Below the pieces are notes generated by a model that made no database searches, was not told the origin of the DNA, and saw only the letters and a program-made list of their open reading frames with translations. From IMG/VR virus record IMGVR_UViG_3300044732_003010, positions 24,082 through 88,081 of that record: a stretch of DNA of 64,000 bases; one strand, 5' to 3'. Positions 1-64,000 of the stretch are shown one piece after another. Source of the stretch: a virus. Both the position numbers and the translations under genes were made by a program. How positions within the stretch are numbered: the first letter of the stretch is position 1; every line of letters begins with the position of its first letter.

Positions 1-603
1 GACAATCGAACGGGGAGATTTGTCTCTACTGAAAAAGTTAGACAAATCTCCCAACAAACTATTAATGCCCGTACTCAAAAAACAGATAAACTTACCCGTG
101 ACCTTTTACAGGAAAAAATAACTGTCAGCGAGTGGGAAGAGAAAATGTCGTTTGAGATTAAAGACTTGACTATTCAGCTTTATCGAGTTGGCAAGCCTGA
201 TATGAACGCTTCTGACTATGGCAGAATTGGTCAGATGCTTAGAACACAATACGCACGATTAAGAAAGTTTTCCCGTGATATTATTCTTGGTACTCAATCA
301 GAGGCTCAAATAATCAACCGCTCTAAACAGTACGTTGCCAAGTCTAGGGAAGCTTTTGAGGAGGGAAGCCGGAGAGGACACGCTCTAGTCAACAAGTGGG
401 AAAAGAGAATAATTACCAAAAAAGAATCTTGCCAAGAGTGTCTTTTTTATGAAAGTGCCGGCTGGCAGCCTATTGGAACACTCCCCCGACCGACTGAAAG
501 ATGCACTTGTCGGGCTAATTGCGGTTGTTACTTTATTTTTTCTAACTCTAGGACACGACCTACTCAGAATATGCTTTCGTTAAACTTTGGATGGACCCAA
601 TAA
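1..603 (+). CDS. Minor head protein, C-terminal part (5' end cut by window)
   Basis: The frame is open from the first base, so the gene starts left of the window; the first in-window ATG (145) lies inside the same frame and is not a natural start. The C-terminus carries a cysteine cluster (CQECLFYE, then CTCRANCGCYF) of the kind seen at the end of phage minor head/morphogenesis proteins that follow the portal. Position just upstream of the protease and coat genes fits that role. An in-frame 12-bp inverted repeat lies at 13-24 and 41-52. The function is inferred from context and the Cys pattern; no catalytic motif is visible. Confidence 0.6.
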   Translation, partial: DNRTGRFVSTEKVRQISQQTINARTQKTDKLTRDLLQEKITVSEWEEKMSFEIKDLTIQLYRVGKPDMNASDYGRIGQMLRTQYARLRKFSRDIILGTQSEAQIINRSKQYVAKSREAFEEGSRRGHALVNKWEKRIITKKESCQECLFYESAGWQPIGTLPRPTERCTCRANCGCYFIFSNSRTRPTQNMLSLNFGWTQ

Positions 604-605
604 AA

Positions 606-629
606 AACGCAGGGTATCAATCCTGCGTT
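606..629 (+). terminator. Hairpin after the minor head gene
   Basis: Eight-base arms AACGCAGG (606-613) and CCTGCGTT (622-629) enclose an 8-nt loop, starting two bases after the stop codon. The following GTTTCC is only weakly U-rich, so termination may be partial. Confidence 0.5.
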
Positions 630-785
630 GTTTCCTCAGCTATACACTTTCTATGGAGACAAATATTTTGTATTGAAATTTTATATTTATAGGTTGGGCT
701 GGAGACGACACTATTAATATAGATCAACCAACCATAAACGTCAAGTCTTTAGATAGAATTATTTATATAAGTATTTTTTATTGAC

Positions 786-1505
786 ATGGAACTAAAACTA
801 ACCCGCGCTGAATTAGAGATATTGCTACAGACCCGTCATCCTACCGACGACGAGATGCAATTAATCAATCAATTCAAACCCTACGGACTCGATCCGTGGG
901 AATCATCGGAACTGATGCGATTTGCTTTAATTGCTTCAAATAACTTAATTCACAGTTCTGGCCAGGTATGGGATAAAAATGTTTTAGAAACTATGGTAGC
1001 TAGTTACCCTGGATGCGCTTTGATGATCGATCATGAATGGAAAGATCAGACCAAAACTTTTGGGATGATCTATGATTCTTTTATTTATTCCTTGCCTCGT
1101 GTAAGCAAAGAAGGGATAGCACGAATCCTCGAAAAATCTCCTAATCCAAACGAAGATTATCGAATAATTCAAAAAGACGGCTATCATCAGGTCTTGGTTT
1201 TCGGTTTTGTAGAAGCGACTCACCCGATTATTTCAGAAATTTCCTATGGCAGAAAAGCCGATGTTTCAATGGGGGGAATTTTTTATGGCGAGTCGATTTG
1301 TCCTATCTGCGATATTCCTTACAGTGATCCTAAATGTCCTCACTACCCCCCGTATATGGCAGGGCTAGTAGATGAAGAAACCCTAACCCCTTACTATCGC
1401 CGTTCCGGAAAAATGGATTCTATCGAATGCAGTTTTGTTGCCAGTGGCAGTTGTCGCCAAGCAAGATTAATAGATTCCCGTCTCAATACTTTTGTTTTTA
1501 CCTAA
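786..1505 (+). CDS. Prohead maturation protease-like protein
   Basis: A 239-residue protein directly before the coat gene. Visible features are an early DHEW motif near residue 86, a central 'ADVSMGG' strand, a putative metal-binding CPICDIPYSDPKCPHYP segment (three Cys and a His), then 'ECSFVASGS'. The order His, Ser-containing strand, Cys knuckle and ECS.V..G resembles phage capsid-maturation protease families. The role would be cutting scaffold/coat protein during capsid expansion. The assignment rests on gene order and this pattern. A 182-base gap before it shows no other gene. Confidence 0.5.
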   Translation: MELKLTRAELEILLQTRHPTDDEMQLINQFKPYGLDPWESSELMRFALIASNNLIHSSGQVWDKNVLETMVASYPGCALMIDHEWKDQTKTFGMIYDSFIYSLPRVSKEGIARILEKSPNPNEDYRIIQKDGYHQVLVFGFVEATHPIISEISYGRKADVSMGGIFYGESICPICDIPYSDPKCPHYPPYMAGLVDEETLTPYYRRSGKMDSIECSFVASGSCRQARLIDSRLNTFVFT

Positions 1506-1560
1506 AACAGAAAGTTCTGTAGTACAATTATATCTAATAGTTAGTGATCAGCAATCAGTA

Positions 1561-3435
1561 ATGAATACCCTAAAAGAAATCAAACGGGTTACTCCCGTAG
1601 TTATTAAAGATTCAGCAGAAGGAAGTGATACTCCTTCTCAAGAAGAAATCTACACTCTGACTCGAAAAGCCACTTTTCGAGGTGATTTAAAGTCTTCTGA
1701 GGGTGGTGTACCAGTTAAAAATTCCGACCCTGATCCCACTCCCGCCCCAGTCTTTGATCCCAAAATGATTCAAGAGATTGTACAAAACACCGTAGCAGAA
1801 ACCGTAGCTTCGGTAAAACAAGCGATGGAATTGGAAAAACAATCGGCACTAGAATCCCAAAAGCAACAGTTTGAAACTACGAAAGCTACCCTAGAAGCTT
1901 CTCTCAATTCTGCCACGGAAGCTATCCAAGAATCCCACAAAAAAATCGCTCAACTAGAAACTAAAGTCACTGAGTCGGAAAAAACGATTAATAACTTTGC
2001 TGACTTAGGAAAGCTTTACGGTTCTCAAACACCCGAAAAAATGCAGTTGCCTAACTTCAATAAAACCGTCGCTCATGATGCTGATAAAATTACAGGTGCG
2101 CTTGACGAAACCTTTGATTTGATTGAAGACATTCAGAAAAATTCTGGTGTAATCTATTCGGCTCCTGTAATGGGCGGTAATCAGACAGTAAACCTGTACG
2201 ATAAAGTACGATTAGATCGCCATGTTAAAAATAACCGGCAACAGATTGTCAACTCTTTAGATGATTGGGGTCGCAAACAAGGCTGGTTCAGAGGGACTCG
2301 TTCGGCTCCTGTAATGGGCGGTCAAGTTTCAAAAAATGCCCCAACGACTGCGGCGGATTTGCCTCCGTTTTTTCTTGACACTTTGTCAGCAATTCTCCGT
2401 ACAACTCAAATCCCTGGGTTTGCCTTTTGGCAGATTCCTAATTACGCATTAGACTTTACGGCTCGTAATGGAACTGTTATCCGAATTCCTCGATTAAATT
2501 ACCTAACAAGTTCCCCGTCGGTAAGCGATTATCAACTATCAGGAAAGGGTGAGTATGCTGATCTGACTTCTGAATCAGATAATAATAGTGCGTCTAGCGT
2601 ATCGGCAGAAATCTTTGAATATGGGCGCGGTAAAGTAGGTGCTACTACTGCAATCCGACCTGTTTCTATCCCAACTTTCACTGAATATTTTAGTGCGATG
2701 GGAATGATTGATTGGATGCAGAATACGCTGTATTACGACTATGCAAGTTTTGATAATACCATGATCAAAACGATGCTTGATAGCACGTCACTGCATTTGT
2801 ATAACAAAAAAGGCAGTCTTGTTACTTCTCCTACTGGATTATCAGCAACAGGAGATGATGGAACTTTTACCAAAGGATTCTTGCGGCGATTATATCAATA
2901 CGCCCACGATAACAAGTTCCAGATGTATCCCGACCAGACGTATTTGCTATTCTTAAATTCGACTCAAATTCTGCAATTAAAAGAGAGTTATAATGACGAT
3001 TGGCAAGCAAATACGACTCGCGATCTTGACGCTTTACTAAATATTCTCAATCCATCCTATATTCCCCCTGGGGATACTGGAAGGGTTAACTCGTATTTAG
3101 GGTTGGTAGAAAAATTCCATATTTTTGAAACTGGGCAAAGCGTCGGTGTCGGAGCGGCTGGTCAACCCGGTGTTCAAAGTGAAACATTGGGCGGTTCTTT
3201 AGGTGCTAGAACTACCCGTACTGGTTATTTAATTGGAGCCGGTGCGTTAGGTGTTGGTGTAGGGATGCCGTTTCAAATCACTTTTGATAATGTCACTCAA
3301 TTTGATCGTCGGATTCGCGCAACTTGGTTAGCGTGGCTCGGCTACAAAACTCTTGACGTTGATCCCGTAGGTACTGGGGAAGCCTCTCAGCAGTTACGAG
3401 TAGCTGAATTACGCACCCTAGATGTAGCGGTATAA
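1561..3435 (+). CDS. Major capsid (coat) protein with N-terminal scaffold-like domain
   Basis: 624 residues from the ATG at 1561. A TTG-initiated extension to 1492 would overlap the protease gene and is rejected. Residues about 60-180 are charged, Gln/Glu/Lys-rich and coiled-coil-like, as expected of a fused scaffold. The rest has the Gly- and aromatic-rich texture of a coat protein and ends in 'ITFDNVTQFDRRIRATWLAW', typical of HK97-fold or N4gp56-like coat proteins. SAPVMGG occurs twice, at residues 200-206 and 248-254, encoded by an identical 21-nt word (2158-2178 and 2302-2322); one may be a processing site. The start lies just after a TTAGTGATCAGCAATCAG-type repeat. Confidence 0.7.
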   Translation: MNTLKEIKRVTPVVIKDSAEGSDTPSQEEIYTLTRKATFRGDLKSSEGGVPVKNSDPDPTPAPVFDPKMIQEIVQNTVAETVASVKQAMELEKQSALESQKQQFETTKATLEASLNSATEAIQESHKKIAQLETKVTESEKTINNFADLGKLYGSQTPEKMQLPNFNKTVAHDADKITGALDETFDLIEDIQKNSGVIYSAPVMGGNQTVNLYDKVRLDRHVKNNRQQIVNSLDDWGRKQGWFRGTRSAPVMGGQVSKNAPTTAADLPPFFLDTLSAILRTTQIPGFAFWQIPNYALDFTARNGTVIRIPRLNYLTSSPSVSDYQLSGKGEYADLTSESDNNSASSVSAEIFEYGRGKVGATTAIRPVSIPTFTEYFSAMGMIDWMQNTLYYDYASFDNTMIKTMLDSTSLHLYNKKGSLVTSPTGLSATGDDGTFTKGFLRRLYQYAHDNKFQMYPDQTYLLFLNSTQILQLKESYNDDWQANTTRDLDALLNILNPSYIPPGDTGRVNSYLGLVEKFHIFETGQSVGVGAAGQPGVQSETLGGSLGARTTRTGYLIGAGALGVGVGMPFQITFDNVTQFDRRIRATWLAWLGYKTLDVDPVGTGEASQQLRVAELRTLDVAV

Positions 3436-3455
3436 ACTTTATCTTTCTAACAATT

Positions 3456-3680
3456 ATGGCAAGCAAAGAAACCCTCGAAGAAACTTTACCCACTGTGACA
3501 GGTGGAACTAAAAACCTTCCCCTGACAAATGGAACCAATGAAGTTACTTATAACAATCTGAAAGCGCTAGGTTATCCAGTCTGTAACCGGTGTAAAGGTC
3601 AACTCAGAACTGATCTCGATCATCGTCCATTTTGTCCAGTTAACGACACCAGTTGTCCTCTATTGAGCAAAATTTCCTAA
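3456..3680 (+). CDS. Small Cys-rich head-region protein
   Basis: 74 residues starting 20 bases after the coat gene. The C-terminal half holds CNRC...FCPVNDTSCP, a likely four-Cys metal site. The N-terminus is Thr/Glu-rich and probably disordered. Its stop codon overlaps the next start (TAATG), so it is translationally coupled to the connector gene. A head-completion or accessory head role is inferred from position only. Confidence 0.5.
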   Translation: MASKETLEETLPTVTGGTKNLPLTNGTNEVTYNNLKALGYPVCNRCKGQLRTDLDHRPFCPVNDTSCPLLSKIS

Positions 3681-4351
3681 TGATTTTTAGCATCGATGAC
3701 CTCTCTATTTTCGCACCATCAGTATCTTTACCAGAAGATGCCGTCACTGGTGCGATTTACTTTGTCCAGTCAATTATCGAAGGCGATAGAGGAGCGGATC
3801 GACCTTTAGAAATTACCCGCCATAGAGAAAAACTAAAAGTTAATCTAAAATTCCAAAATTTTAGATTAACTTATGTCAGCATAAATACTCCAATTATCAG
3901 CAATCCTGCTCCGATAATTAAAGCTAGATTAGGCAATATTACCGATGGATTTAATCGGGCTATCGCTCCTGATAGTTGGCAAGTTTTAGGTTCTAACGAC
4001 TACATAATCGATATAGACGGGCAAATTCACCTATCTACTGCGATTGGTAGATCGTGGGGGTATGGCGGCTATCACGGCTATAGTCGTGAACCATATCCTG
4101 AGTTTTCCGAGGCTGATGTGGAGTACTCCAGTGGCATTGATTTCTCTCAAGATACCCGACAAACAAAAGAGATAAAAGCAGCTTTTGGCCGTATTTTAGA
4201 TTGGGTATGTAATACTGGTTCTTTTAGAGGTGTTTCGTCAGTTGAATTACCTTTTGAAGAGGCAAAAATCAATTATGGGACTGGTCAACTTGGTACAATT
4301 CCTGATGATTTGCTAATGATATTTAAAAAGTATCGCCCAATAAGATTATGA
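3680..4351 (+). CDS. Probable head-tail connector protein
   Basis: 223 residues. The ATG at 3680 overlaps the preceding stop as TAATG; an upstream TTG in frame would overlap the previous gene. It has no recognisable catalytic motif and mixed alpha/beta composition. It lies between the coat gene and the resolvase, where gp6/gp15-like connectors sit in siphoviruses. A Trp/Gly/Tyr-rich stretch (SWGYGGYHGYSREPYPEF) is notable near residue 125. It ends in an ATGA overlap with the next gene. Confidence 0.4.
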   Translation: MIFSIDDLSIFAPSVSLPEDAVTGAIYFVQSIIEGDRGADRPLEITRHREKLKVNLKFQNFRLTYVSINTPIISNPAPIIKARLGNITDGFNRAIAPDSWQVLGSNDYIIDIDGQIHLSTAIGRSWGYGGYHGYSREPYPEFSEADVEYSSGIDFSQDTRQTKEIKAAFGRILDWVCNTGSFRGVSSVELPFEEAKINYGTGQLGTIPDDLLMIFKKYRPIRL

Positions 4352-4758
4352 AAGCAATTTTTATCTGTCCACTTCCGCCGACTCTTAATGAACAAATAAG
4401 ATACGCTCGTGCAAATAAATTTAAAAGCGCAACTACTAAAAAAGAATGGGACTTTGATATACAAAAACTTATTATAGAACAAAAAATTCCACGTTTTCCT
4501 GACAAAGTATGGATGCTTTACGAATGGCGAATTAAAAACTTTGGACGTGACCCTGATAATGTTTGTGGCAGCGCAAAATATGTTAATGACGCACTGAAAA
4601 AGACAGGAGTTATTGTTGACGATAATTTAAAATATATCTATGGATACGATTCAATATTCACAAAATGGACGAAAGACGAATTAAAGTTAACAATTAGTGA
4701 TAAACCAATTCTAAACAAAATTTTTATAGAGGATGATAATAGCAATGTTATATCTTAA
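4348..4758 (+). CDS. RusA-like Holliday-junction resolvase
   Basis: 136 residues with the RusA signature: an N-terminal 'PLPPTLNEQIRYAR', then RDPDNV (residues 67-72) followed by AKYVNDALK and VIVDDN (89-93). The aspartates at 68, 70, 91 and 92 correspond to the metal-binding acidic residues and Lys77 to the conserved lysine. The enzyme cleaves four-way junctions in recombination or replication intermediates and can debranch DNA before packaging. The length matches the family (about 120-140). It starts in an ATGA overlap with the connector gene. Confidence 0.85.
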   Translation: MKAIFICPLPPTLNEQIRYARANKFKSATTKKEWDFDIQKLIIEQKIPRFPDKVWMLYEWRIKNFGRDPDNVCGSAKYVNDALKKTGVIVDDNLKYIYGYDSIFTKWTKDELKLTISDKPILNKIFIEDDNSNVIS

Positions 4759-4906
4759 ATTAGACCCGTCTATTGTCTGTGTTTTGATTGTTTTCGCCTG
4801 CTTGATTCATTCTTTCTTTACTCCTGAAACTACTGACACCTACGGCAATGTTATCGTAGCAATTGTTTCAGGATACCTCGGCTACTTAAAGGGTTCCGAC
4901 ACTTAA
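4745..4906 (+). CDS. Small membrane protein (53 aa)
   Basis: A 53-residue reading frame beginning inside the end of the resolvase gene. It has one clear hydrophobic span (IVCVLIVFACLIHSFF) and a second weaker one (VIVAIVSGYLGYL) before a short charged tail. The size and two hydrophobic segments would suit a small holin-like or host membrane-modifying protein, but no family is recognised. It converges with the minus-strand gene, the two stops overlapping at 4903-4906. Confidence 0.5.
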   Translation: MLYLKLDPSIVCVLIVFACLIHSFFTPETTDTYGNVIVAIVSGYLGYLKGSDT

Positions 4907-5337
4907 CTACCCTGATCAAATCTTGCATAAAGTTTAATTCTCCGTCCTAGTTTTGCGGCAATTCCTAGCTGCTGGCTTGTCGGAGACTCAAACACATTTA
5001 ACTGTCTGACAAGACCGATTCTGTTATTAATTGTTACTTGTAATTCCCCTGTAGCCTGAATTGGGAACGGGTAATCTTTAGGCTTTACCAATCTTCCCTC
5101 AAAATATTCACAATCGAGATAACTACCTTCTTCTACTTCTGCCACAGGCGGTTTTGACTGTTGCAACCAACAAGCAATTACTACAGACTCTATAGAAGAT
5201 GCTCGCATAATAGGATTACCAACGGCATCGGTAGTCATGGTAGAGCCTGCAGCTACAGAAAAGGATAGAGAAGCATTAGCCTTAATTGTGGGATTTTCTA
5301 GAAACTTTCCCGCAACTCCAATAGCACTGTCGAACAT
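4903..5337 (-). CDS. Unknown phage protein, convergent with the head genes
   Basis: 144 residues if translation starts at the ATG at 5337 (MFDSAIGVAGKFLEN). A longer TTG-initiated form from 5394 would begin upstream of the mapped promoter, so it is rejected. The protein has Ala/Ser-rich beta-like segments and ends LGRRIKLYARFDQGS. No family is recognised. Its isolated orientation opposite the head operon suggests an independently expressed gene. Confidence 0.5.
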   Translation of the reverse strand: MFDSAIGVAGKFLENPTIKANASLSFSVAAGSTMTTDAVGNPIMRASSIESVVIACWLQQSKPPVAEVEEGSYLDCEYFEGRLVKPKDYPFPIQATGELQVTINNRIGLVRQLNVFESPTSQQLGIAAKLGRRIKLYARFDQGS

Positions 5338-5360
5338 TTGTATTGATATAAATTTTTCTA

Positions 5361-5389
5361 ATTTTAGTGTATCAAAATTATCTTGACAA
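5361..5389 (-). promoter_or_regulatory. Sigma70-type promoter for the 5337 gene
   Basis: On the minus strand, TTGTCA (5384-5389) and TAAAAT (5361-5366) are separated by 17 bp. It ends 23 bp before the ATG at 5337 and fixes the start of that gene. Confidence 0.6.
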
Positions 5390-5447
5390 TTCAAGTAAGA
5401 AGGCGTATAGTTGAGTTATGGTAAATTTGTAGAAACAAGATAAAATT

Positions 5448-5543
5448 ATGTCAAAACAATTACTGATAGATTTAACATTTTTCATGTTAAATATTGCGAT
5501 AGTAGTTCTATGGGTTTCTTGGCTTTTCTTAGAAAGAAGTTAA
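5448..5543 (+). CDS. Possible 31-aa membrane micropeptide
   Basis: MSKQLLIDLT followed by a single hydrophobic span (FFMLNIAIVVLWVSWLFL) and ERS. It is AT-rich and has no good Shine-Dalgarno site, so this is tentative. It precedes the strongly translated 5581 gene. Confidence 0.3.
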   Translation: MSKQLLIDLTFFMLNIAIVVLWVSWLFLERS

Positions 5544-5580
5544 CTTATAAAGCCAAATAGTTGTCTAAAGGAGGTACATC

Positions 5581-6219
5581 ATGGACAAATCCAAGCTTCA
5601 TAAAACCTCGTTATCTCTTGGAGTAAAAATGGGAACCACATTAAGTTATGTAGTTTTTTGTAACTACTGTGGTTTTGAAATTCAAGAATGTCCAGACATT
5701 AAAAGCATTGAACTGCTAAAAAATGTTATACAGGAAATTGTCGAGGTTAATCCGATAAAAAAGTACACGCAAGCAAACTGGAAAAATTGGATAAAAACCA
5801 GTCAATTAATTATTCCAAATTTTAATGGCGTATGGGAGGAATTAAAGAAAATTAGGCAAAACTATTTCAGAAAAACAATACAAGAAATGTGGCAAAAAAT
5901 GAACGACTTTGACTACAGTCAATACGAATATGATATATACGAAAAACGATGGGACGAGAAAGCGTGGGATGAATTTCAGAAATCATGGGAAAAAGATTGC
6001 AGAGAAAGACAAAGAAAACTGGCTAGAGAGCTAGCCCACACTAACGACCTGTGGGAAGTTTTAGTAAAGACAAAGCAAAAAATCACCTACTCTCATTCCC
6101 TAACAGATAATTTAAGCGATCTTGATCCTTGGACAAGAAACTTAGTGGGAGTTGTTGATTTAGGCTCAGAAGACTCAAAAGAATCGTATATTGATTATTT
6201 AGTGGAGAAGTATCAGTGA
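5581..6219 (+). CDS. Unknown 212-aa protein with a strong ribosome-binding site
   Basis: An exact AAAGGAGGT (5567-5575) lies 5 nt before the ATG, the best Shine-Dalgarno site in the region. The N-terminus has CNYCGFEIQEC, a possible zinc knuckle (three Cys). The centre is rich in Trp, Lys, Glu and Asp (WEELKKI, WQKMNDFDYSQYEYDIYEKRWDEK), predicted helical. No family is recognised. The stop overlaps a GTG start of the decayed PIN gene (GTGA), the usual arrangement of an operon. Confidence 0.55.
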   Translation: MDKSKLHKTSLSLGVKMGTTLSYVVFCNYCGFEIQECPDIKSIELLKNVIQEIVEVNPIKKYTQANWKNWIKTSQLIIPNFNGVWEELKKIRQNYFRKTIQEMWQKMNDFDYSQYEYDIYEKRWDEKAWDEFQKSWEKDCRERQRKLARELAHTNDLWEVLVKTKQKITYSHSLTDNLSDLDPWTRNLVGVVDLGSEDSKESYIDYLVEKYQ

Positions 6220-6357
6220 AGCAAGTCTTATTCGATAGTGATGTATTGCTAGATGTTTTGGGTAAGCGTAAACCACGTTTTCGAGCAAAGAGCATCTGTA
6301 CAAGCATTAAATACAGTTAAGACAGGTAAAACTCAAGCAGAAAAAGATATTAATTGA
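6216..6357 (+). pseudogene. Decayed PIN-domain (VapC-like) toxin
   Basis: A GTG start overlaps the previous stop. The first ~20 residues (MKQVLFDSDVLLDVLGKRKP) match the PIN-domain N-terminus with its first acidic residue, D7. After that, homology continues one base over (HVFEQRASVQALNTVKTGKT), so there is a frameshift near 6275. The frame stops at 6357, lacking two thirds of a normal PIN domain and the later acidic residues. It cannot be an active nuclease. Confidence 0.6.
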
Positions 6358-6377
6358 TAATCGAAAAGAGCTAAAAC

Positions 6378-6580
6378 ATGAGTATCAAACAATTTCAAAT
6401 AGAGTTTAGTGGGAAAAGCTCAGAACGTCTCGAAGAAATATCTCAGCAGTTGAATTTATCGGGGCTGAAATTATTCGCAAAGGATTAAAGTTTATGGCTT
6501 TATACGCTAAATCTCAGGTAAAAAAAGATACTCGGTTAATACTCGAAAAAAATGGCGATCAAAAAGAGATAATCATCTAA
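6378..6580 (+). pseudogene. Frameshifted antitoxin-like (ribbon-helix-helix type) gene
   Basis: Starts MSIKQFQIEFSGKSSERLEE and reads into EISQQLNLSG, then stops. One base over, the expected continuation appears (AEIIRKGLKFMALYAKSQ ... RLILEKNGDQKEIII). A single-base loss in the GGGG run near 6462 explains this. The pattern resembles small VapB/CopG-like antitoxins of cyanobacteria. It sits behind the decayed PIN gene, so both members look inactive. A sequencing error in the G run is possible. Confidence 0.5.
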
Positions 6581-6595
6581 AAGAGGTGTTATGGT

Positions 6596-6874
6596 ATGGA
6601 TGCGAATCTAATAAAAAACCTTAAAAAAGACTTAATAGAATTAAGAAGTCAAATTTGGGATAAAATGTCGGATGCTCAAAAAGAACAATATTATCAAGAT
6701 GAAGCTAACAATGCTATCAGCCTTGAAAACATTATTTCTTTTGTACATGAATACTCTGATAGAATAAAAAAAGAAATTGATAATCCTAATTTTCAGAATT
6801 TATTTGACAGAAGATTAGAGATGAAAATCACTTGTTTTGACAATTTTTGGGAGGAATTAGACAATGGAAGATAA
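6596..6874 (+). CDS. Unknown small acidic/helical protein
   Basis: 92 residues, almost entirely predicted helix, rich in Asp, Glu, Asn and Lys. AAGAGGTG lies upstream. Its end overlaps the next start by 11 bases. No family is recognised; it is part of a run of small early-type genes leading to nblA. Confidence 0.45.
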   Translation: MDANLIKNLKKDLIELRSQIWDKMSDAQKEQYYQDEANNAISLENIISFVHEYSDRIKKEIDNPNFQNLFDRRLEMKITCFDNFWEELDNGR

Positions 6875-7058
6875 ATTCACGCTAGAAGATTACATCTATG
6901 TTCCCATTGAACCAGAAATGGCAAGAAAGCTACTCAAACATCACGGAAAAGACTGGGAACCCTTTGACGAATTTAACGGTTTTTATCATTGTCTAAAACA
7001 AACATTGGAAGACTTTGATAATAGATTTGAGCCTCAAAAAGAAGAGTCTGAATTTTAA
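6864..7058 (+). CDS. Unknown 64-aa acidic protein
   Basis: MEDKFTLEDYIYVPIEPEMA start; acidic overall and ending EPQKEESEF. It starts within the preceding gene with TGGGAGGAA as ribosome-binding site and ends 13 bases before nblA, so it is probably cotranscribed with it. No family is recognised. Confidence 0.45.
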   Translation: MEDKFTLEDYIYVPIEPEMARKLLKHHGKDWEPFDEFNGFYHCLKQTLEDFDNRFEPQKEESEF

Positions 7059-7071
7059 CTTAGGAGTAATC

Positions 7072-7275
7072 ATGTCTCAACCTATCGAACTTTCTTTAGA
7101 ACAGCAGTTCAATATTCGTTCTTTTCAGATTCAGGTAGAACAAATGAGCCAAGAGCAAGCGCAGGATTTCCTGATCAAGCTTTACGAACAAATGATGGTC
7201 AGAGAAAATATGTACAAAGCTTTTCTTAAACATCAATGGGGATTAAGTGATAATCCGTGGCAAAAAACAAAGTAA
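7072..7275 (+). CDS. nblA: NblA phycobilisome degradation protein
   Basis: 67 residues from the ATG at 7072 (GGAG at 7063-7066, 5 nt upstream). It is recognisable as NblA by MSQPIELSLEQQFNIRSF, the helical 'MSQEQAQDFLIKLYEQMMVRE', and C-terminal KAFLKHQWG. NblA is a short helical adaptor that binds phycobiliproteins and the Clp chaperone and triggers phycobilisome breakdown. Cyanophages such as Ma-LMM01 are known to carry nblA, probably to shut down light harvesting or recycle amino acids during infection. Its length is normal. Confidence 0.92.
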   Translation: MSQPIELSLEQQFNIRSFQIQVEQMSQEQAQDFLIKLYEQMMVRENMYKAFLKHQWGLSDNPWQKTK

Positions 7276-7330
7276 TACTACAGTGCCAGTTGTCGGTTAT
7301 CGGATCAATGTACACTAACCCAAAAAACCA

Positions 7331-7627
7331 ATGAGAACCATCTGGAAGTACCCTATAGATACAACTCCTTGTTGCGAGATTGAAATGCCTTTAAACGCAA
7401 AGATATTATGCGTTCAGTTGCAGAATAATATTCCTACACTTTGGGCATTACTAGAAACAGAAGAACCTAAGAGGATTTTTGATATTTTGACTTACTATAC
7501 TGGTAGCTATTGGATAGATAAAAAAGGACAATACATTGGAACTTATCAACTAGCTGGATTGGTATATCATGTATTTGTTAGACCTCATCCTGTATCTCCT
7601 CGGCTAAACCTTTCGTATATTTGTTAA
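7331..7627 (+). CDS. DUF7352-like phage protein
   Basis: 98 residues beginning MRTIWKYPIDTTPCCEIEMP, followed by AKILCVQLQNNIPTLWALL and 'YIGTYQLAGLVYHVFVRP'. This matches my memory of the DUF7352 family, small all-beta proteins common in phages with no known function. The length is right for the family. It overlaps the next frame by 7 bases. Confidence 0.55.
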   Translation: MRTIWKYPIDTTPCCEIEMPLNAKILCVQLQNNIPTLWALLETEEPKRIFDILTYYTGSYWIDKKGQYIGTYQLAGLVYHVFVRPHPVSPRLNLSYIC

Positions 7628-7839
7628 AGTTTCTGATCGCATCCCTAATATTTGCCTTTCGTAAAAAATTCTCAAATAAAGAGGGACTTATAACTATCGC
7701 AGAAATTGACAAAAGAATATTGATTCTTTTTCAAAAAGTAAGAGAATTGCTTGCCAATGAAAAAGAATCAATCAAAAAAACATTAGCAGAAATAAAATCT
7801 TTTGAACAAAGTAGAGGTAAAATCAATTATGACTCTTGA
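7621..7839 (+). CDS. Small protein with N-terminal hydrophobic segment
   Basis: 72 residues from a TTG start overlapping the previous stop. It has a short hydrophobic N-terminus (LKFLIASLIFAF) followed by a basic patch and a helical, charged body (IDKRILILFQKVRELLANEKESIKKTLAEIKS). It could be a membrane-anchored helix. The start codon is weak and the gene is tentative. Confidence 0.35.
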   Translation: MLKFLIASLIFAFRKKFSNKEGLITIAEIDKRILILFQKVRELLANEKESIKKTLAEIKSFEQSRGKINYDS

Positions 7840-7972
7840 AGAAATCAACGCAAAACTGGACTTGCTTCTAGAAGAAATAGAAAACTGGAAACCTAAATCT
7901 GATTTATTTCCGAAAGAAATAGAAACTTGGAAGCAACCCAATATTAAAGAAAAGGGAAAAGCCAATGTTTAA
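7829..7972 (+). CDS. 47-aa helical protein with an internal repeat
   Basis: MTLEEINAKLDLLLEEIENW followed by a related second segment, IENWKPKSDLFPKEIETWKQ. It overlaps both neighbours (11 and 8 bases), as translationally coupled phage genes often do. No function is recognised. Confidence 0.35.
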   Translation: MTLEEINAKLDLLLEEIENWKPKSDLFPKEIETWKQPNIKEKGKANV

Positions 7973-9509
7973 TGCAATCTACAAGCCCAATCAGTTGATT
8001 TTAGGCAGTGGCTATATTGCTATCTGTACAGGATGGACTCCTGCTAAGTCAGTAGCCGCAAAACTCGATCCCTCTGATTATGCTGTGATTGGCAATCTTT
8101 ATAGTGCATCAAGGGGAATTAACTTTTTAGTTCGCAATTTGTTAGCCAATCCTCACGTTCGCGATCTTGTTGTAATGGATTCAACCCAAGAAGACAAAAA
8201 TTCTGGTAGTGTTCAATGCTTGAAAGATTTCTTTGAGAATGGAGTTTATAAAGGGAAAAATGATGTAGGGAAAGAGTGTTGGGTAATTGATTCTTTAGTG
8301 AAAGGATATATTGATATAGATATTCCTTTAGAAGTTTTAAATCAATTACGGTCTTCTGTTACTTTAAGAGATAGTCTCACAACTTACGCAATTCTGATGT
8401 TGAGGCTATCAGTTTATGGTGCTAATAAACCGTGGGCAGAACCAATGGTTTTTCCCTACAATGAACCTACATCAGAGGTAAAACCTGGACCGCTCTATGG
8501 TCATCGGATCGAAGGTAAAACCATTGCTGAAACTTGGATAAAAATACTGCAAAGAATCAAAACTACTGGCACTATCAGACCTACTGGCTATGACGGTAAA
8601 TGGCAAGAATTAATTGATTTAATGGCGATAGTTACCGATGAACCAGAAGACTTTTATTTTCCAGAACCTAATTACTTACCTTTAGATAAAAAATATCTAA
8701 AGAACTATATCCCACAAATACTTGATGATGCCAATTATCGGGAAGGAGTTAAATATACCTACGGTCAAAGATTACGCTCTTGGTTTGGTCAGGATCAGAT
8801 TAAAGCAGTTATCACAAAATTAATCAAAGAAATCGACTCTGCCAGTGCCGTTATGTCCCTTTGGGATAGCGGGAGTGGAAACTATCAAATACTTGCCGAA
8901 CATGATAGTTGGCGTGGACACGATCATAATACAATCGCGCGAGGAGAAAGAAAAGGGGGTGACTCAGATCATAATCACGGCGGTTCACCTTGCCTTAATC
9001 ATACCTGGGTAAGAGTAGTAGATAATGAACTGTCTTTAACAGCTACCTTTAGAAGTAATGATATGTTTTCCGCTTGGCCGGCTAATGCAATGGGATTACG
9101 GGCTTTACAGCGTCATATCAGAGATGAAATTGCTAGTGAATCTGAGTACGATTTAACAATGGGTCCACTGATTACTATTAGTCAATCAGCCCATATTTAC
9201 GATGACTGTTGGGAAACCGTAGAACAATTACTTGCTAATCAATACCAATCAATTATTAGTCAAGAGTTTCGAGGCTACAGTGACCCTGCTGGTAACTTCT
9301 TAGTAGAAACAGATGGCAATAATATCACAGTCAGCCAGCTAACTCCTAGTGGTGAATTTGTGGGAAAATGGGAAGGTAAGAATCCTTTGAAGCTAATCCG
9401 TCAAATAATTGCCGATTGTCCCAGTATTCAATCTTTTCATATCGGCTACCTAGCTAGAGAAATTGAACGGGCATCTCAACTAAAAACAAATTACACTCAG
9501 GATAAATAA
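7965..9509 (+). CDS. Thymidylate synthase with N-terminal DUF4346 domain
   Basis: 514 residues. The N-terminal ~150 residues (GYIAICTGWTPAKSV, YSASRGINFLVRNLLANP) resemble DUF4346, related to the MtrA-like fold. The C-terminal half is ThyA-like: SPCLNHTWVRV with catalytic Cys343, then TFRSNDMFSAWPANAMGL, matching the R..D...W..N.. nucleotide-binding block. It converts dUMP to dTMP for phage DNA synthesis. A His/Asp-rich insert (DSWRGHDHNTIARGERKGGD) lies just before the catalytic Cys. It is in line with the ribonucleotide reductase genes. Fusions of this kind are known in cyanobacteria. Confidence 0.75.
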   Translation: MFNAIYKPNQLILGSGYIAICTGWTPAKSVAAKLDPSDYAVIGNLYSASRGINFLVRNLLANPHVRDLVVMDSTQEDKNSGSVQCLKDFFENGVYKGKNDVGKECWVIDSLVKGYIDIDIPLEVLNQLRSSVTLRDSLTTYAILMLRLSVYGANKPWAEPMVFPYNEPTSEVKPGPLYGHRIEGKTIAETWIKILQRIKTTGTIRPTGYDGKWQELIDLMAIVTDEPEDFYFPEPNYLPLDKKYLKNYIPQILDDANYREGVKYTYGQRLRSWFGQDQIKAVITKLIKEIDSASAVMSLWDSGSGNYQILAEHDSWRGHDHNTIARGERKGGDSDHNHGGSPCLNHTWVRVVDNELSLTATFRSNDMFSAWPANAMGLRALQRHIRDEIASESEYDLTMGPLITISQSAHIYDDCWETVEQLLANQYQSIISQEFRGYSDPAGNFLVETDGNNITVSQLTPSGEFVGKWEGKNPLKLIRQIIADCPSIQSFHIGYLAREIERASQLKTNYTQDK

Positions 9510-9908
9510 ATGCCAACACAAATCATCCCAAAAGGACAATCCTTTCCCGACGGCACTTATCTGTATAAATGCCCTTGCTATGTTAATCCTTGCAACCTGT
9601 GTTTTAACGGCAATGAGACTGCTATAATTAACTCTTTAAAGACAGCAAAAGGACAACAATATTATGGCAACTTAAAAGCTTATTTGGCTATAAAAGGACA
9701 GATCATTATATCTACTGCAAAGTCAATAAAAGAAAAAAATAACGGCAAATTTACAATGATTAATATTACAGAATTAGCTGATACTCTAGGGTTTCCTAGA
9801 ACACGAATTAAACCTTTAATAGAATATTTAGAAGAGTGTGGCTTTATAAAAGCTGGAACTTATGATAGACTGAGAATATCAATCAATTGGCAACCGACAA
9901 AGATGTAA
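9510..9908 (+). CDS. Winged-helix-like protein with Cys knuckle
   Basis: 132 residues, starting immediately after the thymidylate synthase stop. The N-terminus has CPCYVNPCNLC, a dense four-Cys putative metal site. The C-terminus (ITELADTLGFPRTRIKPL, then EYLEECGFIKA) reads as a helix-turn-helix plus recognition helix of the winged-helix type. A DNA-binding regulator of the nucleotide-metabolism operon is possible. No family is recognised. Confidence 0.45.
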   Translation: MPTQIIPKGQSFPDGTYLYKCPCYVNPCNLCFNGNETAIINSLKTAKGQQYYGNLKAYLAIKGQIIISTAKSIKEKNNGKFTMINITELADTLGFPRTRIKPLIEYLEECGFIKAGTYDRLRISINWQPTKM

Positions 9909-9977
9909 TTACTTCAAATTAAATTACATGGTAAACGAGAAAGAACCGAATGGAAAGGAGTGTTTAATTAAAATAAA

Positions 9978-10574
9978 ATGGAATTAAAGGAATTAAGGCA
10001 ATTTTGCTGTGATAGAATTGCTAACGGACATAAAACTATCACTCTAGAAACAGAATCAACTCGATTGCTAGTAAGTCACGGTCCTATCGGAGAACTCTGC
10101 TGTATTAATAAACGAGGCAAGCACGTTGTTTTGTATGATGCTTTAAAAGTTTTACAGTTTCTAGATAAGCTTGAAAATCAAGAAATAAAATCAAAAATTA
10201 GGAGTAAAGAAATGACTAAAAAAGATTTCCCAACACTAGCAGTTCTAAGTATTACTAGCGGGCGATTACTGACACAACCAAAAGACGCAAGCGAAGGTAA
10301 CGGCTTTGATCAGATATACGAAGTATTAGAATGGATGACTGACGATTTGCTAAATCGTCCCAATTGGTGCGATTTGGCAGAAGAGTGTAAGCAGTGGATT
10401 TATCAATGGCATCCTGAGATTATCGAGGCAGACAAATGGATAGAAAACAAATTGATAGAAAAATGCGAAGCTGAGGACGTGAAAGCTTGCCAAACTGCAA
10501 TGCTTGCAAAGTTTGGTGAGACGATCACGTTACAGAAAATTCCACAAGGCTATCACAATTTTAAAAATCTGTAG
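9978..10574 (+). CDS. DUF7736-like protein upstream of nrdA
   Basis: 198 residues. The middle 'LAVLSITSGRLL' followed by 'YEVLEWMTDDLL' and 'QWHPEI' resembles the DUF7736 phage domain (LSITTGRLL ... VL..MTGD.L ... HP). The N-terminal ~65 residues are a separate small domain containing two CC pairs. It ends 10 bases before nrdA and is probably cotranscribed. Function unknown. Confidence 0.4.
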   Translation: MELKELRQFCCDRIANGHKTITLETESTRLLVSHGPIGELCCINKRGKHVVLYDALKVLQFLDKLENQEIKSKIRSKEMTKKDFPTLAVLSITSGRLLTQPKDASEGNGFDQIYEVLEWMTDDLLNRPNWCDLAEECKQWIYQWHPEIIEADKWIENKLIEKCEAEDVKACQTAMLAKFGETITLQKIPQGYHNFKNL

Positions 10575-10584
10575 GAGTAAATAA

Positions 10585-12849
10585 ATGATTAACGTAATTC
10601 AAAGAAGTGGAGAAACTCGTCCTTTAGACATCACTAAAATTCGACGAGTAGTTGAATGGGCGTGTGAAGGGTTAGAAGTAAATTCCCTCGCTTTAGAATC
10701 AGGATTAACTTCTCGATTACGAGATGGCATTACTACGCGAGAAATTCAAGAAAATTTAATCAATGTTGCCACACAATTGTTTTGTGTAGAAGAAACCGAT
10801 TGGAAGTATGTAGCCGGAAGACTTCACATCTGGGGATTATGGAAAGATACAAGGATTAAAAGAGAATTTGGCGGCTATTTATCTCGTACGGTTTTTAGAA
10901 GATTAGAAGGAACCGACTACGCTAAATATGTTCAGTGGCAAGTGGGTAGAGGTATTTATGATCCAAAAATCACAGAAATCTATGACGAAAACGATTTAAA
11001 GATTGCGGGGGAGTGGATATACCCAGAATACGATAAAGATTTTGACTACGCTGGTGCGATCATGCTGTCAGAAAGGTATTTACTTGATTGTGAATTACCT
11101 CAAGAGGCTTTCCTGACTTGCGCTTTATTGCTTGCGAGTGTAGAGGAAAACCCAGAGAATAGATTAAGAATTGCGTTTCAAATTTACTTAGCTATAGCTC
11201 AAAGAAAAATCTCTTTAGCTACTCCAATTTTAGGCAATCTAAGAACCCCTAATGGTTCTTTAAGTAGTTGCTTCATCGTAGCAATGGAAGACAATCTAGA
11301 GAGTATTTTTAGCGAGATTACTAATACTGCTCGCATCTCTAAGAATGGTGGCGGTGTTGGGGTAAATGTAAGTAGAATCCGTGCCACTGGTAGCTGGGTA
11401 ATGGGGAAAGCTAACGCTTCTGGTGGGATTATACCCTGGATTAAATTACTCAACGATACAGCTATTGCAGTCAATCAAGGGGGAAGACGCGCCGGGGCTG
11501 TCACTGTTGGGGTTGATATTTGGCATCTAGACGTGCCAGAATTTCTGGAAATGCAGACAGAAAACGGTGATCAAAGACGTAAAGCTTATGATGTTTTCCC
11601 CCAATTAGTTATTCCCGACGAATTTATGCGTCGGGTAGTAGATAAATCTGAGTGGACATTAGTTGATCCTTATGAAATTCGGGCAAAACTAGGGATAGAA
11701 TTAGCAGAATTATGGGGCGAAAAATTTGAAGATGCTTACAAATTAATTGAAGATAATCTAGGGACAGAAATTACTCTCTACAGAAAAGTTAACGCTAGGG
11801 AGTTATTTAAAGATGTTATGCGCTCTCAAGTCGAGACAGGTATGCCCTATCTTGCCTTTAAAGATACCATTAATCGGGCTAATCCTAATAAACACGACGG
11901 GTACATCCCTCAAGTTAATTTGTGCTGTGAAAGCTTTTCTAATGTCACACCGGGTAAAACAGCCCATTGCTGTAATTTAGTTAGTCTTAATCTTGCTAAC
12001 ATTGACACTCCTACTAATTTATCAGAAATGTGTCATCTTGCTGTCAGGATGCTTGACAATACTATCGACCTCACTTGTCCCCCAATTGGCGAGGCTAAAG
12101 AACATAATGATAAATATCGAACGATTGGAGTTGGGGTTATGGGATTAGCTGATTGGTTAGCTAAACGTAAATTATCGTATAAATCTTTTGTATTTATCAA
12201 CAATTTGTTTGAAAATATTAGCTATTTTTGTACTCAAGCTTCAATAGAATTAGCTAAAGAACGCGGACATTATCAAGCCTTTTCTAGCAGTGAATGGGAT
12301 CAAGGTAAATTATTAGGGACTAAACCATTAGATTGGTTTAAGTCAAATTTTTACCATAAATCTCACCATTTTTATAAATGGCAACGACTAGCTTCCGATG
12401 TACAACGCTACGGGATTAGAAACTCCCATATTACCGCTATAGCCCCCAATACCACATCATCTTTAATTCAGGGTTGTACTGCCAGTGTTTTACCTGTCTT
12501 TAAGCGGGTATTTACAGAAAAGAACTCAAAGGGTGCTATCCCTAATTGCCCTCCTTTTATTAAGAAATTTTTTTGGTATTATCAAGAGAATCAAAATCTT
12601 GATCAAAAGATTGTCGTTCAGGCAGTTGCTGAAATGCAAAAATGGATTGATACAGGGATTTCTATGGAATTACTATTTAACCTTAATCAGGGTGTTTATT
12701 TTCCTGACGAACCTAACCGCGTATTAACAGTTAAAGAAATTTACGAGACTCTAGTTTTAGCGTGGGAATCAGAATGTAAAGCAGTCTATTATGTACGGAC
12801 TGTTCAAAAGGATAATTTTAAAGATAGCTGTTCTAGTTGTGCTAATTAA
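10585..12849 (+). CDS. nrdA: Ribonucleoside-diphosphate reductase, class Ia large subunit
   Basis: 754 residues, close to the usual NrdA length. An ATP-cone-like N-terminus is followed by the barrel with the active-site triad N445-L-C447-C-E449, the substrate loop 'APNTTSSLIQG', the radical-transfer Tyr pair in VYYVRT, and a C-terminal CSSC redox pair (Cys749, Cys752). It reduces NDPs to dNDPs with NrdB. GGAGTAAATAA precedes the ATG. Together with thymidylate synthase it supplies dNTPs during infection. All key residues are present. Confidence 0.95.
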   Translation: MINVIQRSGETRPLDITKIRRVVEWACEGLEVNSLALESGLTSRLRDGITTREIQENLINVATQLFCVEETDWKYVAGRLHIWGLWKDTRIKREFGGYLSRTVFRRLEGTDYAKYVQWQVGRGIYDPKITEIYDENDLKIAGEWIYPEYDKDFDYAGAIMLSERYLLDCELPQEAFLTCALLLASVEENPENRLRIAFQIYLAIAQRKISLATPILGNLRTPNGSLSSCFIVAMEDNLESIFSEITNTARISKNGGGVGVNVSRIRATGSWVMGKANASGGIIPWIKLLNDTAIAVNQGGRRAGAVTVGVDIWHLDVPEFLEMQTENGDQRRKAYDVFPQLVIPDEFMRRVVDKSEWTLVDPYEIRAKLGIELAELWGEKFEDAYKLIEDNLGTEITLYRKVNARELFKDVMRSQVETGMPYLAFKDTINRANPNKHDGYIPQVNLCCESFSNVTPGKTAHCCNLVSLNLANIDTPTNLSEMCHLAVRMLDNTIDLTCPPIGEAKEHNDKYRTIGVGVMGLADWLAKRKLSYKSFVFINNLFENISYFCTQASIELAKERGHYQAFSSSEWDQGKLLGTKPLDWFKSNFYHKSHHFYKWQRLASDVQRYGIRNSHITAIAPNTTSSLIQGCTASVLPVFKRVFTEKNSKGAIPNCPPFIKKFFWYYQENQNLDQKIVVQAVAEMQKWIDTGISMELLFNLNQGVYFPDEPNRVLTVKEIYETLVLAWESECKAVYYVRTVQKDNFKDSCSSCAN

Positions 12850-12906
12850 CCATGAATATCATTTTTTTTGTTATTTTATCAATACTCGAAAAAATAAATA
12901 ATCATT

Positions 12907-13188
12907 ATGGCAATAATAATTATTAACTTTCTAGCAACTATTGTATTAAGTATATTTTTACTTTATACTGCTTTAATTTTTGCTGTTGTCTTGTGTAGAG
13001 TGTTTTTTAGATTTAAGACTAATTTAATCTACACAGTTAAACAATTCAAATACTATTTAACAGATGAATATAATCGGATTAGTTCTTGTAAATATTATAA
13101 TCCTGAAACCCATAAAGACTTTAATCTAAAATGTAGCGTAAATCCTTCTATTTCTTGTGTACAATGTAAAAACTGGGAGCTAAAGTAA
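12907..13188 (+). CDS. DUF6464-like membrane protein
   Basis: 93 residues. A long N-terminal membrane span (IIIINFLATIVLSIFLLYTALIF region) precedes a cytoplasmic tail with SSCKYYNPETH, LKCSVNPSISCVQCKNWE. The Cys pattern (C..., CSVNP..C..C) matches cyanobacterial DUF6464 proteins, probably a small metal-binding module. It lies between nrdA and nrdB, 10 bases before nrdB. Function unknown. Confidence 0.5.
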   Translation: MAIIIINFLATIVLSIFLLYTALIFAVVLCRVFFRFKTNLIYTVKQFKYYLTDEYNRISSCKYYNPETHKDFNLKCSVNPSISCVQCKNWELK

Positions 13189-13197
13189 AGTAAAACT

Positions 13198-14265
13198 ATG
13201 TCATTGATCAGTCTTAGCAATAAAATGCCCATTTCCCCGATCTTCAATCTGTCGGGAGATGATGCAATCGAAAACCGTTCGATCTGGTTTGGTAACACCA
13301 CCAACTTGATGCAATTAAATGATGTTCGCTATACTTGGGCGGTAGGTTTATATCAACAAATGCGCGAAAATTTCTGGATTCCGCAAAAAATAGATATTAC
13401 TCAAGATATAACTGACTATAACAATTTAACTCTTGACGAAAGACGTGCCTATGATGGTATTTTGTCTTACCTAACTTTTCTTGATTCTGTACAAACCTGT
13501 AACATTCCTCACTTAAAAGGTAGCGTCACTGCACCAGAAATTAGTCTTTGTATGGCAGAACAAATCTCTCAAGAGGCTATGCACAATCAAAGTTATCAAT
13601 ACTTGATTGAAACTATTATTCCCTCAAACAAAAGGGCTGAAATTTATGATTTATGGCGCACTGATAAAGTTCTTAAGGATCGCTGTGAATTTATTGCTAG
13701 TTCTTATCAACAATATATTGACAGCCCAACACAGAGTAATTATTTTGGTTCTCTGTGTTCTAATTATATTCTAGAAGGACTGTATTTCTATAATGGGTTC
13801 CAGTATTTTTATAATTTAGCTTCTAGACATCTAATGGCTGGAAGTGCCGATATTTTTAGGATGATTAATCGAGATGAATTGAGTCATGTTCGTTTGTATC
13901 AAAAATTAATTATAGAAGCATTGCATCTATTTCCAAAAGAGTCAATTAAAGAAGGTATAGCAAGTTCTTTCTTGGAGGCTGTTAATCAAGAAATTAATTG
14001 GTCCAACCATATTATCGGTAATCGAATACTGGGCATTACTGAAGAAAGTATAGATCACTATACCAAATACCTTGCCAATATTCGACTAAAAGCCATCGGC
14101 TTAAATCCAATTTTTACCGAGGACAAATACAAAAAATCTCCTTATTCTCATTTAGAAAAATTCTCTGATACTCAAGGGGAAGGTCATACCAAATCAAACT
14201 TTTTTGAAGCTACTGTTACCAGCTATGTTATGTCTTCTGGATTGAGTGGATGGGATGATATTTAA
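13198..14265 (+). CDS. nrdB: Ribonucleoside-diphosphate reductase, class Ia small subunit
   Basis: 355 residues. Diiron and radical motifs are visible: the aspartate in TFLDS, E126-x2-H129-x3-Y133 (QEAMHNQSY) giving two ligands and the tyrosyl-radical site, EGLYFYNGF, and DELSH with the last Glu and His ligands. It houses the diiron-tyrosyl radical used by NrdA. It is the last gene of the nucleotide operon on this strand. All key residues appear intact. Confidence 0.95.
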   Translation: MSLISLSNKMPISPIFNLSGDDAIENRSIWFGNTTNLMQLNDVRYTWAVGLYQQMRENFWIPQKIDITQDITDYNNLTLDERRAYDGILSYLTFLDSVQTCNIPHLKGSVTAPEISLCMAEQISQEAMHNQSYQYLIETIIPSNKRAEIYDLWRTDKVLKDRCEFIASSYQQYIDSPTQSNYFGSLCSNYILEGLYFYNGFQYFYNLASRHLMAGSADIFRMINRDELSHVRLYQKLIIEALHLFPKESIKEGIASSFLEAVNQEINWSNHIIGNRILGITEESIDHYTKYLANIRLKAIGLNPIFTEDKYKKSPYSHLEKFSDTQGEGHTKSNFFEATVTSYVMSSGLSGWDDI

Positions 14266-14482
14266 GCATCAGAGACAAGCGGCGCTCGATTTTTAAAAGG
14301 GTGGTTTGTTGGCACAAGAGACTGCAAATCACGTAGATGCTTCCAAGCAAAATAGCCTTTAATGGCATCAAGTGCGCTGTAGGCAATCCATCAATCTTTG
14401 AAATTTTTGGCATCCGATTACTGTTCTTGATTTCCTTGATGGTGAGGGATAGAGTCGGGAAATCAGTGGCAAAATGTGGCAC
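14263..14482 (-). pseudogene. Degenerate coding remnant
   Basis: On the minus strand two frames read as natural protein in succession: a GTG-started piece (PHFATDFPTLSLTIKEIKNS) and, one base over, SALDAIKGYFAWKHLRDL to APLVSDA ending at 14262. A frameshift near 14380-14390 and a stop separate them. The remnant ends on the last bases of nrdB. It may come from a transposase or a phage gene; the source was not recognised. The 255-base gap around it holds nothing else. Confidence 0.3.
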
Positions 14483-14520
14483 GCAACCCTGTCAATCAAT
14501 CTTGCAAAAGCCTAAATAAT

Positions 14521-14718
14521 TTAGCCGTATTGATAAATTCCATTATTTTTTATTGCCGGATCCGACTGCTGATAAATTCCATTGATTTTAATGAAAGGTA
14601 CTGCAAGTTGATAAGCTCCATTGACCTTAACGTAACTTTGGGTAAATTGAATTAAATCAATAATGGGAATTTGTCCAATTTCTATTGTTGCGGGATCAAA
14701 TAAACGCCGTGAAGCCAT
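14521..14718 (-). CDS. Small protein with YQ repeats, end of fibre operon
   Basis: 65 residues from MASRRLFDPA (ATG at 14718, 4 bases after the upstream gene's stop). The C-terminal half is three imperfect repeats of about 14 residues ending in NGAYQ/NGIYQ/NGIYQ. It probably belongs to the virion-surface operon. A longer form starting at 14826 would sit inside the upstream gene and is rejected. Confidence 0.5.
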   Translation of the reverse strand: MASRRLFDPATIEIGQIPIIDLIQFTQSYVKVNGAYQLAVPFIKINGIYQQSDPAIKNNGIYQYG

Positions 14719-14722
14719 ACGA

Positions 14723-15520
14723 TTACTCCCCAAAAAAAAGAGAACCTGAAACAGAATGAGCGCCTGTCCCTGGATATAAAAAAATAGACAAACAAGCGTT
14801 TGGGAAGGTTTTGCAAAGGCTTCCAATAAATCCCCCAGTACTTACAGCGTCAATCGGCTGACTGAATGACACCGACATCATAGCCAAAGGCTTAAATAAT
14901 GCCACCCCAAAATTACCAGCCGTGCCAGTGCTGGCTGATAAAGTTACTGACCTCACTTCCCGCACACCAGTATCTCCAGGAGCAAGAGGTATCAAATGTA
15001 TTCTACCCGCTGCTCGATCAGGTGTCGAGCCAGAGAAAGACATCGGAGGGCTAATTCGCTCCGATATCCCATTTTGATTGATATAATTAATCGAAGATGT
15101 AGAAATTGTTTGTCCTATAGTTGCCCAAGTAATTAAGCCAGCAAATACCCCTTCCCCATTTACATATCTTGTTAGGGGTGCTGATGGCAAATTTGTGGTT
15201 TGCTCTGTGGTCAAAATAGCATTTAGCCCGCCAGAAATATTAAGCAAATCTACCAGGATCAAAGTGTGTGTTCCTAGAGAATTAAATTCGCCTCCCAGCA
15301 ACAACAACTCACTTGTGCCTAATAAATTATTATTTATCCCATGCAGGCTGGTATTATCTAGCGCAATACTTGAAGAAGGAATAGAAGCCGTAGTAGGAAA
15401 AAATCTGGAGATTAATATTAATTTAGCAGCCATTGTCTGCGTTGTTATATTAGCTTGAAAATTTTCTGCATTTTGCAAAGAGATTTGGCTAAGATAATCT
15501 TGATAATTATTAATAGGCAT
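14723..15520 (-). CDS. Virion surface/tail-associated protein, paralogue 2
   Basis: 265 residues from the ATG at 15520 (MPINNYQDYLSQISLQ), 3 bases after the preceding gene. It is paralogous to the 15523-16362 gene: both share TT(E/D)Q....LTR..NG.G, PLA.GDTG(V/I)R, SASTGTAGNFG and (P)NACLS. Beta-rich, no catalytic motif. Proteins of this type are found among phage structural genes; a fibre, decoration or baseplate component is likely. Confidence 0.55.
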   Translation of the reverse strand: MPINNYQDYLSQISLQNAENFQANITTQTMAAKLILISRFFPTTASIPSSSIALDNTSLHGINNNLLGTSELLLLGGEFNSLGTHTLILVDLLNISGGLNAILTTEQTTNLPSAPLTRYVNGEGVFAGLITWATIGQTISTSSINYINQNGISERISPPMSFSGSTPDRAAGRIHLIPLAPGDTGVREVRSVTLSASTGTAGNFGVALFKPLAMMSVSFSQPIDAVSTGGFIGSLCKTFPNACLSIFLYPGTGAHSVSGSLFFGE

Positions 15521-15522
15521 TT

Positions 15523-16362
15523 TTATTTCTCCACAAAAGCCAAGCATCCAAAAATTTCTGGGGCAGTTGCCACTCCCGCTCGAAACATATAAGAAAGACA
15601 AGCATTCGGGTGGATCGCCGGGATGCCTGGCAACCCTGTCGTGTAATCGCGCCAACCCATCACCCCTGCCGAAGTCACAGGCTGCCAAGATATCGGCATC
15701 GCAAGGATGATGCCAAAATTACCAGCCGTACCAGTGCTGGCTGATAAAGCAATTTTTTCGATTGCTCTGATTCCGGTATCCCCTAAAGCTAAAGGAATTC
15801 TTTGTGTGCGAGTCGCTTCTCGAAATCCAGTTCCTCCGATATTAATGGATGATACTCTTCCTGGTACACCTGCTTGATTGGTGTAGGTCATAGTCAAGTT
15901 GGCACTGGTTGTGCCAACTTGACTATAGATTTCGTAAAAAGCAATATTTCCAAGTCCATTCGTATTTCGCGTCAGAGCGGTAGAACCTTGAATCGGCTGA
16001 TCCGTGGTTATTGCAGCGCTCAATCCTCCTATATGAAACAAGCGATCATACAGAAGATAAATTCCAGCAACAGTAGAGGTAATTCCAGCCTGAATTAAAA
16101 ATTTTTCCTGCGAATTGCTAGGAGCAAGAAAAGGCATCGATCCAATCATCGATCGGACTGGAATTTCGGCAATTGTGGGAATAGCCCCACCACTCGGAAG
16201 GCCGTCGTATTGCCACAAAGAATGATCTCTCCCGGCGACTGGTACTGCGGCACTGGCTCCCCCGATTCGTGGAACTTTATGAAAAAAAAGATTATCGGGA
16301 TTGCCATTGTTGCCCCCCGATTGCCTATTAATTAAATCTGATAATCCACTTAAAGCGGCCAT
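15523..16362 (-). CDS. Virion surface/tail-associated protein, paralogue 1
   Basis: 279 residues, beta-rich, beginning MAALSGLSDLINRQSGGNNG. It has the family blocks VAGRDHSLWQYDGLPS, RLFHIGGLSAAITTDQP, GTGFREATRTQRIPLALGDT, LSASTGTAGNFGI and CLSYMFRAG. Its paralogue follows directly, so the pair probably arose by tandem duplication and diverged. Likely a phage structural protein; exact location in the virion unknown. Its start overlaps the upstream gene by 13 bases. Confidence 0.6.
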   Translation of the reverse strand: MAALSGLSDLINRQSGGNNGNPDNLFFHKVPRIGGASAAVPVAGRDHSLWQYDGLPSGGAIPTIAEIPVRSMIGSMPFLAPSNSQEKFLIQAGITSTVAGIYLLYDRLFHIGGLSAAITTDQPIQGSTALTRNTNGLGNIAFYEIYSQVGTTSANLTMTYTNQAGVPGRVSSINIGGTGFREATRTQRIPLALGDTGIRAIEKIALSASTGTAGNFGIILAMPISWQPVTSAGVMGWRDYTTGLPGIPAIHPNACLSYMFRAGVATAPEIFGCLAFVEK

Positions 16363-16565
16363 AATTCTCTCGCAGATACAAACGCGTGAACTTCGACTAT
16401 AAAAGTTGATAAATTCAAGAAATTAACTGGACTGGCTACGATTAGCCTTGAATCTGGTAAAAATTGAGGCAAAATCTCAACACCTTCATCTTTATACCAT
16501 TTGCAATGCCAGTCGCCCGCATCGGATTGAAAAGTGTAAGATTCTACTGTTTCTATGATTTTCAT
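16350..16565 (-). CDS. Unknown 71-aa protein in the fibre operon
   Basis: Starts MKIIETVESYTFQSD. It has two beta-like segments and a WHCKWYKDEG motif. The ATG at 16565 is chosen because longer versions overlap the upstream fibre gene. It overlaps the next gene by 13 bases, showing coupling. No family is recognised. Confidence 0.45.
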   Translation of the reverse strand: MKIIETVESYTFQSDAGDWHCKWYKDEGVEILPQFLPDSRLIVASPVNFLNLSTFIVEVHAFVSARELWPL

Positions 16566-16587
16566 AATTTTTATCGAAGGGATTAAG

Positions 16588-16776
16588 TTAGGTGGAAATT
16601 TGAAAATACAGGGATCCGTCCGGATATCCATCGCTATTATTAGGAGCCGCAGTTCCGTAGGTAATAATTGGAATGGTTGGTTTCCCGGAAATATTAGCCC
16701 AAGTCATGTAATTTGATACCCATCGGGATGTAGCAATGCTATCTAAGGTGTCAATTGGTCCGAGATACTCTTTCAT
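16588..16776 (-). CDS. Short tail-fibre segment protein
   Basis: 62 residues ending GTAAPNNSDGYPDGSLYFQI, the 'G..AP....G..G.LY' module typical of phage tail-fibre and tip proteins where monomers trimerise. It lies 3 bases after the larger fibre gene. It may be a separate distal fibre piece or a fibre chaperone. Confidence 0.5.
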   Translation of the reverse strand: MKEYLGPIDTLDSIATSRWVSNYMTWANISGKPTIPIITYGTAAPNNSDGYPDGSLYFQIST

Positions 16777-16779
16777 GCA

Positions 16780-17589
16780 CTAAGCTAATAATTTGGCTAC
16801 AAAACCATTTACGGAGGGTACTGCTGTAGAAGCAAAAGTTAAACGAATTGAAGTATTACTTAATCGTTCCGTAAAAACTCCTACAGTATCCCTATTACCG
16901 CTATTGCGAATTACTTCTACGCTGGGATTAGTATCAGTCAAGGTGTGCGTGATCACAAACACCGTATTAGTGCCATCTCCAAAAGGATTAGTAGTTACTG
17001 ATCGCCGCTTGCCAGACCAACTGGCAAGCAAGGAAGGTGTGACATATTTGGCTGTGTCTGTTCCCGCTTCTAGTTCGGCTAAAGTAGCTCGCTGTACTTT
17101 TCCCGACGTGGTTTCACTTGCGTCAGGAACTCCGGCCCCATGAACTTGCCAGATTATAGGAGAAGTTCCCAAAGTCACGGATTGAGTAATCTGCCTGTAA
17201 GTCACTCCGTCATCAGTATTTCCAGTACCAGAAGCTACGGTAACAATAGCGTTTCTCAGTTCGGCTCCTGTACTAGCGTCAGCAGTGCGGGTAGCCGGAA
17301 CAGAAGCTCCGTTCCAATTGTATAACCCGTTCTCTGTATTATTAGTTTGATTTGCGGCAATAAAGCGAGAGTTGGCTAGAGTCATCGTGACCCCACCAAT
17401 TACTGACCCAGGGGCATTTAAATTGATATTTGATGGGGCAGAAGCGAATACTGCATCTTTGTAGTCAAATCCTTCCAGGAGAGCATTTAAAGTGCCAAAA
17501 TTGACCAAATCGCTAGGATTTTCTGGGGCAACAGAAGCCCGAATTTTTCCTTTAAATTCAGTGTCAGACCAAAATTCGATGAATGTCAT
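16780..17589 (-). CDS. Tail fibre protein
   Basis: 269 residues, Ser/Thr/Ala/Asn-rich and beta-like. It contains ASETTSGKVQRATLAEL followed by EAGTDTAKYVTP, the repeat seen in many phage tail fibres (ASE...G.V..AT..E...GTD...AVTP). The C-terminal third (GTNTVFVITHTLTDTNPSVE, NTSIRLTFASTAVP) is a beta-sandwich-like receptor-binding tip. Probably trimeric and involved in host recognition. Confidence 0.7.
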   Translation of the reverse strand: MTFIEFWSDTEFKGKIRASVAPENPSDLVNFGTLNALLEGFDYKDAVFASAPSNINLNAPGSVIGGVTMTLANSRFIAANQTNNTENGLYNWNGASVPATRTADASTGAELRNAIVTVASGTGNTDDGVTYRQITQSVTLGTSPIIWQVHGAGVPDASETTSGKVQRATLAELEAGTDTAKYVTPSLLASWSGKRRSVTTNPFGDGTNTVFVITHTLTDTNPSVEVIRNSGNRDTVGVFTERLSNTSIRLTFASTAVPSVNGFVAKLLA

Positions 17590-17594
17590 GATTT

Positions 17595-18041
17595 TTACCT
17601 CGATAAAATTGCATAACCACTAAAGGGACTACTAAAAATAATTTGAGTAGTATTTAAAGAAAGGTTTTGTACAAAAGCTTCTATTTTTACTCCTCCTGAA
17701 CTAAAAACTTGAGTTTGTGGCTCAAAGTTCAAGCTGTGAACGATTGTCCAGATTGCAGAAGGAGTAGCTTGGGTGTGCTTATAAAAAGCACTTCCTTCTC
17801 CCGGACTACCGGGAGAACCCCGAACATCAACAGCAGAGCTAATTGAAGAAACTAATCCAGATATTCCAATATACCCACCCGTTGCAGGGGGAGTGCCCGA
17901 ACCTCCTATCCAATTAACTACCTGAAAAACCCGGCGATTACCATCAGTAACTAGGGACAAAACAGGCGACCATCCAGCACCTCCAAGAGTAGCTGAAACA
18001 ATTACTTGCCTAGAACTTCCAGTTATTTCAATTGGCATCAA
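17595..18041 (-). CDS. Fibre/tip accessory protein with collagen-like linker
   Basis: 148 residues. A beta-like N-terminus leads to GSPGSPGEGSAFYKHTQ, a short Gly-X-Y stretch, and then a C-terminal beta domain (AIWTIVHSLNF, NTTQIIFSSPFSGYAIL) similar in layout to the fibre gene's tip. It overlaps the end of the upstream gene by 4 bases. Likely part of the adsorption apparatus. Confidence 0.5.
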   Translation of the reverse strand: MMPIEITGSSRQVIVSATLGGAGWSPVLSLVTDGNRRVFQVVNWIGGSGTPPATGGYIGISGLVSSISSAVDVRGSPGSPGEGSAFYKHTQATPSAIWTIVHSLNFEPQTQVFSSGGVKIEAFVQNLSLNTTQIIFSSPFSGYAILSR

Positions 18042-18517
18042 ACTTCCCCCCTAACGACTACGGGAATTAAATCTAGTCCTAAAGGTTCAACAACGAGCCG
18101 ATTAGCAATAGTTTTAGATGCCTCTAAGTCAGCTTGCCAGTAATCTCTTCCTGCTTTTGGTTGTGCAATTTCCTTAAAAGCAATAGGAGTAACTTCCATT
18201 CCATCCGTAACGTTGCTGTCAACGATTAGACGAAAATAAGTATAATCTTGATATTCAATTGGATTTTCTCCATCTTCATTAGAAGGTAAAATAAAATCCC
18301 CAAACTGCAATTCATCAACTCGCCCAACTGCCATGCGATCTTCTCCAAATTGCTTTGCTACATAAAAATTAATGTTCCATGTAGTAAAATCTCCCTGAAT
18401 AAAAAACTCCTCATCCCAAGTCGATCCCTTTTTAATCTCAACAACAATTTCACTGGCAATCGTAGGATACGATTGCCCTTTAAGAAAATAGTTACCAGTA
18501 AGGACTTTTTGAGCCAT
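18038..18517 (-). CDS. First gene of the fibre operon, unknown structural protein
   Basis: 160 residues from MAQKVLTGNYFLKG (ATG at 18517). A longer form from 18589 exists, but a TATAAT-like box on the minus strand (18543-18548) would lie inside it, which favours the shorter start. The protein looks beta-rich with acidic patches and no motif known to me. It leads the six- to eight-gene leftward operon of fibre proteins. Confidence 0.5.
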   Translation of the reverse strand: MAQKVLTGNYFLKGQSYPTIASEIVVEIKKGSTWDEEFFIQGDFTTWNINFYVAKQFGEDRMAVGRVDELQFGDFILPSNEDGENPIEYQDYTYFRLIVDSNVTDGMEVTPIAFKEIAQPKAGRDYWQADLEASKTIANRLVVEPLGLDLIPVVVRGEV

Positions 18518-18542
18518 CGATGAGGTGCGTACTGTTTCTTGT

Positions 18543-18548
18543 ATTATA
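18543..18548 (-). promoter_or_regulatory. -10-like box before the fibre operon
   Basis: TATAAT on the minus strand, 25 bases upstream of the ATG at 18517. No convincing -35 hexamer is seen at normal spacing, so it may be a late promoter needing a phage factor. Confidence 0.35.
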
Positions 18549-18700
18549 TCTTGAATTTTGTTTTTTGAGATATAATAAAAAGTAATCATATTTATACCTT
18601 ATACTACTGCGCTTTTTATACCACCCGGGAGCGCGGTTATTTTTTGTCTTGACAATTCTATTAAGACTATGAGAAAATTTTTTTAAAGATTGACTTGGAT

Positions 18701-18730
18701 TACCGCCCTACGAGGGAGCGGTATTTTTTT
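18701..18730 (+). terminator. Rho-independent terminator
   Basis: TACCGC (18701-18706) and GCGGTA (18718-18723) form a stem, with CCT/AGG pairing inside, followed by seven T. It would stop rightward transcripts entering the repeat region. A weaker look-alike (TACCACCCGGG...GGTTATTTTTT) lies at about 18619-18643. Confidence 0.6.
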
Positions 18731-18772
18731 ATCTATCCGTATTACATATACTACAAATACTACAGAGCGATT

Positions 18773-18905
18773 GTTAGATTGTAAATAGATTGTAGATAAG
18801 GTTATCTACAATCGAAAGCTTTACAGGGTATAGGTTTTAGACTTTGTAGATATTGTCGATGCCTTATAGAGGAAAAGAGAGAAAAGAAGATATACAGCAA
18901 AGTCA
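18773..18905 (+). repeat. Dispersed structured element, copy A
   Basis: Begins with 11-bp phased direct repeats, then the palindrome at 18788-18813 (arms GATTGTAGATAA and TTATCTACAATC around GG), a second imperfect stem ending TATAGGTTTTAG, then CTTTGTAGATATTGTCGATG, CTTATAGAGG and a purine-rich tail. The 1.1-kb space 18518-19609 contains no gene; it is filled by copies of this element in both orientations. Confidence 0.7.
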
Positions 18906-19009
18906 GCAATAAAAGTGATTAAACGCAAAACTGACTCTATTGACAAAATGCTGTATTTTTGGCTAATTAGAGGATTTTAGAGGCGAGAAGTGCTTTATCT
19001 CTAATTTGT

Positions 19010-19150
19010 TCTTTTTGTGATTGATTGTAGATAAGGTTATCTACAATCAAAATCCTTACCCCGACTAGGTTTTAGGCTTTGTAGATATTGTTGATGCTCT
19101 ATAGAGAAAAAAAAAGATAAAGAAAACAAACAAGGTCAGCAATAAAAAAA
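19010..19150 (+). repeat. Dispersed structured element, copy B
   Basis: The palindrome at 19023-19048 is identical to copy A. It is followed by CTTACCCCGACTAGGTTTT, GGCTTTGTAGATATTGTTG and a purine tail ending GGTCAGCAATAAAA, the same ending as copy A. Same orientation as copy A, about 235 bp apart. Confidence 0.7.
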
Positions 19151-19315
19151 CAGACTCAACAGTAAAACAAAAAAAATACACACGGGGTAATTATTAACAA
19201 TATCTACAAAGAAGTACAGAAATAATGAAAGCTATATATATCAATACTTTTACCCTTTTTATCTTTGTTAATAAGGGTATTTACAACCTATTTACAAACT
19301 AACAATCTAATTAAT
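19130..19315 (-). repeat. Dispersed element, variant copy (minus orientation)
   Basis: Read on the minus strand it has phased TTAGATTGTTAG/TTTGTAAATAGG words, TTATTAACAA, AAAGTATTGATATATATAG and CTTTGTAGATATTGTTAATAA, then a TTTTTTATTGCTGACC tail overlapping copy B. It shares the core with the elements at 19320-19455, 32212-32335 and 33205-33340. Confidence 0.55.
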
Positions 19316-19319
19316 CGAG

Positions 19320-19455
19320 GTCAGCAATAAAAACATAAAAAATCCTGACACGGGAATAAGGCTAACAATATAAACAAAGTCTGAAATCTATATATATCAA
19401 GGGTTTTATTGTTAATAAGAGTATCTACAATCTATCAACAATCTAACAACCAGCC
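19320..19455 (-). repeat. Dispersed element, variant copy with 11-bp phased repeats
   Basis: On the plus strand TCTACAATCTA (19424-19434), TCAACAATCTA (19435-19445) and ACAACC follow at an exact 11-bp pitch. On the minus strand these lead into CTTATTAACAATAAAA, CTTGATATATATAG, CAGACTTTGTTTATATTG and TTCCCGTGTCAGGATT, closely matching 33205-33340 downstream of the paralogous KilA-like gene. Confidence 0.6.
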
Positions 19456-19497
19456 AATCTCTGAACATTACCCACTAATCTCCGAGCATTAGACAAC

Positions 19498-19526
19498 AAA
19501 AAACCCCTGTAGTCTCTACAGGGGTT
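19498..19526 (-). terminator. Terminator of the 20134 gene
   Basis: A perfect 11-bp stem (AACCCCTGTAG at 19502-19512, CTACAGGGGTT at 19516-19526, loop TCT), followed on the minus strand by six T. It ends the leftward KilA-like gene. Confidence 0.8.
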
Positions 19527-19609
19527 AGCTTTATCAGTTATGTACCAGTTATGGTGTCAATTTCTATTTTTTATTTTAGCAGTAAACAACCTTGTTTACT
19601 GATTTTCCC

Positions 19610-20134
19610 CTAATATCCCCCCATTAACTCGATTTGTTCCTCTAGAGTAGAGTTCTCGCTCTCAAGCTTTTTAATTCGGTCTTTTAAGCCGAGGATTTCA
19701 TCGATATAGTCAACTTCTCGATAATCCAATTCGTCGATTTTGGCAGTCAATTCAGCGACTTGGCTCTCAAGTTGCTTGTTAGTCTCAATTGCCTCACTTT
19801 TGACCTGAAAACCGGCTAAGGTGTGAAGGAATAAGCGAACGCCCAACTGCATTACTTTTAGGGCTAGTTCGTGATTGTCTTTAATTAGCCACTGGCAGAT
19901 TAAATTTTCTGGGATCAATGCAACGGTTCGTAACCCACTTGCTGTCTCGATTTGAGCCTGTTCAAGACCCTTTTCACGCAAACCACTCATGGTCAAACGG
20001 CGAGAAATAGTCGAAGGTATTTTCCCCGACATCCGGGCATATCCACTAATTGAGGCAAAGCTCTCACCGGTCTCGGTATTAATAATTAATTCAATACCAT
20101 CGTGATCAAAACGCTGTAAACTAGAATTAGTCAT
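19610..20134 (-). CDS. KilA/antirepressor-like DNA-binding protein, copy 1
   Basis: 174 residues. N-terminal domain LQRFDHDGIELIINTETGES followed by FASISGYARMSGK...TISRRL reads as a small beta hairpin plus helix-turn-helix, as in phage antirepressor/KilA-N-like proteins. The middle (LICQWLIKDNHELALKVMQLG, then RLFLHTLAGFQVKSEA) is shared with the paralogue at 32450. The last ~55 residues form a coiled coil (LESQVAELTAKIDELD, LKDRIKKLESENSTLEEQ). A regulatory role is inferred. Its leader hairpin, terminator and downstream repeats mirror those of copy 2. Confidence 0.55.
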   Translation of the reverse strand: MTNSSLQRFDHDGIELIINTETGESFASISGYARMSGKIPSTISRRLTMSGLREKGLEQAQIETASGLRTVALIPENLICQWLIKDNHELALKVMQLGVRLFLHTLAGFQVKSEAIETNKQLESQVAELTAKIDELDYREVDYIDEILGLKDRIKKLESENSTLEEQIELMGGY

Positions 20135-20165
20135 GATTTACTCTGTAGTAGTAATTGTGATGAGT

Positions 20166-20198
20166 CCCCCGTTAACGCGGGGGCATACCAATATTATA
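20166..20198 (-). promoter_or_regulatory. Promoter plus 5'-hairpin leader of KilA-like copy 1
   Basis: On the minus strand TATAAT (20193-20198) is followed after 6 nt by ATG and a hairpin CCCCCG-loop-CGGGGG (20166-20183). The same arrangement, with a compensated stem (CCCTCG/CGAGGG), precedes the paralogue at 32385-32417. The hairpin would form the extreme 5' end of the mRNA. Confidence 0.55.
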
Positions 20199-20211
20199 CC
20201 GTATTTAAAAT

Positions 20212-20451
20212 ATGCCTGACAAATTTGACGGGTGTGGTGGGTATTCAGCAAAAATTGACCGATTACCGGGTATTCCTCCTGATTTCAAGTCGAATGTCGT
20301 CAAACCACCACAATCTAGGGTTATTGTTTTACTGAAAACCAGAGAGATCAGAGAAATCTCCGATGATCAGCTAGAGTCTTTCCTTGAGGAAAACCAAGAT
20401 TTAATTCAAGATCGACAATCACCCAGAAAAAGACCGATTAGAAAACTTTAA
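20212..20451 (+). CDS. Unknown 79-aa protein upstream of PadR
   Basis: Begins MPDKFDGCGGYSAKIDRLPG; the C-terminal half is charged and helical, ending in a basic RKRPIRKL tail. It lies 4 bases before the PadR-like gene, so probably an operon. It diverges from the KilA-like gene with less than 80 bases between starts. No family is recognised. Confidence 0.45.
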   Translation: MPDKFDGCGGYSAKIDRLPGIPPDFKSNVVKPPQSRVIVLLKTREIREISDDQLESFLEENQDLIQDRQSPRKRPIRKL

Positions 20452-20455
20452 AGCA

Positions 20456-20749
20456 ATGACAAACAAAGAAATCCTTGTTTTGCAGACTCTTTACAATAAA
20501 GAATTGTCGGGATTACAGATAATTGAATCTATAGCCAATACTAAAGGTAGAAGCCTTGATATTGGCTCGTTTTACCCTGTATTTCAGAAATTAGAGGAAA
20601 AAGGACTCATTAAATCTCGATGGGGAACCGAGCGATCTAACGATAGAGCCGGTGCTAGAAAAAGATACTATCGACTTACCCAATCAGGAGAAAAATCCCT
20701 TGCTGATATTCAAGGATTTGATAATTCTCTTAATTGGAATTTTACTTAA
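20456..20749 (+). CDS. PadR-family transcriptional regulator
   Basis: 97 residues. It matches PadR N-terminal winged helix: LQTLYNKELSGLQIIESI (helix 1-2), GSFYPVFQKLEEKGLIKSRW (recognition helix), then KRYYRLTQSGEKSL (wing). The C-terminal dimer helix is short, typical of the small PadR subfamily. It probably controls nearby early genes or its own operon. Confidence 0.75.
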   Translation: MTNKEILVLQTLYNKELSGLQIIESIANTKGRSLDIGSFYPVFQKLEEKGLIKSRWGTERSNDRAGARKRYYRLTQSGEKSLADIQGFDNSLNWNFT

Positions 20750-20753
20750 TTAA

Positions 20754-20826
20754 TGTGGGGTCTAGGAGTCGAACCTAGTGTTTTAGGCTTATGAGGCCTA
20801 TGTGGAAACCATTTCACTCACCCCGC
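20754..20826 (-). tRNA. tRNA with CAU anticodon (Met or Ile2)
   Basis: Cloverleaf on the minus strand: acceptor GCGGGGT/ACCCCAC (one mismatch at position 2), anticodon stem TAGGC/GCCTA with loop CTCATAA, T arm CTAGG-TTCGACT-CCTAG, discriminator A. The anticodon CAT is at 20791-20793. Whether it is elongator tRNA-Met or the AUA-reading tRNA-Ile (modified C34) cannot be told by eye. No CCA is encoded. Confidence 0.75.
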
Positions 20827-20858
20827 TTTTATAAGCTAACATATCAAAAAACAAAATG

Positions 20859-21527
20859 TCAAGTGTATTGTACTGATAAGTTTACTGTTTTTTGTTCCTG
20901 GCTTAGACCAGCCAAATAACCAACTATTTGGTTATTAAAGATTTGACTATTTCTAACTACAATACAGCCCGCGCTTCCAGGTACATTAGCGTCTCGATGT
21001 AATCCAATTTCTGATCGAGAAAACCCTGATCCTTTGTAAGGATCAGGCGTAATATGAAAAAACATCCCCTCAACACCTTTTGTATCTAACCAATACCCCC
21101 TAGTATTGATTTGCCAATGATGTCCTTCTGGTATTTGTCCCTTGCCTACAATTTTTTCGGCACCTCGGTATTGATACCCAATTGCGCCACTGGTAGCCAC
21201 TACTTCAATTGCGATATCATCTCCTCGATAAAATTGCAAAATTCCTTCAATCAACCTAGGAGATCGACCTACAGGAAACTTAAAAACGGCTGTCACGGGT
21301 AAGGTGTTAGGTAAATCAGATAAATCCCAATGTGGCTTAAATACCCACCAATCACCAGCGCCGTAGCTAAGTTTTACTTGAATGTGTAATCCATATTCAA
21401 GTAAAACTTTATCTACAGAATAATTTCGATTTTTTTCTACAAAAATCAACTCATCTTTTTTCAAATCAGACACTTGCTCTGGAGTTTTTTTCAGATAAGT
21501 GTTAAATATTGCTGTAATTTGCTTCAT
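20859..21527 (-). CDS. L,D-transpeptidase-fold lysin-like protein
   Basis: 222 residues. The N-terminal ~70 residues (TYLKKTPEQVSDL, VKLSYGAGDWWVFKPHW) form an SH3-like domain common in cyanobacterial and cyanophage cell-wall proteins. The C-terminus has HRDANVPGSAGCIVV with His177, Ser185 and Cys188, the catalytic pattern (H...SxGCI) of YkuD/L,D-transpeptidase-like enzymes. A role in host peptidoglycan attack at lysis is likely. The XRE repressor gene lies upstream. Confidence 0.6.
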   Translation of the reverse strand: MKQITAIFNTYLKKTPEQVSDLKKDELIFVEKNRNYSVDKVLLEYGLHIQVKLSYGAGDWWVFKPHWDLSDLPNTLPVTAVFKFPVGRSPRLIEGILQFYRGDDIAIEVVATSGAIGYQYRGAEKIVGKGQIPEGHHWQINTRGYWLDTKGVEGMFFHITPDPYKGSGFSRSEIGLHRDANVPGSAGCIVVRNSQIFNNQIVGYLAGLSQEQKTVNLSVQYT

Positions 21528-21562
21528 TTATCCTAGCTCGCATTTTCCTTAATTCTAGCTTT

Positions 21563-21766
21563 TCAATCAATCCGATAGACAATTTCATTGGGCTGTATCT
21601 CGTACCTATCACAGATTGCCTGCAAAACTGTGATAGACGGCAAGTGATCAGGATTTTGGGATAGCTTGTATCCCGTGGACATCGCAATCCCTGTTTGCTG
21701 AACGAATTTATAGATTGTGATGCCTCTAGATTCTGTAAATTCTTTGACTCTGTTTTTTAGTACCAT
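21563..21766 (-). CDS. XRE/Cro-CI-type repressor
   Basis: 67 residues, a compact helix-turn-helix: VKEFTESRGITIYKFVQQTG, IAMSTGYKLS (recognition helix), ITVLQAICDRYEIQPNEIV. No C-terminal oligomerisation domain, as in small phage Cro/CI proteins. It is divergent from the 21976 gene with promoters for both in the gap, a layout like a lysogeny or early-late switch. Confidence 0.75.
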   Translation of the reverse strand: MVLKNRVKEFTESRGITIYKFVQQTGIAMSTGYKLSQNPDHLPSITVLQAICDRYEIQPNEIVYRID

Positions 21767-21799
21767 TGTATTAGTTTTGTGTCTCTATAATTTATTATA

Positions 21800-21851
21800 A
21801 CTTTTTTGGGAATATGCTTGACAATATTACTGCCTTTACGGTAATATACAG
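21800..21851. promoter_or_regulatory. Divergent promoters between repressor and 21976 gene
   Basis: Plus strand: TTGACA (about 21821-21826) and TAATAT with an 18-bp spacer. Minus strand: TTGTCA followed 19 bp later by TATAAT, upstream of the XRE gene. The two promoters overlap, so one regulator could choose between them. Confidence 0.5.
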
Positions 21852-21975
21852 ATATAGAGAAAAGCGACCACCGCCAATTCCACTTAGTGTGATCGCCTTT
21901 CCGTCAACCCTTATCAGGTCAAAAGCCATGTTAGCATCCAATTCTCTTTCTGTCAAATCTAATTGCGTCCCCGTT

Positions 21976-22365
21976 ATGTCTGGCAATTTCACTATGATTG
22001 CCAGAGGTCAAAAGCACCAGGTTTCTCTTAAAGTGTGGGGAGAAGGACAGATTACCACTCTCCGAGTTATTTGTCAGCAAACTGGTAAAGAATGGTTTTT
22101 CGATACCTTTAATGGCAAGTTAAGCCGTGGTTTCAGTCCTGACGGAAAACTCCCCAACTGCGAATTACCTGAGATTAAATTTCAACCCGTCAAAAAAGCT
22201 TTTGTTATTTCCCCTACGATGGGATTCGTGGATTGTGGCGGACGCTACCATGAAATTCCTAGTAACGAACCTACAGACGATTTTATTGATGATGATACCG
22301 AGCCGTCGGATTTAAGTCGGTACAGCAAACCAATGACCGATCCGACGACATGGCAAGAGTTTTAA
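21976..22365 (+). CDS. Unknown early protein divergent from the repressor
   Basis: 129 residues from MSGNFTMIARGQKHQVSLKV; a later ATG (21994) is also possible. The upstream open frame to 21814 covers the promoter and is not used. It is followed by beta strands (VWGEGQITTLRVICQQTGKEW), then a cysteine-containing centre and an acidic C-terminus. No family is recognised; the context suggests a first gene of the rightward early operon. Confidence 0.45.
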   Translation: MSGNFTMIARGQKHQVSLKVWGEGQITTLRVICQQTGKEWFFDTFNGKLSRGFSPDGKLPNCELPEIKFQPVKKAFVISPTMGFVDCGGRYHEIPSNEPTDDFIDDDTEPSDLSRYSKPMTDPTTWQEF

Positions 22366-22802
22366 TTAGTTATCAGTTATCAGTTATCAGTAAACAGCAA
22401 CCTATTAAGAGTAAAAACCATGACTATTATCAACGCTACCCCCACAACATCACCATATTAAACAAAGCTGGCATCACCCAAGATGAAAAAAAACAGTTTC
22501 TGGGAAACAAAGAGGCGATTGTGGTTCTCAAGGAAATCCCAGCATCCGGGATTCTCCCGCGGGTCAAAATGTCCAACGAACCCGCAGAACCCATTGACGG
22601 TATCCCAGTAGAAACCGTTATCTACGGGGAGATCGAGGGACTCCCTAAGTATCAGGAGGAGGTGTACTATATTGTCTCAGGATTAGTGGCAGCGGCAGCC
22701 GCTAAGATAGGGCGCACAGACTGCCTTGCCCCTGGTGCAATCGTCCGGGATGAGTCTAATCCCTCGAACGTTCTAGGGTGCTTGTTCTTACAAAAGCCCT
22801 AG
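22350..22802 (+). CDS. Conserved phage-type protein with alternative start
   Basis: The clear protein domain spans about residues 33-150 (EIPASGILPRVKMSNEPAEP, EEVYYIVSGLVAAAAAKIG, CLAPGAIVRDESNP, LGCLFLQKP). It resembles small phage proteins ending VRDE.....V.GC..F of unknown function. The N-terminal ~20 residues are translated TTATCAG heptad repeats, so the real start is probably internal and non-ATG, or the repeats invaded the 5' end. The frame overlaps the preceding gene by 16 bases. Confidence 0.45.
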   Translation: MARVLISYQLSVISKQQPIKSKNHDYYQRYPHNITILNKAGITQDEKKQFLGNKEAIVVLKEIPASGILPRVKMSNEPAEPIDGIPVETVIYGEIEGLPKYQEEVYYIVSGLVAAAAAKIGRTDCLAPGAIVRDESNPSNVLGCLFLQKP

Positions 22803-22817
22803 CCGATCCGAAACGGG

Positions 22818-22898
22818 AACCTTTCCCGTATGCCTAGCGGCTCAATTCTAGGCACTGATGAGGATAGAAGGAGTTACGGCTATCCTAAAATGGGAGGT
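22818..22898 (+). ncRNA. Hammerhead-like RNA fold (degenerate)
   Basis: GUA at 22828-22830 is followed by a 7-bp hairpin (TGCCTAG/CTAGGCA), then the exact core CTGATGA, a 6-bp stem (GGATAG/CTATCC), then TAAA where GAAA is required, and a GGGAGGT that partly pairs with upstream ACCTTTCCC. This is the order of a type III hammerhead with the key G12 replaced, so it is probably inactive or a chance fold. Confidence 0.25.
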
Positions 22899-22933
22899 GC
22901 AATTCCTCCCTCTACAAATCGATATATTTGAAC

Positions 22934-23206
22934 ATGAACATGAACGAGGAATCCAGAAAAATACTAGGAACAATTGCAAGGCTAGAGAACGCATCGTATC
23001 TTTTGATTGCTATCTTAATCGGAATGGTAGTGTTTGGAGTAGGTCAAACACTACACAAAGCTAATCACTACCTTGCATCACAAGGACACGAAAACCCAAA
23101 AGTACTATTGCTTCCATCTTGGAGGTGTGGAACATTTACCGAATTGAATTTCCATCAGAACGACGGAAATAGAGGATATTTGTGTGCAAAACAGATAAGG
23201 AGGTAG
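22934..23206 (+). CDS. Small single-span membrane protein
   Basis: 90 residues from ATG 22934 (or 22940). A helical N-terminus with MNEESRKILGTIARLEN leads to a clear membrane span (YLLIAILIGMVVFGVGQTL), then a polar tail with two Cys. No family is recognised. A good TTG alternative exists at 22928. Confidence 0.4.
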   Translation: MNMNEESRKILGTIARLENASYLLIAILIGMVVFGVGQTLHKANHYLASQGHENPKVLLLPSWRCGTFTELNFHQNDGNRGYLCAKQIRR

Positions 23207-23321
23207 GTTGTCCAATCAGTACTCAACGAAGTGAAACCTAATAAGATGATGCTGTAGCAAATGCAGATTGGCGCATAGAAGATTAAGGTTATCAGTAAAC
23301 AAATTATTTAGGAGTAAAACA

Positions 23322-23789
23322 ATGACAATGATGGATATAGGACAATTCCCTAAGATTGACTCAGAGCCACAAGAGTTCAAGTTAAACTGGTACGAAACAA
23401 AGTTAATTTATCCTTTTAAATACTCAGAAGGAGTTCATTATTTTATTCAAAAGGATCAAGAATGGATAATCGACGAAATTGCTAAATGGGTAAAGGAAAG
23501 AGAACATTGCAAAGAAGATTTTCCTTTAATTATTGACTGGAAACTAAAAATAAGTTCAAATTCAGATCATTTTGCTACACTAACCTGCGAAAATCGCCAA
23601 AATGCCGACTTTAAGTTTGCCTTTTTTGCATTTTTCCCAAATACTGATATTGAGTTATTCTACGATGGTAATCCCATAGACGAAGTTAACTTTTGTTTGT
23701 TTAATATAGCCGATTCTTCTAAAACGGAATTAATGCTTGAAGAAGAATGGATGTATTTACGTAGTATTACATCAAGACTATTTACTTAG
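23322..23789 (+). CDS. DUF6876-like protein
   Basis: 155 residues; ATG 23322 preceded by AGGAG. The pattern YPFKYSEGVHYFIQK, WIIDEIAKW, 'IDWKLKI', 'ATLTCEN' resembles the DUF6876 family (Y..GV.Y......WL.D.I... WKL.V ... L...), small proteins of phages and plasmids without known function. The assignment is from memory of the pattern. Confidence 0.4.
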   Translation: MTMMDIGQFPKIDSEPQEFKLNWYETKLIYPFKYSEGVHYFIQKDQEWIIDEIAKWVKEREHCKEDFPLIIDWKLKISSNSDHFATLTCENRQNADFKFAFFAFFPNTDIELFYDGNPIDEVNFCLFNIADSSKTELMLEEEWMYLRSITSRLFT

Positions 23790-23839
23790 TTTCGATCAGC
23801 TATTAGTTATCAGTCAACAATCATCAACCAAACAAAAAA

Positions 23840-24391
23840 ATGAAACCTCTGTATAAATTAGGCAAATATCACAATCTAAAACGTCTAAACAAGATAGTAG
23901 AATTGAGCAGTTCTACTACCTTTTCTGCGAGAGCAAAACACAATTGGGTTAACAATCCTTTTTCAGAGTTGTTTGATCCTTATTCTCTATGGTGGACATT
24001 GGGGGTGGAATGGCACGTTGACGACATTGATAAAGATAAAAAATATTCAATTATTTTAGTTGTTCAGAGTGACAACTACGAACTCTACTCTTCTACAGTA
24101 AACAATGATACTTTAGAAAAACTCTTGAAAGATTATACTCCCTTTAAAAGTATGGATGATCAAATAAACTCTTTATTAGTCCAAAGAAAAGATACTCAAA
24201 AATTAGTCTTAAAAGCGGGAGATATTTTGCTGCTGGACATATCCTGCTACCATAAGCTGGAAAACACAAAAAAAACAGAAGACCCCTTTATGTTTATTAC
24301 CTTAGATATTGACCTTATTCCAAGAGTCAAGGAAGCGGTCAAGGTTGTCAATTATTTTGTTCACGATTTTTTTGTAATCAATGAGGAGTAA
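23840..24391 (+). CDS. Possible 2OG-Fe(II) dioxygenase-like protein
   Basis: 183 residues. EWHVDDID places an HxD pair (His59, Asp61), and a distal His138 lies in GDILLLDISCYHKLEN after a beta strand; this H-x-D...H spacing suits the double-stranded beta-helix of 2OG/Fe(II) oxygenases. A C-terminal Arg after the distal His (PRVKEAV) could bind 2OG. Such enzymes in cyanophages act on host metabolites or DNA bases. The fold is inferred only. Confidence 0.35.
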   Translation: MKPLYKLGKYHNLKRLNKIVELSSSTTFSARAKHNWVNNPFSELFDPYSLWWTLGVEWHVDDIDKDKKYSIILVVQSDNYELYSSTVNNDTLEKLLKDYTPFKSMDDQINSLLVQRKDTQKLVLKAGDILLLDISCYHKLENTKKTEDPFMFITLDIDLIPRVKEAVKVVNYFVHDFFVINEE

Positions 24392-24395
24392 AGCA

Positions 24396-24746
24396 ATGGA
24401 AGAAGAAATTGAAGAATGTATGTCTCCAAGCCATCGTCATTTTTGGCTTTGCTGGTATCAATTATCTCTCCTAGAGAAAAAGGTCTGCTTTTATTTTCTC
24501 TGTGGGTTTGATAACAAAGAAATTGCTAAAAAACTTTTACTAAAAACTGAAATAGTAAATGACTATACGACGGCAATTTTAAAAAAATTTAATATTTCAA
24601 CTCAACCTAAGTTTATGTTCTTTTTTTATCAGCATACAGGATGGGATATAGCCAAAGACATGATTGACGATGACGAAAAAGAACAATGCGCTTTATGGGG
24701 TGTTCAAAAATGTCTAATTCCGCCTAGAATATGGAAAAATATGTAG
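24396..24746 (+). CDS. LuxR/GerE-type helix-turn-helix protein
   Basis: 116 residues from ATG 24396 with AGGAG 8 nt upstream. LSLLEKKVCFYFLCGFDNKE followed by IAKKLLLKTEIVNDYTTAIL and KKFNIS aligns with the GerE/LuxR DNA-binding domain (L...E..VL...G..NKEIA..L......V...IL.K). The C-terminal 40 residues are acidic. Probably a phage transcription factor. A start at 24381 is possible but less well placed. Confidence 0.5.
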   Translation: MEEEIEECMSPSHRHFWLCWYQLSLLEKKVCFYFLCGFDNKEIAKKLLLKTEIVNDYTTAILKKFNISTQPKFMFFFYQHTGWDIAKDMIDDDEKEQCALWGVQKCLIPPRIWKNM

Positions 24747-24760
24747 TTTAACGAAAATCT

Positions 24761-25039
24761 ATGACTAATACCATTGAAAATAAATATACACCAGATTGGG
24801 TTTCTCTACCGGGAGAAACCCTTAGTGACATCCTAAAAGAAAGAAAAATAACTAGAACTGAATTTGCTAGTCGCATAAAGTTGCCGAAAAAGACTATTAA
24901 TCAACTCATAAAAGGTAAGGCAAAAATTACTGTTCGTATTGCTTATAAAATGGAATTAGCTTTAGGCGTACCTTCTGCTCGTTTCTGGATAGAGCGTGAA
25001 AGACTTTATCGAGAGTCTCTAGTAAATCAAATTGATTAG
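24761..25039 (+). CDS. HigA/VapI-like XRE antitoxin-type regulator
   Basis: 92 residues. DWVSLPGETLSDILKERKIT, then RTEFASRIKLPKKTINQLI and KMELALGVPSARFWIERE match HigA-family HTH proteins (PGE.L...L....I....FA..I..S...I..L..G). No toxin gene is next to it, so it may serve as a plain repressor or as an antitoxin against a host toxin. Confidence 0.65.
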   Translation: MTNTIENKYTPDWVSLPGETLSDILKERKITRTEFASRIKLPKKTINQLIKGKAKITVRIAYKMELALGVPSARFWIERERLYRESLVNQID

Positions 25040-25068
25040 AATATTTTTACAACTGTTAACGAGGATTT

Positions 25069-25266
25069 ATGAATCTGTACCTAATTAGAGATTCAGTTAC
25101 ATCATTTGGTCTTTTTATTGCAGCAGAATCAGAAACAAAGGCTATCTGGCATTGGTGCAATTATTTTAATAGTGATAATGACAATCCAATCGAAATAGAA
25201 GAAATTAACATTAATACTTCTGGTATCGTTTGGGAATGTGGGTGGACTACTGATACTAACCCCTAA
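25069..25266 (+). CDS. Unknown 65-aa protein
   Basis: MNLYLIRDSVTSFGLFIAAE, small alpha/beta with several Trp near the end. GAGGATTT precedes the ATG. It converges with the terminase gene, overlapping by 11 bases. No family is recognised. Confidence 0.4.
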   Translation: MNLYLIRDSVTSFGLFIAAESETKAIWHWCNYFNSDNDNPIEIEEININTSGIVWECGWTTDTNP

Positions 25267-26911
25267 AACCGCTCCTAAACCGATTAACAGGAGCAGAAGT
25301 AACAATCGTGCTAATAACCTTTTCATGTCCCTGAAACTCATTTTCAAGGGAATAAAATGCTCCCGATAGGCTATCTACAATGTCATTAGTCGGGGGTGTT
25401 TTTTTGCTACCATCAAAACCCTGGCAGGCATTTAAAAACCGAGTGTTCCATGTCCCATCTCTTAAGATAAAGATTTGTCCCCGACTAGCTGCCGTGGCTA
25501 CTGGTAAAGCTCGTGTTAGCTTATCCCCTTGAGGTACGATCGCTTTAACATCATGGTTCGGATGATTTTCTCTAATTACATTAGTAATGGTATTTTCAAC
25601 AAATTTACCGCTCGATCCCCCTTCCTGTTCCCATCTTACGGCTACAGTTTTCCCGTCCAATTCAGCAGTATTTTTAAGCATTAATTCAACTTCCCCTACC
25701 TTTTTCTGCTCACAGATATTATCGGCAATCACATAAGCAAATTCCTTAATCTCAGTTGAATCTGACAATGTGTCCTTAATTCTTTGGTATTTGTAAATAA
25801 GAGTGCCACTGGTATAACAATGATAGTTTTCGGCATTCTCTTTGGCAGTTGCCGCTAAATCCCAGAATCTTACTTTACCTATTAACTTCCAATCATCGGG
25901 TATTTTATCGAGAATCTCAAACCAAGTCCGATCAAATACTGTACCAGCTTCGTATTTAATCTTCCAGTTACCTCTAAGAAGTCTTTCTCGTTCAACTTGA
26001 TGAAGTGAATAAAGGTTAGCTAAGTAGGTAGGGTTAACTTTTATCAGTTCTCTATTATCAAAAATTGTGGCAGGAATAAAAGTAAAACTCTTGATTAAGT
26101 CTTCTGGTTTAATGCTTATTTCTTCATTTAATAAAAACTTTTTTTGAATATCATTAGGAATCATTTCAAAAAGCTTATCTTTAAGACTAAATTTATCAAT
26201 TAATTCTTGTTTATTATCAGCCCAATAAACCGTATCTCCCTGCCTAATAAAGTATCGAACTATTCCCGACCTTTCTTCAATAGCATAACCGTCTTTTGGG
26301 TTGATCCACCAAGAGATAAAACTAGCTACCCATGAATCAGCGTCGGGGTTACAGGTTGCTCTAACAGCGGGTTTAATTCCTGATACAGACCGGTTTCTAG
26401 AGAGAAGATAGAAAAACTGTTCCTGCGTAAAATGGGTTAGTTCGTCAAAACCGATCCTAGTAATCTGAGAGCCTTGATAAATATGAACGGTTTTTTCATG
26501 CTGTAAATGCCTAAAAGATACCCTAGCACCACTAGGAAACCGCCATTCAAGACTAGGTTTTTCTATAAAAGTACCCTTGATAGGATAATAGATTTTACGA
26601 CTTTCATCCACTAATCCCCCAGCTTGAGTAAATTCAGGATAAGTCCGGCGAAACATGACAGCCCGGTAATCAGGATTGTCGATATATTCTTGACGAACAA
26701 AATCAGTTAATAAGGCTCTGGTCTTTCCTGCTCCTGCGGCTCCACCGAATATAATTACATCAGCGTCAATTTTCCCAAATAAAGCTTGTTTTCCCTCTTG
26801 TAATTGAGGAAAAACAATTTCTTCTTTGGTGTTAACAAGTCGATATTTTTCGGTCGCTGTTTTTATCTTTGAGAGATTTTTTAATGATAATTTACTCGCT
26901 TTCATCGTCAT
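25256..26911 (-). CDS. terL: Terminase large subunit
   Basis: 551 residues. ATPase domain: Walker A GGAAGAGKT at 56-64, Walker B-like IGFDELTHF, and RRTYPEF coupling loop. Nuclease domain: FWDLAAT (first Asp), EQEGGSSGK (Glu region) and NDIVDSLSGAF (last Asp), the three acidic sites of the RNase H-like headful nuclease. It packages DNA with the small subunit and portal. It is on the opposite strand from the head genes, which is unusual. It overlaps the small-subunit gene by 20 bases. Confidence 0.92.
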   Translation of the reverse strand: MTMKASKLSLKNLSKIKTATEKYRLVNTKEEIVFPQLQEGKQALFGKIDADVIIFGGAAGAGKTRALLTDFVRQEYIDNPDYRAVMFRRTYPEFTQAGGLVDESRKIYYPIKGTFIEKPSLEWRFPSGARVSFRHLQHEKTVHIYQGSQITRIGFDELTHFTQEQFFYLLSRNRSVSGIKPAVRATCNPDADSWVASFISWWINPKDGYAIEERSGIVRYFIRQGDTVYWADNKQELIDKFSLKDKLFEMIPNDIQKKFLLNEEISIKPEDLIKSFTFIPATIFDNRELIKVNPTYLANLYSLHQVERERLLRGNWKIKYEAGTVFDRTWFEILDKIPDDWKLIGKVRFWDLAATAKENAENYHCYTSGTLIYKYQRIKDTLSDSTEIKEFAYVIADNICEQKKVGEVELMLKNTAELDGKTVAVRWEQEGGSSGKFVENTITNVIRENHPNHDVKAIVPQGDKLTRALPVATAASRGQIFILRDGTWNTRFLNACQGFDGSKKTPPTNDIVDSLSGAFYSLENEFQGHEKVISTIVTSAPVNRFRSGFRG

Positions 26912-27656
26912 CGCTTATCCTAGTGGGAACCATTACATCATCATCAAATTCTGCACTATCACGAATAATCGAGGTCAGTCCGTCATCGAGTTTCTCTATA
27001 CCAGAATGTCCTATAAGTTTTCCGTCAGGGTCAATAACAGCTAATCCGTGCTTTTGAACAATATTAATTGCGTACTCGATGGTGTCAAAACCTAAAACTT
27101 TTTCAAAGGTATCAGTCAATGTTTTAGCCATAGTCACTGCGTCTCTATGATTCCAATTTCCGTTAGGTTCAATTGTTATGGCAATCGGTCGGCCCGATTC
27201 ATCTACAGAATCTATCCGACGGCGAGAAATCGGATAATTAGTCATCTGTTCAATCTTTTCGAGGTTTTTTAGAGTAATCTTTAGAGTCTTCTCTCGGATT
27301 TCTCGTAAAATGCTATCAGTGTAAGCTTGTTGCTCTTGAATTTTTAAAAGCCAATAGGCTTTTGCTCTTTCTTCCCACCGATAATTTTTGTGTGCTAACT
27401 GCCAGTCATCGGGGACAGTTTTAGCTCGTTTAAATTTAGTCTTCTCTATCTGTTCCCCAGAAGCTTCCCCACAGTTACTGTAAGCTCGGTTTAAAGTGCG
27501 ATAGCCTGATGGAATAGGAAGGTAAAAAATCTGAAATCTTTCAAACCAATCAGGGGTTTCTAGTTCTTGCTGTTCCCAGATAGGATATTTGGTAAACTCG
27601 ATTACCTCTTCATGAATAGAGTATGTACGCTTTCTGCCTCGATTAGTGACAACCAT
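26892..27656 (-). CDS. Probable terminase small subunit
   Basis: 254 residues just upstream of terL and overlapping it. N-terminal basic GRKRTYSIHEEVIEF, DNA-binding-like KNYRWEERAKAYWLLKIQEQ, central coiled segment (TLKITLKNLEKIEQ), acidic C-terminus typical of TerS tails. The role (recognising the pac/cos site) is inferred from position. The family similarity is modest. Confidence 0.65.
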   Translation of the reverse strand: MVVTNRGRKRTYSIHEEVIEFTKYPIWEQQELETPDWFERFQIFYLPIPSGYRTLNRAYSNCGEASGEQIEKTKFKRAKTVPDDWQLAHKNYRWEERAKAYWLLKIQEQQAYTDSILREIREKTLKITLKNLEKIEQMTNYPISRRRIDSVDESGRPIAITIEPNGNWNHRDAVTMAKTLTDTFEKVLGFDTIEYAINIVQKHGLAVIDPDGKLIGHSGIEKLDDGLTSIIRDSAEFDDDVMVPTRISDDDESE

Positions 27657-27697
27657 TGGTTATTATAGTAGTAGAGTTACTTAATCTTACATCAATC

Positions 27698-28402
27698 ATG
27701 ACAGATAAATTAGAAATTGAGTATCGACGGCTTTGCGACCTAAAACAACTAAAGGGTAATTCCAAAAAACACGCCACTGAAAACACCATAGCTTCAATAT
27801 TGGAGTTGGGATTTAAAGACCCAATTGGCTACGATCCGAGCTTAAACGGCGGAAAAGGGGGGATTACTGAGGGTCATGATCGGTGTGCCGCACTATTAGC
27901 AATTAAAAAGCGCAAAATAGATCGACCTAGAGGTATAGATATTGACAATGATGGGGAGTGGATGGTTCCTATTTTAGTAGGAGTTCACGCTAAAAATGAG
28001 GCTCAAGCTATAAAATACTCGATTATTCACAACCATTCTACGATTCACGGGGCGGGGCTTGACCTTGCTACGGAATTAAAGCTTTTTGATACTGACTTAC
28101 TAATTAGCCAAGCTGAATACCTTGATGAAGAGGGGGAGAATTTAGGAGTAATCGGCGATTTAAATTCAATCCTAGAAGCTTTAAATACTTCAGATAATTT
28201 AGATAATTCTGATAATTTTGAATCGAATATAACAGATAATTTTTCGGGAAAAAACAAAGAAATTGACATCGAGGGTATGGATGGGCAAATGATAATTAAA
28301 TTAAGTTATACCGAAAATGAATACTGGCAAGTAAAAGAACAATTAAGTAAAATAGCATCGACACCCGAACAAGCAGTATGGAAGCTTTTAGGTAATGACT
28401 AA
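27698..28402 (+). CDS. ParB/Srx-fold nuclease-like protein
   Basis: 234 residues from MTDKLEIEYRRLCDLKQLKG (ATG 27698). NSKKHATENTIASILELGFK, EGHDRCAALLAIKKR, VPILVG match the ParB/Spo0J N-terminal fold, including GHDR, the Gly-His..Arg motif of ParB box II. In phages this fold is often paired with DNA methyltransferases, as here. The C-terminus is acidic and low-complexity (NTSDNLDNSDNFESN). It overlaps the methyltransferase start by 8 bases. Confidence 0.75.
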   Translation: MTDKLEIEYRRLCDLKQLKGNSKKHATENTIASILELGFKDPIGYDPSLNGGKGGITEGHDRCAALLAIKKRKIDRPRGIDIDNDGEWMVPILVGVHAKNEAQAIKYSIIHNHSTIHGAGLDLATELKLFDTDLLISQAEYLDEEGENLGVIGDLNSILEALNTSDNLDNSDNFESNITDNFSGKNKEIDIEGMDGQMIIKLSYTENEYWQVKEQLSKIASTPEQAVWKLLGND

Positions 28403-29441
28403 ACATAAATTTGCATATAAGTGGAATTTGTCAGATGGATACCCAGCACCCGGAATTGAAAAACATGGGTTAAAAGTATTTGGTACTTTTATCTGTGGCG
28501 GTGGTTCGACTATGGGTTACAAGTTAGCAGGTTTTGACCATTTAGGAGGTGTTGAAATAGACTCGCAGGTAGCTGATGTATATAAAGTTAACCACAATCC
28601 TAAATATTTATTTATTGAAGATATAAGAGATTTTGCTGATCGTACAATCTTTCCTAATGAACTTTATAACCTAGATATTTTAGATGGCTCACCTCCCTGC
28701 TCTTCATTTAGCATGGCAGGAAATAGAGAAAAAGACTGGGGGAAAGAAAAGGTATTTAGGGAAGGTCAGGCTAAACAGCGACTTGATGACCTTTTCTTTG
28801 ATTACATACGATTAGCAAAAAAACTACAGCCAAAGGTCGTTATCGCTGAAAATGTTAAAGGAATTATTCAAGGTAATGCCAAAGCGTATGTAAAGCGAAT
28901 AAAAGATGAATTTGAAAAAGCAGGATATAAAGTACAGTTATTTCTTTTGAACGCTGCGAGCATGGGAGTGCCTCAAAAACGTGAGCGAGTATTTTTTATT
29001 TGCCAAAGGAATGATTTAAACTTTAAAAATCTAGAGTTAAGTTTTGATGAAAAATCAATTATTTATAGTGAATTTAAGTCAACAAAATTAGGAAAAGAAT
29101 TAACCAATGAAACAAAAGCTGTATGGGATAAAAGAATAAAAACAGATCAAAATTTAGAGAGTATTCACGAAAGAATTGGAAACAAAAGAAAAAGATTTCA
29201 AGCTAAATTTATTCACGATAACCAGATTTCTCCTACTATATTAGCAGGTGAAGATTCTGTCCCAATAAGATTTGATCATCCAAATAGAATAACAATGGAT
29301 GAAGTTAAAATGATTGGTAGCTATCCGCTTGATTACAACTTTAAAAATATTAAACCAAATTATTTAACAGGAATGAGTGTGCCTCCTGTAATGACTGCAC
29401 AGATAGCGCATCAGATTTATTTACAGTGGTTTACAGAATAA
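28395..29441 (+). CDS. DNA (cytosine-5) methyltransferase
   Basis: 348 residues with canonical C5 motifs: I (FICGGGSTMGYKLAGF), IV (DGSPPCSSFS, nucleophile Cys102), VI (AENVKGII), VIII (QKRERVFFI), X (GMSVPPVMTAQIAHQIY). It methylates cytosine in a specific sequence, probably to protect phage DNA from host restriction. The partner ParB-like protein upstream may help targeting. The specificity cannot be read from the sequence. Confidence 0.92.
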   Translation: MTKHKFAYKWNLSDGYPAPGIEKHGLKVFGTFICGGGSTMGYKLAGFDHLGGVEIDSQVADVYKVNHNPKYLFIEDIRDFADRTIFPNELYNLDILDGSPPCSSFSMAGNREKDWGKEKVFREGQAKQRLDDLFFDYIRLAKKLQPKVVIAENVKGIIQGNAKAYVKRIKDEFEKAGYKVQLFLLNAASMGVPQKRERVFFICQRNDLNFKNLELSFDEKSIIYSEFKSTKLGKELTNETKAVWDKRIKTDQNLESIHERIGNKRKRFQAKFIHDNQISPTILAGEDSVPIRFDHPNRITMDEVKMIGSYPLDYNFKNIKPNYLTGMSVPPVMTAQIAHQIYLQWFTE

Positions 29442-29461
29442 TCAGTACAAAAGTATCCACA

Positions 29462-29508
29462 GTGACAGTTTATCAAGTGTCACTCTTTGGTAATTGTTAC
29501 CAAAGAGT
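29462..29508. repeat. 22-bp inverted element plus convergent terminator hairpin
   Basis: 29462-29483 has arms GTGACA/TGTCAC; its reverse complement occurs exactly at 31531-31552. Next to it CTCTTTGGTAA (29484-29494) and TTACCAAAGAG (29498-29508) form a perfect 11-bp stem between the convergent methyltransferase and 29497 genes, likely a bidirectional terminator. Confidence 0.55.
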
Positions 29509-29880
29509 TCGAGTATTGTATCTTTCATCGTAACTACTTTCCACTAAAAAGTTTGAAGCTATTGCCACGGACAACATAAAAAGATTATGGTTTTTTCGAA
29601 GACATTTAGGAATAGAAATGCCTGTTGCTATTAAAAACATACTTGTTGCTATATTAAATTTAAACTGATCCAACCAATTACGTTTTTTAATTGGGTTTTG
29701 TATGTTACTTAACAATAAATCCATTTTACCATTCTTGATAGTTTTATCATAAAAATTTTTCAATACCGTTGATTTAGGGTTTTGTCTTGCTTCGTTTACT
29801 AAGTCATTAACATATTTCTTGGCTTCATCAGGTAAATTAAAAAATTTGTCTTGAACTTTCATTGCGCGTTGAATATCCAT
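29497..29880 (-). CDS. Unknown protein with one hydrophobic segment
   Basis: 127 residues. The N-terminus is charged and helical (MDIQRAMKVQDKFFNLPDEA); residues about 75-112 hold hydrophobic stretches (IATSMFLIATGISI, LFMLSVAIASNFLV) that could be membrane segments. No family is recognised. First of four leftward small genes' downstream members. Confidence 0.4.
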   Translation of the reverse strand: MDIQRAMKVQDKFFNLPDEAKKYVNDLVNEARQNPKSTVLKNFYDKTIKNGKMDLLLSNIQNPIKKRNWLDQFKFNIATSMFLIATGISIPKCLRKNHNLFMLSVAIASNFLVESSYDERYNTRTLW

Positions 29881-29908
29881 AAATTTAGAACCTGTAAACT
29901 TAGGTTTA

Positions 29909-30169
29909 TTATATCAAATTATTTCGTTTTAGATAATCTGTGTAAACGTCTGTTCCCATTATTTTCAAAAAATCAATGCAATCGTTTACATAAGGCCCGT
30001 AAGTGGGAACCGCGTCCCAATAATGATAAAAATGATAAAGGTCAATAACTTTGCTGCCTAAAGTGTGCAAAGTCTCTCCTGTAATTTTACCATCAATCTC
30101 TTTTACAATTGCTTCGATTTTTTCAACCGATGCAATTTCGCCAGCAAAGATGTTTTTTATTAATCGCAT
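29909..30169 (-). CDS. Unknown 86-aa protein
   Basis: MRLIKNIFAGEIASVEKIEA; helical with an aromatic-rich centre (DLYHFYHYWDAVPTYGPYVN). It starts one base after the next upstream gene's stop, so they are probably cotranscribed. No family is recognised. Confidence 0.4.
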   Translation of the reverse strand: MRLIKNIFAGEIASVEKIEAIVKEIDGKITGETLHTLGSKVIDLYHFYHYWDAVPTYGPYVNDCIDFLKIMGTDVYTDYLKRNNLI

Positions 30170-30505
30170 TTATTTAAACCAGACAAACTTGTGATGGCAG
30201 TCCTGGCAATAAAATTGCCTATTTCCTGCTTTAGTATCGGGTAATTGGTGAAGATTGTGGCTGTGGCACCTGGGACAATGCTCTTCCTCTGGGGGGAGCA
30301 ATTCTCCCAATTCCAGGCACCGATAAACTTTATAAACGGCGCGGCGGACGTGTTCTTGTTGCACGCCTAACTTTTCGGCTAATTTTTTACTAGCTTTGTA
30401 CCGATAAAACTTGTGCTTTTCGGTAAGGGGCAAAGGAAGAATTCCGTAGAAATCAGCCCATGCCCGATAAATGTTAGCTTGTCTTGGTGTGATCGGCATA
30501 ATCAA
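30170..30505 (-). CDS. HTH plus zinc-ribbon protein, paralogue of 31932 gene
   Basis: 111 residues. The N-terminal PITPRQANIYRAWADFYGI domain is homologous to the 31932 gene (ITPRQAYIYLVWAKNNNL). A sequence-specific helix follows (KKLAEKLGVQQEHVRRAV). The C-terminal CPRCHSHNLHQL ... FYCQDCHHKF is an InsA-like four-Cys zinc ribbon. Probably a DNA-binding regulator. It overlaps the upstream gene by 32 bases. Confidence 0.5.
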   Translation of the reverse strand: MIMPITPRQANIYRAWADFYGILPLPLTEKHKFYRYKASKKLAEKLGVQQEHVRRAVYKVYRCLELGELLPPEEEHCPRCHSHNLHQLPDTKAGNRQFYCQDCHHKFVWFK

Positions 30506-30836
30506 AACTGTAATACTTCCAATAATCCTCTCTCAATTGCTGAAAGTCAATCAAGCCTATTTTTAAATAAGATTTATTGGGATTAAACTGCTGAGGTATT
30601 GTATATTTTCCTCGTTTTTCTTGCGCCCAATTTATCAAATCGTTATTACTCGGCATAGTATCTGTCTGTCCAGCATCAATCCATTTAAGTCTTGCAATCT
30701 TTTCAAAAATTTTGCAATACCGAGCCGCTTCATGAGAATCGTGAAGATACCCCATTTTGCTGTTTTCGTTCCAGTTTTCTTCAATTTCTTTAAGAAGAAG
30801 TTCGGATTCTTTAATTTTTTGCGAAATAGTAGTCAT
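30474..30836 (-). CDS. Unknown helical protein
   Basis: 120 residues: an N-terminal coiled-coil (TTISQKIKESELLLKEIEEN), then aromatic-rich, and C-terminal LREDYWKYYSFDYADHTKTS. No family is recognised. First gene of the leftward operon running to 29497. Confidence 0.4.
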   Translation of the reverse strand: MTTISQKIKESELLLKEIEENWNENSKMGYLHDSHEAARYCKIFEKIARLKWIDAGQTDTMPSNNDLINWAQEKRGKYTIPQQFNPNKSYLKIGLIDFQQLREDYWKYYSFDYADHTKTS

Positions 30837-30864
30837 AATTTCCCCCCCCTACTTAAGCTTCGGG

Positions 30865-30940
30865 GTATCCCTAATAGGGATTATTAGATAAAGCGCACGC
30901 AACTACGACTATAGTTCATAGTTTCAATTCCTAATAGGAG
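30865..30940 (+). repeat. Solitary CRISPR-repeat-like words
   Basis: TATCCCTAATAGGGATTA (30865-30882) and GTTTCAATTCCTAATAGG (30921-30938). The second matches the start of the widespread cyanobacterial repeat GTTTCAATCCCTAATAGGG (reverse of the repeat ending TATTAGGGATTGAAAC) with one substitution. Both words are followed 20-30 bases later by GCAACTAC. No normal repeat-spacer ladder is present. Confidence 0.35.
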
Positions 30941-31005
30941 TTCTTTGTGCAACTACCTTAAGTAAATCACCTAATTCGTAAAAATAGGTGTTTTGCTGTG
31001 CCACT

Positions 31006-31467
31006 TTAGGCACTGGCACGCTGAGAAAATCGGTAACATACCTCTTGATAGGAAATACACTGAATCTCTCCCTTAATATTTTCAAATACCCAATAATCGC
31101 CATCGCTATCTCGATAAATAGCATTTAAATCAATAGGAATCTCAAAAGTTGCTGACACCTCTCCTTTTTTACCTTCAAATTTTCGGCTTACAGGTTCCAT
31201 AAATTGCTTTTTGTAGCCACCATATTTAATATCTTTTTCGCTAGATATTTTAGCGATCCACGCTTTCCAAGCTCGTTTGGGAGTTTCGAGGGTAAGAGTG
31301 CGAGTTTTAGGCAATCTTTTAAAGCTTACGATAGTATTTTTTTGAAGCTGTTCAATTGCGGCTTCTACTGCTAAGATTTTAATCACTAATTTGGCTTTAT
31401 TACGATTGCCATGAGTCGCTCGTAATTGAGCATTTAACTTGTTTAATTTTGTTTTTAGGGTATTCAT
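31006..31467 (-). CDS. Protein sharing an N-terminal module with the 33780 gene
   Basis: 153 residues. The N-terminal ~40 residues MNTLKTKLNKLNAQL, HGNRNKAKLVIKILAVEAAIE are clearly homologous to the 33780 gene (MNTLQTKLARLESQLKITKG), while the C-terminal halves differ. The module may be a dimerisation or targeting coil. The second half is beta-rich (RKFEGKKGEVSATFEIPIDL). Function unknown. Confidence 0.45.
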   Translation of the reverse strand: MNTLKTKLNKLNAQLRATHGNRNKAKLVIKILAVEAAIEQLQKNTIVSFKRLPKTRTLTLETPKRAWKAWIAKISSEKDIKYGGYKKQFMEPVSRKFEGKKGEVSATFEIPIDLNAIYRDSDGDYWVFENIKGEIQCISYQEVCYRFSQRASA

Positions 31468-31598
31468 GTTTATTTCCTATTTATCCATACTTTAATCTAA
31501 TCACCTATTCCCATATCGTGGGAGTTAGATTGTGACACTTGATAAACTGTCACACTTTGCCAACTATCTGAAAATTATCATGATATATTTAAAATATA

Positions 31599-31871
31599 AG
31601 CACTAAACCGAGTGCATCCATTAATTAGAGCCTCCATAAGCTACTGGGCGGATCAGTAACCGATTTGAAATAGTAGTCGGCTGGTGAGACTGGTTAATGA
31701 AGTGCATCCATTAATTAGAGCCTCCATAAGCTACTGGGCGGATCAGTAACCGACTTGAAATAGTAGTCGGCTGGTGAGACTGGTTAATGAGTCGTTCTAA
31801 GCTTGCTGGTGTAAACCCAGTAACCGATTTGAAATAGTAGTCGGCTGACGCACGCACTTGGTTTAGTGCTT
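31599..31871 (+). ncRNA. Candidate tandem structured RNA leader
   Basis: An 18-bp closing stem (31599-31616 with 31854-31871, one G-U pair) encloses two 90-nt tandem copies (31611-31700 and 31701-31790, 89/90 identical) and a third divergent arm (31791-31853). Each arm repeats CAGTAACCGA and GTAGTCGGCTG, pairing CAG/CTG and CCGA/TCGG; each 90-nt copy has outer CATTAA/TTAATG. AT-rich -10-like bases end about 8 nt before the stem, so it may form the start of a transcript. The 464-base gap 31468-31931 is otherwise empty apart from the 31531-31552 element. Confidence 0.6.
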
Positions 31872-31931
31872 ATTACTTTAAATAGATTCTTAGTTACTCT
31901 AGCGATTTACTGTCACTGGATTTGGGCAAAA

Positions 31932-32177
31932 GTGATAACACCTAGACAAGCCTACATCTATCTAGTGTGGGCAAAAAACAACAATCTTGACCCAGTGCCT
32001 GTTACTTCCCGGCATCGGAACTATCGCTTTAGAGTGGCATCAACTACAGCAGAATTAGGAATAGGTAAAGAACGAGTTAGGCAAGTTTTGGCTAAAGTCC
32101 TTGAACTGCTATCAAAAGGAAACCAAATTGAGGAGGCAACCGACCTAATACTACAAGAGTACAAAAAATTTAATTAA
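31932..32177 (+). CDS. HTH protein downstream of the structured leader
   Basis: 81 residues from GTG 31932 (VITPRQAYIYLVWAKNNNLD), matching the start of its paralogue at 30505. An upstream GTG (31866) adds 22 residues but lies in the leader's closing stem. TAELGIGKERVRQVLAKVLE is a helix-turn-helix-like segment. Unlike the paralogue it lacks the zinc ribbon. It is probably a regulator controlled by the leader RNA. Confidence 0.5.
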   Translation: MITPRQAYIYLVWAKNNNLDPVPVTSRHRNYRFRVASTTAELGIGKERVRQVLAKVLELLSKGNQIEEATDLILQEYKKFN

Positions 32178-32180
32178 TCA

Positions 32181-32209
32181 AAACCCGTCAATCAATTGAC
32201 GGGTTTTTA
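32181..32209 (+). terminator. Rho-independent terminator
   Basis: A stem of AACCCGTCAAT/ATTGACGGGTT with a 2-nt loop followed by TTTT, directly after the 31932 gene. Confidence 0.85.
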
Positions 32210-32211
32210 GT

Positions 32212-32335
32212 TAGTATTGTTAACAATCTGTTAGCAGTGTATTAACAGTGAAAAGTATTGATATATATACGTTTTATTAGTTTGTTGTTTTTGTTAGCAG
32301 GTTCCCTAATTTTCGTTTTTTTTGTGTCCAGATTC
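32212..32335 (+). repeat. Dispersed element, variant copy
   Basis: Contains TTGTTAACAATCTGTTAG, AAAAGTATTGATATATATA, TTAGTTTGTTGTTTTTG and TTGTGTCCAG, in the same order as the copy at 33205-33340. It lies between the terminator and the palindrome at 32333. Confidence 0.45.
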
Positions 32336-32364
32336 CCTAATATAGAAAATTCTATATTAGGGAA
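32333..32364. promoter_or_regulatory. 32-bp near-perfect palindrome (operator candidate)
   Basis: Arms TTCCCTAATATAGAA (32333-32347) and TTCTATATTAGGGAA (32350-32364) around AA, with an extra half-site GTTCCCTAATTTT at about 32301-32313. It lies 20 bp upstream of the promoter of KilA-like copy 2, so it is a likely regulator-binding site. Confidence 0.5.
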
Positions 32365-32384
32365 TAATTGATTATTTAATGTAG

Positions 32385-32417
32385 TACAATATTAATATGC
32401 CCTCGTTGACGCGAGGG
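32385..32417 (+). promoter_or_regulatory. Promoter plus 5'-hairpin leader of KilA-like copy 2
   Basis: TACAAT (32385-32390), 6 nt, ATG, then CCCTCG (32400-32405)/CGAGGG (32412-32417). Same plan and spacing as copy 1 (20166-20198) with a compensated base pair in the stem. Confidence 0.55.
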
Positions 32418-32449
32418 ACTAACTAAGTCAACCTACTGTAGAGGCTAAC

Positions 32450-33154
32450 ATGGCTGATCTAATTTTACAACGTTTTGATCACGACGGCATCGAGCTAATT
32501 ATCGACACTCAGACCGGTGAAAGCTTTGCCTCAATCAAAGGATATGCTCGTATGTCAGGGAAAAGCCACAACGCTATCACTATGCGATTAAACCGGCTAC
32601 CTAAAGAAGATAGCAAGGGGGTAACTTCTGAATCTCCAAATCACCCTCAAATTCAAACAGGGAGCGGGTTACAAGGGGGTAACACAATGGGGTTAGGATT
32701 AGGATTGCTAAAACAGGCTCAAATTCAAACAGAGGGCGGGTTGCAAGGGGTTTATCTAATCCCAGAAGACCTAATCTGTAAGTGGTTGCCAAAGGATAAT
32801 CCTGAGTTAGCCTCTCAAGTGCTTAAGCTAGGAGTCCGATTATTCCTTCACACATTAGCTGGTTTTCGCGTCAAGAGCGAGGCAATTACAGAGGTAAGGC
32901 AACTTGAGAGCCAAATCGTCAAACTAAGCGAAGAGAAGCAAATACTAGAGGAGTTGATCAAAACTCAAAAGACTATGATCGCTGACTTTAGCAGTAAAAA
33001 CTCGATGCTTGACTATAAGCGGCTAGTGATCGAAGAATTACACGCTGAAAAAGAGCGCGATATAGCTAAATTTAACCTACTCGAAACCGAACGAGAAAAA
33101 GCACGGGGATGGCGAGGCGGTCGAATGCTCATGAGAAACGATAAAAAACAGTAA
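32450..33154 (+). CDS. KilA/antirepressor-like DNA-binding protein, copy 2
   Basis: 234 residues; paralogue of the 20134 gene: LQRFDHDGIELIIDTQTGES and YARMSGKSHNAITMRL N-terminus, LICKWLPKDNPELASQVLKL and FRVKSEAIT centre, coiled-coil and basic C-terminus. An internal duplication inserted a second QAQIQT.GGLQG-like unit (two copies near residues 62-105). The leader hairpin, terminator (33173-33200) and downstream element match copy 1 in mirror orientation. A phage regulatory protein is likely. Confidence 0.55.
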   Translation: MADLILQRFDHDGIELIIDTQTGESFASIKGYARMSGKSHNAITMRLNRLPKEDSKGVTSESPNHPQIQTGSGLQGGNTMGLGLGLLKQAQIQTEGGLQGVYLIPEDLICKWLPKDNPELASQVLKLGVRLFLHTLAGFRVKSEAITEVRQLESQIVKLSEEKQILEELIKTQKTMIADFSSKNSMLDYKRLVIEELHAEKERDIAKFNLLETEREKARGWRGGRMLMRNDKKQ

Positions 33155-33172
33155 AAATACCTAAACCCATAT

Positions 33173-33200
33173 AAACCCCCTATGGACTCATAGGGGGTTT
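33173..33200 (+). terminator. Terminator of KilA-like copy 2
   Basis: A perfect 12-bp stem AAACCCCCTATG/CATAGGGGGTTT with loop GACT. The counterpart of the terminator after copy 1. Confidence 0.75.
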
Positions 33201-33204
33201 ATAG

Positions 33205-33340
33205 TTTGTTGGTTTGTAAATAGATTGTAGATAAGGTGATCAACAATAAAAAGCATTGATATATATAGGTTCTAGACTTTGTTAGTATTGTTACTCTATT
33301 TCCCCGTGTCAGGATTTTTTATCCTTTTCTTATTGTCCAG
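33205..33340 (+). repeat. Dispersed element, variant copy after copy 2
   Basis: TTTGTAAATAGATTGTAG at 11-bp phase, an imperfect GATTGTAGATAA palindrome, AAAAAGCATTGATATATATAG, GACTTTGTTAGTATTGTTA, CCCCGTGTCAGGATTTTTTA. It is base-for-base very close to the minus-strand copy at 19320-19455. The 625-base gap 33155-33779 holds no gene, only these elements. Confidence 0.6.
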
Positions 33341-33349
33341 TTCGTTTAT

Positions 33350-33480
33350 CTCTCCCTATTTTTTCTCTCTCTGTATAGAGTGTCGACAAGATAAACAAAC
33401 CTCGAAATCTATACTCTGCAAGGATTTCGATTGTAGATAACCTTATCTACAATCTATCTACAGACTAACAGACTTATTGC
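33350..33480 (-). repeat. Dispersed structured element, copy C (minus orientation)
   Basis: The palindrome at 33429-33454 has the same arms as copies A and B around CC on the plus strand. On the minus strand it is followed by GAAATCCTTGCAGAGTATAG and ATTTCG, a clear second stem (GAAATC/GATTTC). 11-bp phased TCTACAATCTA, TCTACAGACTA, ACAGACT words flank it at 33446-33475. Confidence 0.65.
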
Positions 33481-33529
33481 TGACTTTGGTTTTTTCTTTC
33501 TATTGCTAAACTTAGTTATCTCTCGCAGT

Positions 33530-33680
33530 CTTTTTATTGTCCAGCCTGGTATATTTTCTTATCTTTTCTTTTTCCCTATAAACCATTGACAACGTTAACA
33601 AAGCCTAAAACCTTTACTCTGCAAAGGTTTCGATTGTCGATCACTTTATTAACAATCTATCTACAATGATAACGAGTAAA
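33530..33680 (-). repeat. Dispersed structured element, copy D (minus orientation)
   Basis: A degenerate palindrome at 33632-33657 (nine pairs plus one wobble). Its second stem is strong: AAACCTTT/AAAGGTTT. It then reads GGCTTTGTTAACGTTGTCAA and GTTTATAGGG. Same order as copies A-C. Confidence 0.6.
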
Positions 33681-33707
33681 TATACTTAGTACATCTGCTC
33701 AGAAAAG

Positions 33708-33750
33708 ATTCTCCCATCTACTTGACTTTGTTGGGAGAATGATCCACAAT
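33708..33750 (+). promoter_or_regulatory. Promoter/operator module 1 (TTCTCCCA type)
   Basis: ATTCTCCCA (33708-33716) and TGGGAGAAT (33732-33740) flank TTGACT (33722-33727); CACAAT (33745-33750) follows at 17 bp. A regulator bound to the arms would cover the -35. The same module occurs at 35347 and 36849. Confidence 0.65.
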
Positions 33751-33779
33751 AGAAAAGCAAGAATACACACAACGACGAC

Positions 33780-34346
33780 ATGAACACTTTACAAACTAAA
33801 TTAGCTCGATTGGAATCTCAACTTAAAATTACAAAAGGCAATCGTGCCAAAGCTAAGATTGTTATAGAAATTCTAAAAGTAGAATCAGCTATTGAGCGGT
33901 TAAAGCCCAAAAAAGAAATAAAAGTAAAAAATATAACTGTTAAAATCCCTGTTAGTGTTTCTACCCTTAAAAAACACTGCTGCAACGTGCCATCTCCTAA
34001 ACTGACAGACAAAGAAATTATTGACGGATGGAAGTATTCTTTGGCTGCCCAATCAATGCAAAGAGACCTTAGAACACAAAAAGATATTCAATGGGGAGAT
34101 CGCCATCTCCTTCTACAGGTAGTTTATTGGGTTAATCAATACCAGCAAGAAATGGATAAAAGGGGATTAACAGAAAAATACTGTCTATGGATCGAGAAAA
34201 AACAAGCATTTAAAGACGAATTTCATCGGAAACCAGAAAAGGCAATTAATGAATCTAAGCCTCAAATTAATATAACCGAAACTCAAGTAATTGACCCCAA
34301 AACCAAGCAATTAGAATTAAATCTCTTTTGTGAGATGCCTGCGTAA
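33780..34346 (+). CDS. Unknown protein with shared MNTL N-terminal module
   Basis: 188 residues. Residues 1-40 match the 31467 gene's N-terminus; residues 80-130 are aromatic and helical (WKYSLAAQSMQRDLRTQKDI, LLQVVYWVNQYQQEMDK), and the tail is polar. It is driven by promoter module 1. An open frame without start codon (KPQEVIDNTKFTKQTVSILN) follows in 34347-34460, possibly an old 3' extension. Function unknown. Confidence 0.45.
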   Translation: MNTLQTKLARLESQLKITKGNRAKAKIVIEILKVESAIERLKPKKEIKVKNITVKIPVSVSTLKKHCCNVPSPKLTDKEIIDGWKYSLAAQSMQRDLRTQKDIQWGDRHLLLQVVYWVNQYQQEMDKRGLTEKYCLWIEKKQAFKDEFHRKPEKAINESKPQINITETQVIDPKTKQLELNLFCEMPA

Positions 34347-34520
34347 ATAAGCCTCAAGAAGTAATTGATAACACAAAATTTACCAAACAGACCGTATCTA
34401 TTCTAAACAGAGAAGGTGAACCAAAAAAGTCCGAAAGCTTGTTTATATTGTCTAAAATTCAGTGACCTAAGCAAGTCAGTAAACTGCTTAATTTAAGTAC
34501 CTCACTTAGGAAAATAAATC

Positions 34521-34904
34521 ATGAACACAGAACAAACTATTAAAAAGTTTAAAGCCAGCAAACTTCGTATTTACGAAGATGGTTACATCGGGCCTCACGG
34601 ATGGTACTGGGGAAGTCACACAATTGCTAGTTTTATAGCAAAAGCTATTCAGACAAAACACGGTCATAATATGACTGACGTTCTAAATTATACCACTATC
34701 TATGTCTCAGAGCTAGTTAAGGTTCCTGCGGGGGGTTTAGCTTGCGGATGTCATGACACACTCTACAGCGTGACGGCTTTAGTTGATTTGCCCCTAGAGT
34801 TGCCGACGGAAAAAGAGATATACGCCGCTTACAAACACAATAACGCCCATTTCAACGGCGTAGAGGCTATAAAAGGCGGTTATCACTTTTATAGCATTTG
34901 GTAA
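34521..34904 (+). CDS. Unknown 127-aa protein
   Basis: TIKKFKASKLRIYEDGYIGP, HGWYWGSHTIASFIAKAIQT, GLACGCHDTLYSVTALVDLP. Several His, Cys and Trp may form a metal site (CGCHD). CTTAGGAAAA lies upstream of the ATG. No family is recognised. Confidence 0.45.
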   Translation: MNTEQTIKKFKASKLRIYEDGYIGPHGWYWGSHTIASFIAKAIQTKHGHNMTDVLNYTTIYVSELVKVPAGGLACGCHDTLYSVTALVDLPLELPTEKEIYAAYKHNNAHFNGVEAIKGGYHFYSIW

Positions 34905-34966
34905 TAAGCAACTAAGTCAAAACGGGGATAATTCCCCGTTTCGTATTAACACTAACAAAAACCACT

Positions 34967-35347
34967 ATGATCTTAATCTTATCTCTTGAATTGGAAGATT
35001 TTGAAGTTTTAAAATCTTCTATTCAGAAAATCGACAACATTGACACTAACTTAAGTCTTGTTAAGCTACAAGATTACTCTTTATCGGGCATAGCCTTGAC
35101 AAGAGTAGCTTTAATCTGTGATAAGCCTCCTCAGATAATCGCAAAAAAAGGAATCAACTTTTCTACAGAAGCAGTTATCCCTGAAACCAAATACTGCGTT
35201 GCTTGCTTAGTTTTAGGTAAGTTTACGCCACTCAATACCCGTAACAATTCTGGATACTGCTTGGAACACCGAGAACTCGATCCTAAACGAAAACAGGATC
35301 AACACCAACGTTACAAACAAAGACGTAGTACAAACGTTCAGAAATAA
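34967..35347 (+). CDS. Unknown protein with Cys/His C-terminal motif
   Basis: 126 residues. The C-terminus has YCVACLVLGKF, NNSGYCLEHRELDPKRKQDQ and a basic end, which looks like an HNH-type or zinc-binding module (C..C ... C..H) used by small phage DNA-binding proteins. The N-terminal half is alpha/beta without motif. Its stop lies on the operator arm of promoter module 2. Confidence 0.45.
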   Translation: MILILSLELEDFEVLKSSIQKIDNIDTNLSLVKLQDYSLSGIALTRVALICDKPPQIIAKKGINFSTEAVIPETKYCVACLVLGKFTPLNTRNNSGYCLEHRELDPKRKQDQHQRYKQRRSTNVQK

Positions 35348-35389
35348 TTCTCCCATCTACTTGATTTTATTGGGAGAATTTTGTAAGAT
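35347..35389 (+). promoter_or_regulatory. Promoter/operator module 2 (TTCTCCCA type)
   Basis: ATTCTCCCA (35347-35355), TTGATT (35361-35366), TGGGAGAAT (35371-35379), then TAAGAT (35384-35389) after a 17-bp spacer. It drives the 35424 gene and rules out a start at 35361. Confidence 0.6.
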
Positions 35390-35423
35390 AAGACTAGGCA
35401 AACAAACACAAGAGGACAAAGTT

Positions 35424-36806
35424 ATGACTTCCATTAATGATGATTGGTTACTTTACGAGTATGAAACATTGGTACTTATCAAGCATATCGAAAAAAATCT
35501 CAATCAAATTAACCAAAGATACTTTGAGGGAAACCACGGAATACTAAGCGTCACCGATAACGGCAATTATGTTACAGTCAAAAGACAGGGTTTATCTGTT
35601 GCTGACTATGACACTCAAAAGCTTTTTGACGCACTAGAAAATTTTAGTCAAGAAGAGTACGAGCTTTCCTGTTACGATCTTTGGGATTATTTCGATCATT
35701 GTAAATACACCCCACAAGAGGACAAAAAAATGACTTCAAATATCGAACTTTACGAAAAAGCCACAATTATCAGGTTTTTCCAAAGCACCCTCAATCAAAT
35801 TAACCAAGAGTGTTTCGGAGAAAAATTGTCAGTCACTGATAACGGTGATTATGTTACGGTCAAAACGCAAGGGTTATTTGTTGCAAATTATGACATCCAA
35901 AAGCTTTGGAACGCACTAGAAAACTATGATCAAGAGGACTGTGTTAAATTTGATAATTTGTGGGATTATCTTGATAATTGTAAATACATCCTTCCAGAAA
36001 ATCAGGAAACTGAAAATGAGTTAAAGACTGATGACGAGTTATCTTTTTCTGAAAAAACACAGGTTGCCCTCGTTGATTTGTTGTTAAGTGAACCTGACTT
36101 AGAATACCAAGAGTTCAATAAAGCATGGATTGAAAAGGAAACCTTAAAATGGGAAAATATTGAATTGACTCAATCTATTCAAGAGATGCACAATCTCAGA
36201 CGGCGTGAACTTAAAGAAGGATCTGAGATTATTAACCACTTGACGGCCCGTATTCATGAATTAAAACAGGACAAAGAGTCTAGTGGAGCATGGATTGAAA
36301 ACTTAAAGCAACGAATACATGATCTTGAATGTACAGTTTCTCTACTGCAAAAAGAAACAAATCAAATAACAGTTCTAAACGAATCTGTTACTCAATTACA
36401 AATTCGTATTTATCAACTGGAACAGGAAAACAAGCAACTAAAAACCAATCAACTAGAAACCAAACTAGAACCTAAACTGACGGATAACAAGGCTAAAAAA
36501 CCTAAATTTAAATTACCAGAAAACTTTGCTGACTACCAACAAGAGTGCGACGACTTAATTGACGCATTGTCTTGCTTTTACAATATCAAAAAAGGTAAAT
36601 GGGGAAAAGACATTCTCCAGTTTATTCTTACTCCCAACGATACCGAAAAAGCAAAGCATCCATATCCTGACAAGTGGAAAGCAGGGCTATATTTACATGG
36701 ACAGTGGACAGTCGATAAAGTCAATCTATCCGACCCTGATGAATGGAAAGACTGGTTTATGGATGTCAACGACTTTGCTGACGCTAACGACATAGAGATT
36801 AGTTAG
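35424..36806 (+). CDS. Tandem-duplicated coiled-coil protein
   Basis: 460 residues from MTSINDDWLLYEYETLVLIK. Residues 1-90 are duplicated at about 103-190: LNQIN..., LSVTDNG.YVTVK.QGL.VA.YD.QKL, LWDY.D.CKY. The link between the units (QEDKKMTSNIE) copies the sequence just before the gene's own start, so a whole small gene plus its ribosome-binding region duplicated and fused in frame. Residues 220-370 form a long coiled coil; the last ~100 residues are a separate Trp-rich domain. Function unknown. Confidence 0.55.
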   Translation: MTSINDDWLLYEYETLVLIKHIEKNLNQINQRYFEGNHGILSVTDNGNYVTVKRQGLSVADYDTQKLFDALENFSQEEYELSCYDLWDYFDHCKYTPQEDKKMTSNIELYEKATIIRFFQSTLNQINQECFGEKLSVTDNGDYVTVKTQGLFVANYDIQKLWNALENYDQEDCVKFDNLWDYLDNCKYILPENQETENELKTDDELSFSEKTQVALVDLLLSEPDLEYQEFNKAWIEKETLKWENIELTQSIQEMHNLRRRELKEGSEIINHLTARIHELKQDKESSGAWIENLKQRIHDLECTVSLLQKETNQITVLNESVTQLQIRIYQLEQENKQLKTNQLETKLEPKLTDNKAKKPKFKLPENFADYQQECDDLIDALSCFYNIKKGKWGKDILQFILTPNDTEKAKHPYPDKWKAGLYLHGQWTVDKVNLSDPDEWKDWFMDVNDFADANDIEIS

Positions 36807-36848
36807 TTTCTAGTTATCAGTTATCAGTAGTACACTTGTTCAGAAAAG

Positions 36849-36891
36849 ATTCTCCCAGATAGTTGACATTACTGGGAGAACGATCCATAAT
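36849..36891 (+). promoter_or_regulatory. Promoter/operator module 3 (TTCTCCCA type)
   Basis: ATTCTCCCA (36849-36857), TTGACA (36863-36868), TGGGAGAA (36873-36880) and CATAAT (36886-36891) with a 17-bp spacer. Best match to consensus of the three modules. Confidence 0.65.
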
Positions 36892-36923
36892 AGAAAGTAA
36901 CCAAAACACAGAAAAACAAGATT

Positions 36924-37067
36924 ATGGATAACGCTAAACAACCAATCGAAACAACACAAATTTCTGAAATTAAAAAAGCTCGAATTTTCTGCAAAGAGAT
37001 TGAGCAAATAACTCAATCTCTAAATCAGGAAGCACAAACAGTGCTAGGCAAATATCCGACGCTGTAA
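36924..37067 (+). CDS. 47-aa helical protein under promoter module 3
   Basis: MDNAKQPIETTQISEIKKAR followed by IFCKEIEQITQSLNQEAQTV. It is wholly helical and charged. It is placed 33 bases after the promoter, in the position of a regulated early peptide. The region 37068-37282 after it has TTATCAG repeats and promoter only. Confidence 0.4.
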   Translation: MDNAKQPIETTQISEIKKARIFCKEIEQITQSLNQEAQTVLGKYPTL

Positions 37068-37211
37068 TCAGTTATTAGTTATCAGTTGTCATCCGTCAAA
37101 AAGTGTGTGATTGCTTTATTAGCTTGATTTTCCGAGATTTTTGGCAGTCCTGCGATCAGTGTAACTATAGGTAAATCTACAAACTACAAAAAGATAATAA
37201 AAAAGTTTGAC

Positions 37212-37281
37212 AAAACACTTGACATACAAACATATACCTGTCATTATAGGTATATACCAAAAAACCAAAGGAGTTCACGAT
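37212..37281 (+). promoter_or_regulatory. Duplicated promoter/leader, copy 1
   Basis: TTGACA (37219-37224), 17-bp spacer, CATTAT (37242-37247). The -10 lies in the loop of ATATACCT/AGGTATAT. AAAGGAG follows. The whole 70 bp is repeated without change at 38286-38355. Confidence 0.7.
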
Positions 37282-37282
37282 T

Positions 37283-37747
37283 ATGACTACTGCTACCATC
37301 GACAAAATTGATTCTCAAGTCGCTGACATTCAAAATGAGATTGATTATCTCAAATCTCAAATTGAGATTTTCCAAGCCAAGCTATCTGATTTAGAAAATT
37401 TAAAAGCGCAAAAAGAAGCGCAAAAAGAAAGAGTTCAAAAGTTTGAAGACAAAACCTCAAAAGTATTGACAGAAGCAGAGTCCCTAAATGTAGAGATTCC
37501 TTCAAAAGAAGAATTTGAAAAAGTCTATGATATTCCTTATTATCAGGGCGGACTGACCGATCAAGAACGAAAAATCCTTTGGAAGCTTCCCTATCATTTG
37601 GAAGAGGTCATTGCTGAGGATCAATGTGTAACAAAATCTCGGTTATCTGGGATTAAAAGCAGTCTTTACAAAAAATTTGAATTGCAAGGTACACCTTGTC
37701 AAAAAACCATCGCACTTAAAGCTATGTCTGTTATGTATCTTAGCTAG
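37283..37747 (+). CDS. Coiled-coil protein
   Basis: 154 residues. Residues 5-70 are a heptad-rich coiled coil (DSQVADIQNEIDYLKSQIEI, AKLSDLENLKAQKEAQKERV). The second half (YYQGGLTDQERKILWKLPYH ... GIKSSLYKKFELQG) looks globular. No family is recognised. Expressed from the palindromic promoter at 37219. Confidence 0.45.
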   Translation: MTTATIDKIDSQVADIQNEIDYLKSQIEIFQAKLSDLENLKAQKEAQKERVQKFEDKTSKVLTEAESLNVEIPSKEEFEKVYDIPYYQGGLTDQERKILWKLPYHLEEVIAEDQCVTKSRLSGIKSSLYKKFELQGTPCQKTIALKAMSVMYLS

Positions 37748-37754
37748 TCTAATC

Positions 37755-37819
37755 GGGGTTTAAAAATATTTCTTAAACCCCTTGACAACATACAAACATA
37801 TCCCCTACAATGGGGATAT
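37755..37819 (+). promoter_or_regulatory. Terminator-like hairpin and third palindromic promoter
   Basis: GGGGTTTAA/TTAAACCCC (37755-37781) forms a hairpin. TTGACA (37782-37787) follows, then an 18-bp spacer and TACAAT (37806-37811) in the loop of ATATCCCC/GGGGATAT. The operator stem differs in sequence from 37212 but keeps the same geometry. Confidence 0.6.
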
Positions 37820-37848
37820 AGAAAAACAAACACAAAAGAGTTAAACAG

Positions 37849-38112
37849 ATGAACGGGTTAAACACATTAAAGGAATTTGCTCAAAAATTCAAAAATGTCA
37901 CTATTGGTTCTCACGAACACGGGCAACTATTTGTTAAAACAGAAAGAAGTCTTACAAGGCTAAAATCTACCGAATTAGTAGCACTTGCAAGCAAAATAGG
38001 ACTAATTACTTCAACCATTAACGGGAAAACGTTAGGTTACACCAAAGATCAATGGATTGATCTACTGTTACAGTATTCTCATCTATCATTAAATGACAAT
38101 GCAATGTCCTAA
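37849..38112 (+). CDS. Unknown 87-aa basic protein
   Basis: MNGLNTLKEFAQKFKNVTIG followed by SLTRLKSTELVALASKIGLI and KDQWIDLLLQYS. The LKSTELV.LA..IGL.....G..K..WID pattern looks like a SAP/HeH-type DNA-binding motif. It overlaps the zinc-ribbon gene by 20 bases. Confidence 0.45.
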   Translation: MNGLNTLKEFAQKFKNVTIGSHEHGQLFVKTERSLTRLKSTELVALASKIGLITSTINGKTLGYTKDQWIDLLLQYSHLSLNDNAMS

Positions 38113-38296
38113 ATGTCAATCACAGAAAATCTCTAAAAAAGGGTTCTCTGTGTCAGGAAAACAGAGATACCGATGCAAGGATTGCAATCATCATTTTACT
38201 GGTAATCCGGCAGGAAAACCCCCCCACACTGATTCAATGACTAACGCCGAAAGATGTCGTCGTTATCGGTTGAAAAAAAAACAAAAAAACACTTGA
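38093..38296 (+). CDS. Zinc-ribbon DNA-binding protein
   Basis: 67 residues: CPKCQSQKISKKGFSVSGKQ, YRCKDCNHHFTGNP is an InsA/IS1-type zinc ribbon (CxxC ... CxxC) with a basic tail (RCRRYRLKKKQKNT). It matches the C-terminal ribbon of the 30505 gene in type. Its stop codon falls inside the -35 of the next promoter (38293-38298). Confidence 0.55.
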   Translation: MTMQCPKCQSQKISKKGFSVSGKQRYRCKDCNHHFTGNPAGKPPHTDSMTNAERCRRYRLKKKQKNT

Positions 38297-38355
38297 CATA
38301 CAAACATATACCTGTCATTATAGGTATATACCAAAAAACCAAAGGAGTTCACGAT
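38286..38355 (+). promoter_or_regulatory. Duplicated promoter/leader, copy 2
   Basis: Seventy bases identical to 37212-37281, with TTGACA at 38293-38298 and the -10 in the palindrome loop. It drives the FGE-fold gene, which starts in its last bases. Confidence 0.7.
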
Positions 38356-38989
38356 GACCGAAAAACTACCCAATCAAGTCGCATTAGAAATGGTGAACTT
38401 ACCAGCAGGTGAGTTTCTCATAGGCTCTCCTGATAGTGATCCCGATGTTCAAAATCATCAAAAGCCTTCACACCAAGTTAAAGTCAACAGTTTTGCGATT
38501 GGCAAATATCCGGTGACTCAGGAACAATATCAAGCAGTAATGGGAACCAATCCCTCTCACTTTAAAAATAATCCCCAAAATCCGGTAGAACAGGTTAGTT
38601 GGGACGATGCTAGAGCTTTTTGTCAGAAATTGAGTCGAATAACCGGTAAAACCTATCGCCTACCCACAGAAGCGGAATGGGAATATGCTTGTCGAGCAGG
38701 TACAACTACTACATATTATTTTGGTGATGATGCTAATCAGTTAAGAGATTATGCTTGGTATAGCGAAAATTCTAATGACACAACTCATCCCGTAGGACAG
38801 AAAAAGCCCAATGGTTGGGGACTGTATGACATGAGTGGTAATGTTTGGGAGTGGTGCGAAGATAGTTGTCTGCGCGGCGGTTCTTGGTTCATCAATCCGA
38901 GGTACTGTCGCAGTGCGGTTCGTTTCTGGCTCTTCCCCGGCTTCCGCTTCAACTTCAGCCTCGGTTTTCGAGTTGTCTGCGACAATTAG
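38354..38989 (+). CDS. Formylglycine-generating-enzyme-fold protein, DGR target type
   Basis: 211 residues of the FGE-sulfatase (SUMF1-like) fold: FLIGSPDSD, FAIGKYPVTQEQYQAVMG, PVEQVSWDDARAFCQKLS, YRLPTEAEWEYACRAG, WGLYDMSGNVWEWCED, LRGGSWF, GFRVV. The C-terminus is the kind of C-type-lectin-like variable region diversified by cyanobacterial DGRs. About 25 residues normally found between WCED and LRGGSW are missing. With this fold in a phage a binding role is more likely than sulfatase activation. Its promoter is a 70-bp duplicate. Confidence 0.75.
   Translation: MTEKLPNQVALEMVNLPAGEFLIGSPDSDPDVQNHQKPSHQVKVNSFAIGKYPVTQEQYQAVMGTNPSHFKNNPQNPVEQVSWDDARAFCQKLSRITGKTYRLPTEAEWEYACRAGTTTTYYFGDDANQLRDYAWYSENSNDTTHPVGQKKPNGWGLYDMSGNVWEWCEDSCLRGGSWFINPRYCRSAVRFWLFPGFRFNFSLGFRVVCDN
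38888..38962 (+). other. DGR-type variable region within the FGE-fold gene
   Basis: Between GGSW and GFRVV, twelve codons are NNC (TTC, ATC, TAC, TTC, CTC, TTC, TTC, TTC, AAC, TTC, AGC, CTC), as expected if AAC codons in a template were mutated at adenines; TGG and GGC suit AGG and GAC. The stretch 38906-38974 has very few A compared with the A-rich surroundings. No template repeat or reverse transcriptase is visible in the window. Confidence 0.65.
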
Positions 38990-39036
38990 TCAGTTATCAG
39001 TTATCAGTTGTCAGCAACGAATCAACGGGAGTAATT

Positions 39037-39405
39037 ATGCTATCATTTCAAGAGTTTCAAGAACAAGTTTTGAACGTTCTTAGTCCAAGTGAAAGAGAAT
39101 GTAAGTTTTGGAAAAGTTGCTCAAGTTTCTCGGCAGATATTAATTATCATGGCGTAGAATATGTATCTTTTCAGGTAAGATACATAATAGACGAGAAAAA
39201 CTGCAATTGCGGGCAGTGGTTTATTCAAAAAACTTACACGCAAGAATGTAACACTTTTTCGGATTCTTTAACTCAAGGCATAGAAACTATTGGTAAACAA
39301 ACCACAGAATGTATTAACGGTGAGTTACAAGTTTTTTTTAAAATTCAAAAAGGATGGAGAAACGTTAAATTTAAAGAATTGTTTGAGTCTTTAATGATAA
39401 ATTAA
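39037..39405 (+). CDS. Unknown 122-aa protein
   Basis: MLSFQEFQEQVLNVLSPSER, a Cys-rich beta region (DEK NCNCGQW), and helical C-terminus. It starts after a TTATCAG heptad repeat run. No family is recognised. A longer frame into the FGE gene (from 38866) is a shadow of the coding strand. Confidence 0.4.
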   Translation: MLSFQEFQEQVLNVLSPSERECKFWKSCSSFSADINYHGVEYVSFQVRYIIDEKNCNCGQWFIQKTYTQECNTFSDSLTQGIETIGKQTTECINGELQVFFKIQKGWRNVKFKELFESLMIN

Positions 39406-39461
39406 TATCTCACCACGAGACATAAGAGTTGACTATCCGTAATCGGTTAGTCTAAAGTTGC

Positions 39462-39497
39462 TATAATAGCTGTAAGTTATCCTTACAGCTATTTTTT
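39462..39497 (+). promoter_or_regulatory. Promoter with terminator-like leader hairpin before the tail operon
   Basis: TATAAT (39462-39467) overlaps the first base of a 12-bp stem (AATAGCTGTAAG 39465-39476, CTTACAGCTATT 39482-39493) followed by four T. The tail operon's first ATG follows 2 bases later. It could be a terminator of upstream transcripts plus a late promoter. Confidence 0.5.
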
Positions 39498-39498
39498 A

Positions 39499-39897
39499 AT
39501 GATTAACTGGAATCTAGGAAGACAATTAGCCATTGAGTCTTTTAATGAAATGGTGGGCGAATTTGCCCAAGAGATTAACTTTCAGATAAAAGATACTAAA
39601 TGGAACTGGCCACGGGAGACTGTACGAAAAAATGGCGGTGTAGTTGGCTCACCCCGGGACATTGTAGATACAGGTGAGCTAAAAAATAGCCAATTTATTG
39701 AAGATGTATCAGATACCTATAAAGTAATCGGGTACACGGCTGATCATGCCGCTCTTGTCCATGAAGGGTATCAAATAGAGCGTAACGATGGGACGGTGAC
39801 AGATGTTCCCGCCCGCCCATTTATCGACACGGCTATAGAAGACTATAATCCAATTGAGGCTTATAGTGAAATCTTAAAGGAAAAATTAAATGAGTGA
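39499..39897 (+). CDS. HK97 gp10-like neck/head-closure protein
   Basis: 132 residues. SPRDIVDTGELKNSQFIEDV, YKVIGYTADHAALVHEGYQI, ARPFIDTAIEDY match the gp10-like neck family that joins head and tail (DTG.L..S, Y.A..HEG, RPF...A). First gene of the tail operon. It overlaps the next gene by 8 bases. Confidence 0.7.
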   Translation: MINWNLGRQLAIESFNEMVGEFAQEINFQIKDTKWNWPRETVRKNGGVVGSPRDIVDTGELKNSQFIEDVSDTYKVIGYTADHAALVHEGYQIERNDGTVTDVPARPFIDTAIEDYNPIEAYSEILKEKLNE

Positions 39898-40339
39898 ATC
39901 AGAATTAAGAGATATTTTATTAAGCATTAGAAACAATTTAAAGATACTTATCGGCGCTGACTTAGGTAAATACGAAATAACAAGCCCTACAGGGCAAAAT
40001 TTAAAAGAAATTGATGCTATTTGGGTAGAGCCTCCTGAATTACCCCCTAACTATAAAGTAAAACCTAATAGCGGCATCGAAGCAATTATTCAAAGAGAGC
40101 CTAATCCTTATCACGAAAATTTACTAGGATATACCGTAGGTATAAATAACTATTACATTACCCTAAAACAGTACAATCTAGAGAAATCCTTAACACCGGT
40201 GATCGAGAGACTTAAATCATCTCGCTACTGGAATTTTCTAGATCAGCCGCGCCTAACCCCCTACACCAAAACCTCTGAGGGGATTATCAGACCAAAAGCG
40301 ACCTTTAAAATCACTACTGCTAGGCTTTTAGACTTCTAG
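39890..40339 (+). CDS. Tail terminator/completion-like protein
   Basis: 149 residues. The position between the neck and the tube protein suits a tail terminator. The visible sequence (WVEPPELPPNYKVKPNSGIE, LLGYTVGINNYYITLKQYNL) is alpha/beta with no catalytic motif. The assignment is positional. Confidence 0.45.
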   Translation: MSESELRDILLSIRNNLKILIGADLGKYEITSPTGQNLKEIDAIWVEPPELPPNYKVKPNSGIEAIIQREPNPYHENLLGYTVGINNYYITLKQYNLEKSLTPVIERLKSSRYWNFLDQPRLTPYTKTSEGIIRPKATFKITTARLLDF

Positions 40340-40401
40340 AGTACACATTTACTAATCTTTTATAGTACAATATAACTAGAAAAGTTTAGTCAGTGATTAG
40401 A

Positions 40402-41133
40402 ATGTCGAATCAAATTCTAGAGTTAAATCGGAGTGACAACCTCACCCCTAGCCGTGATACGCAATTTTTTATTTCTGGTGCTTACGGATTTGGACAAGAA
40501 CCTTCCACACGAGTAGCCGATTTAGGTGGTGCAATCGTCTTAGGTGATACCACTCTTACCGTGGCGACTGGGGGTTTTGGCCGAATTTTATATGCTGGCA
40601 CTTTAATTTATGTGGGGACTGCCGGTGATTATGTGGTCGTCCGAACAAAAACGACGACAGCAACCCAGACAGCAATCCAGATCGAACCTTCCAAAATTGC
40701 TGCTACCCTTGCTACTCCCGCTCAAAAATGCACAATTAAATCTTGGGTTCCTTTTTTGAGCGCCAAGACCTTTAACGTTGACACCTCCTCTACTGAGGTT
40801 ACTGATTCCGTCTTTGGTGAAATGGCGGTGGAGAAATTTATCTCTGAGATCATGAGTACTGGGTCGGTATCGGGTCCGCTTGTATTTGGTGATCCTGGAT
40901 ATGAAATCGTAAAGGCCGCAGAGCAAAAAGGTGAGCGAATTTACCTCGAAATTGTCTATATGGGACAGCGCGGAGGTTTAGGGTTTCAGACAAATGTTAG
41001 CCAAAATGTTAGTGGTGAAAAAGGTAATTTCCTACAAGGAAACGTAACTCTAACTATTAGTGGCAATGTGTTTGACATTAAACCGATGGCAACGTCGCCA
41101 TTCTCTCCTAATGTAGCTGATGACCTCAATTAA
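40402..41133 (+). CDS. Major tail (tube) protein
   Basis: 243 residues from MSNQILELNRSDN (ATG 40402; 40393 also possible). Gly/Thr/Val-rich beta composition, GGAIVLGDTTLTVATGGFGR, and ending in 'FLQGNVTLTISGNVF' type strands of tube proteins. Order neck, terminator, tube, chaperone, tape measure is the standard siphovirus tail layout. Confidence 0.65.
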   Translation: MSNQILELNRSDNLTPSRDTQFFISGAYGFGQEPSTRVADLGGAIVLGDTTLTVATGGFGRILYAGTLIYVGTAGDYVVVRTKTTTATQTAIQIEPSKIAATLATPAQKCTIKSWVPFLSAKTFNVDTSSTEVTDSVFGEMAVEKFISEIMSTGSVSGPLVFGDPGYEIVKAAEQKGERIYLEIVYMGQRGGLGFQTNVSQNVSGEKGNFLQGNVTLTISGNVFDIKPMATSPFSPNVADDLN

Positions 41134-41401
41134 AATAGTTAAACTCCTTGTCGATGAAGACCAAGAGGTAATGTTAGTCAATTCTAGAATAATCAATAAT
41201 TACCTCTGGTTTTCTTTCGGTACGTTTGATCGAGAAATAAGTCAACAAGAAAAGATATTAATTGAACCACCAGACGGAACAAAAAACCAAGAAAGAATAC
41301 AGGTATCTGTGATCATTGATCCTCTGTGGCTCAATACTGAACAAAGTGCAAAAAGAAATCAAAAGGTAAAAATAAATGGCGAAGTTAAGCGTATTGGGTA
41401 A
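41120..41401 (+). CDS. Small tail-operon protein
   Basis: 93 residues: MTSIKIVKLLVDEDQEVMLV, then acidic and beta-like (FGTFDREISQQEKILIEPPD). It overlaps the tube gene by 14 bases and the chaperone gene by 26. It may be a tail-tube accessory. No family is recognised. Confidence 0.4.
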   Translation: MTSIKIVKLLVDEDQEVMLVNSRIINNYLWFSFGTFDREISQQEKILIEPPDGTKNQERIQVSVIIDPLWLNTEQSAKRNQKVKINGEVKRIG

Positions 41402-42158
41402 ATTGAAGTTTAATGAAACATTCTTTTTCCCTTTAAAAAAAGAATGGATTTGTTACATTGAAGACAATGATGCTTTATTAGAAAAGATAGATACAATTGC
41501 CACTGAAGAAAATGGGGAAATTGGGATTAAGTTTTTAAAACGATACGGGATTAATCCAAAGGAAAATGAAACAGTCAAGGAATACTTAGAGGCACGGGAA
41601 AAAGCTGACAAAGCTTATCTTGAGAAAATTAAAGCTATCGGGCAAAAAACGGGACTATCCACTGCTGAAATTGAAGGAGTAGTAGTTAACGACGGTTCGA
41701 TCCGAGAACGAATTGAACAGGTCATGGTTGATGCCCTTGACGGGGTAAAATCTGACAGCGTAGAACAAAAAGTAGAAACCGCCGCTATCGTGCAGCAATC
41801 AATTTTAAGCAACCGTAAAAAAACAAGAGAACTAACAAAAGAATCTATAGAACTTGTAGAGCCTTATCTCGATGAATTAAACGCTTTATTTAAGGATCGG
41901 GAAACAACCTATGAAACTTACAATAGAGCCTTGTTAGCTAACTTTCTAGGTAGTCCTCGACGGGTAGTTAAACTTAAAGATAAATCTTCTGTTGATTTCA
42001 CCATACAAGACATTAATGATATGTCTCAATTTATGGTAATAAAACTCTATCAAGACTATCTCTGGCAAGACATAACCCAGTGGCAAAACCCAGAAACTGA
42101 GAAACTGGAAGAAAAACCAGAATCAGAACCAACGGAGGACGACGAAAAAAACGAATAG
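41376..42158 (+). CDS. Tail assembly chaperone (short form)
   Basis: 260 residues, helical and acidic at the end (ESEPTEDDEKNE), in the gpG position before the tape measure. It ends at TAG 42156. A classical -1 slippery heptamer A_AAA_AAC (42146-42152) lies just before the stop, giving the gpGT-like fusion listed next. These chaperones bind the tape measure during tube assembly. Confidence 0.65.
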   Translation: MAKLSVLGKLKFNETFFFPLKKEWICYIEDNDALLEKIDTIATEENGEIGIKFLKRYGINPKENETVKEYLEAREKADKAYLEKIKAIGQKTGLSTAEIEGVVVNDGSIRERIEQVMVDALDGVKSDSVEQKVETAAIVQQSILSNRKKTRELTKESIELVEPYLDELNALFKDRETTYETYNRALLANFLGSPRRVVKLKDKSSVDFTIQDINDMSQFMVIKLYQDYLWQDITQWQNPETEKLEEKPESEPTEDDEKNE

Positions 42159-42604
42159 ATGACGCAATTAATGCACGGTTAGAGGCAATCGCTAACCCCA
42201 TTAATTGGGAAGAAATCTATTACAAATGGTGTGCATGGGGATTATCTATCGAGGAGTGGGAAGATTGGCCAGACTGGTTAATCCTGAAAAAATATTCAGG
42301 GATTCAAAAAGTCAAATGTGAAGAAATTAATTCACTATCAGGTACGGTTAGTCAGATTGCTGCCATGGTTCACGCCTACCTAATAGCACAATCTAAAGAA
42401 AGTTCTAAGTCACAAAGTCTTAATCCTAGTGATTTTCTGCCTTACCAGTTTAAAGAAAATAAAAAATATTTTCTTGATCAAGAAACCGCTCAAATCCTGT
42501 TAGAAGCTATGCAAGCCGGCCAAGTGCCAGTCTTCGCCACTCAGATAATAGTCGATTGCGGACTATACGACGAAATAATTCAATTAGTAGGGGAGAAAAG
42601 CTAA
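41376..42604 (+). CDS. Tail assembly chaperone, -1 frameshift fusion
   Basis: If a -1 shift happens at A_AAA_AAC (42146-42152), translation continues at 42152 in an open frame (RIDDAINARLEAIANPINWE ... WCAWGLSIEEWEDWPDWLIL) to the TAA at 42602-42604, giving about 409 residues. The downstream frame lacks its own strong start until ATG 42365. This gpG/gpGT arrangement before the tape measure is universal in siphoviruses. The fused domain would bridge chaperone and tape measure. Confidence 0.7.
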
Positions 42605-45600
42605 TGTCTTTATCACTTGGTACTTTAGAAATCGGTCTAGGGCTAAATACAGCCCAATATGATAGCGGCATCAAATCGGCTAAAGACCAGCTTTCTTCCC
42701 TAGAGCGTCGTGTCACTAAACTTGGCACGACTCCACTAAAAATTAAAGTTAGCGTCGATGACCGTCAGCTTTATGGGCTAAATAGTCATTTACTTTTAAA
42801 AAGAGTTGACCTTAAAAAGACAGTTGATTTTTATAAAGCAAATCCTATTAAAGTATTTGCTGAAGATGACGCATTAGTTTCTCTTAACCAAGAGTTGCGT
42901 GAATTAAAAAAAACATCAGTAGAGATAAGAACACCTTCTAAAATTGTTGTTGAGCATCGGTTTTCTGGGTATCAAGATCGGGTAGAGAAAGCGATTGATC
43001 GATCTACTTCTCGAATATCGTCAGAAATTAGAATATCCTCTAGCAAAGGAGGCGTTGCAGGCGCAATTGGCCGTATTTTAATGTCTCCTTTTAAACTTGC
43101 GGGACGAGTTCTTGATGACATGGTTACTGGTTATTTCGAGAAACTAGGTCAATCCTTTGCAGAAGAGATAGGCGTAACATCAGCTAAAAATACAGCTAAA
43201 AAAATTAAATCCGCAATAACAAAAATTGATGAACAATTAATTGGTAAAAACCAAGTATATGAAACGTTTTTATCGGAATTTTTTAGGTCAGGAAGTATAG
43301 AAAAAGCTACACAAGCTTCTTTTCCTCGCACCGAAGTAGGTAAAACTACAGAAAGACTTCAAAAATTACAAGAAATCGCATTAGTGCCTGCAAATAAACC
43401 ACTGGAGCGTCTGAGATTAATTAAAGAAAATTCTGAGTTAAATAAAATTTATCAACAAGTATTACAAAAAATAGAATCGGAAAATCCTGGTATTAAGCCG
43501 CGAGAAGCGGGGAAAAAAGCCATGGCTCAGTTTTTAGTTGACGCACAGCCACAAACACAAGTATTAAAAGGATTTGTTAATTCTTTTATTCAAGAAATGG
43601 CTCCTTTATTAAAATTTATACAAGGGATGAGGTCTTATAGAACATCAGTAGAAAGCCAAAAATATTACAACGAAAGAAAAGCAGGTTTTCCATTACTAAG
43701 AGAGGGGGAAGATGTAGTTAGTGTCATTGGAGGAGCGCAATTTAAGGGAGGTCAGGGTGGCAGACAAGTTGTTCAATCAATTGAATTATTAGCTCCTAAT
43801 AAACGATTTATTCCTGTAGAAAATCCTGAAACTGATACTGATAAACAAAACCCTAATCTTTTAGAAAAAATGATTAGGGATAAAATAACTGAGATTGCCC
43901 CTGATTTTGCTGCTGGAGAAACCATAGATACAGCAATTAACGCTTTTCGGCAGGTAGTAAACGCTATTAACCCGTTCGGTTATTCTACGGCCGCAGCGCA
44001 AGCAATAGCCAATACCAGATTAGCTGAAGAACAGGGTAAAAAAGGCAGTGTTGTTAGCTATTCTTTAGGAGGAGCAGATAACCTTCAGTATGCTCAAACA
44101 GCATCATATTTAGGAATGCAGCCACACGCATTAGCCATGGCTTATCCCTTTCTTAATTTTACTCAAAATACACCTAAAGGATTTAATGCAGCATTACTGA
44201 GTGGCGACCCTCTCGGTTTTGCCAAGTTATTAGGAATTGGAGTCAATACTAACCAATTCCGCTCGATTGAAAGTAATACTCCTTTTGGGCTATCAAATCA
44301 CCACCAAAAACATTTATTTAAAGAACAACCTTTTCTAGATTTATTTTATAAGACTATTAATGCTGAACAGCCAGATATGACCCCAGGTCAACAATCAAAA
44401 GTTGTTCATGCCGGCGATAAGCTATATGAAGTATTGGGATCGACTCTACAATTAAAGTCACTTAAAGAAACAGGGGAATTTGATAAGACTCTACCTTATC
44501 ATAGATTCTTGCAAGGATACAGCAGTGGCAGTCCTAACGTAAGCGTAGAAGGATTTATTGCAAAGTTTTTTGAAGGGCTTCGTCTTATATCTTCTTTTGA
44601 TACAAAAGAATTACAGCCTGTGTCACAAGCTTTAAAAAGTTTAATGGAACCTTTAATTCCATTTATAGCTAAAAAATTTAGACAAGGGGGTGCAAATTTA
44701 CCAGAAAATCCTCAAGATTTTGCCGGGTATCAAAAATATCAACAAGAAGCAAAAAGTATAAACAGAGCATTATTAGAATTTAAATCAGGAAAACTTGCTG
44801 ATACTCCTAGCTGGTATGCTGGAAATTTAGAGCCTAATGAAGTTAAAAGACGGACAGAAAAGATTAGAACCGAAACAATACCGTGGTTTACTTCTGAAGA
44901 AAGTACGTTTGGGCAAACTTACACAAAAAAAATTGTTGAAGCATACAAAAAAATAGCTGATGTTGCTGATGAATTTATTAAGACAGGAGGAAAACTATCG
45001 CAAAAAACCAAAGACAGTATAAAAACTTTTGAAGTTGATGAGTTTTCTGGGGAATTAGCAAGTTTTTTAAATACACGCCTTGACACATCAACACTACCAA
45101 AAGAAGAAGAAGTAAGACAATTACAGGTTACTGTTCCTGAAATTTTTCTGAAAAAGCAATCAGCTATTTTAGCTTACAACAAACTTCTTAACGCCGTAGG
45201 TAAAGAAATTCTTCCTGGTATTTCTGAAATCAAAAAAATTGGTGCAGGAATGTCTGGAGCCGTTGCTCTTCTTTCAGATAATCTTGTTTATAAAACTGAT
45301 CTTGACCCAATAGGAGCGACAAAAATTGCGTCAGAAGATGAAATTAAGGCTTATGAGAAATTACAAGGTCGTTTGTCTCCTTTATTGTACAAAGCAGTTC
45401 CAGGTCAGGCTTTAATTACTGAAAGAACACAAGGTCGTCCTTTAAAAGAAATACTTGATCGAATTGCACGTCCTTACAAAGAAATTCAGCAAAAAATACA
45501 GGAAGCTAATAAAGCATTAGAGTTAGCCATAGACAACAAAGATGCGACTAAAATCAAAGAGCTAAAAGTATTAACCAAAGAATTACAATCGTCTGCCAAA

Positions 45601-48600
45601 AAAGAACACAATCGTTTTAATAAGGCCGCATCTATTCTATATCAACAAGTAGGACAACTTGGAGCATCCTTACAGGAAATGGGTGTTGTTCATAATGATT
45701 TAGCTGCAGCAAATGTATTTTTTGCACAAGGTGGAATTACTTCAATTGATCTCGGAAATGCAAAGGTTGATCCGACTAGCAGTGATAAATTTAACGATAA
45801 AATTACTACTATTCAGCGAGCAATTATTGATTCTAGCTATTACGGATTGATGGATCCTTTTAAAATAATAGGCGCAGTTCAATCTGGCTACTCAAAACCT
45901 TTTGCTACTCAAGTTTCTGATTCTAATGCCAGACAAAAATCAGCCATTATCCCTCAGAAAAGAGAAATTAATGAAACTCTTCTTTCCCCTGTAGTAACAG
46001 GAAAAGCAATTTCATTAGGTTCATATACACCAACTTTATTAAAGCAAATCGTTGGTGATTTTTCTTTGCCTACTAAAGAAACTGTTTTCGCAAAAATAGA
46101 TACTCCCGAACAAAAAAAAGAACAACCAATTCTAGATAATCAACCACAAAAACTTAATGATTTAGCTGCTACAGCTAAATCAAAATTAGAAGATGTTTTA
46201 GCTTCACGACTTGGTACTCCTGATAAATCGGGAGAAATTCAGCACCTTAGCGGGAATGAAGATTTTGCAGAATTACTACAATTAACTCTTGTAAGAGAAT
46301 TAAAAACAGCAAGCCTTCTACTTTCAAAAGCTTTCCGAGACACATCTCTTGACGTTATTAAATTTGGCCAGGTTGTTTTTACAGTCTTAAAAGCGATCGA
46401 GCGTCCAGTAATGGCTTTACCTGGTGCTGCAATAGGTAAAAAAGCTATTCAGGTAGGGGGAACGGCTGCTATGGGAGCCGCCGCTCTCCACGCTCTCCCG
46501 ATGGGGCTAGATGCCACGGTTGTCAATACTATGCGAGATATTCTTGCAGGGGCGATGAGTGCTGGCGGTCGGGGAATGGTCCAAGCCGTAGCCACACAAA
46601 TGACTCAAGCTTTTAGCGGCTTGCCGTTTGGAGTGGGACAACAGCTAACGGAAGCAGTAGTGCAGCTTGTAACCGAAATAACTAACGGCACTATCAGCGT
46701 CCTATCGCAGGGGGGAGCAGTTGCTGGATCGGCGTTAATGGCCGGTGAAGGTGTTAAGAGACTCTTAGGAGCGGCTACCAGTAATGTTCCTAAATTAATT
46801 AGCAAAGAAGAACAGCAAAAAATTGAGGGTAAAACCCAGAAAGCATTAAAAGCGGCAAAGAATAAAGCTGATTCTTTGATTACCACTGAAATAACTCCAT
46901 ATTTCGATGAGAGAGTCTTCCCAGCAAGTAACCCTATTCCAGCTAACATCAAGGCAATTAACCCAGAATATTACACGGTAAAACAATTACGAGGATTGGC
47001 CAGAAATCAGGGAATTGACGTACCAGCATCAGGAGCAGGAGCCAGAAAAGAGGAAATATGGAAATCGTTGACTGAAAAATTTAACCCTGATCAGCTAACT
47101 CGACTTTTACTAACAACAAAAGCAAGTGATAGAACAAAATTAGGGAAAAAAGAACTTAGTGGATTCCAGGTTGCATCTACAGAAATTCCTGCTGATTTTA
47201 CTAAGAGAATTGGCATTGGCATAAAAAACATTGGTCAAGAAATTAATACTACTAAAGATATCCAATCTTTAGAACGTCTTTATTTTCAATTAGAAAAAGT
47301 TAAAAAGGGAATTACAGCGTTAAGAGCTAATCCTGAATTTAACACAACAAATATTAATAAATCATTAAGTGGCTTTTTACAGTCAGTTGATAATTTACAG
47401 ACACAAATTCTTGCTAAAGGTGGTTTGGAGTCAGGGAAAAATCTCAACAAAGGTTTAGCTAAAGGATTAAAAGATACTAGCGCAAGCGACATCGCCTATC
47501 AAAACGCTCTTAAAATAGTAGATCAAATTGATAAAGGGCTGGGAAATGCTTCACCATCTTGGAAGGGGGAAGAATCGGGAGAAAATTTTATTAAAGGTGT
47601 GGCAATTGGAATAGAAAAAGGAATTTCTTCTTTTGATTTTCAGAGTTTAGCTAGTGAAGTTGTTAAAGGATTTGAATCAGGGTTGTCACTTGGCGATATT
47701 GAAAAAATTATTCAATCTTATTTTGATGTAAATATTCCTAACTTAAAAGATTTAGCTGTTGAAGCGAAAATGATGGGGTGGGAAGGTAAACCAATTGACG
47801 GGCTACTAGAAAAAAAATTAAGCAAATTCCCTCTATCAAAAACTTTTACTCCTGTTGAACCCCCAAAAAATAATATTATTTCTTATCCTACCCCTACACG
47901 ATTAATTGAATCAAACTTACCATCGGAAAATGCGTTAGCTTCTGCTAGTATTAGACTCAAGCAATTATCTAATTTTTACGCTGGACATAAAACAGCTTTT
48001 GCAAATCTCAAAGCTATTTTAACACAAGGAATAGACCCTACTTTTAATCAATGGAGTTTAAGAAGAGACAGATTTGATTTTGAAAAACAAGTTTTCAAAG
48101 AACCTGTTGCTTATAGCGCAATTAACTCTTTTTCCGAACCGATTAAAGGAAATGATTACTATGGCGATGCTGAAATAATGCTCGATATAGCAAAAATTGC
48201 CAACCGATCAACATTTACTAGAGGTGACTCTGGTGCTTTTTGGAGAAATCCAAGCGAGATAATAACAAATCCTTTGTCTAGCTTTACACCAGACCAATAC
48301 AATCGCAGACCTAATGAGATACTTGAATACCTTGAGGTTCAAACTACTGGCAAAATTGATCCGTCTGATTTTTTAGGGATTAATTTAGGCGATATAGAAG
48401 AAAAGTACAATATTTATGGACGCAAACTCATTGAAGTTATTGCATCTTCTTTAAGTGCTGGCGTTCCAGTATTCGCAAAAAACCTTGAAGCGATTAGTTC
48501 GATGTTTTCCAGTGAGGGCAGACAGTCTGGGTTAAATTATATCAAGGGGTTAAATATTGGATTACAAAATAATAATAGCGAAAAATACGCTTTAGATGTT

Positions 48601-51600
48601 GCGATTGGAATTATCGACGCAACAAATAAAGGGCTGGGAAATGCTTCACCGTCTAAAAAAGCGATGAAAGCAATGCGGTTTTTTTATGAAGGATTAGCGT
48701 TAGGGGCGCGTCATATTCGCTTCGGATTAAGGCTAGAGACTCAATTCGATAAAGAAGTAAGCGATTTTACTTTCTTTGTCGGGACGAGGTCAAAAGAAGC
48801 CCGAAAAGCGATCCTTCAAGCTGTTAAAGAAATGGTAAACCAAGGGGAACGCCTAGCGGCTATTAACGAGATTCAAGGCTCGATGAACACGGGAATTTTC
48901 GCTTCTCCCCGCGCTTTTCAAGTGATGAAGCGAGCTACCGTCATCGCTCGTCCAAAAACAACACGAGAAGAAATTCTTGACGACTGGAATAAAAAACGAG
49001 ACAACATTTTCAACGCTCTCGATAGCATTGAAAAAGCGGGCGTTTCTAGTGGTTTTACAAACGGTATCGTAAGCGGACTAAAAGCTGTTATTGCCCAAGC
49101 GGACGGATTTATTAATTTCCTCTCGGTTGGTGGCAAAGCACTCAGAACTCTCGACCAAGAACTTAATGCCGCTACAGGAGGTATGATTAATCTTCGTAAA
49201 GGTGCTATAGCGGCAATTGGGGGATTTGCTCTTTTCAAAGGAGCAGAATTTTTATTACGACCTCTATTTTTTGCTATTTACGATATTCCTTTTAGGATTC
49301 AACAAGCTGTTACTGATTCTTTACTTGCTTTTACTGAGTTACAAAGAATTAAATTAAATTTAAATCTTGCTGGTGTAGGCAATGTAGAACAATCTCTTGA
49401 CGCTTTAGTGGCAAGGGCTGACAAATTAGGAATATCCTTTAAAGAATCCGCTATTGCTTATAGCAGATTCAAATTAATTACTACCAATTCTCCACTACAA
49501 GCGCAGGCAGATAATATTTTTGAAGGATTCCAAGAGGCATTATCGGCGCGACAAACCAATGCCCAACAGCAAGCTGAATCTTTTAGAGCTATCGGGCAAA
49601 TAGCCTCTAAAGCTGTTGTTTCCGTTGAAGAATTCACGCAGCAATTGAGCGAGTCAGGAGGATTAAACGACGCTTTAAACGTGGCCGCCCGATCAATGGG
49701 GTTAACCACTGCTCAATTTTATCAACAAGCATCAGCAGGCAATCTTTTGGTACAAGATGTTTTACCTCGATTAGCGGCCGAATATGAACGGATGAGTGCC
49801 GGAGGTCTTTCTCTCTCTACTAAAACTTTACAATCGGAAATCTCTCGATTCCAGAACAATACCGAACAACTTCAAATGCAGTTAGGGGAAAAAATTGGAG
49901 TAGTCGCTTACCCTGCTTTACAGGCATTAAATGCCGTCTTGAGTACCTTAAATGACAATCTAGGGACGGTGGCATCAGTGGGAGCCGCCGGGTTACTGTC
50001 AGTCATGGGATTCTTAGGAAAATCAGTCATGCAATTTGCGGCAGCGGGTCGGTTAGGAGCCGTTGCCAGTGCTGCTATGAGTGCATCCTTACAATCTGCC
50101 GGAGTAGCGTCTCTATCTACAGCTACAGCCATGGGTAGATTAAAAGTATCTATAAACCTTGCTACTTTAGCAGGAATAGGATTAATTAAAGCATTGATTA
50201 TTCCTACTGCGGTGATAACTGGTATTCAATTTGTTTATAACGCATTAAATGCTGGTAGCGAAGAACTAAAACAAGCTGTAAGAACCCTAGAAGAGTCTAA
50301 AAAAGCTCTTGATGCTTGGCAAAACAAAACCGATAACAGTAATCGCAAAGGCCTAACAAGCTTTTTGCCTGACATGGAATTGTCTGGAGGAGAAAAGTTT
50401 TTTAATGTTATAACATTCGGGATTGTTTATAATTCTAAATGGCTTATGTCACTATTAGAATTACGACAAGGACTAGAAAACATTGATAAATCTCTGGCTA
50501 CTGGAGTTGGGAATCTTAAAGAATATCAAAAAACTTTATCTAATTTTTCAGGTAGCAAGCAATTTTCATCTGAATTACAAGAAATCAGAAATAATTTAGC
50601 TTTAGTCAGAGCAGAAAGAACAATTGCAAGCGCAAAAGGAAACGACCGATCTGTAGCTGAATTTAACCGGCGAGAGCAGGATTTAATGAAGCAAGAACAG
50701 GAGCTAATTAATAAACAGTTAGGTCCCGTTGGGTCAAGAATTACTGCCGACCTTCAACAATATGAGATGGCGTTAGCATCGTTAGAGCAAAGCTTTAAGA
50801 ATAGAGATATAACTGACATTGCTTACGCGCAACGTAAAAAAGACCTCGTGACTATAATTGGTCAACTAAAAAAAGCGGAACAAGATTATCTACAAGTCTT
50901 GAAAGATCAAGAAAAAGAATATAGAAAATTACAAGTTGCCTTTGATCTTGCTATAAGAACAAGAGCTAATGCCAATTTTGCTAATGAAGGAAATAGTTTA
51001 AGTCGTTCAATTGGATTAAATCAACAATTTGCATCAGGGGAAATTAATGAATTTCAGTTTAATGTTAAAGTTCGAGAAGAAAGCTTACAGACTGCTAAAG
51101 AGCGTATTGCCACTTTAGGCAATACAGCTAACTCTATCTCTAATACTTTAAACGAAAGGCTATCTAAATCTGCCAATAAAGTTTTAAGCACTTACTTTAA
51201 AGAAGATCTAAAACAGCTAAATGTAGCGAGCTTTGGTGGAGCAATTGCTGGAAATTTACTCTCTCCTGATGCTATTCAGCAAATAATGGATCAGTATGAA
51301 TCTGACCTAAAAGATAACGCTGCTTTAAGATCTATTTTAAATCAGGCTAAAGAATACGCAACTGCTCGACGAGATATTTTAAACACTGAGAAAGAAATTC
51401 AGCAAATTAGTCGAGAGATTATTGTCGAAAGAAAGAAAAGACAAATACAAGAAAAACAGGCTAGTAAAGAAATTGTTAAAGCAGAACAACTTACTAATCT
51501 AGCCAATAAAACCTCCTCCAGTCAAAATATTGGCTACGGACTAGAGCAAACCAAAATAAACTTGGCAGCTCTTTATAATCAATTAGCCTTAGAGCAAGAA

Positions 51601-54600
51601 AAATTAGTATTAAACGTAGATGATCCGTTAACGGTCAAAACAGCTATTGCAAATATCACACAGCAAATAGCTGAAACCGAACTATCTTTAAGAGATCAGC
51701 AAGAGCAACTACAATACTATTACCGCAACCTTGGCCGTCAGATAATCGACTTTAATCGTCAGATTGAAGATTATAGAAGACAGATTGAAGATGCTCAACT
51801 GTCAGCTTTTAGAGGAAATCGTTCTCTATCTGAAAGTTACACTGATTTAGTCAGGGAACTCGACAAGAAACTCTTAAATGCCCAAAATCAGCTACTGGAT
51901 GCGACCGATAGAATCAGGGTACAGCAAGTTAAAAACCGTTTATTAATACCCGGTACAAGCGACGCTGGTAAAGAATTAGGTGACATTTTCCTAGAATTTG
52001 TCCAGGGACAAGCTGACCTTGCCAGTCGCGGTCGCACCTTCCAATCCCGAACCGAGGAGATAGAAACTTCCTATATCTCTACTCTAAGAAATATTCGTAA
52101 CTTACAAGAGCAACAGCAAGACGCTGAAAGAAGCCGACTAAGAACGATTGAGGATATTAAACGGACTCAAGAAAACCTTAATCGCACCTTAGCTGACTTA
52201 ATCCGACAAACCAATAAAGAATTAGGCTTTATTCCCCAATCAATCAAGGATATTGTCACAAATCTTAATACACTTCCAGAACCAATTAAATTAATCAATT
52301 CTGAGTTAGTGGCTATTCCCCCAAATATTAAGACTTCTGGAGAAGACTTAATAAAAAGTATAGAAGAAACTGCGGAGGCAATTAGAAAAGCTAAGGAAGG
52401 TTTGATACTACCAGCACCTAGTAATTTCACCCCTGCTCCTGTGTGGAATGGGGGAGGGGTTTTACCGCCGCCACCGCCACAGTCGTCTTCAATTCCCAAA
52501 GGGTTAACACCACGCGGTCGAGAATTATCTCAATATTTAAACAATCCTCACGTCAAGGCCTTTCTTGATATTATTGCTTACGCAGAAGGTACTGCCAATA
52601 TGCCAAATAAGGGATATAACACCCTTTTTGGCCATGGACAATTTAGTTCTTTTGCAGACCATCCACGCCAAAGAATTCCGTTTGGATCAACCAGTTCATC
52701 GGCATCTGGAAGATACCAGATCATGGATTTTACATGGAATGAAGAAAAAGCAAAATTAGGATTAAAAGATTTTTCTCCTGTCTCTCAAGATTTAGTCGCA
52801 TTAAGTCGTATTTTAATGAGAGGTGGATTAGACGAGCTTCTTAAGGGAGATATTCGTGGGGCAATTAACGCAACCCGCAAAGAATGGGCATCTTTCCCAG
52901 GGGCTAATTACCCAGGGCAAGGCATGAAACGGATGGAAGACCTGTTAAGGGTTTACGATCAGTCTTTACGAAAATACCAACCAAATGCCCCTCGTACTCA
53001 ATCCGAACTAGACGCACTGCGATATGACGGCAATCCTGCTAACAGCGGAGCATCAAACCGTATTCGACAAATCAGAAGAAATCAAGGCGGTTTACCCACT
53101 CCATCAACTTCCACCCCTAACCCTTCTCCATCAGTTCAGCAACAAATCACCAACAGATTACCAAAAAATATTCAATCTGTTTTAGTTCAAGAAGTTGGCG
53201 GAAAAACTGTATATTCTAAAAATGCTCAAACACCTCCAGCGTCACCAGCTAGTACAATTAAAGTTATTATTGCTGATTTGATTGCCAAAGAAATAACAAG
53301 CGGAAAACTTTCCTTAAAAGATGCTATCGCCATAAAATTGCCTTTGGTTGATCCACACGGACAATTAAAAGCCAATCAAGTTAAAACAGTTGAACAGCTA
53401 GTACAGTTAATGCTAGAAAAGTCAGATAATACGGCAACTAATGTTTTAATTGATCGGCTAGGTGGGCTAACCAAAGCTACAGAATTAGCCAGAAAAGAAG
53501 GTTATAAAAACACTACTATTTCTAGGTATTTAAATATACCAGGCAGTGGAACTCCAAACATTTCAACAGCACAAGACGTAACGTTAGCTATGCAGTCTTT
53601 AATTAAAAATCAAAATCCTGCAAGTCAATTAGCTGAACAATCTCTAAGACAAACAAGAAATTTTAAGTATAATAATGAAATCGGCGGAAAAATTGGAAAT
53701 AACTCTAAAGTTATTGGTAATGTTGGACTGGTAAACATTAATGGGAAAGAATATATTGTAACTGCTTATGCAAACATTAACGGCAATCAACTAAATAATC
53801 GAAAAATAATAACTAATGCTACTAATGCAATTAGCCAATCCATTAAAGACTCCACCCCTAACCCTTCTCCTGCCCGTGTTTTAACAAAAGAAGAAACAAA
53901 AGAAGGAAAAGGTGGACCAGAATTTAGTAGTCCTCCACCCATAGCTCAGTTACCGACTTTACCTAATCAAAACCGAGATAATTTCTGGGATGCCGATTTA
54001 CCACCGGTTCTTAAAGACAATCCGATTAACTTCCAGAGTCCTAATTTGCCTCCCGTTCCCAATCTTCCTACGGGTAATCTTGGCGCAGCGGCTGATCAAA
54101 TTCGCAACGCTGAAACAGCTAATCAAAACGCTGAGGAGTTTTCAAGACGACTAGAAGAGCAACAAAATCTAAACAAGGCTCTTGACAGATCAATGAAATT
54201 TAGACGGCAGCAAGAGGAAGATGCCCGTGCATTAGAACGTACTTTAAGAAATGCTTCCGAAAATGTCGCTGATTTGACTATCAACTCTAAAGGGTATCTG
54301 ACAGTACAAGAAGAAATTAATAAGAGTGCTACAGAAGTCTCTCGTCAATATCGCTCTCAAATTGAATCACTAGAAGACCAGCGACGGACTTTACTTTTAA
54401 ATGCTGAGGCTCAACAAAAATACAGCGACGCGATAAAAGAAATCTTAGGAGAATTTCAAAGAAAAGGTATAGCTCTCCCCCCTGAATTTACCAAAGAAAT
54501 GATAGATAGTATTGACGCTTTAGCTAAACGCGCTGAATTAGCTAAAGAACAGGTAGCAATTCTTGATCAAGCGATTGAACAATTAGGCAAGAATCAGGGA

Positions 54601-55752
54601 GTAGCCAGCTTAGAAGCATCATTTAGAAAAACCAGAGATACAGTCAGGAGTATTCGTGATCGGTTAAATGATTTAACTATCCAAAGAATGAAGTTAGAGA
54701 ATCAAGCCCGACCGACTTTATTTGATGATTCTGCTATCCTTGCCGAACGTATTAGCCTACAAAAAGAAAAAGAGGAACTAGAGGATTATTTAGAACCTTA
54801 CAAAGACTTACCACAATACGCTGAATTTGTGGCTAATATTCGCTCGGAATGGGAAAAACTTGCAGAATTAAGATTAAAACGAGCGGAGTTAAACGCTTCC
54901 CCAAATCGTGGCGCAGCTGAAAGCTTTTTCTCTGATATTAGAGAAGGAAAAGGAATAGGATCGGCTTTTAGTAGTCTTGGATTAAATATCATGACAAAAT
55001 TTGTTGAGGGTATTACTAAGCCCGCTATCGATGCTTTAACTTCTGCTATCGATGGATTTACAAAGCCGATTACTCAGGCATTTGAATCAGTATTTAATGC
55101 AATCATCGGTCCAGTAGGTAACTTTTTCACTAATGCCCTCAGTAGCATTTTTAAACCAGTAGGTAACATCTTTTCCTCTATCTTTGGGGGCGGTGGCGGA
55201 GGTGGCTTATTTAATGGCTTACTTAGCGGAATAACAGGGATTTTTAGTGGAGGGATTGGGGGACTTGGTTCGATTGGATCACTTGGTAGTATAGGAGCCT
55301 CTAGTTTTGCTTCTGCTCCGGCTTCTGCCTTTTCTCTAGGTACAGGATTCAGCTTATTTAGTGATGGCGGGAAAGTTGGAGATGCCAATGTTCCGATAGA
55401 GAAAAATATCATTTCAGCTTTTCAGCGCGAACGAGCAATGTCGGGAGGCCGAAAACCTCGCTTGATCGTAGCTAATGAAGACGAATTGGTTCTTAACCCT
55501 AAAGAAACAGAAGCATATCTAGAGTACAGAAATAATGCTCCTATTAAGAACTATGCTAATGGAGGATTTGTCGGGGGTAAGCCTAATTACTCCACAACCT
55601 CAAATAACAATAGCTCTAATCAGTCTTTGGTAATTAATAACACCAATAACGTGACTGTAGAATCACGGAATGATATGGGGTATAGTTTGAATCAATTGAA
55701 AGAACGGGAAAATGCACAAAATGAACGAACTAAAAAACGATTCTTTGGGTAA
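42604..55752 (+). CDS. Tape measure protein with multiple enzyme-like domains
   Basis: 4382 residues from ATG 42604 (TAATG overlap with the chaperone stop). It has the typical start (SLGTLEIGLGLNTAQYDSGI) and a tape-measure core at ~2240-2420. Inserted domains: alpha/beta-hydrolase-like SYSLGGA (Ser487); kinase-like GAGMSGAV (~880), HNDLAAANV (Asp1032), DLG (Asp1049); SAP-like helix pair (~1453-1490); ADP-ribosyltransferase-like YGDAEIMLD (~1853), STFTRGDSG (1869-1877) and EYLEVQ (1908-1913); lambda R-type transglycosylase (3300-3450; AYAEGT Glu3328, SASGRYQ 3366-3372, KDFSP); class A beta-lactamase-like STIK (3550-3553), SDN (3607-3609), KIG (3696-3698), lacking the ExxLN glutamate. It ends in a Gly run and acidic tail. 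It sets tail length and probably enters the cell. Confidence 0.85.
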   Translation: MSLSLGTLEIGLGLNTAQYDSGIKSAKDQLSSLERRVTKLGTTPLKIKVSVDDRQLYGLNSHLLLKRVDLKKTVDFYKANPIKVFAEDDALVSLNQELRELKKTSVEIRTPSKIVVEHRFSGYQDRVEKAIDRSTSRISSEIRISSSKGGVAGAIGRILMSPFKLAGRVLDDMVTGYFEKLGQSFAEEIGVTSAKNTAKKIKSAITKIDEQLIGKNQVYETFLSEFFRSGSIEKATQASFPRTEVGKTTERLQKLQEIALVPANKPLERLRLIKENSELNKIYQQVLQKIESENPGIKPREAGKKAMAQFLVDAQPQTQVLKGFVNSFIQEMAPLLKFIQGMRSYRTSVESQKYYNERKAGFPLLREGEDVVSVIGGAQFKGGQGGRQVVQSIELLAPNKRFIPVENPETDTDKQNPNLLEKMIRDKITEIAPDFAAGETIDTAINAFRQVVNAINPFGYSTAAAQAIANTRLAEEQGKKGSVVSYSLGGADNLQYAQTASYLGMQPHALAMAYPFLNFTQNTPKGFNAALLSGDPLGFAKLLGIGVNTNQFRSIESNTPFGLSNHHQKHLFKEQPFLDLFYKTINAEQPDMTPGQQSKVVHAGDKLYEVLGSTLQLKSLKETGEFDKTLPYHRFLQGYSSGSPNVSVEGFIAKFFEGLRLISSFDTKELQPVSQALKSLMEPLIPFIAKKFRQGGANLPENPQDFAGYQKYQQEAKSINRALLEFKSGKLADTPSWYAGNLEPNEVKRRTEKIRTETIPWFTSEESTFGQTYTKKIVEAYKKIADVADEFIKTGGKLSQKTKDSIKTFEVDEFSGELASFLNTRLDTSTLPKEEEVRQLQVTVPEIFLKKQSAILAYNKLLNAVGKEILPGISEIKKIGAGMSGAVALLSDNLVYKTDLDPIGATKIASEDEIKAYEKLQGRLSPLLYKAVPGQALITERTQGRPLKEILDRIARPYKEIQQKIQEANKALELAIDNKDATKIKELKVLTKELQSSAKKEHNRFNKAASILYQQVGQLGASLQEMGVVHNDLAAANVFFAQGGITSIDLGNAKVDPTSSDKFNDKITTIQRAIIDSSYYGLMDPFKIIGAVQSGYSKPFATQVSDSNARQKSAIIPQKREINETLLSPVVTGKAISLGSYTPTLLKQIVGDFSLPTKETVFAKIDTPEQKKEQPILDNQPQKLNDLAATAKSKLEDVLASRLGTPDKSGEIQHLSGNEDFAELLQLTLVRELKTASLLLSKAFRDTSLDVIKFGQVVFTVLKAIERPVMALPGAAIGKKAIQVGGTAAMGAAALHALPMGLDATVVNTMRDILAGAMSAGGRGMVQAVATQMTQAFSGLPFGVGQQLTEAVVQLVTEITNGTISVLSQGGAVAGSALMAGEGVKRLLGAATSNVPKLISKEEQQKIEGKTQKALKAAKNKADSLITTEITPYFDERVFPASNPIPANIKAINPEYYTVKQLRGLARNQGIDVPASGAGARKEEIWKSLTEKFNPDQLTRLLLTTKASDRTKLGKKELSGFQVASTEIPADFTKRIGIGIKNIGQEINTTKDIQSLERLYFQLEKVKKGITALRANPEFNTTNINKSLSGFLQSVDNLQTQILAKGGLESGKNLNKGLAKGLKDTSASDIAYQNALKIVDQIDKGLGNASPSWKGEESGENFIKGVAIGIEKGISSFDFQSLASEVVKGFESGLSLGDIEKIIQSYFDVNIPNLKDLAVEAKMMGWEGKPIDGLLEKKLSKFPLSKTFTPVEPPKNNIISYPTPTRLIESNLPSENALASASIRLKQLSNFYAGHKTAFANLKAILTQGIDPTFNQWSLRRDRFDFEKQVFKEPVAYSAINSFSEPIKGNDYYGDAEIMLDIAKIANRSTFTRGDSGAFWRNPSEIITNPLSSFTPDQYNRRPNEILEYLEVQTTGKIDPSDFLGINLGDIEEKYNIYGRKLIEVIASSLSAGVPVFAKNLEAISSMFSSEGRQSGLNYIKGLNIGLQNNNSEKYALDVAIGIIDATNKGLGNASPSKKAMKAMRFFYEGLALGARHIRFGLRLETQFDKEVSDFTFFVGTRSKEARKAILQAVKEMVNQGERLAAINEIQGSMNTGIFASPRAFQVMKRATVIARPKTTREEILDDWNKKRDNIFNALDSIEKAGVSSGFTNGIVSGLKAVIAQADGFINFLSVGGKALRTLDQELNAATGGMINLRKGAIAAIGGFALFKGAEFLLRPLFFAIYDIPFRIQQAVTDSLLAFTELQRIKLNLNLAGVGNVEQSLDALVARADKLGISFKESAIAYSRFKLITTNSPLQAQADNIFEGFQEALSARQTNAQQQAESFRAIGQIASKAVVSVEEFTQQLSESGGLNDALNVAARSMGLTTAQFYQQASAGNLLVQDVLPRLAAEYERMSAGGLSLSTKTLQSEISRFQNNTEQLQMQLGEKIGVVAYPALQALNAVLSTLNDNLGTVASVGAAGLLSVMGFLGKSVMQFAAAGRLGAVASAAMSASLQSAGVASLSTATAMGRLKVSINLATLAGIGLIKALIIPTAVITGIQFVYNALNAGSEELKQAVRTLEESKKALDAWQNKTDNSNRKGLTSFLPDMELSGGEKFFNVITFGIVYNSKWLMSLLELRQGLENIDKSLATGVGNLKEYQKTLSNFSGSKQFSSELQEIRNNLALVRAERTIASAKGNDRSVAEFNRREQDLMKQEQELINKQLGPVGSRITADLQQYEMALASLEQSFKNRDITDIAYAQRKKDLVTIIGQLKKAEQDYLQVLKDQEKEYRKLQVAFDLAIRTRANANFANEGNSLSRSIGLNQQFASGEINEFQFNVKVREESLQTAKERIATLGNTANSISNTLNERLSKSANKVLSTYFKEDLKQLNVASFGGAIAGNLLSPDAIQQIMDQYESDLKDNAALRSILNQAKEYATARRDILNTEKEIQQISREIIVERKKRQIQEKQASKEIVKAEQLTNLANKTSSSQNIGYGLEQTKINLAALYNQLALEQEKLVLNVDDPLTVKTAIANITQQIAETELSLRDQQEQLQYYYRNLGRQIIDFNRQIEDYRRQIEDAQLSAFRGNRSLSESYTDLVRELDKKLLNAQNQLLDATDRIRVQQVKNRLLIPGTSDAGKELGDIFLEFVQGQADLASRGRTFQSRTEEIETSYISTLRNIRNLQEQQQDAERSRLRTIEDIKRTQENLNRTLADLIRQTNKELGFIPQSIKDIVTNLNTLPEPIKLINSELVAIPPNIKTSGEDLIKSIEETAEAIRKAKEGLILPAPSNFTPAPVWNGGGVLPPPPPQSSSIPKGLTPRGRELSQYLNNPHVKAFLDIIAYAEGTANMPNKGYNTLFGHGQFSSFADHPRQRIPFGSTSSSASGRYQIMDFTWNEEKAKLGLKDFSPVSQDLVALSRILMRGGLDELLKGDIRGAINATRKEWASFPGANYPGQGMKRMEDLLRVYDQSLRKYQPNAPRTQSELDALRYDGNPANSGASNRIRQIRRNQGGLPTPSTSTPNPSPSVQQQITNRLPKNIQSVLVQEVGGKTVYSKNAQTPPASPASTIKVIIADLIAKEITSGKLSLKDAIAIKLPLVDPHGQLKANQVKTVEQLVQLMLEKSDNTATNVLIDRLGGLTKATELARKEGYKNTTISRYLNIPGSGTPNISTAQDVTLAMQSLIKNQNPASQLAEQSLRQTRNFKYNNEIGGKIGNNSKVIGNVGLVNINGKEYIVTAYANINGNQLNNRKIITNATNAISQSIKDSTPNPSPARVLTKEETKEGKGGPEFSSPPPIAQLPTLPNQNRDNFWDADLPPVLKDNPINFQSPNLPPVPNLPTGNLGAAADQIRNAETANQNAEEFSRRLEEQQNLNKALDRSMKFRRQQEEDARALERTLRNASENVADLTINSKGYLTVQEEINKSATEVSRQYRSQIESLEDQRRTLLLNAEAQQKYSDAIKEILGEFQRKGIALPPEFTKEMIDSIDALAKRAELAKEQVAILDQAIEQLGKNQGVASLEASFRKTRDTVRSIRDRLNDLTIQRMKLENQARPTLFDDSAILAERISLQKEKEELEDYLEPYKDLPQYAEFVANIRSEWEKLAELRLKRAELNASPNRGAAESFFSDIREGKGIGSAFSSLGLNIMTKFVEGITKPAIDALTSAIDGFTKPITQAFESVFNAIIGPVGNFFTNALSSIFKPVGNIFSSIFGGGGGGGLFNGLLSGITGIFSGGIGGLGSIGSLGSIGASSFASAPASAFSLGTGFSLFSDGGKVGDANVPIEKNIISAFQRERAMSGGRKPRLIVANEDELVLNPKETEAYLEYRNNAPIKNYANGGFVGGKPNYSTTSNNNSSNQSLVINNTNNVTVESRNDMGYSLNQLKERENAQNERTKKRFFG

Positions 55753-56152
55753 TCAAATTGTTACCGAAGCTCTTGAATGGCTCGGTACTCCTTGGTTTCA
55801 TGGTCAATCGCTTAAAGGGATTGGAACCGATTGTGTAGGATTTATCGCTGGCGTAGGGATTGAAGTCGGATTCTTGCCCCATGATTTCATTATTGAAAAC
55901 TACGAACGGATTCCCCGGAACAATTTCTTAGTGAGATTTATCGAGGGTATCTTGACAAGAGTAGAAGGTAGTCCAGATAAAGGAGATATTTTAGTCTTCC
56001 GTAAATCAGGTATAAATGGTCATGTGGGGATTTATCTGGGAGATGGGGAGTATATTCATGCTGACTCAATAAATGGCGTGATGAAGACCTATATTCATGA
56101 ATACCCGCCTGCACTAATTTATCGAGTACCTACTTTAGGAGTGGTAAAATAA
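55712..56152 (+). CDS. NlpC/P60 tail-tip peptidase
   Basis: 146 residues (overlaps the tape measure by 41 bases). LGTPWFHGQSLKGIGTDCVG places the nucleophile Cys41; GHVGIYLGDGEYIHADS supplies His104 and a downstream His. This is an NlpC/P60-type peptidase found at tail tips, where it cuts peptidoglycan during DNA entry. Normal length. Confidence 0.8.
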   Translation: MHKMNELKNDSLGNQIVTEALEWLGTPWFHGQSLKGIGTDCVGFIAGVGIEVGFLPHDFIIENYERIPRNNFLVRFIEGILTRVEGSPDKGDILVFRKSGINGHVGIYLGDGEYIHADSINGVMKTYIHEYPPALIYRVPTLGVVK

Positions 56153-56173
56153 TAGAAAGCTACCTTAATCCCG

Positions 56174-56485
56174 ATGAAAAAGATTATTTTAAGTTTATTG
56201 TTTTTGGGAGTGTTGCCTACCGTGGCACTGTCCCTCGATAATCAGACTCAAGAGATACTTGAGAAAAGAACTTGTCAGTATCTTAAGTCTGGACTGACAC
56301 TAGGGGAAACCACATCGGCGATCAGTTCTGCCGTTTTTCCGTACGCAACAGCAAGAGTAGGGACGGGGACAGGATCAGGATCAGAAATACTGTATATTTT
56401 GCGCGATGAAATTGTGAGAGGTCAAACAGAAGCAATCCTTGAAAACGCTAAAAAAAGATGTCCAGAGTTTTTTCCTCGTAACTAA
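56174..56485 (+). CDS. Secreted small protein
   Basis: 103 residues with a clear signal peptide (MKKIILSLLFLGVLPTVALS) followed by NQTQEILEKRTCQYLKSGLT and a second Cys near the end. The mature part resembles small DUF732-like secreted proteins (hydrophobic, two Cys). First gene of the cargo island between tail genes. It may act in the periplasm, for example in superinfection exclusion. Confidence 0.45.
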   Translation: MKKIILSLLFLGVLPTVALSLDNQTQEILEKRTCQYLKSGLTLGETTSAISSAVFPYATARVGTGTGSGSEILYILRDEIVRGQTEAILENAKKRCPEFFPRN

Positions 56486-56548
56486 GAGGCGATACCGTGG
56501 GAAGTTAGATTGTTTATCAGTAATTTTACGCGCATAAACAGATTCAGC

Positions 56549-56614
56549 TATGAGCCAAGTTATGAGCCTTTATGAGCCAAGTTATGAGCCTTTATGAGCC
56601 AAGTTATGAGCCTT
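56549..56614 (+). repeat. Three tandem 22-bp units around the Rha-like start
   Basis: Three exact copies of TATGAGCCAAGTTATGAGCC plus TT (56549-56570, 56571-56592, 56593-56614). Each contains two ATGs. The 22-bp unit is not a multiple of three, so gain or loss of a copy changes which ATG leads into the frame. Confidence 0.8.
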
Positions 56615-56929
56615 CTGCTGACGAGTTACAAAATTATAGTATCACAGAATGATTGTCTTGTCCTTGATTCTCGTTTGATTGCTGGTGAGTTGGGGATTGA
56701 ACACTGCGCCTTGCGTCAAACCATAGAAAAATACATTAACGAGATTCAAGAGTTTGGAGTTGTCGCATTTCAAATGTCGAAACCGCTAGAAGGCTCTAGC
56801 GGCGGTCGTCCTGAGCGTTACTGCTACCTGAATGAAGAGCAAGCAACTTTAGTGCCGGTCTGTGAACTGGCACTTTTTGTGTTAGCTATCCCGACAACAC
56901 CCTTGATTAGTTATCGGGTAAACTTCTAA
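56594..56929 (+). CDS. Rha-family phage antirepressor-like protein
   Basis: 111 residues. LDSRLIAGELGIEHCALRQT, IEKYINEIQEFGVVAFQMSK, GGRPERYCYLNEEQATLVPV match the phage Rha regulatory domain. The usual C-terminal extension is replaced by about 20 unrelated hydrophobic residues, so it may be truncated or altered at the 3' end. The ATG lies in the third tandem unit. Its end overlaps the minus-strand RHH gene. Confidence 0.6.
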   Translation: MSQVMSLLLTSYKIIVSQNDCLVLDSRLIAGELGIEHCALRQTIEKYINEIQEFGVVAFQMSKPLEGSSGGRPERYCYLNEEQATLVPVCELALFVLAIPTTPLISYRVNF

Positions 56930-57047
56930 TCAATTCCCGGATTACCTCGGTTATTGACCGCTTTTGGGCTTTACAGTAGTTTTTTAGCTTTTTCTCTTCT
57001 GATTCTGATGTACGGACGTTAAGAGGATAATAATTTTTACTTGACAT
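56907..57047 (-). CDS. 46-aa ribbon-helix-helix (CopG/Arc-like) protein
   Basis: Short frame MSSKNYYPLNVRTSESEEKK, LKNYCKAQKRSITEVIRELI, RSLPDN. The pattern (beta strand YPLNVRTSE, helix, RSITEVIRELIR) is that of RHH repressors. Its ATG (57045-57047) overlaps the -35 (57041-57046) of the promoter of the 57115 gene. A regulator of the duplicated promoter is a natural hypothesis. It is too short for standard length cut-offs. Confidence 0.6.
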   Translation of the reverse strand: MSSKNYYPLNVRTSESEEKKLKNYCKAQKRSITEVIRELIRSLPDN

Positions 57048-57077
57048 TTCTAGTAGGCTTATGGTAGATTTAAGTTA
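57041..57077 (+). promoter_or_regulatory. Island promoter, copy 1
   Basis: TTGACATTTCT, 18-bp spacing from TTGACA (57041-57046) to TAGATT (57065-57070), and GGCTTATGGTA within. Copy 2 (57493-57529) shares TTGACATTTCT and GCTTATGGTA with the same 18-bp spacing. Confidence 0.7.
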
Positions 57078-57114
57078 GTCAAATATAGTTTAGCACCTTT
57101 TTCTACTATAAGTT

Positions 57115-57483
57115 ATGTTTAATCCCCGATCTGATTATGTTAAATTTACCGCTTGGACTAACTTAGATAGTTGCAATATATCGCAAGAAAGATTGCTTAC
57201 AAAAGAGATTTTGATCGCAATTACTTCTGAATTAGCCAAAAAATCTGGTAAATTTGACGATACTAGCTATTGTTCTGTTTTAGTTGCCCCAGAGATTTTT
57301 GAAAAATTTATCATCACTGAAACAGGATTAAATTATACGGTTCAGATTGTTGACGTGCCAAGACTATTATACTATTGGGAAGCTATAGGGTTTCCCCTTC
57401 ATATTGATACTACCGCCTTTAATTTTTATAAAAGTTGGGCTATAAATTCTGATGTGGGAACTGGTATCCCAAAAAATCTTTAG
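57115..57483 (+). CDS. Unknown protein co-regulated with the Cas12-like effector
   Basis: 122 residues: FNPRSDYVKFTAWTNLDSCN, LTKEILIAITSELAKKSGKF, 'SYCSVLVAPEIFEKFIITET', 'LLYYWEAIGFPLHIDTTAFN'. Mixed alpha/beta, no family recognised. Its promoter is a copy of the effector's promoter, and no other gene separates them, so a functional link (regulator, anti-CRISPR or accessory) is possible. Confidence 0.5.
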   Translation: MFNPRSDYVKFTAWTNLDSCNISQERLLTKEILIAITSELAKKSGKFDDTSYCSVLVAPEIFEKFIITETGLNYTVQIVDVPRLLYYWEAIGFPLHIDTTAFNFYKSWAINSDVGTGIPKNL

Positions 57484-57492
57484 ACTTCTTAC

Positions 57493-57529
57493 TTGACATT
57501 TCTGTAAAGCTTATGGTATATTTAAATAA
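57493..57529 (+). promoter_or_regulatory. Island promoter, copy 2 (effector gene)
   Basis: TTGACA (57493-57498), 18-bp spacer, TATATT (57517-57522). Nearly leaderless with respect to ATG 57532; a second in-frame ATG at 57559 leaves a normal leader. Confidence 0.7.
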
Positions 57530-57531
57530 GA

Positions 57532-59235
57532 ATGAAAGAAGGTCGATCCATAAAAGCCATGCTAGTCAAGAAAACTATTGCGGACATAAAACTTAACCTT
57601 AATGCCACTCAGCGAACCTATATTGATCGCTGGATGGACGAGCTTAAAGCTGTCTGGAATTTTGGGCTAGAGCTACTGATGGAATATCAGCTTAATAAGT
57701 ATTACGACGAGCTTGAGAAAATAACAGGAAAACCAGTTAAACGGGTTAAACGTCGTTTAGCTAAAAAAACTCAATTTATTGACTCCCTAAAAAACGAAAA
57801 AGGTAAATCCCTTCCTAATCCCCTTTACACCCCTAAATATTTAACTGGCAAGCAAAAAGTTAAAATACAGATAGCTAGAGAAAAAAGACAAAAAGCAGGT
57901 TACTCTTATCCTGTCCATATCCCTATTCAACGGCGGTTAAAATCTGATAATTATTTTGGGTTATGTGGCTGTATTACAAAAGAAAAATGTCCAGAACTAT
58001 GCAAGGACATCCCTATGGCTTTTGTCCAAGGGGTTTTAAAAAAGCTTGCTGATTCCTGGAAAGCTTACACCAAACTCGATAAAAAGAATTTAGACAGAAA
58101 ACTTCCTAGATTTAAAAGAAAAGAAGATAAAATTAAATCTCTTTATTCTGAGATCAGCAATTGCGCTGTTAGAAAAGGGGATAAAATATCTATAGGTAGC
58201 TGTGGCAAAACATTAGGCGATTTAAAGATTGTCAACAATACTTTAGATATTCGGTGGGGTGACAGAAAAGCCTCTACCGTATCAATTATCAAATACCCAT
58301 CGGGATATTATCTAAGTCTATTTGGTGAATTTGAAGTAGATGATCTACCTGATTCCGATAAAGCGATCGGTATTGACGTAGGACTAGAATATATAATTAG
58401 TACCAGCGACGGCCAACAAATTGACCCGCCCAAATACTATAGAAAACAGCAAAAAAGACTAGCAAAACTGCAAAGAAAAACCGCTAGACAGTATAAAGCA
58501 GGGGAAAATAAAGACGGCAAAAATCTCGCTAAAACTCGTGCTAAAGTTGCCAAAACTCACGAAAAAATAGCAAGACAACGCAAAGGATTTAATCATGCCC
58601 TAAGTACCGATATTGCTAGAAATCATGGCGCTGTAGCCGTAGAAGACCTCAACTTAAAGAATTTAATGCGACGACCTAAACCGAAAAAAAGAGAAGACGG
58701 TAAAGGCTACGAACGCAATAACGCGAAAGCCAAAGGGGGATTAAATAAATCCTTTGCTGATGCTAGTTTAGGACAATTAACTGGTTTTCTTGAAACGAAA
58801 ATGAAAACTCCCAACCGAGAGTTTATCAAAGTTCAACCAGCCTATACTAGCCAAGATTGTCCTCGCTGTGGCAATCGTGTTAAAAAAAGTTTATCAACCC
58901 GCACCCATAAATGTTTAGAGTGTGGATGTACTTTACCCAGAGATGTGGCCGCCGCAATCAACATCTTAGGGAAAGCAGACTTCGTAAGAAGCTACCCGGC
59001 TTGTACCGGGGAAGTTAAGCCTCTGAAGGATTTCGATAAGGAATCAGCGCAGGAGGAATTACTTAGCAAGTCCAGCCGATTGTTACTCGGCGAAGAAACC
59101 CTCGAAACCTTACTGGTTTTGACCTCCGAGCCAGTGACACCCAAGAAAAAAACAAGGAAAAGGTCGATCCACTCGCAACCCGCGCAAACAGTCAACGCAG
59201 GCTATACGCAGCTTACACTCTGGGAGACTGGGTAA
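57532..59235 (+). CDS. TnpB-like/Cas12 (type V-U-like) RNA-guided nuclease
   Basis: 567 residues (or 558 from ATG 57559). RuvC-I GIDVGLEY with Asp282, RuvC-II VAVEDLNLKNL with Glu371, a four-Cys zinc finger (CPRCG at 443-447; CLECGC at 461-466) and RuvC-III PRDVAAAINIL with Asp471: all catalytic residues present. The N-terminal ~200 residues are basic and helical (guide-RNA and DNA binding). Its length is that of small type V-U effectors, several of which occur in cyanobacteria. A four-unit array starts on its stop codon; no transposase TnpA or IS end is visible. The CCCGG/CCGGG hairpin at about 58997-59010 recalls tnpB 3' ends overlapping omega RNA. Confidence 0.85.
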   Translation: MKEGRSIKAMLVKKTIADIKLNLNATQRTYIDRWMDELKAVWNFGLELLMEYQLNKYYDELEKITGKPVKRVKRRLAKKTQFIDSLKNEKGKSLPNPLYTPKYLTGKQKVKIQIAREKRQKAGYSYPVHIPIQRRLKSDNYFGLCGCITKEKCPELCKDIPMAFVQGVLKKLADSWKAYTKLDKKNLDRKLPRFKRKEDKIKSLYSEISNCAVRKGDKISIGSCGKTLGDLKIVNNTLDIRWGDRKASTVSIIKYPSGYYLSLFGEFEVDDLPDSDKAIGIDVGLEYIISTSDGQQIDPPKYYRKQQKRLAKLQRKTARQYKAGENKDGKNLAKTRAKVAKTHEKIARQRKGFNHALSTDIARNHGAVAVEDLNLKNLMRRPKPKKREDGKGYERNNAKAKGGLNKSFADASLGQLTGFLETKMKTPNREFIKVQPAYTSQDCPRCGNRVKKSLSTRTHKCLECGCTLPRDVAAAINILGKADFVRSYPACTGEVKPLKDFDKESAQEELLSKSSRLLLGEETLETLLVLTSEPVTPKKKTRKRSIHSQPAQTVNAGYTQLTLWETG

Positions 59236-59482
59236 CAATCGGCTTGACTTGTTAAGTAGATTGCAAGTTGCCAATTCAGATAGGGCGATAGGTCGTTGCC
59301 ACGTAACAATCGGCTTGACTTGTTAAGTAGATTGCAAGTCCCACTGAGAAGTGATTCAATGTCAATCGATTTCATAGTAACAATCGGCTTGACTTGTTAA
59401 GTAGATTGCAAGGAACCGCTAAAGTGTCGCTGTCAGTCGGTTTTAGGTAACAATCGGCTTGACTTGTTAAGTAGATTGCAAG
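59232..59482 (+). CRISPR. Four-repeat CRISPR array
   Basis: Four identical 36-nt repeats at 59232-59267, 59303-59338, 59377-59412 and 59447-59482, starting GTAACAATCGG and ending GATTGCAAG, with CAATC/GATTG and ACTT/AAGT pairing inside. Spacers: 59268-59302 (35), 59339-59376 (38), 59413-59446 (34). The first repeat contains the effector's TAA (59233-59235). No cas1/cas2 in the window. Confidence 0.88.
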
Positions 59483-59525
59483 TATGAACCAAGTGACACA
59501 GAACCCACTACAAAAGAACTTCAAG
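59483..59525 (+). CRISPR. Terminal spacer matching a nearby phage gene
   Basis: The 43 bases after the fourth repeat match 60308-60350 at 39 positions, differing at positions 4, 29, 40 and 42. Homology begins exactly at the repeat edge and ends before the degenerate repeat at 59526. The protospacer is in the coding strand of the small 60251 gene, and in both places it reads as the same protein segment (PSDTEPT.KEL). Confidence 0.75.
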
Positions 59526-59630
59526 CAATTAAGCTTAAGCCTTATTAGGGATTGAAACATCTACTCCTTTGTGGGATAAATCCCACCGGGCCACAGAAAC
59601 AATTAAGCTTAAGCCTTACTAAGATTAAAC
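59526..59630 (+). CRISPR. Pair of degenerate host-type CRISPR repeats
   Basis: CAATTAAGCTTAAGCC...TTATTAGGGATTGAAAC (59526-59558) and a shorter copy ending CTAAGATTAAAC (59600-59630) flank a 41-nt segment containing GTGGGAT/ATCCCAC. The first matches the widespread cyanobacterial repeat ending TATTAGGGATTGAAAC, unlike the 36-nt array upstream. It may be a remnant of a second mini-array or a copied single repeat. Confidence 0.6.
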
Positions 59631-59655
59631 TAAATATTAAACCCGAAAAAAAACA

Positions 59656-59943
59656 ATGAATCAAACACAACTAGATAAAAAGATTAGTCAATTTTTAAGG
59701 AAAAAATTAACCAAAGCGGAACTAAAAGAAATGGAAATAAAACCACGTTCTTTAATCTTAACAATACGCAATTTTGTCGAGAGGTATCTACTTATCATTT
59801 TAGATAGTATTTTTGTTGATGTCCCTCGTGGATGGGATAACTTTTTTGAAAGTTTTCGTTTTTGGCAAAAGCTAATACTTAAAAGAAATAAATCTCTGCT
59901 AGTAATTTATTTCTGGGAAACTATTAATAATTATAAAGAATAA
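59656..59943 (+). CDS. Unknown 95-aa basic protein
   Basis: QTQLDKKISQFLRKKLTKAE, LILTIRNFVERYLLIILDSI (a hydrophobic helix), then WDNFFESFRFWQKLILKR. Basic and amphipathic. It lies just after the degenerate repeats. No family is recognised. Confidence 0.4.
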   Translation: MNQTQLDKKISQFLRKKLTKAELKEMEIKPRSLILTIRNFVERYLLIILDSIFVDVPRGWDNFFESFRFWQKLILKRNKSLLVIYFWETINNYKE

Positions 59944-59946
59944 ATA

Positions 59947-60273
59947 ATGAATCACGAAATTTATCTTATTGGAATACCAACTTTATTGCTAGGATTTCTC
60001 TTGGGAACATGGTTAGCCTATTTCTCGTGGGCTGACACTCGAAACAAAAAACTTGGTATAGACTTTAAATACCGGTACAAAAAGCCGATTAGTGCTAAGG
60101 AATTTGCTATAGAGAATTACATCTCTTTAAAACAATCTAAGCAATTCCTTGACAATAAACTTTTAGAGTTTGGGGGAATAGTAGTTTCCCAAAATGGTGA
60201 CAGTGAATATCATTTTGATATATCAGGATTTCTTATTGAAGAACAAGGCAATGGAAAAATACACTTTGACTAA
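59947..60273 (+). CDS. Membrane-anchored small protein
   Basis: 108 residues. An N-terminal membrane span (YLIGIPTLLLGFLLGTWLAY) and a charged cytoplasmic or periplasmic domain. No family is recognised. It overlaps the 60251 gene by 23 bases and is probably cotranscribed. Confidence 0.45.
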   Translation: MNHEIYLIGIPTLLLGFLLGTWLAYFSWADTRNKKLGIDFKYRYKKPISAKEFAIENYISLKQSKQFLDNKLLEFGGIVVSQNGDSEYHFDISGFLIEEQGNGKIHFD

Positions 60274-60442
60274 AATAGAACAAGATGGGAGTGCCAAAAC
60301 TTTCATCTATCAACCAAGTGACACAGAACCCACTAAAAAAGAACTTAAGGATAAATTAATAGAAATCTTAATGAAAATCAAAACACTGACATCGGAAAAA
60401 GTAAATCTAATTTATTTTTTTATCAAAGTTATAGACAAATAA
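60251..60442 (+). CDS. Small protein whose homologue is spacer-targeted
   Basis: 63 residues from ATG 60251 (MEKYTLTKIEQDGSAKTFIY). Residues 20-33 (YQPSDTEPTKKELK) correspond to the terminal spacer at 59483. Helical C-terminus ending in a hydrophobic segment. No family is recognised. Its interest lies in being the match of the CRISPR spacer. Confidence 0.45.
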   Translation: MEKYTLTKIEQDGSAKTFIYQPSDTEPTKKELKDKLIEILMKIKTLTSEKVNLIYFFIKVIDK

Positions 60443-60472
60443 CTTTAATTCTGATAGGATAAATTTAAACAA

Positions 60473-60555
60473 GGATTGGTGGCCGAGTAGTCGAAGGCGA
60501 CAGACTGTAAATCTGTAGATTTAATTCCACGCTGGTGCAAATCCAGCCCAACCCA
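60473..60555 (+). tRNA. tRNA-Tyr (GUA)
   Basis: Cloverleaf with a long variable arm typical of class II tRNAs: acceptor GGATTGG/CCAACCC (one A-C mismatch at 3:70), anticodon stem ACAGA/TCTGT with GTA at 60507-60509, T stem GCTGG/CCAGC. The D arm TGGCCGAGTAGTCGAAGGC fits tRNA-Tyr. It lies near the right end of the island. No CCA encoded. Confidence 0.85.
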
Positions 60556-60571
60556 CTTAAAATCAAACATA

Positions 60572-60600
60572 TTGACAAAATCAAAGACTTGACCTATGAT
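60572..60600 (+). promoter_or_regulatory. Promoter of the HigA-like gene
   Basis: TTGACA (60572-60577), 17-bp spacer, TATGAT (60595-60600). It overlaps ATG 60596, which is therefore not the start. Confidence 0.65.
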
Positions 60601-60628
60601 AAAAAGTTACAGCGATTACAGTCACACT

Positions 60629-61039
60629 ATGTTTGATACAAATAAATACTTAGAATTATTAAAACAATACCCTCCTCGTCCTATTTACGACAAGGAAAAG
60701 CTAGAAAACACAGAAAAAGTTATCAGTTCTTTTTTAGATAAAATCATATTAGATAAAATTCAATTGACAATAGAAGAAAGGGAGTATTTAAATGTTTTAG
60801 GAACTTTGATTTATGAGTATGAGGAAAATCAAGAGCCAATACCTGATATTTATGGAGTTGAGCTATTGAAATTTTTGTTAGAACTAAAGAACTTGCAAAA
60901 GCAAGACTTATTATCTATTTTTGAGGATCAATCAATCCTAGATGATATTTTTAATAGGCAGCGAGAGATAACAGATATTCACGTTCAAAAATTAGCCGAT
61001 TTTTTTAATATCTCTCCTACTTTATTTTTTCCTAAATAG
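60629..61039 (+). CDS. HigA-like antitoxin (orphan)
   Basis: 136 residues from ATG 60629 (MFDTNKYLELLKQYPPRPIY). It follows the COG5499-type pattern: acidic N-terminal helical domain (LTIEEREYLNVLGTLIYEYE, ENQEPIPDIYGVELLKFLLE) plus helix-turn-helix C-terminus (LQKQDLLSIFEDQSILDDIF, REITDIHVQKLADFFNISPT). No toxin gene is adjacent, so it may neutralise a host HigB-like toxin or act as a repressor. Confidence 0.7.
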   Translation: MFDTNKYLELLKQYPPRPIYDKEKLENTEKVISSFLDKIILDKIQLTIEEREYLNVLGTLIYEYEENQEPIPDIYGVELLKFLLELKNLQKQDLLSIFEDQSILDDIFNRQREITDIHVQKLADFFNISPTLFFPK

Positions 61040-61044
61040 GTCAA

Positions 61045-61117
61045 GGGTTGATGGCCGAGCGGTTAAGGCAACGAACTCATAATTCGTCTTAGGTAGGTTC
61101 GATTCCTACTCAACCTA
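61045..61117 (+). tRNA. tRNA with CAU anticodon (Met or Ile2)
   Basis: 73 nt: acceptor GGGTTGA/TCAACCT (one G-T), D arm GGCCGAGCGGTTAAGGC, anticodon stem ACGAA/TTCGT with CAT at 61078-61080, variable CTTAG, T arm GTAGG/CCTAC. The D arm is of a Leu/Ser-like type. Together with 20754-20826 it is the second CAU tRNA in the window; one may read AUA after C34 modification. Confidence 0.8.
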
Positions 61118-61151
61118 TTAGAATAGAGAAAATACTATCTTTTAAAAAGCC

Positions 61152-63413
61152 GTGGCTAATTTTCTCATTCCCGTAGCGATAGGAATCGGAGCTAACCTAT
61201 TGTTATCTCTATTTGCTCCTAAACCCCCTACCCAACAAAAAGGAAAAATTGAGGATACTGGTGTTCCCGATGCTGAATACGGCAGAAGCCTATCCTATCC
61301 TTTTGGAAGGGTGAGGAAAGAAGGGCTAACTATGATGTGGGGGATTCCTCTTAAGGAAGTCGTCACATCGGAAAGGCAAGGCGGAAAAGGTGGTGGTGGT
61401 GGGCAAACTACCGAAGTTTACACTTATTTTCTGACAGCCGCTTATCCAATTGCTAGAAAAATTGGCTCTGTTAGGCGAGTTTGGATGAATAGCGTCCTTG
61501 TTTACAACTCTGAAACCAATGACGAAAAAAGCCTAAAATTTATTGAACACACAACTATTTATACTGGCAATCAAACTACACCATCGTCAGTAATTCAGTC
61601 AAAAGAATCTAATCCAGTACCTGCTTTTACTGGAATGTCTTTTTTAGTTTTTAATAATTATCCGATTGCTAATTATGACGGCACTGGATTTCCTACTATT
61701 GATATTGAAGTGATTGGAGAAAGTGGAAACAATCCAAAAATAAAAGATATTTTGAAAACTATTTGTAAATTAGCTAGTAGAACAGACGATCAAATTGACG
61801 TAACTGACATTCCTGATGATTACCGAATTCAAGGATTTGATTTATTGTTTGATGGGACATCTTTTGCTGATCAGTTAGAAGAACTTATGAGAGCTTTTTT
61901 TATTGTGGCAAGGGAGCCAAAAGATAAAATCATTTTTAAAAGACAAGAACAATCATCCGATCCTATTTTTATCCCTAAAAGCTCTTTTGGGTCTAAAAAA
62001 TTTGGAGAAAATCCTATTGACATTAATGAAAAAAAACTGACTCATTTTAGAGAAACCCCTAGTGCCGTTACAGTATCTGGACTAAATGTTTTAAAAAATT
62101 ATGAAACTATTACCGTAGTAGCTAAAGACCCATCAGATACTCACACAAACGAGCTTAGTTTTCAAACTAAGCTAATAGATATAGATATGTTTTTTATGAA
62201 TACCGCCTCAAGAATTCTTTTTTTAGGGAAAACGCAATCAAAAACTTTCTCAAAAATGTTTTTATTACCAGCATGGGAAAATTTAAAGGTTGGGGATATA
62301 ATTTTTACTAATGATAATAACAATTATCATCAAGAATTGATGCAAATTACAAAGAAAGTAAGAGGAGTAAATTATTTAATTGAAATTGAAGCTACTCGAT
62401 TTCAAGGAGTAGGATATTTACCAGATATTCCTATAGATAACGAATTTCCGCCAGACGATAACTTTCCTCGTCCCTACGGACGCGCTAACGCTATTCCTAT
62501 TGAATGCCCAATAATTAATAGCCAAGATACAGACATAGGAATTTATGTGGCAATTGAAGGTAACTCTAGTTTTACCAAAGGAGCCTTATTTTATTCCGAT
62601 GACAACGGCTTAAGTTATGATTTTGCTGTTGGCAATGTTGTCAACAGCGTAACTGGTACTGTATTAAGCTTCTCCCCAAATTTTAACAACGCTTCTCCTA
62701 GCTTTATTGACGATTTAAATTGGATACGAGTAAGCATGAATTCAGGGGAATTAGAGCCAGTTACTCTTGAAACATTTCTATCAGGCAAACAATTAGGTTG
62801 GTTTTCTACCGGAGAAATTATAGCGTTTAAAAATGCTGCTATTGTGTCCAACGATCCCTTAACCTTTGATATTTCATATACAATTCGTGGAGTCAAAGGA
62901 ACTGAACCGGCTATCTCTAGGCATATAATAGGAGAAAAATTTGTGTTACTAACTAATTATTTAGTTCGATTCCCCTTAAATCTTTCTGATATTAATCGAG
63001 AATATTTATTAAAAGTAGTTCCTAATGGATTGCTTGAAACTGATATAGAAGACGAGACTGCTCACACAATTACTTTAGAAGGATTGAAGCCTTTCCCTTG
63101 TGCTGTAAGAGGGGAAAAAGATAATAACGATTTAATTATTACTTGGTATCGACGGACGCGGTTAAATGGTCGTTGGATCGACTATATCGACATTGCTTAC
63201 GCAGCAGGAGAATTGGACAGCTATGTAGTCAGAATTTACGATGGAAACACAATAAAACGAGAATGGCCGGTATCGTCAGCCCGAAGCGTCGTTTACACAG
63301 AGGCACAACAAATAGCCGATTGGGGGTCAGTCCAATCAGCTTACACAGTACGGGTTTTTCAAAATTCAAGTTATCCAGTACCTTTTAAAGAATCACTAGC
63401 AACGATCATCTAA
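61152..63413 (+). CDS. Tail-tip (J-like/phage-tail_3-like) protein
   Basis: 753 residues from GTG 61152. N-terminal hydrophobic segment (FLIPVAIGIGANLLLSLF) then APKPP and GVPDAEYGRSLSYPFGRVRK, GGKGGGGGQT, YTYFLTAAYPIARKIGSVRR, YPIANYDGTGFPTIDIEV, as in tail-hub proteins of siphoviruses and gene-transfer-agent-like particles. The C-terminal part has fibronectin-like beta repeats (WYRRTRLNGRWIDYIDIAYA). It probably forms the tail tip and receptor contact. It follows the cargo island, which interrupts the tail module. Confidence 0.7.
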   Translation: MANFLIPVAIGIGANLLLSLFAPKPPTQQKGKIEDTGVPDAEYGRSLSYPFGRVRKEGLTMMWGIPLKEVVTSERQGGKGGGGGQTTEVYTYFLTAAYPIARKIGSVRRVWMNSVLVYNSETNDEKSLKFIEHTTIYTGNQTTPSSVIQSKESNPVPAFTGMSFLVFNNYPIANYDGTGFPTIDIEVIGESGNNPKIKDILKTICKLASRTDDQIDVTDIPDDYRIQGFDLLFDGTSFADQLEELMRAFFIVAREPKDKIIFKRQEQSSDPIFIPKSSFGSKKFGENPIDINEKKLTHFRETPSAVTVSGLNVLKNYETITVVAKDPSDTHTNELSFQTKLIDIDMFFMNTASRILFLGKTQSKTFSKMFLLPAWENLKVGDIIFTNDNNNYHQELMQITKKVRGVNYLIEIEATRFQGVGYLPDIPIDNEFPPDDNFPRPYGRANAIPIECPIINSQDTDIGIYVAIEGNSSFTKGALFYSDDNGLSYDFAVGNVVNSVTGTVLSFSPNFNNASPSFIDDLNWIRVSMNSGELEPVTLETFLSGKQLGWFSTGEIIAFKNAAIVSNDPLTFDISYTIRGVKGTEPAISRHIIGEKFVLLTNYLVRFPLNLSDINREYLLKVVPNGLLETDIEDETAHTITLEGLKPFPCAVRGEKDNNDLIITWYRRTRLNGRWIDYIDIAYAAGELDSYVVRIYDGNTIKREWPVSSARSVVYTEAQQIADWGSVQSAYTVRVFQNSSYPVPFKESLATII

Positions 63414-63467
63414 GCAGATAGCAGTATTTAATTTAAATATGCTAAGTATATCTACTGTTCTTTTGTA

Positions 63468-63590
63468 ATTCGATTGTTAATAACCTTATTAACAATCGAA
63501 ACCTTTACCTTGACTAGGTTTCAAGGTTTGTTGATACCGTTGATGCTTTATGGAGAAAAAAAAGAAAAGAAGATATAATAAATTGAAATC
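63468..63590 (+). repeat. Dispersed structured element, copy E
   Basis: The palindrome at 63472-63497 has arms GATTGTTAATAA and TTATTAACAATC around CC; relative to copies A-C two base pairs have changed together. A second stem AAACCT/AGGTTT follows, then GTTTGTTGATACCGTTGATG, CTTTATGGAG and a purine tail. TATAAT in GAAGATATAATAAATTG ends the element before the next gene. Confidence 0.65.
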
Positions 63591-63611
63591 GGATATTTAA
63601 GGGATAAAACG

Positions 63612-64000
63612 ATGCTTAGAAGAGTACAACAATTTTTAGACTCTGGCGATAGTGATAAAGCTAGAGAAGAAATTGATAGAGCTTTCGGCAATCTGAGAAA
63701 GGTAGATAGTCATGTTAGAGAGTTTGCCGCTCTGTTGGCACTGGGATCGATCGAAGCTTCAGAAATCGGCTTAGGAGTATTGGGACGTAAGCTTCTACAG
63801 AATGACAGCGAGATTAATAATGAGGTTATTTGGTTATTTATTGCGTCAATTTTATCTCGCAATAGTATTCCCGCTGATAGTCCATCTAGAATCAGCCTAC
63901 TTGTTCTTACCGCTTCTGTCAATAGTTGGGAATTACCAATTTTTGCGCTTCTTGCCCCTGCCCTCGACGCTTTTTTTAAAGTTAGTCTTGCGGACGGAAC
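63612..64000 (+). CDS. Unknown protein, 5' part (cut by window end)
   Basis: 129 codons seen from ATG 63612: MLRRVQQFLDSGDSDKAREE, then helical (HVREFAALLALGSIEASEIG, NEVIWLFIASILSRNSIPAD). Open to the window edge. It follows copy E closely, which may serve as its leader or promoter. No family is recognised. Confidence 0.4.
   Translation, partial: MLRRVQQFLDSGDSDKAREEIDRAFGNLRKVDSHVREFAALLALGSIEASEIGLGVLGRKLLQNDSEINNEVIWLFIASILSRNSIPADSPSRISLLVLTASVNSWELPIFALLAPALDAFFKVSLADG

Follow-up and report, generated by a model that had tools for sequence, protein, structure and literature searches.

Virus-borne CRISPR arrays that target kin are already known from archaea. The Sulfolobus viruses SPV1 and SPV2 carry mini-CRISPR arrays in which some spacers target the sister virus and others a plasmid; their self copies bear point mutations or deletions, and the targets lie near the array, a nearness that was called unexplained (PMC6858448). 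The cyanophage vB_AphaS-CL131 carries a type V-U2 system with one weak target, for which no tracrRNA was found (PMC6293099). In Microcystis aeruginosa, the PAM of the type I-D system is 5'-GTH (PMC7648086).

SPV1/SPV2 are the nearest precedent for the phage locus analyzed here, which has spacers against related viruses and plasmids, a changed self copy, and a target close to the array. The SPV arrays comprise one or two spacers with host-type repeats and have no effector of their own, whereas the Microcystis phages bring their own Cas12, hold up to 14 spacers per array and show fused array-target products. Like CL131, the locus has a cyanophage V-U2 effector next to an array of 36-nt repeats, with no further cas genes nearby; unlike CL131, it offers many targets, a PAM and, within the effector gene, a strong anti-repeat. 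The phage role of V-U2 effectors has been open since CL131 was described in 2018, and the locus supplies PAMs, targets and a tracr candidate for such an effector. Both a substrate (a spacer plus a near-identical gene) and its likely products (fused arrays) are present in sister phages, and together they give a testable origin for the closeness of array and target.

Sequences compared

The whole stretch analyzed, hereafter the window, is 64,000 nt long and corresponds to positions 24,082-88,081 of the viral record IMGVR_UViG_3300044732_003010. It was compared with 37 viral loci carrying the same effector and with 15 contigs carrying the core. At this locus related phages have one of two V-U2 alleles: A, as in the window, or B (633 aa; L042 and L044). 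Sets based on the repeats contained 37 viral stretches with the A repeat and 19 with the B repeat. The spacers compared were 87 of A type and 84 of B type; targets were accepted at up to 25% mismatches, and shuffled spacers served as control. All the evidence is sequence comparison on metagenomic contigs, some of them fragmentary.

Organization of the locus

The elements of the locus are as follows.

57532-59235, + strand: type V-U2 Cas12 effector, 567 aa, predicted TnpB-like RuvC nuclease (PADLOC, Pfam, structures)
59057-59087, - strand: anti-repeat, candidate part of a tracrRNA, inside the 3' end of the cas12 ORF
59232-59267, + strand: repeat 1, exact 36-nt repeat, overlapping the cas12 stop codon
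59268-59302, + strand: spacer S1; a close variant, S040, has its target on a Microcystis plasmid (4 mismatches)
59303-59338, + strand: repeat 2, exact 36-nt repeat
59339-59376, + strand: spacer S2, no target found
59377-59412, + strand: repeat 3, exact 36-nt repeat
59413-59446, + strand: spacer S3, of a plasmid target family, with 7/34 mismatches to plasmid L133
59447-59482, + strand: repeat 4, exact 36-nt repeat
59483-59521, + strand: spacer S4, matching the 60251 gene at 37/39 positions
59522-59558, + strand: sister-type (B) repeat, exact over 36 nt (59523-59558), matching arrays in L042 and others
59559-59595, + strand: spacer S5, no target found
about 59596-59629, + strand: decayed B-type end repeat
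60251-60442, + strand: small gene, 63 aa, no assigned function, holding the S4 self-protospacer
60308-60346, + strand: S4 self-protospacer, 5' flank ATC

PADLOC assigned the effector to Cas12u2 (E 1.5e-125, best among 17 families), Pfam recognized OrfB_IS605 and a Cas12f1-like TNB domain, and the closest solved structures were TnpB, Cas12p, Cas12f and LaTranC. The RuvC catalytic residues are kept: in the alignment, the D, E and D motifs of a TnpB-type nuclease have their counterparts in IGIDVG, AVEDLN and LPRDVAAA. As in V-U2 systems, an array with spacers matching foreign DNA adjoins the effector. The anti-repeat scored 47 in local alignment against the reverse complement of the repeat, compared to at most 27 in 100 shuffles, and was also matched by BLAST; no B-type anti-repeat scored above chance. 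Cas1 was not found in the window's own record, nor Cas2 in five records, all of which may be incomplete. Among genome contigs, a pattern scan returned no Cas12u2 relative, and many TnpB-like proteins are present on Microcystis chromosomes.

Since the first repeat overlaps the cas12 stop codon, the array has no leader. S4 is 39-40 nt long, most other spacers measuring 31-44 nt, and has complete repeats on both sides. Variants of S3 (S034 and S036) are present in other phages. Two other assemblies have an identical structure at 59232-60450, and since one of them differs in other parts of its genome, an assembly artefact is unlikely. No Pfam match was obtained for a longer ORF in the frame of the 60251 gene. 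Two tRNA-like genes, at 60447-60591 and 61043-61118, flank the small-gene region; between the former and the tRNA-Tyr region of Microcystis phage LMM01 the identity is 88%.

The S4 segment and its alleles

The preliminary description of the window had reported a 39/43 match between the array and the 60251 gene, reading as the same protein segment in both places and starting at the repeat edge. These observations were all confirmed: 59483-59525 matches 60308-60350 with mismatches only at positions 4, 29, 40 and 42; both copies share the frame (YEPSDTEPTTKEL and YQPSDTEPTKKEL); and the repeat at 59447-59482 ends exactly where the homology begins. A BLAST of the array region against its own genome gave E = 5.6e-12 for the pair. 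S4 reaches 37/40 in the window, while the other window spacers have at best 20-23 matches of 34-38. S4 had been taken for the terminal spacer, which does not hold, as it is followed by the exact sister-type repeat and then by the decayed one. The spacer is thus 39-40 nt long, mismatches 40 and 42 fall at or inside this repeat, and the spacer proper matches at 37/39.

The gene is intact in four sibling contigs (L014, L033, L034 and L035), where it matches S4 at 38/39 behind an ATT or ATC PAM; only position 29 differs, and the match is perfect over 28 nt. The base at position 29 is unique to the window lineage, and no contig of the viral collection has an exact 39/39 match outside this array. 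The proposed origin from a relative with another allele is therefore upheld as far as sibling alleles at 38/39 go, but no phage of that collection carries the exact sequence. Under either of the main readings discussed below, the S4 segment derives from a sibling's allele of this gene and occupies the position of a guide.

Position 4 lies in the seed of Cas12 effectors. Here the window's own gene copy has a C that mismatches S4, as had been proposed to protect the carrier. The same C is found in L006, L042 and L044, phages without S4, and so represents standing variation. The mismatch is real, but it is a common natural allele, and an escape mutation at position 4 was rejected on these grounds.

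Targets and PAMs

Small Microcystis plasmids are matched by 38 of the 87 A spacers and by 26 of the 84 B spacers, compared to none of the shuffled spacers in either case. The target plasmids L133, L134 and L135 encode an integrase and replication-type proteins; several mismatches are seen because these plasmids are relatives and not the exact sources. L133 had no near match in the plasmid collection. The integrase of the three is a tyrosine integrase, and they are the main targets of both array types; they might be satellites or competitors of the phages.

The A-type PAM is 5'-WTN, with T at -2 in 29 and A/T at -3 in 30 of the 38 plasmid protospacers; the B-type PAM is 5'-GTN. A conserved 5' PAM, suggested as a check on the S4 match, was thus found: the S4 target is flanked by ATC and its sibling targets by ATC or ATT, which is the PAM of S4's own array type.

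No spacer target was found among isolated phages. Spacers matching phages are few among the A and B spacers compared (S4, S074, B015 and B066). S074 belongs to L025 (G007), an unrelated siphovirus which has the same Cas12 module and no other DNA similarity to the window, and it matches the tape measure gene of the window phage type at 37/37. The B-type L042 and L125 carry spacers against sibling phages, one of them directed at the cas12/tracr region; B066 matches this region in A-type phages. The spacer in the L125 array against the A-type cas12/tracr region (window 59028-59064) has 2 mismatches; its target is flanked by GTC or GTT in the majority of A-type phages and by GCT in the window lineage and L026. 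These spacers against sibling and unrelated phages make inter-phage warfare, one of the roles first proposed for S4, a credible setting. As expected in interviral conflict, the carrier's own locus is mutated (seed position 4) or, in the fused relatives described below, deleted (5' half of the gene).

Fused relatives

In five relatives (L008, L018, L019, L026 and L045) nothing separates the last repeat from the gene, whose sequence sets in at the first base of S4. At three further array ends the junction is equally precise and lies at other downstream points; the flanks of these three were never found as spacers in the viral arrays compared. At the intact sites of all five kinds of array end a T is present at -2, with a chance probability of 0.002, or 0.008 without the common GAAAC end; this test covers five junctions only, and the GAAAC end is open to another reading. 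The effector-gene tree is mostly unresolved and fits one or several origins of the fused end.

The haplotypes of these fused genes are informative. Over 2,625 nt the fused gene of L026 departs from the resident gene of L006 at a single base, position 4, which is the G of S4. That of L018/L019 is identical over 664 nt to the resident gene of L020 except at positions 11 and 13, which carry S4's bases, and 173; in the 5,000 nt upstream of the array, L019 and L020 show no difference. S4-type alleles are thus limited to the first ~50 nt in two backgrounds, the rest being the resident haplotype. A short S4-type tract beside the repeat is what an exchange of the 39-nt spacer with the protospacer predicts, and suggests that such an exchange took place. 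The same tract is also predicted if a cut at the protospacer is repaired from a fused donor.

Homology past the repeat border, which the preliminary description would have taken as a sign of a degraded gene duplication, does occur in these five relatives, but their haplotypes suggest spacer exchange over plain duplication. The latter was rejected because repeats delimit the homology and its start coincides with a PAM-like edge. A clean TnpB-style insertion at a TAM was rejected as well, since the 5' half of the gene was not found beside the module in the fused loci.

Interpretation of S4

We consider, with a probability of about two in three, that S4 is a spacer in working format of a phage-borne type V-U2 array, that it can exchange with the resident gene, and that the window is the substrate that has not recombined. 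If the array is transcribed, the crRNA of S4, carrying a sibling allele, would match the siblings over 28 nt behind a WTN PAM, and would be mispaired with the copy in the carrier at position 4 of the seed. S4 and the resident gene might recombine, possibly after Cas12 cuts the gene, because they match at 37/39 positions, have the same orientation and are separated by 0.8 kb. Such a recombination would delete the DNA between them and leave the array fused to the gene at the 5' edge of the protospacer, a fusion that would remove the PAM. The mechanism of the exchange, like any benefit to the phage, we infer from the comparison of sequences.

The main competing explanation, which we find rather unlikely, is that S4 is the remnant of a fused array end like those of L008, L018 and L026. 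A later crossover with a B-type phage would have replaced everything past ~39 nt with the tail of a B array and brought in an intact gene with another allele; the spacer look of S4 would be accidental, although it could still act as a guide. The fused state does exist in five contigs, the right side of the window is 97.8% identical over 3.5 kb to the B-type L044, and the gene in the window has the allele that the B-type phages L042/L044 carry. In L023 and L030, A and B arrays are joined, and the spacers at these joints are partial (20 and 15 nt). Moreover, no array was found in which own-type repeats stand on both sides of S4 (its right-hand repeat in the window is of the sister type), which speaks for this explanation. 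It would however make a coincidence of the spacer-like length and of the complete repeats on both sides. Nor does it account, except with repair directed to the protospacer, for the fact that in two backgrounds the S4 alleles end within ~50 nt.

Much less probable is a homing behaviour, in which the last repeat and the flanking gene fragment would guide against the siblings' uninterrupted gene and repair would copy the Cas12 module with its array, in the manner of mobile nuclease genes. Whatever follows the last repeat is placed as an in-register guide, the fused joints stand at PAM-like sites, and the exchange tracts end near the expected Cas12 cut. Nevertheless, in none of the fused loci does the module adjoin an intact left end that contains the gene's 5' half, and in L127 the A system, set into the 59947 gene, replaces 160 bp instead of forming a clean insertion. 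We give least credence of all to S4 as a self-regulatory guide repressing the carrier's own gene through imperfect pairing. There is a self match with a PAM-like flank, and the V-U2 effector of CL131 was proposed to be regulatory (PMC6293099), but an active TnpB-type nuclease has RuvC residues that align with those of the effector, the relatives show no conservation of S4, and in several of them the 5' half of the gene has been lost. Self-regulation, which had been put forward beside warfare, thus found no support.

Extended to other phages, the spacer-exchange reading of S4 leads to a tentative and rather doubtful model, in which arrays would be re-addressed by spacer-protospacer exchange: fused to the target gene at the PAM edge, they would escape self-cutting through loss of the PAM and gain a last guide matching the intact gene of siblings, and the module could home.

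Sister system and host

The B repeats resemble Microcystis chromosomal repeats, in particular those of putative type I-D arrays. In host arrays with such repeats, 73 of 452 spacers match the window phages within 25% mismatches, with a GTN flank, compared to none after shuffling; the host is therefore most likely Microcystis, a bloom-forming cyanobacterium. In 12 Microcystis genomes no repeat of the window's own (A) type was detected. The 5'-GTN flank of the B-type phage spacers is also that of the host spacers and corresponds to the published type I-D PAM, 5'-GTH (PMC7648086); it is plausible that B-type phages take up spacers via the host machinery; unlike type I-D, the phage effector is a single Cas12. 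The B system at L042:5629-9446, with the second V-U2 allele, comprises up to 26 repeats and has spacers with this GTN flank. L127:4020-7669 (minus strand) holds a B system and, 2 kb on, an A system in one phage. Finally, a Microcystis contig (L151) carries a V-U2-like effector with an array that starts with B-type repeats and continues with host-type repeats.
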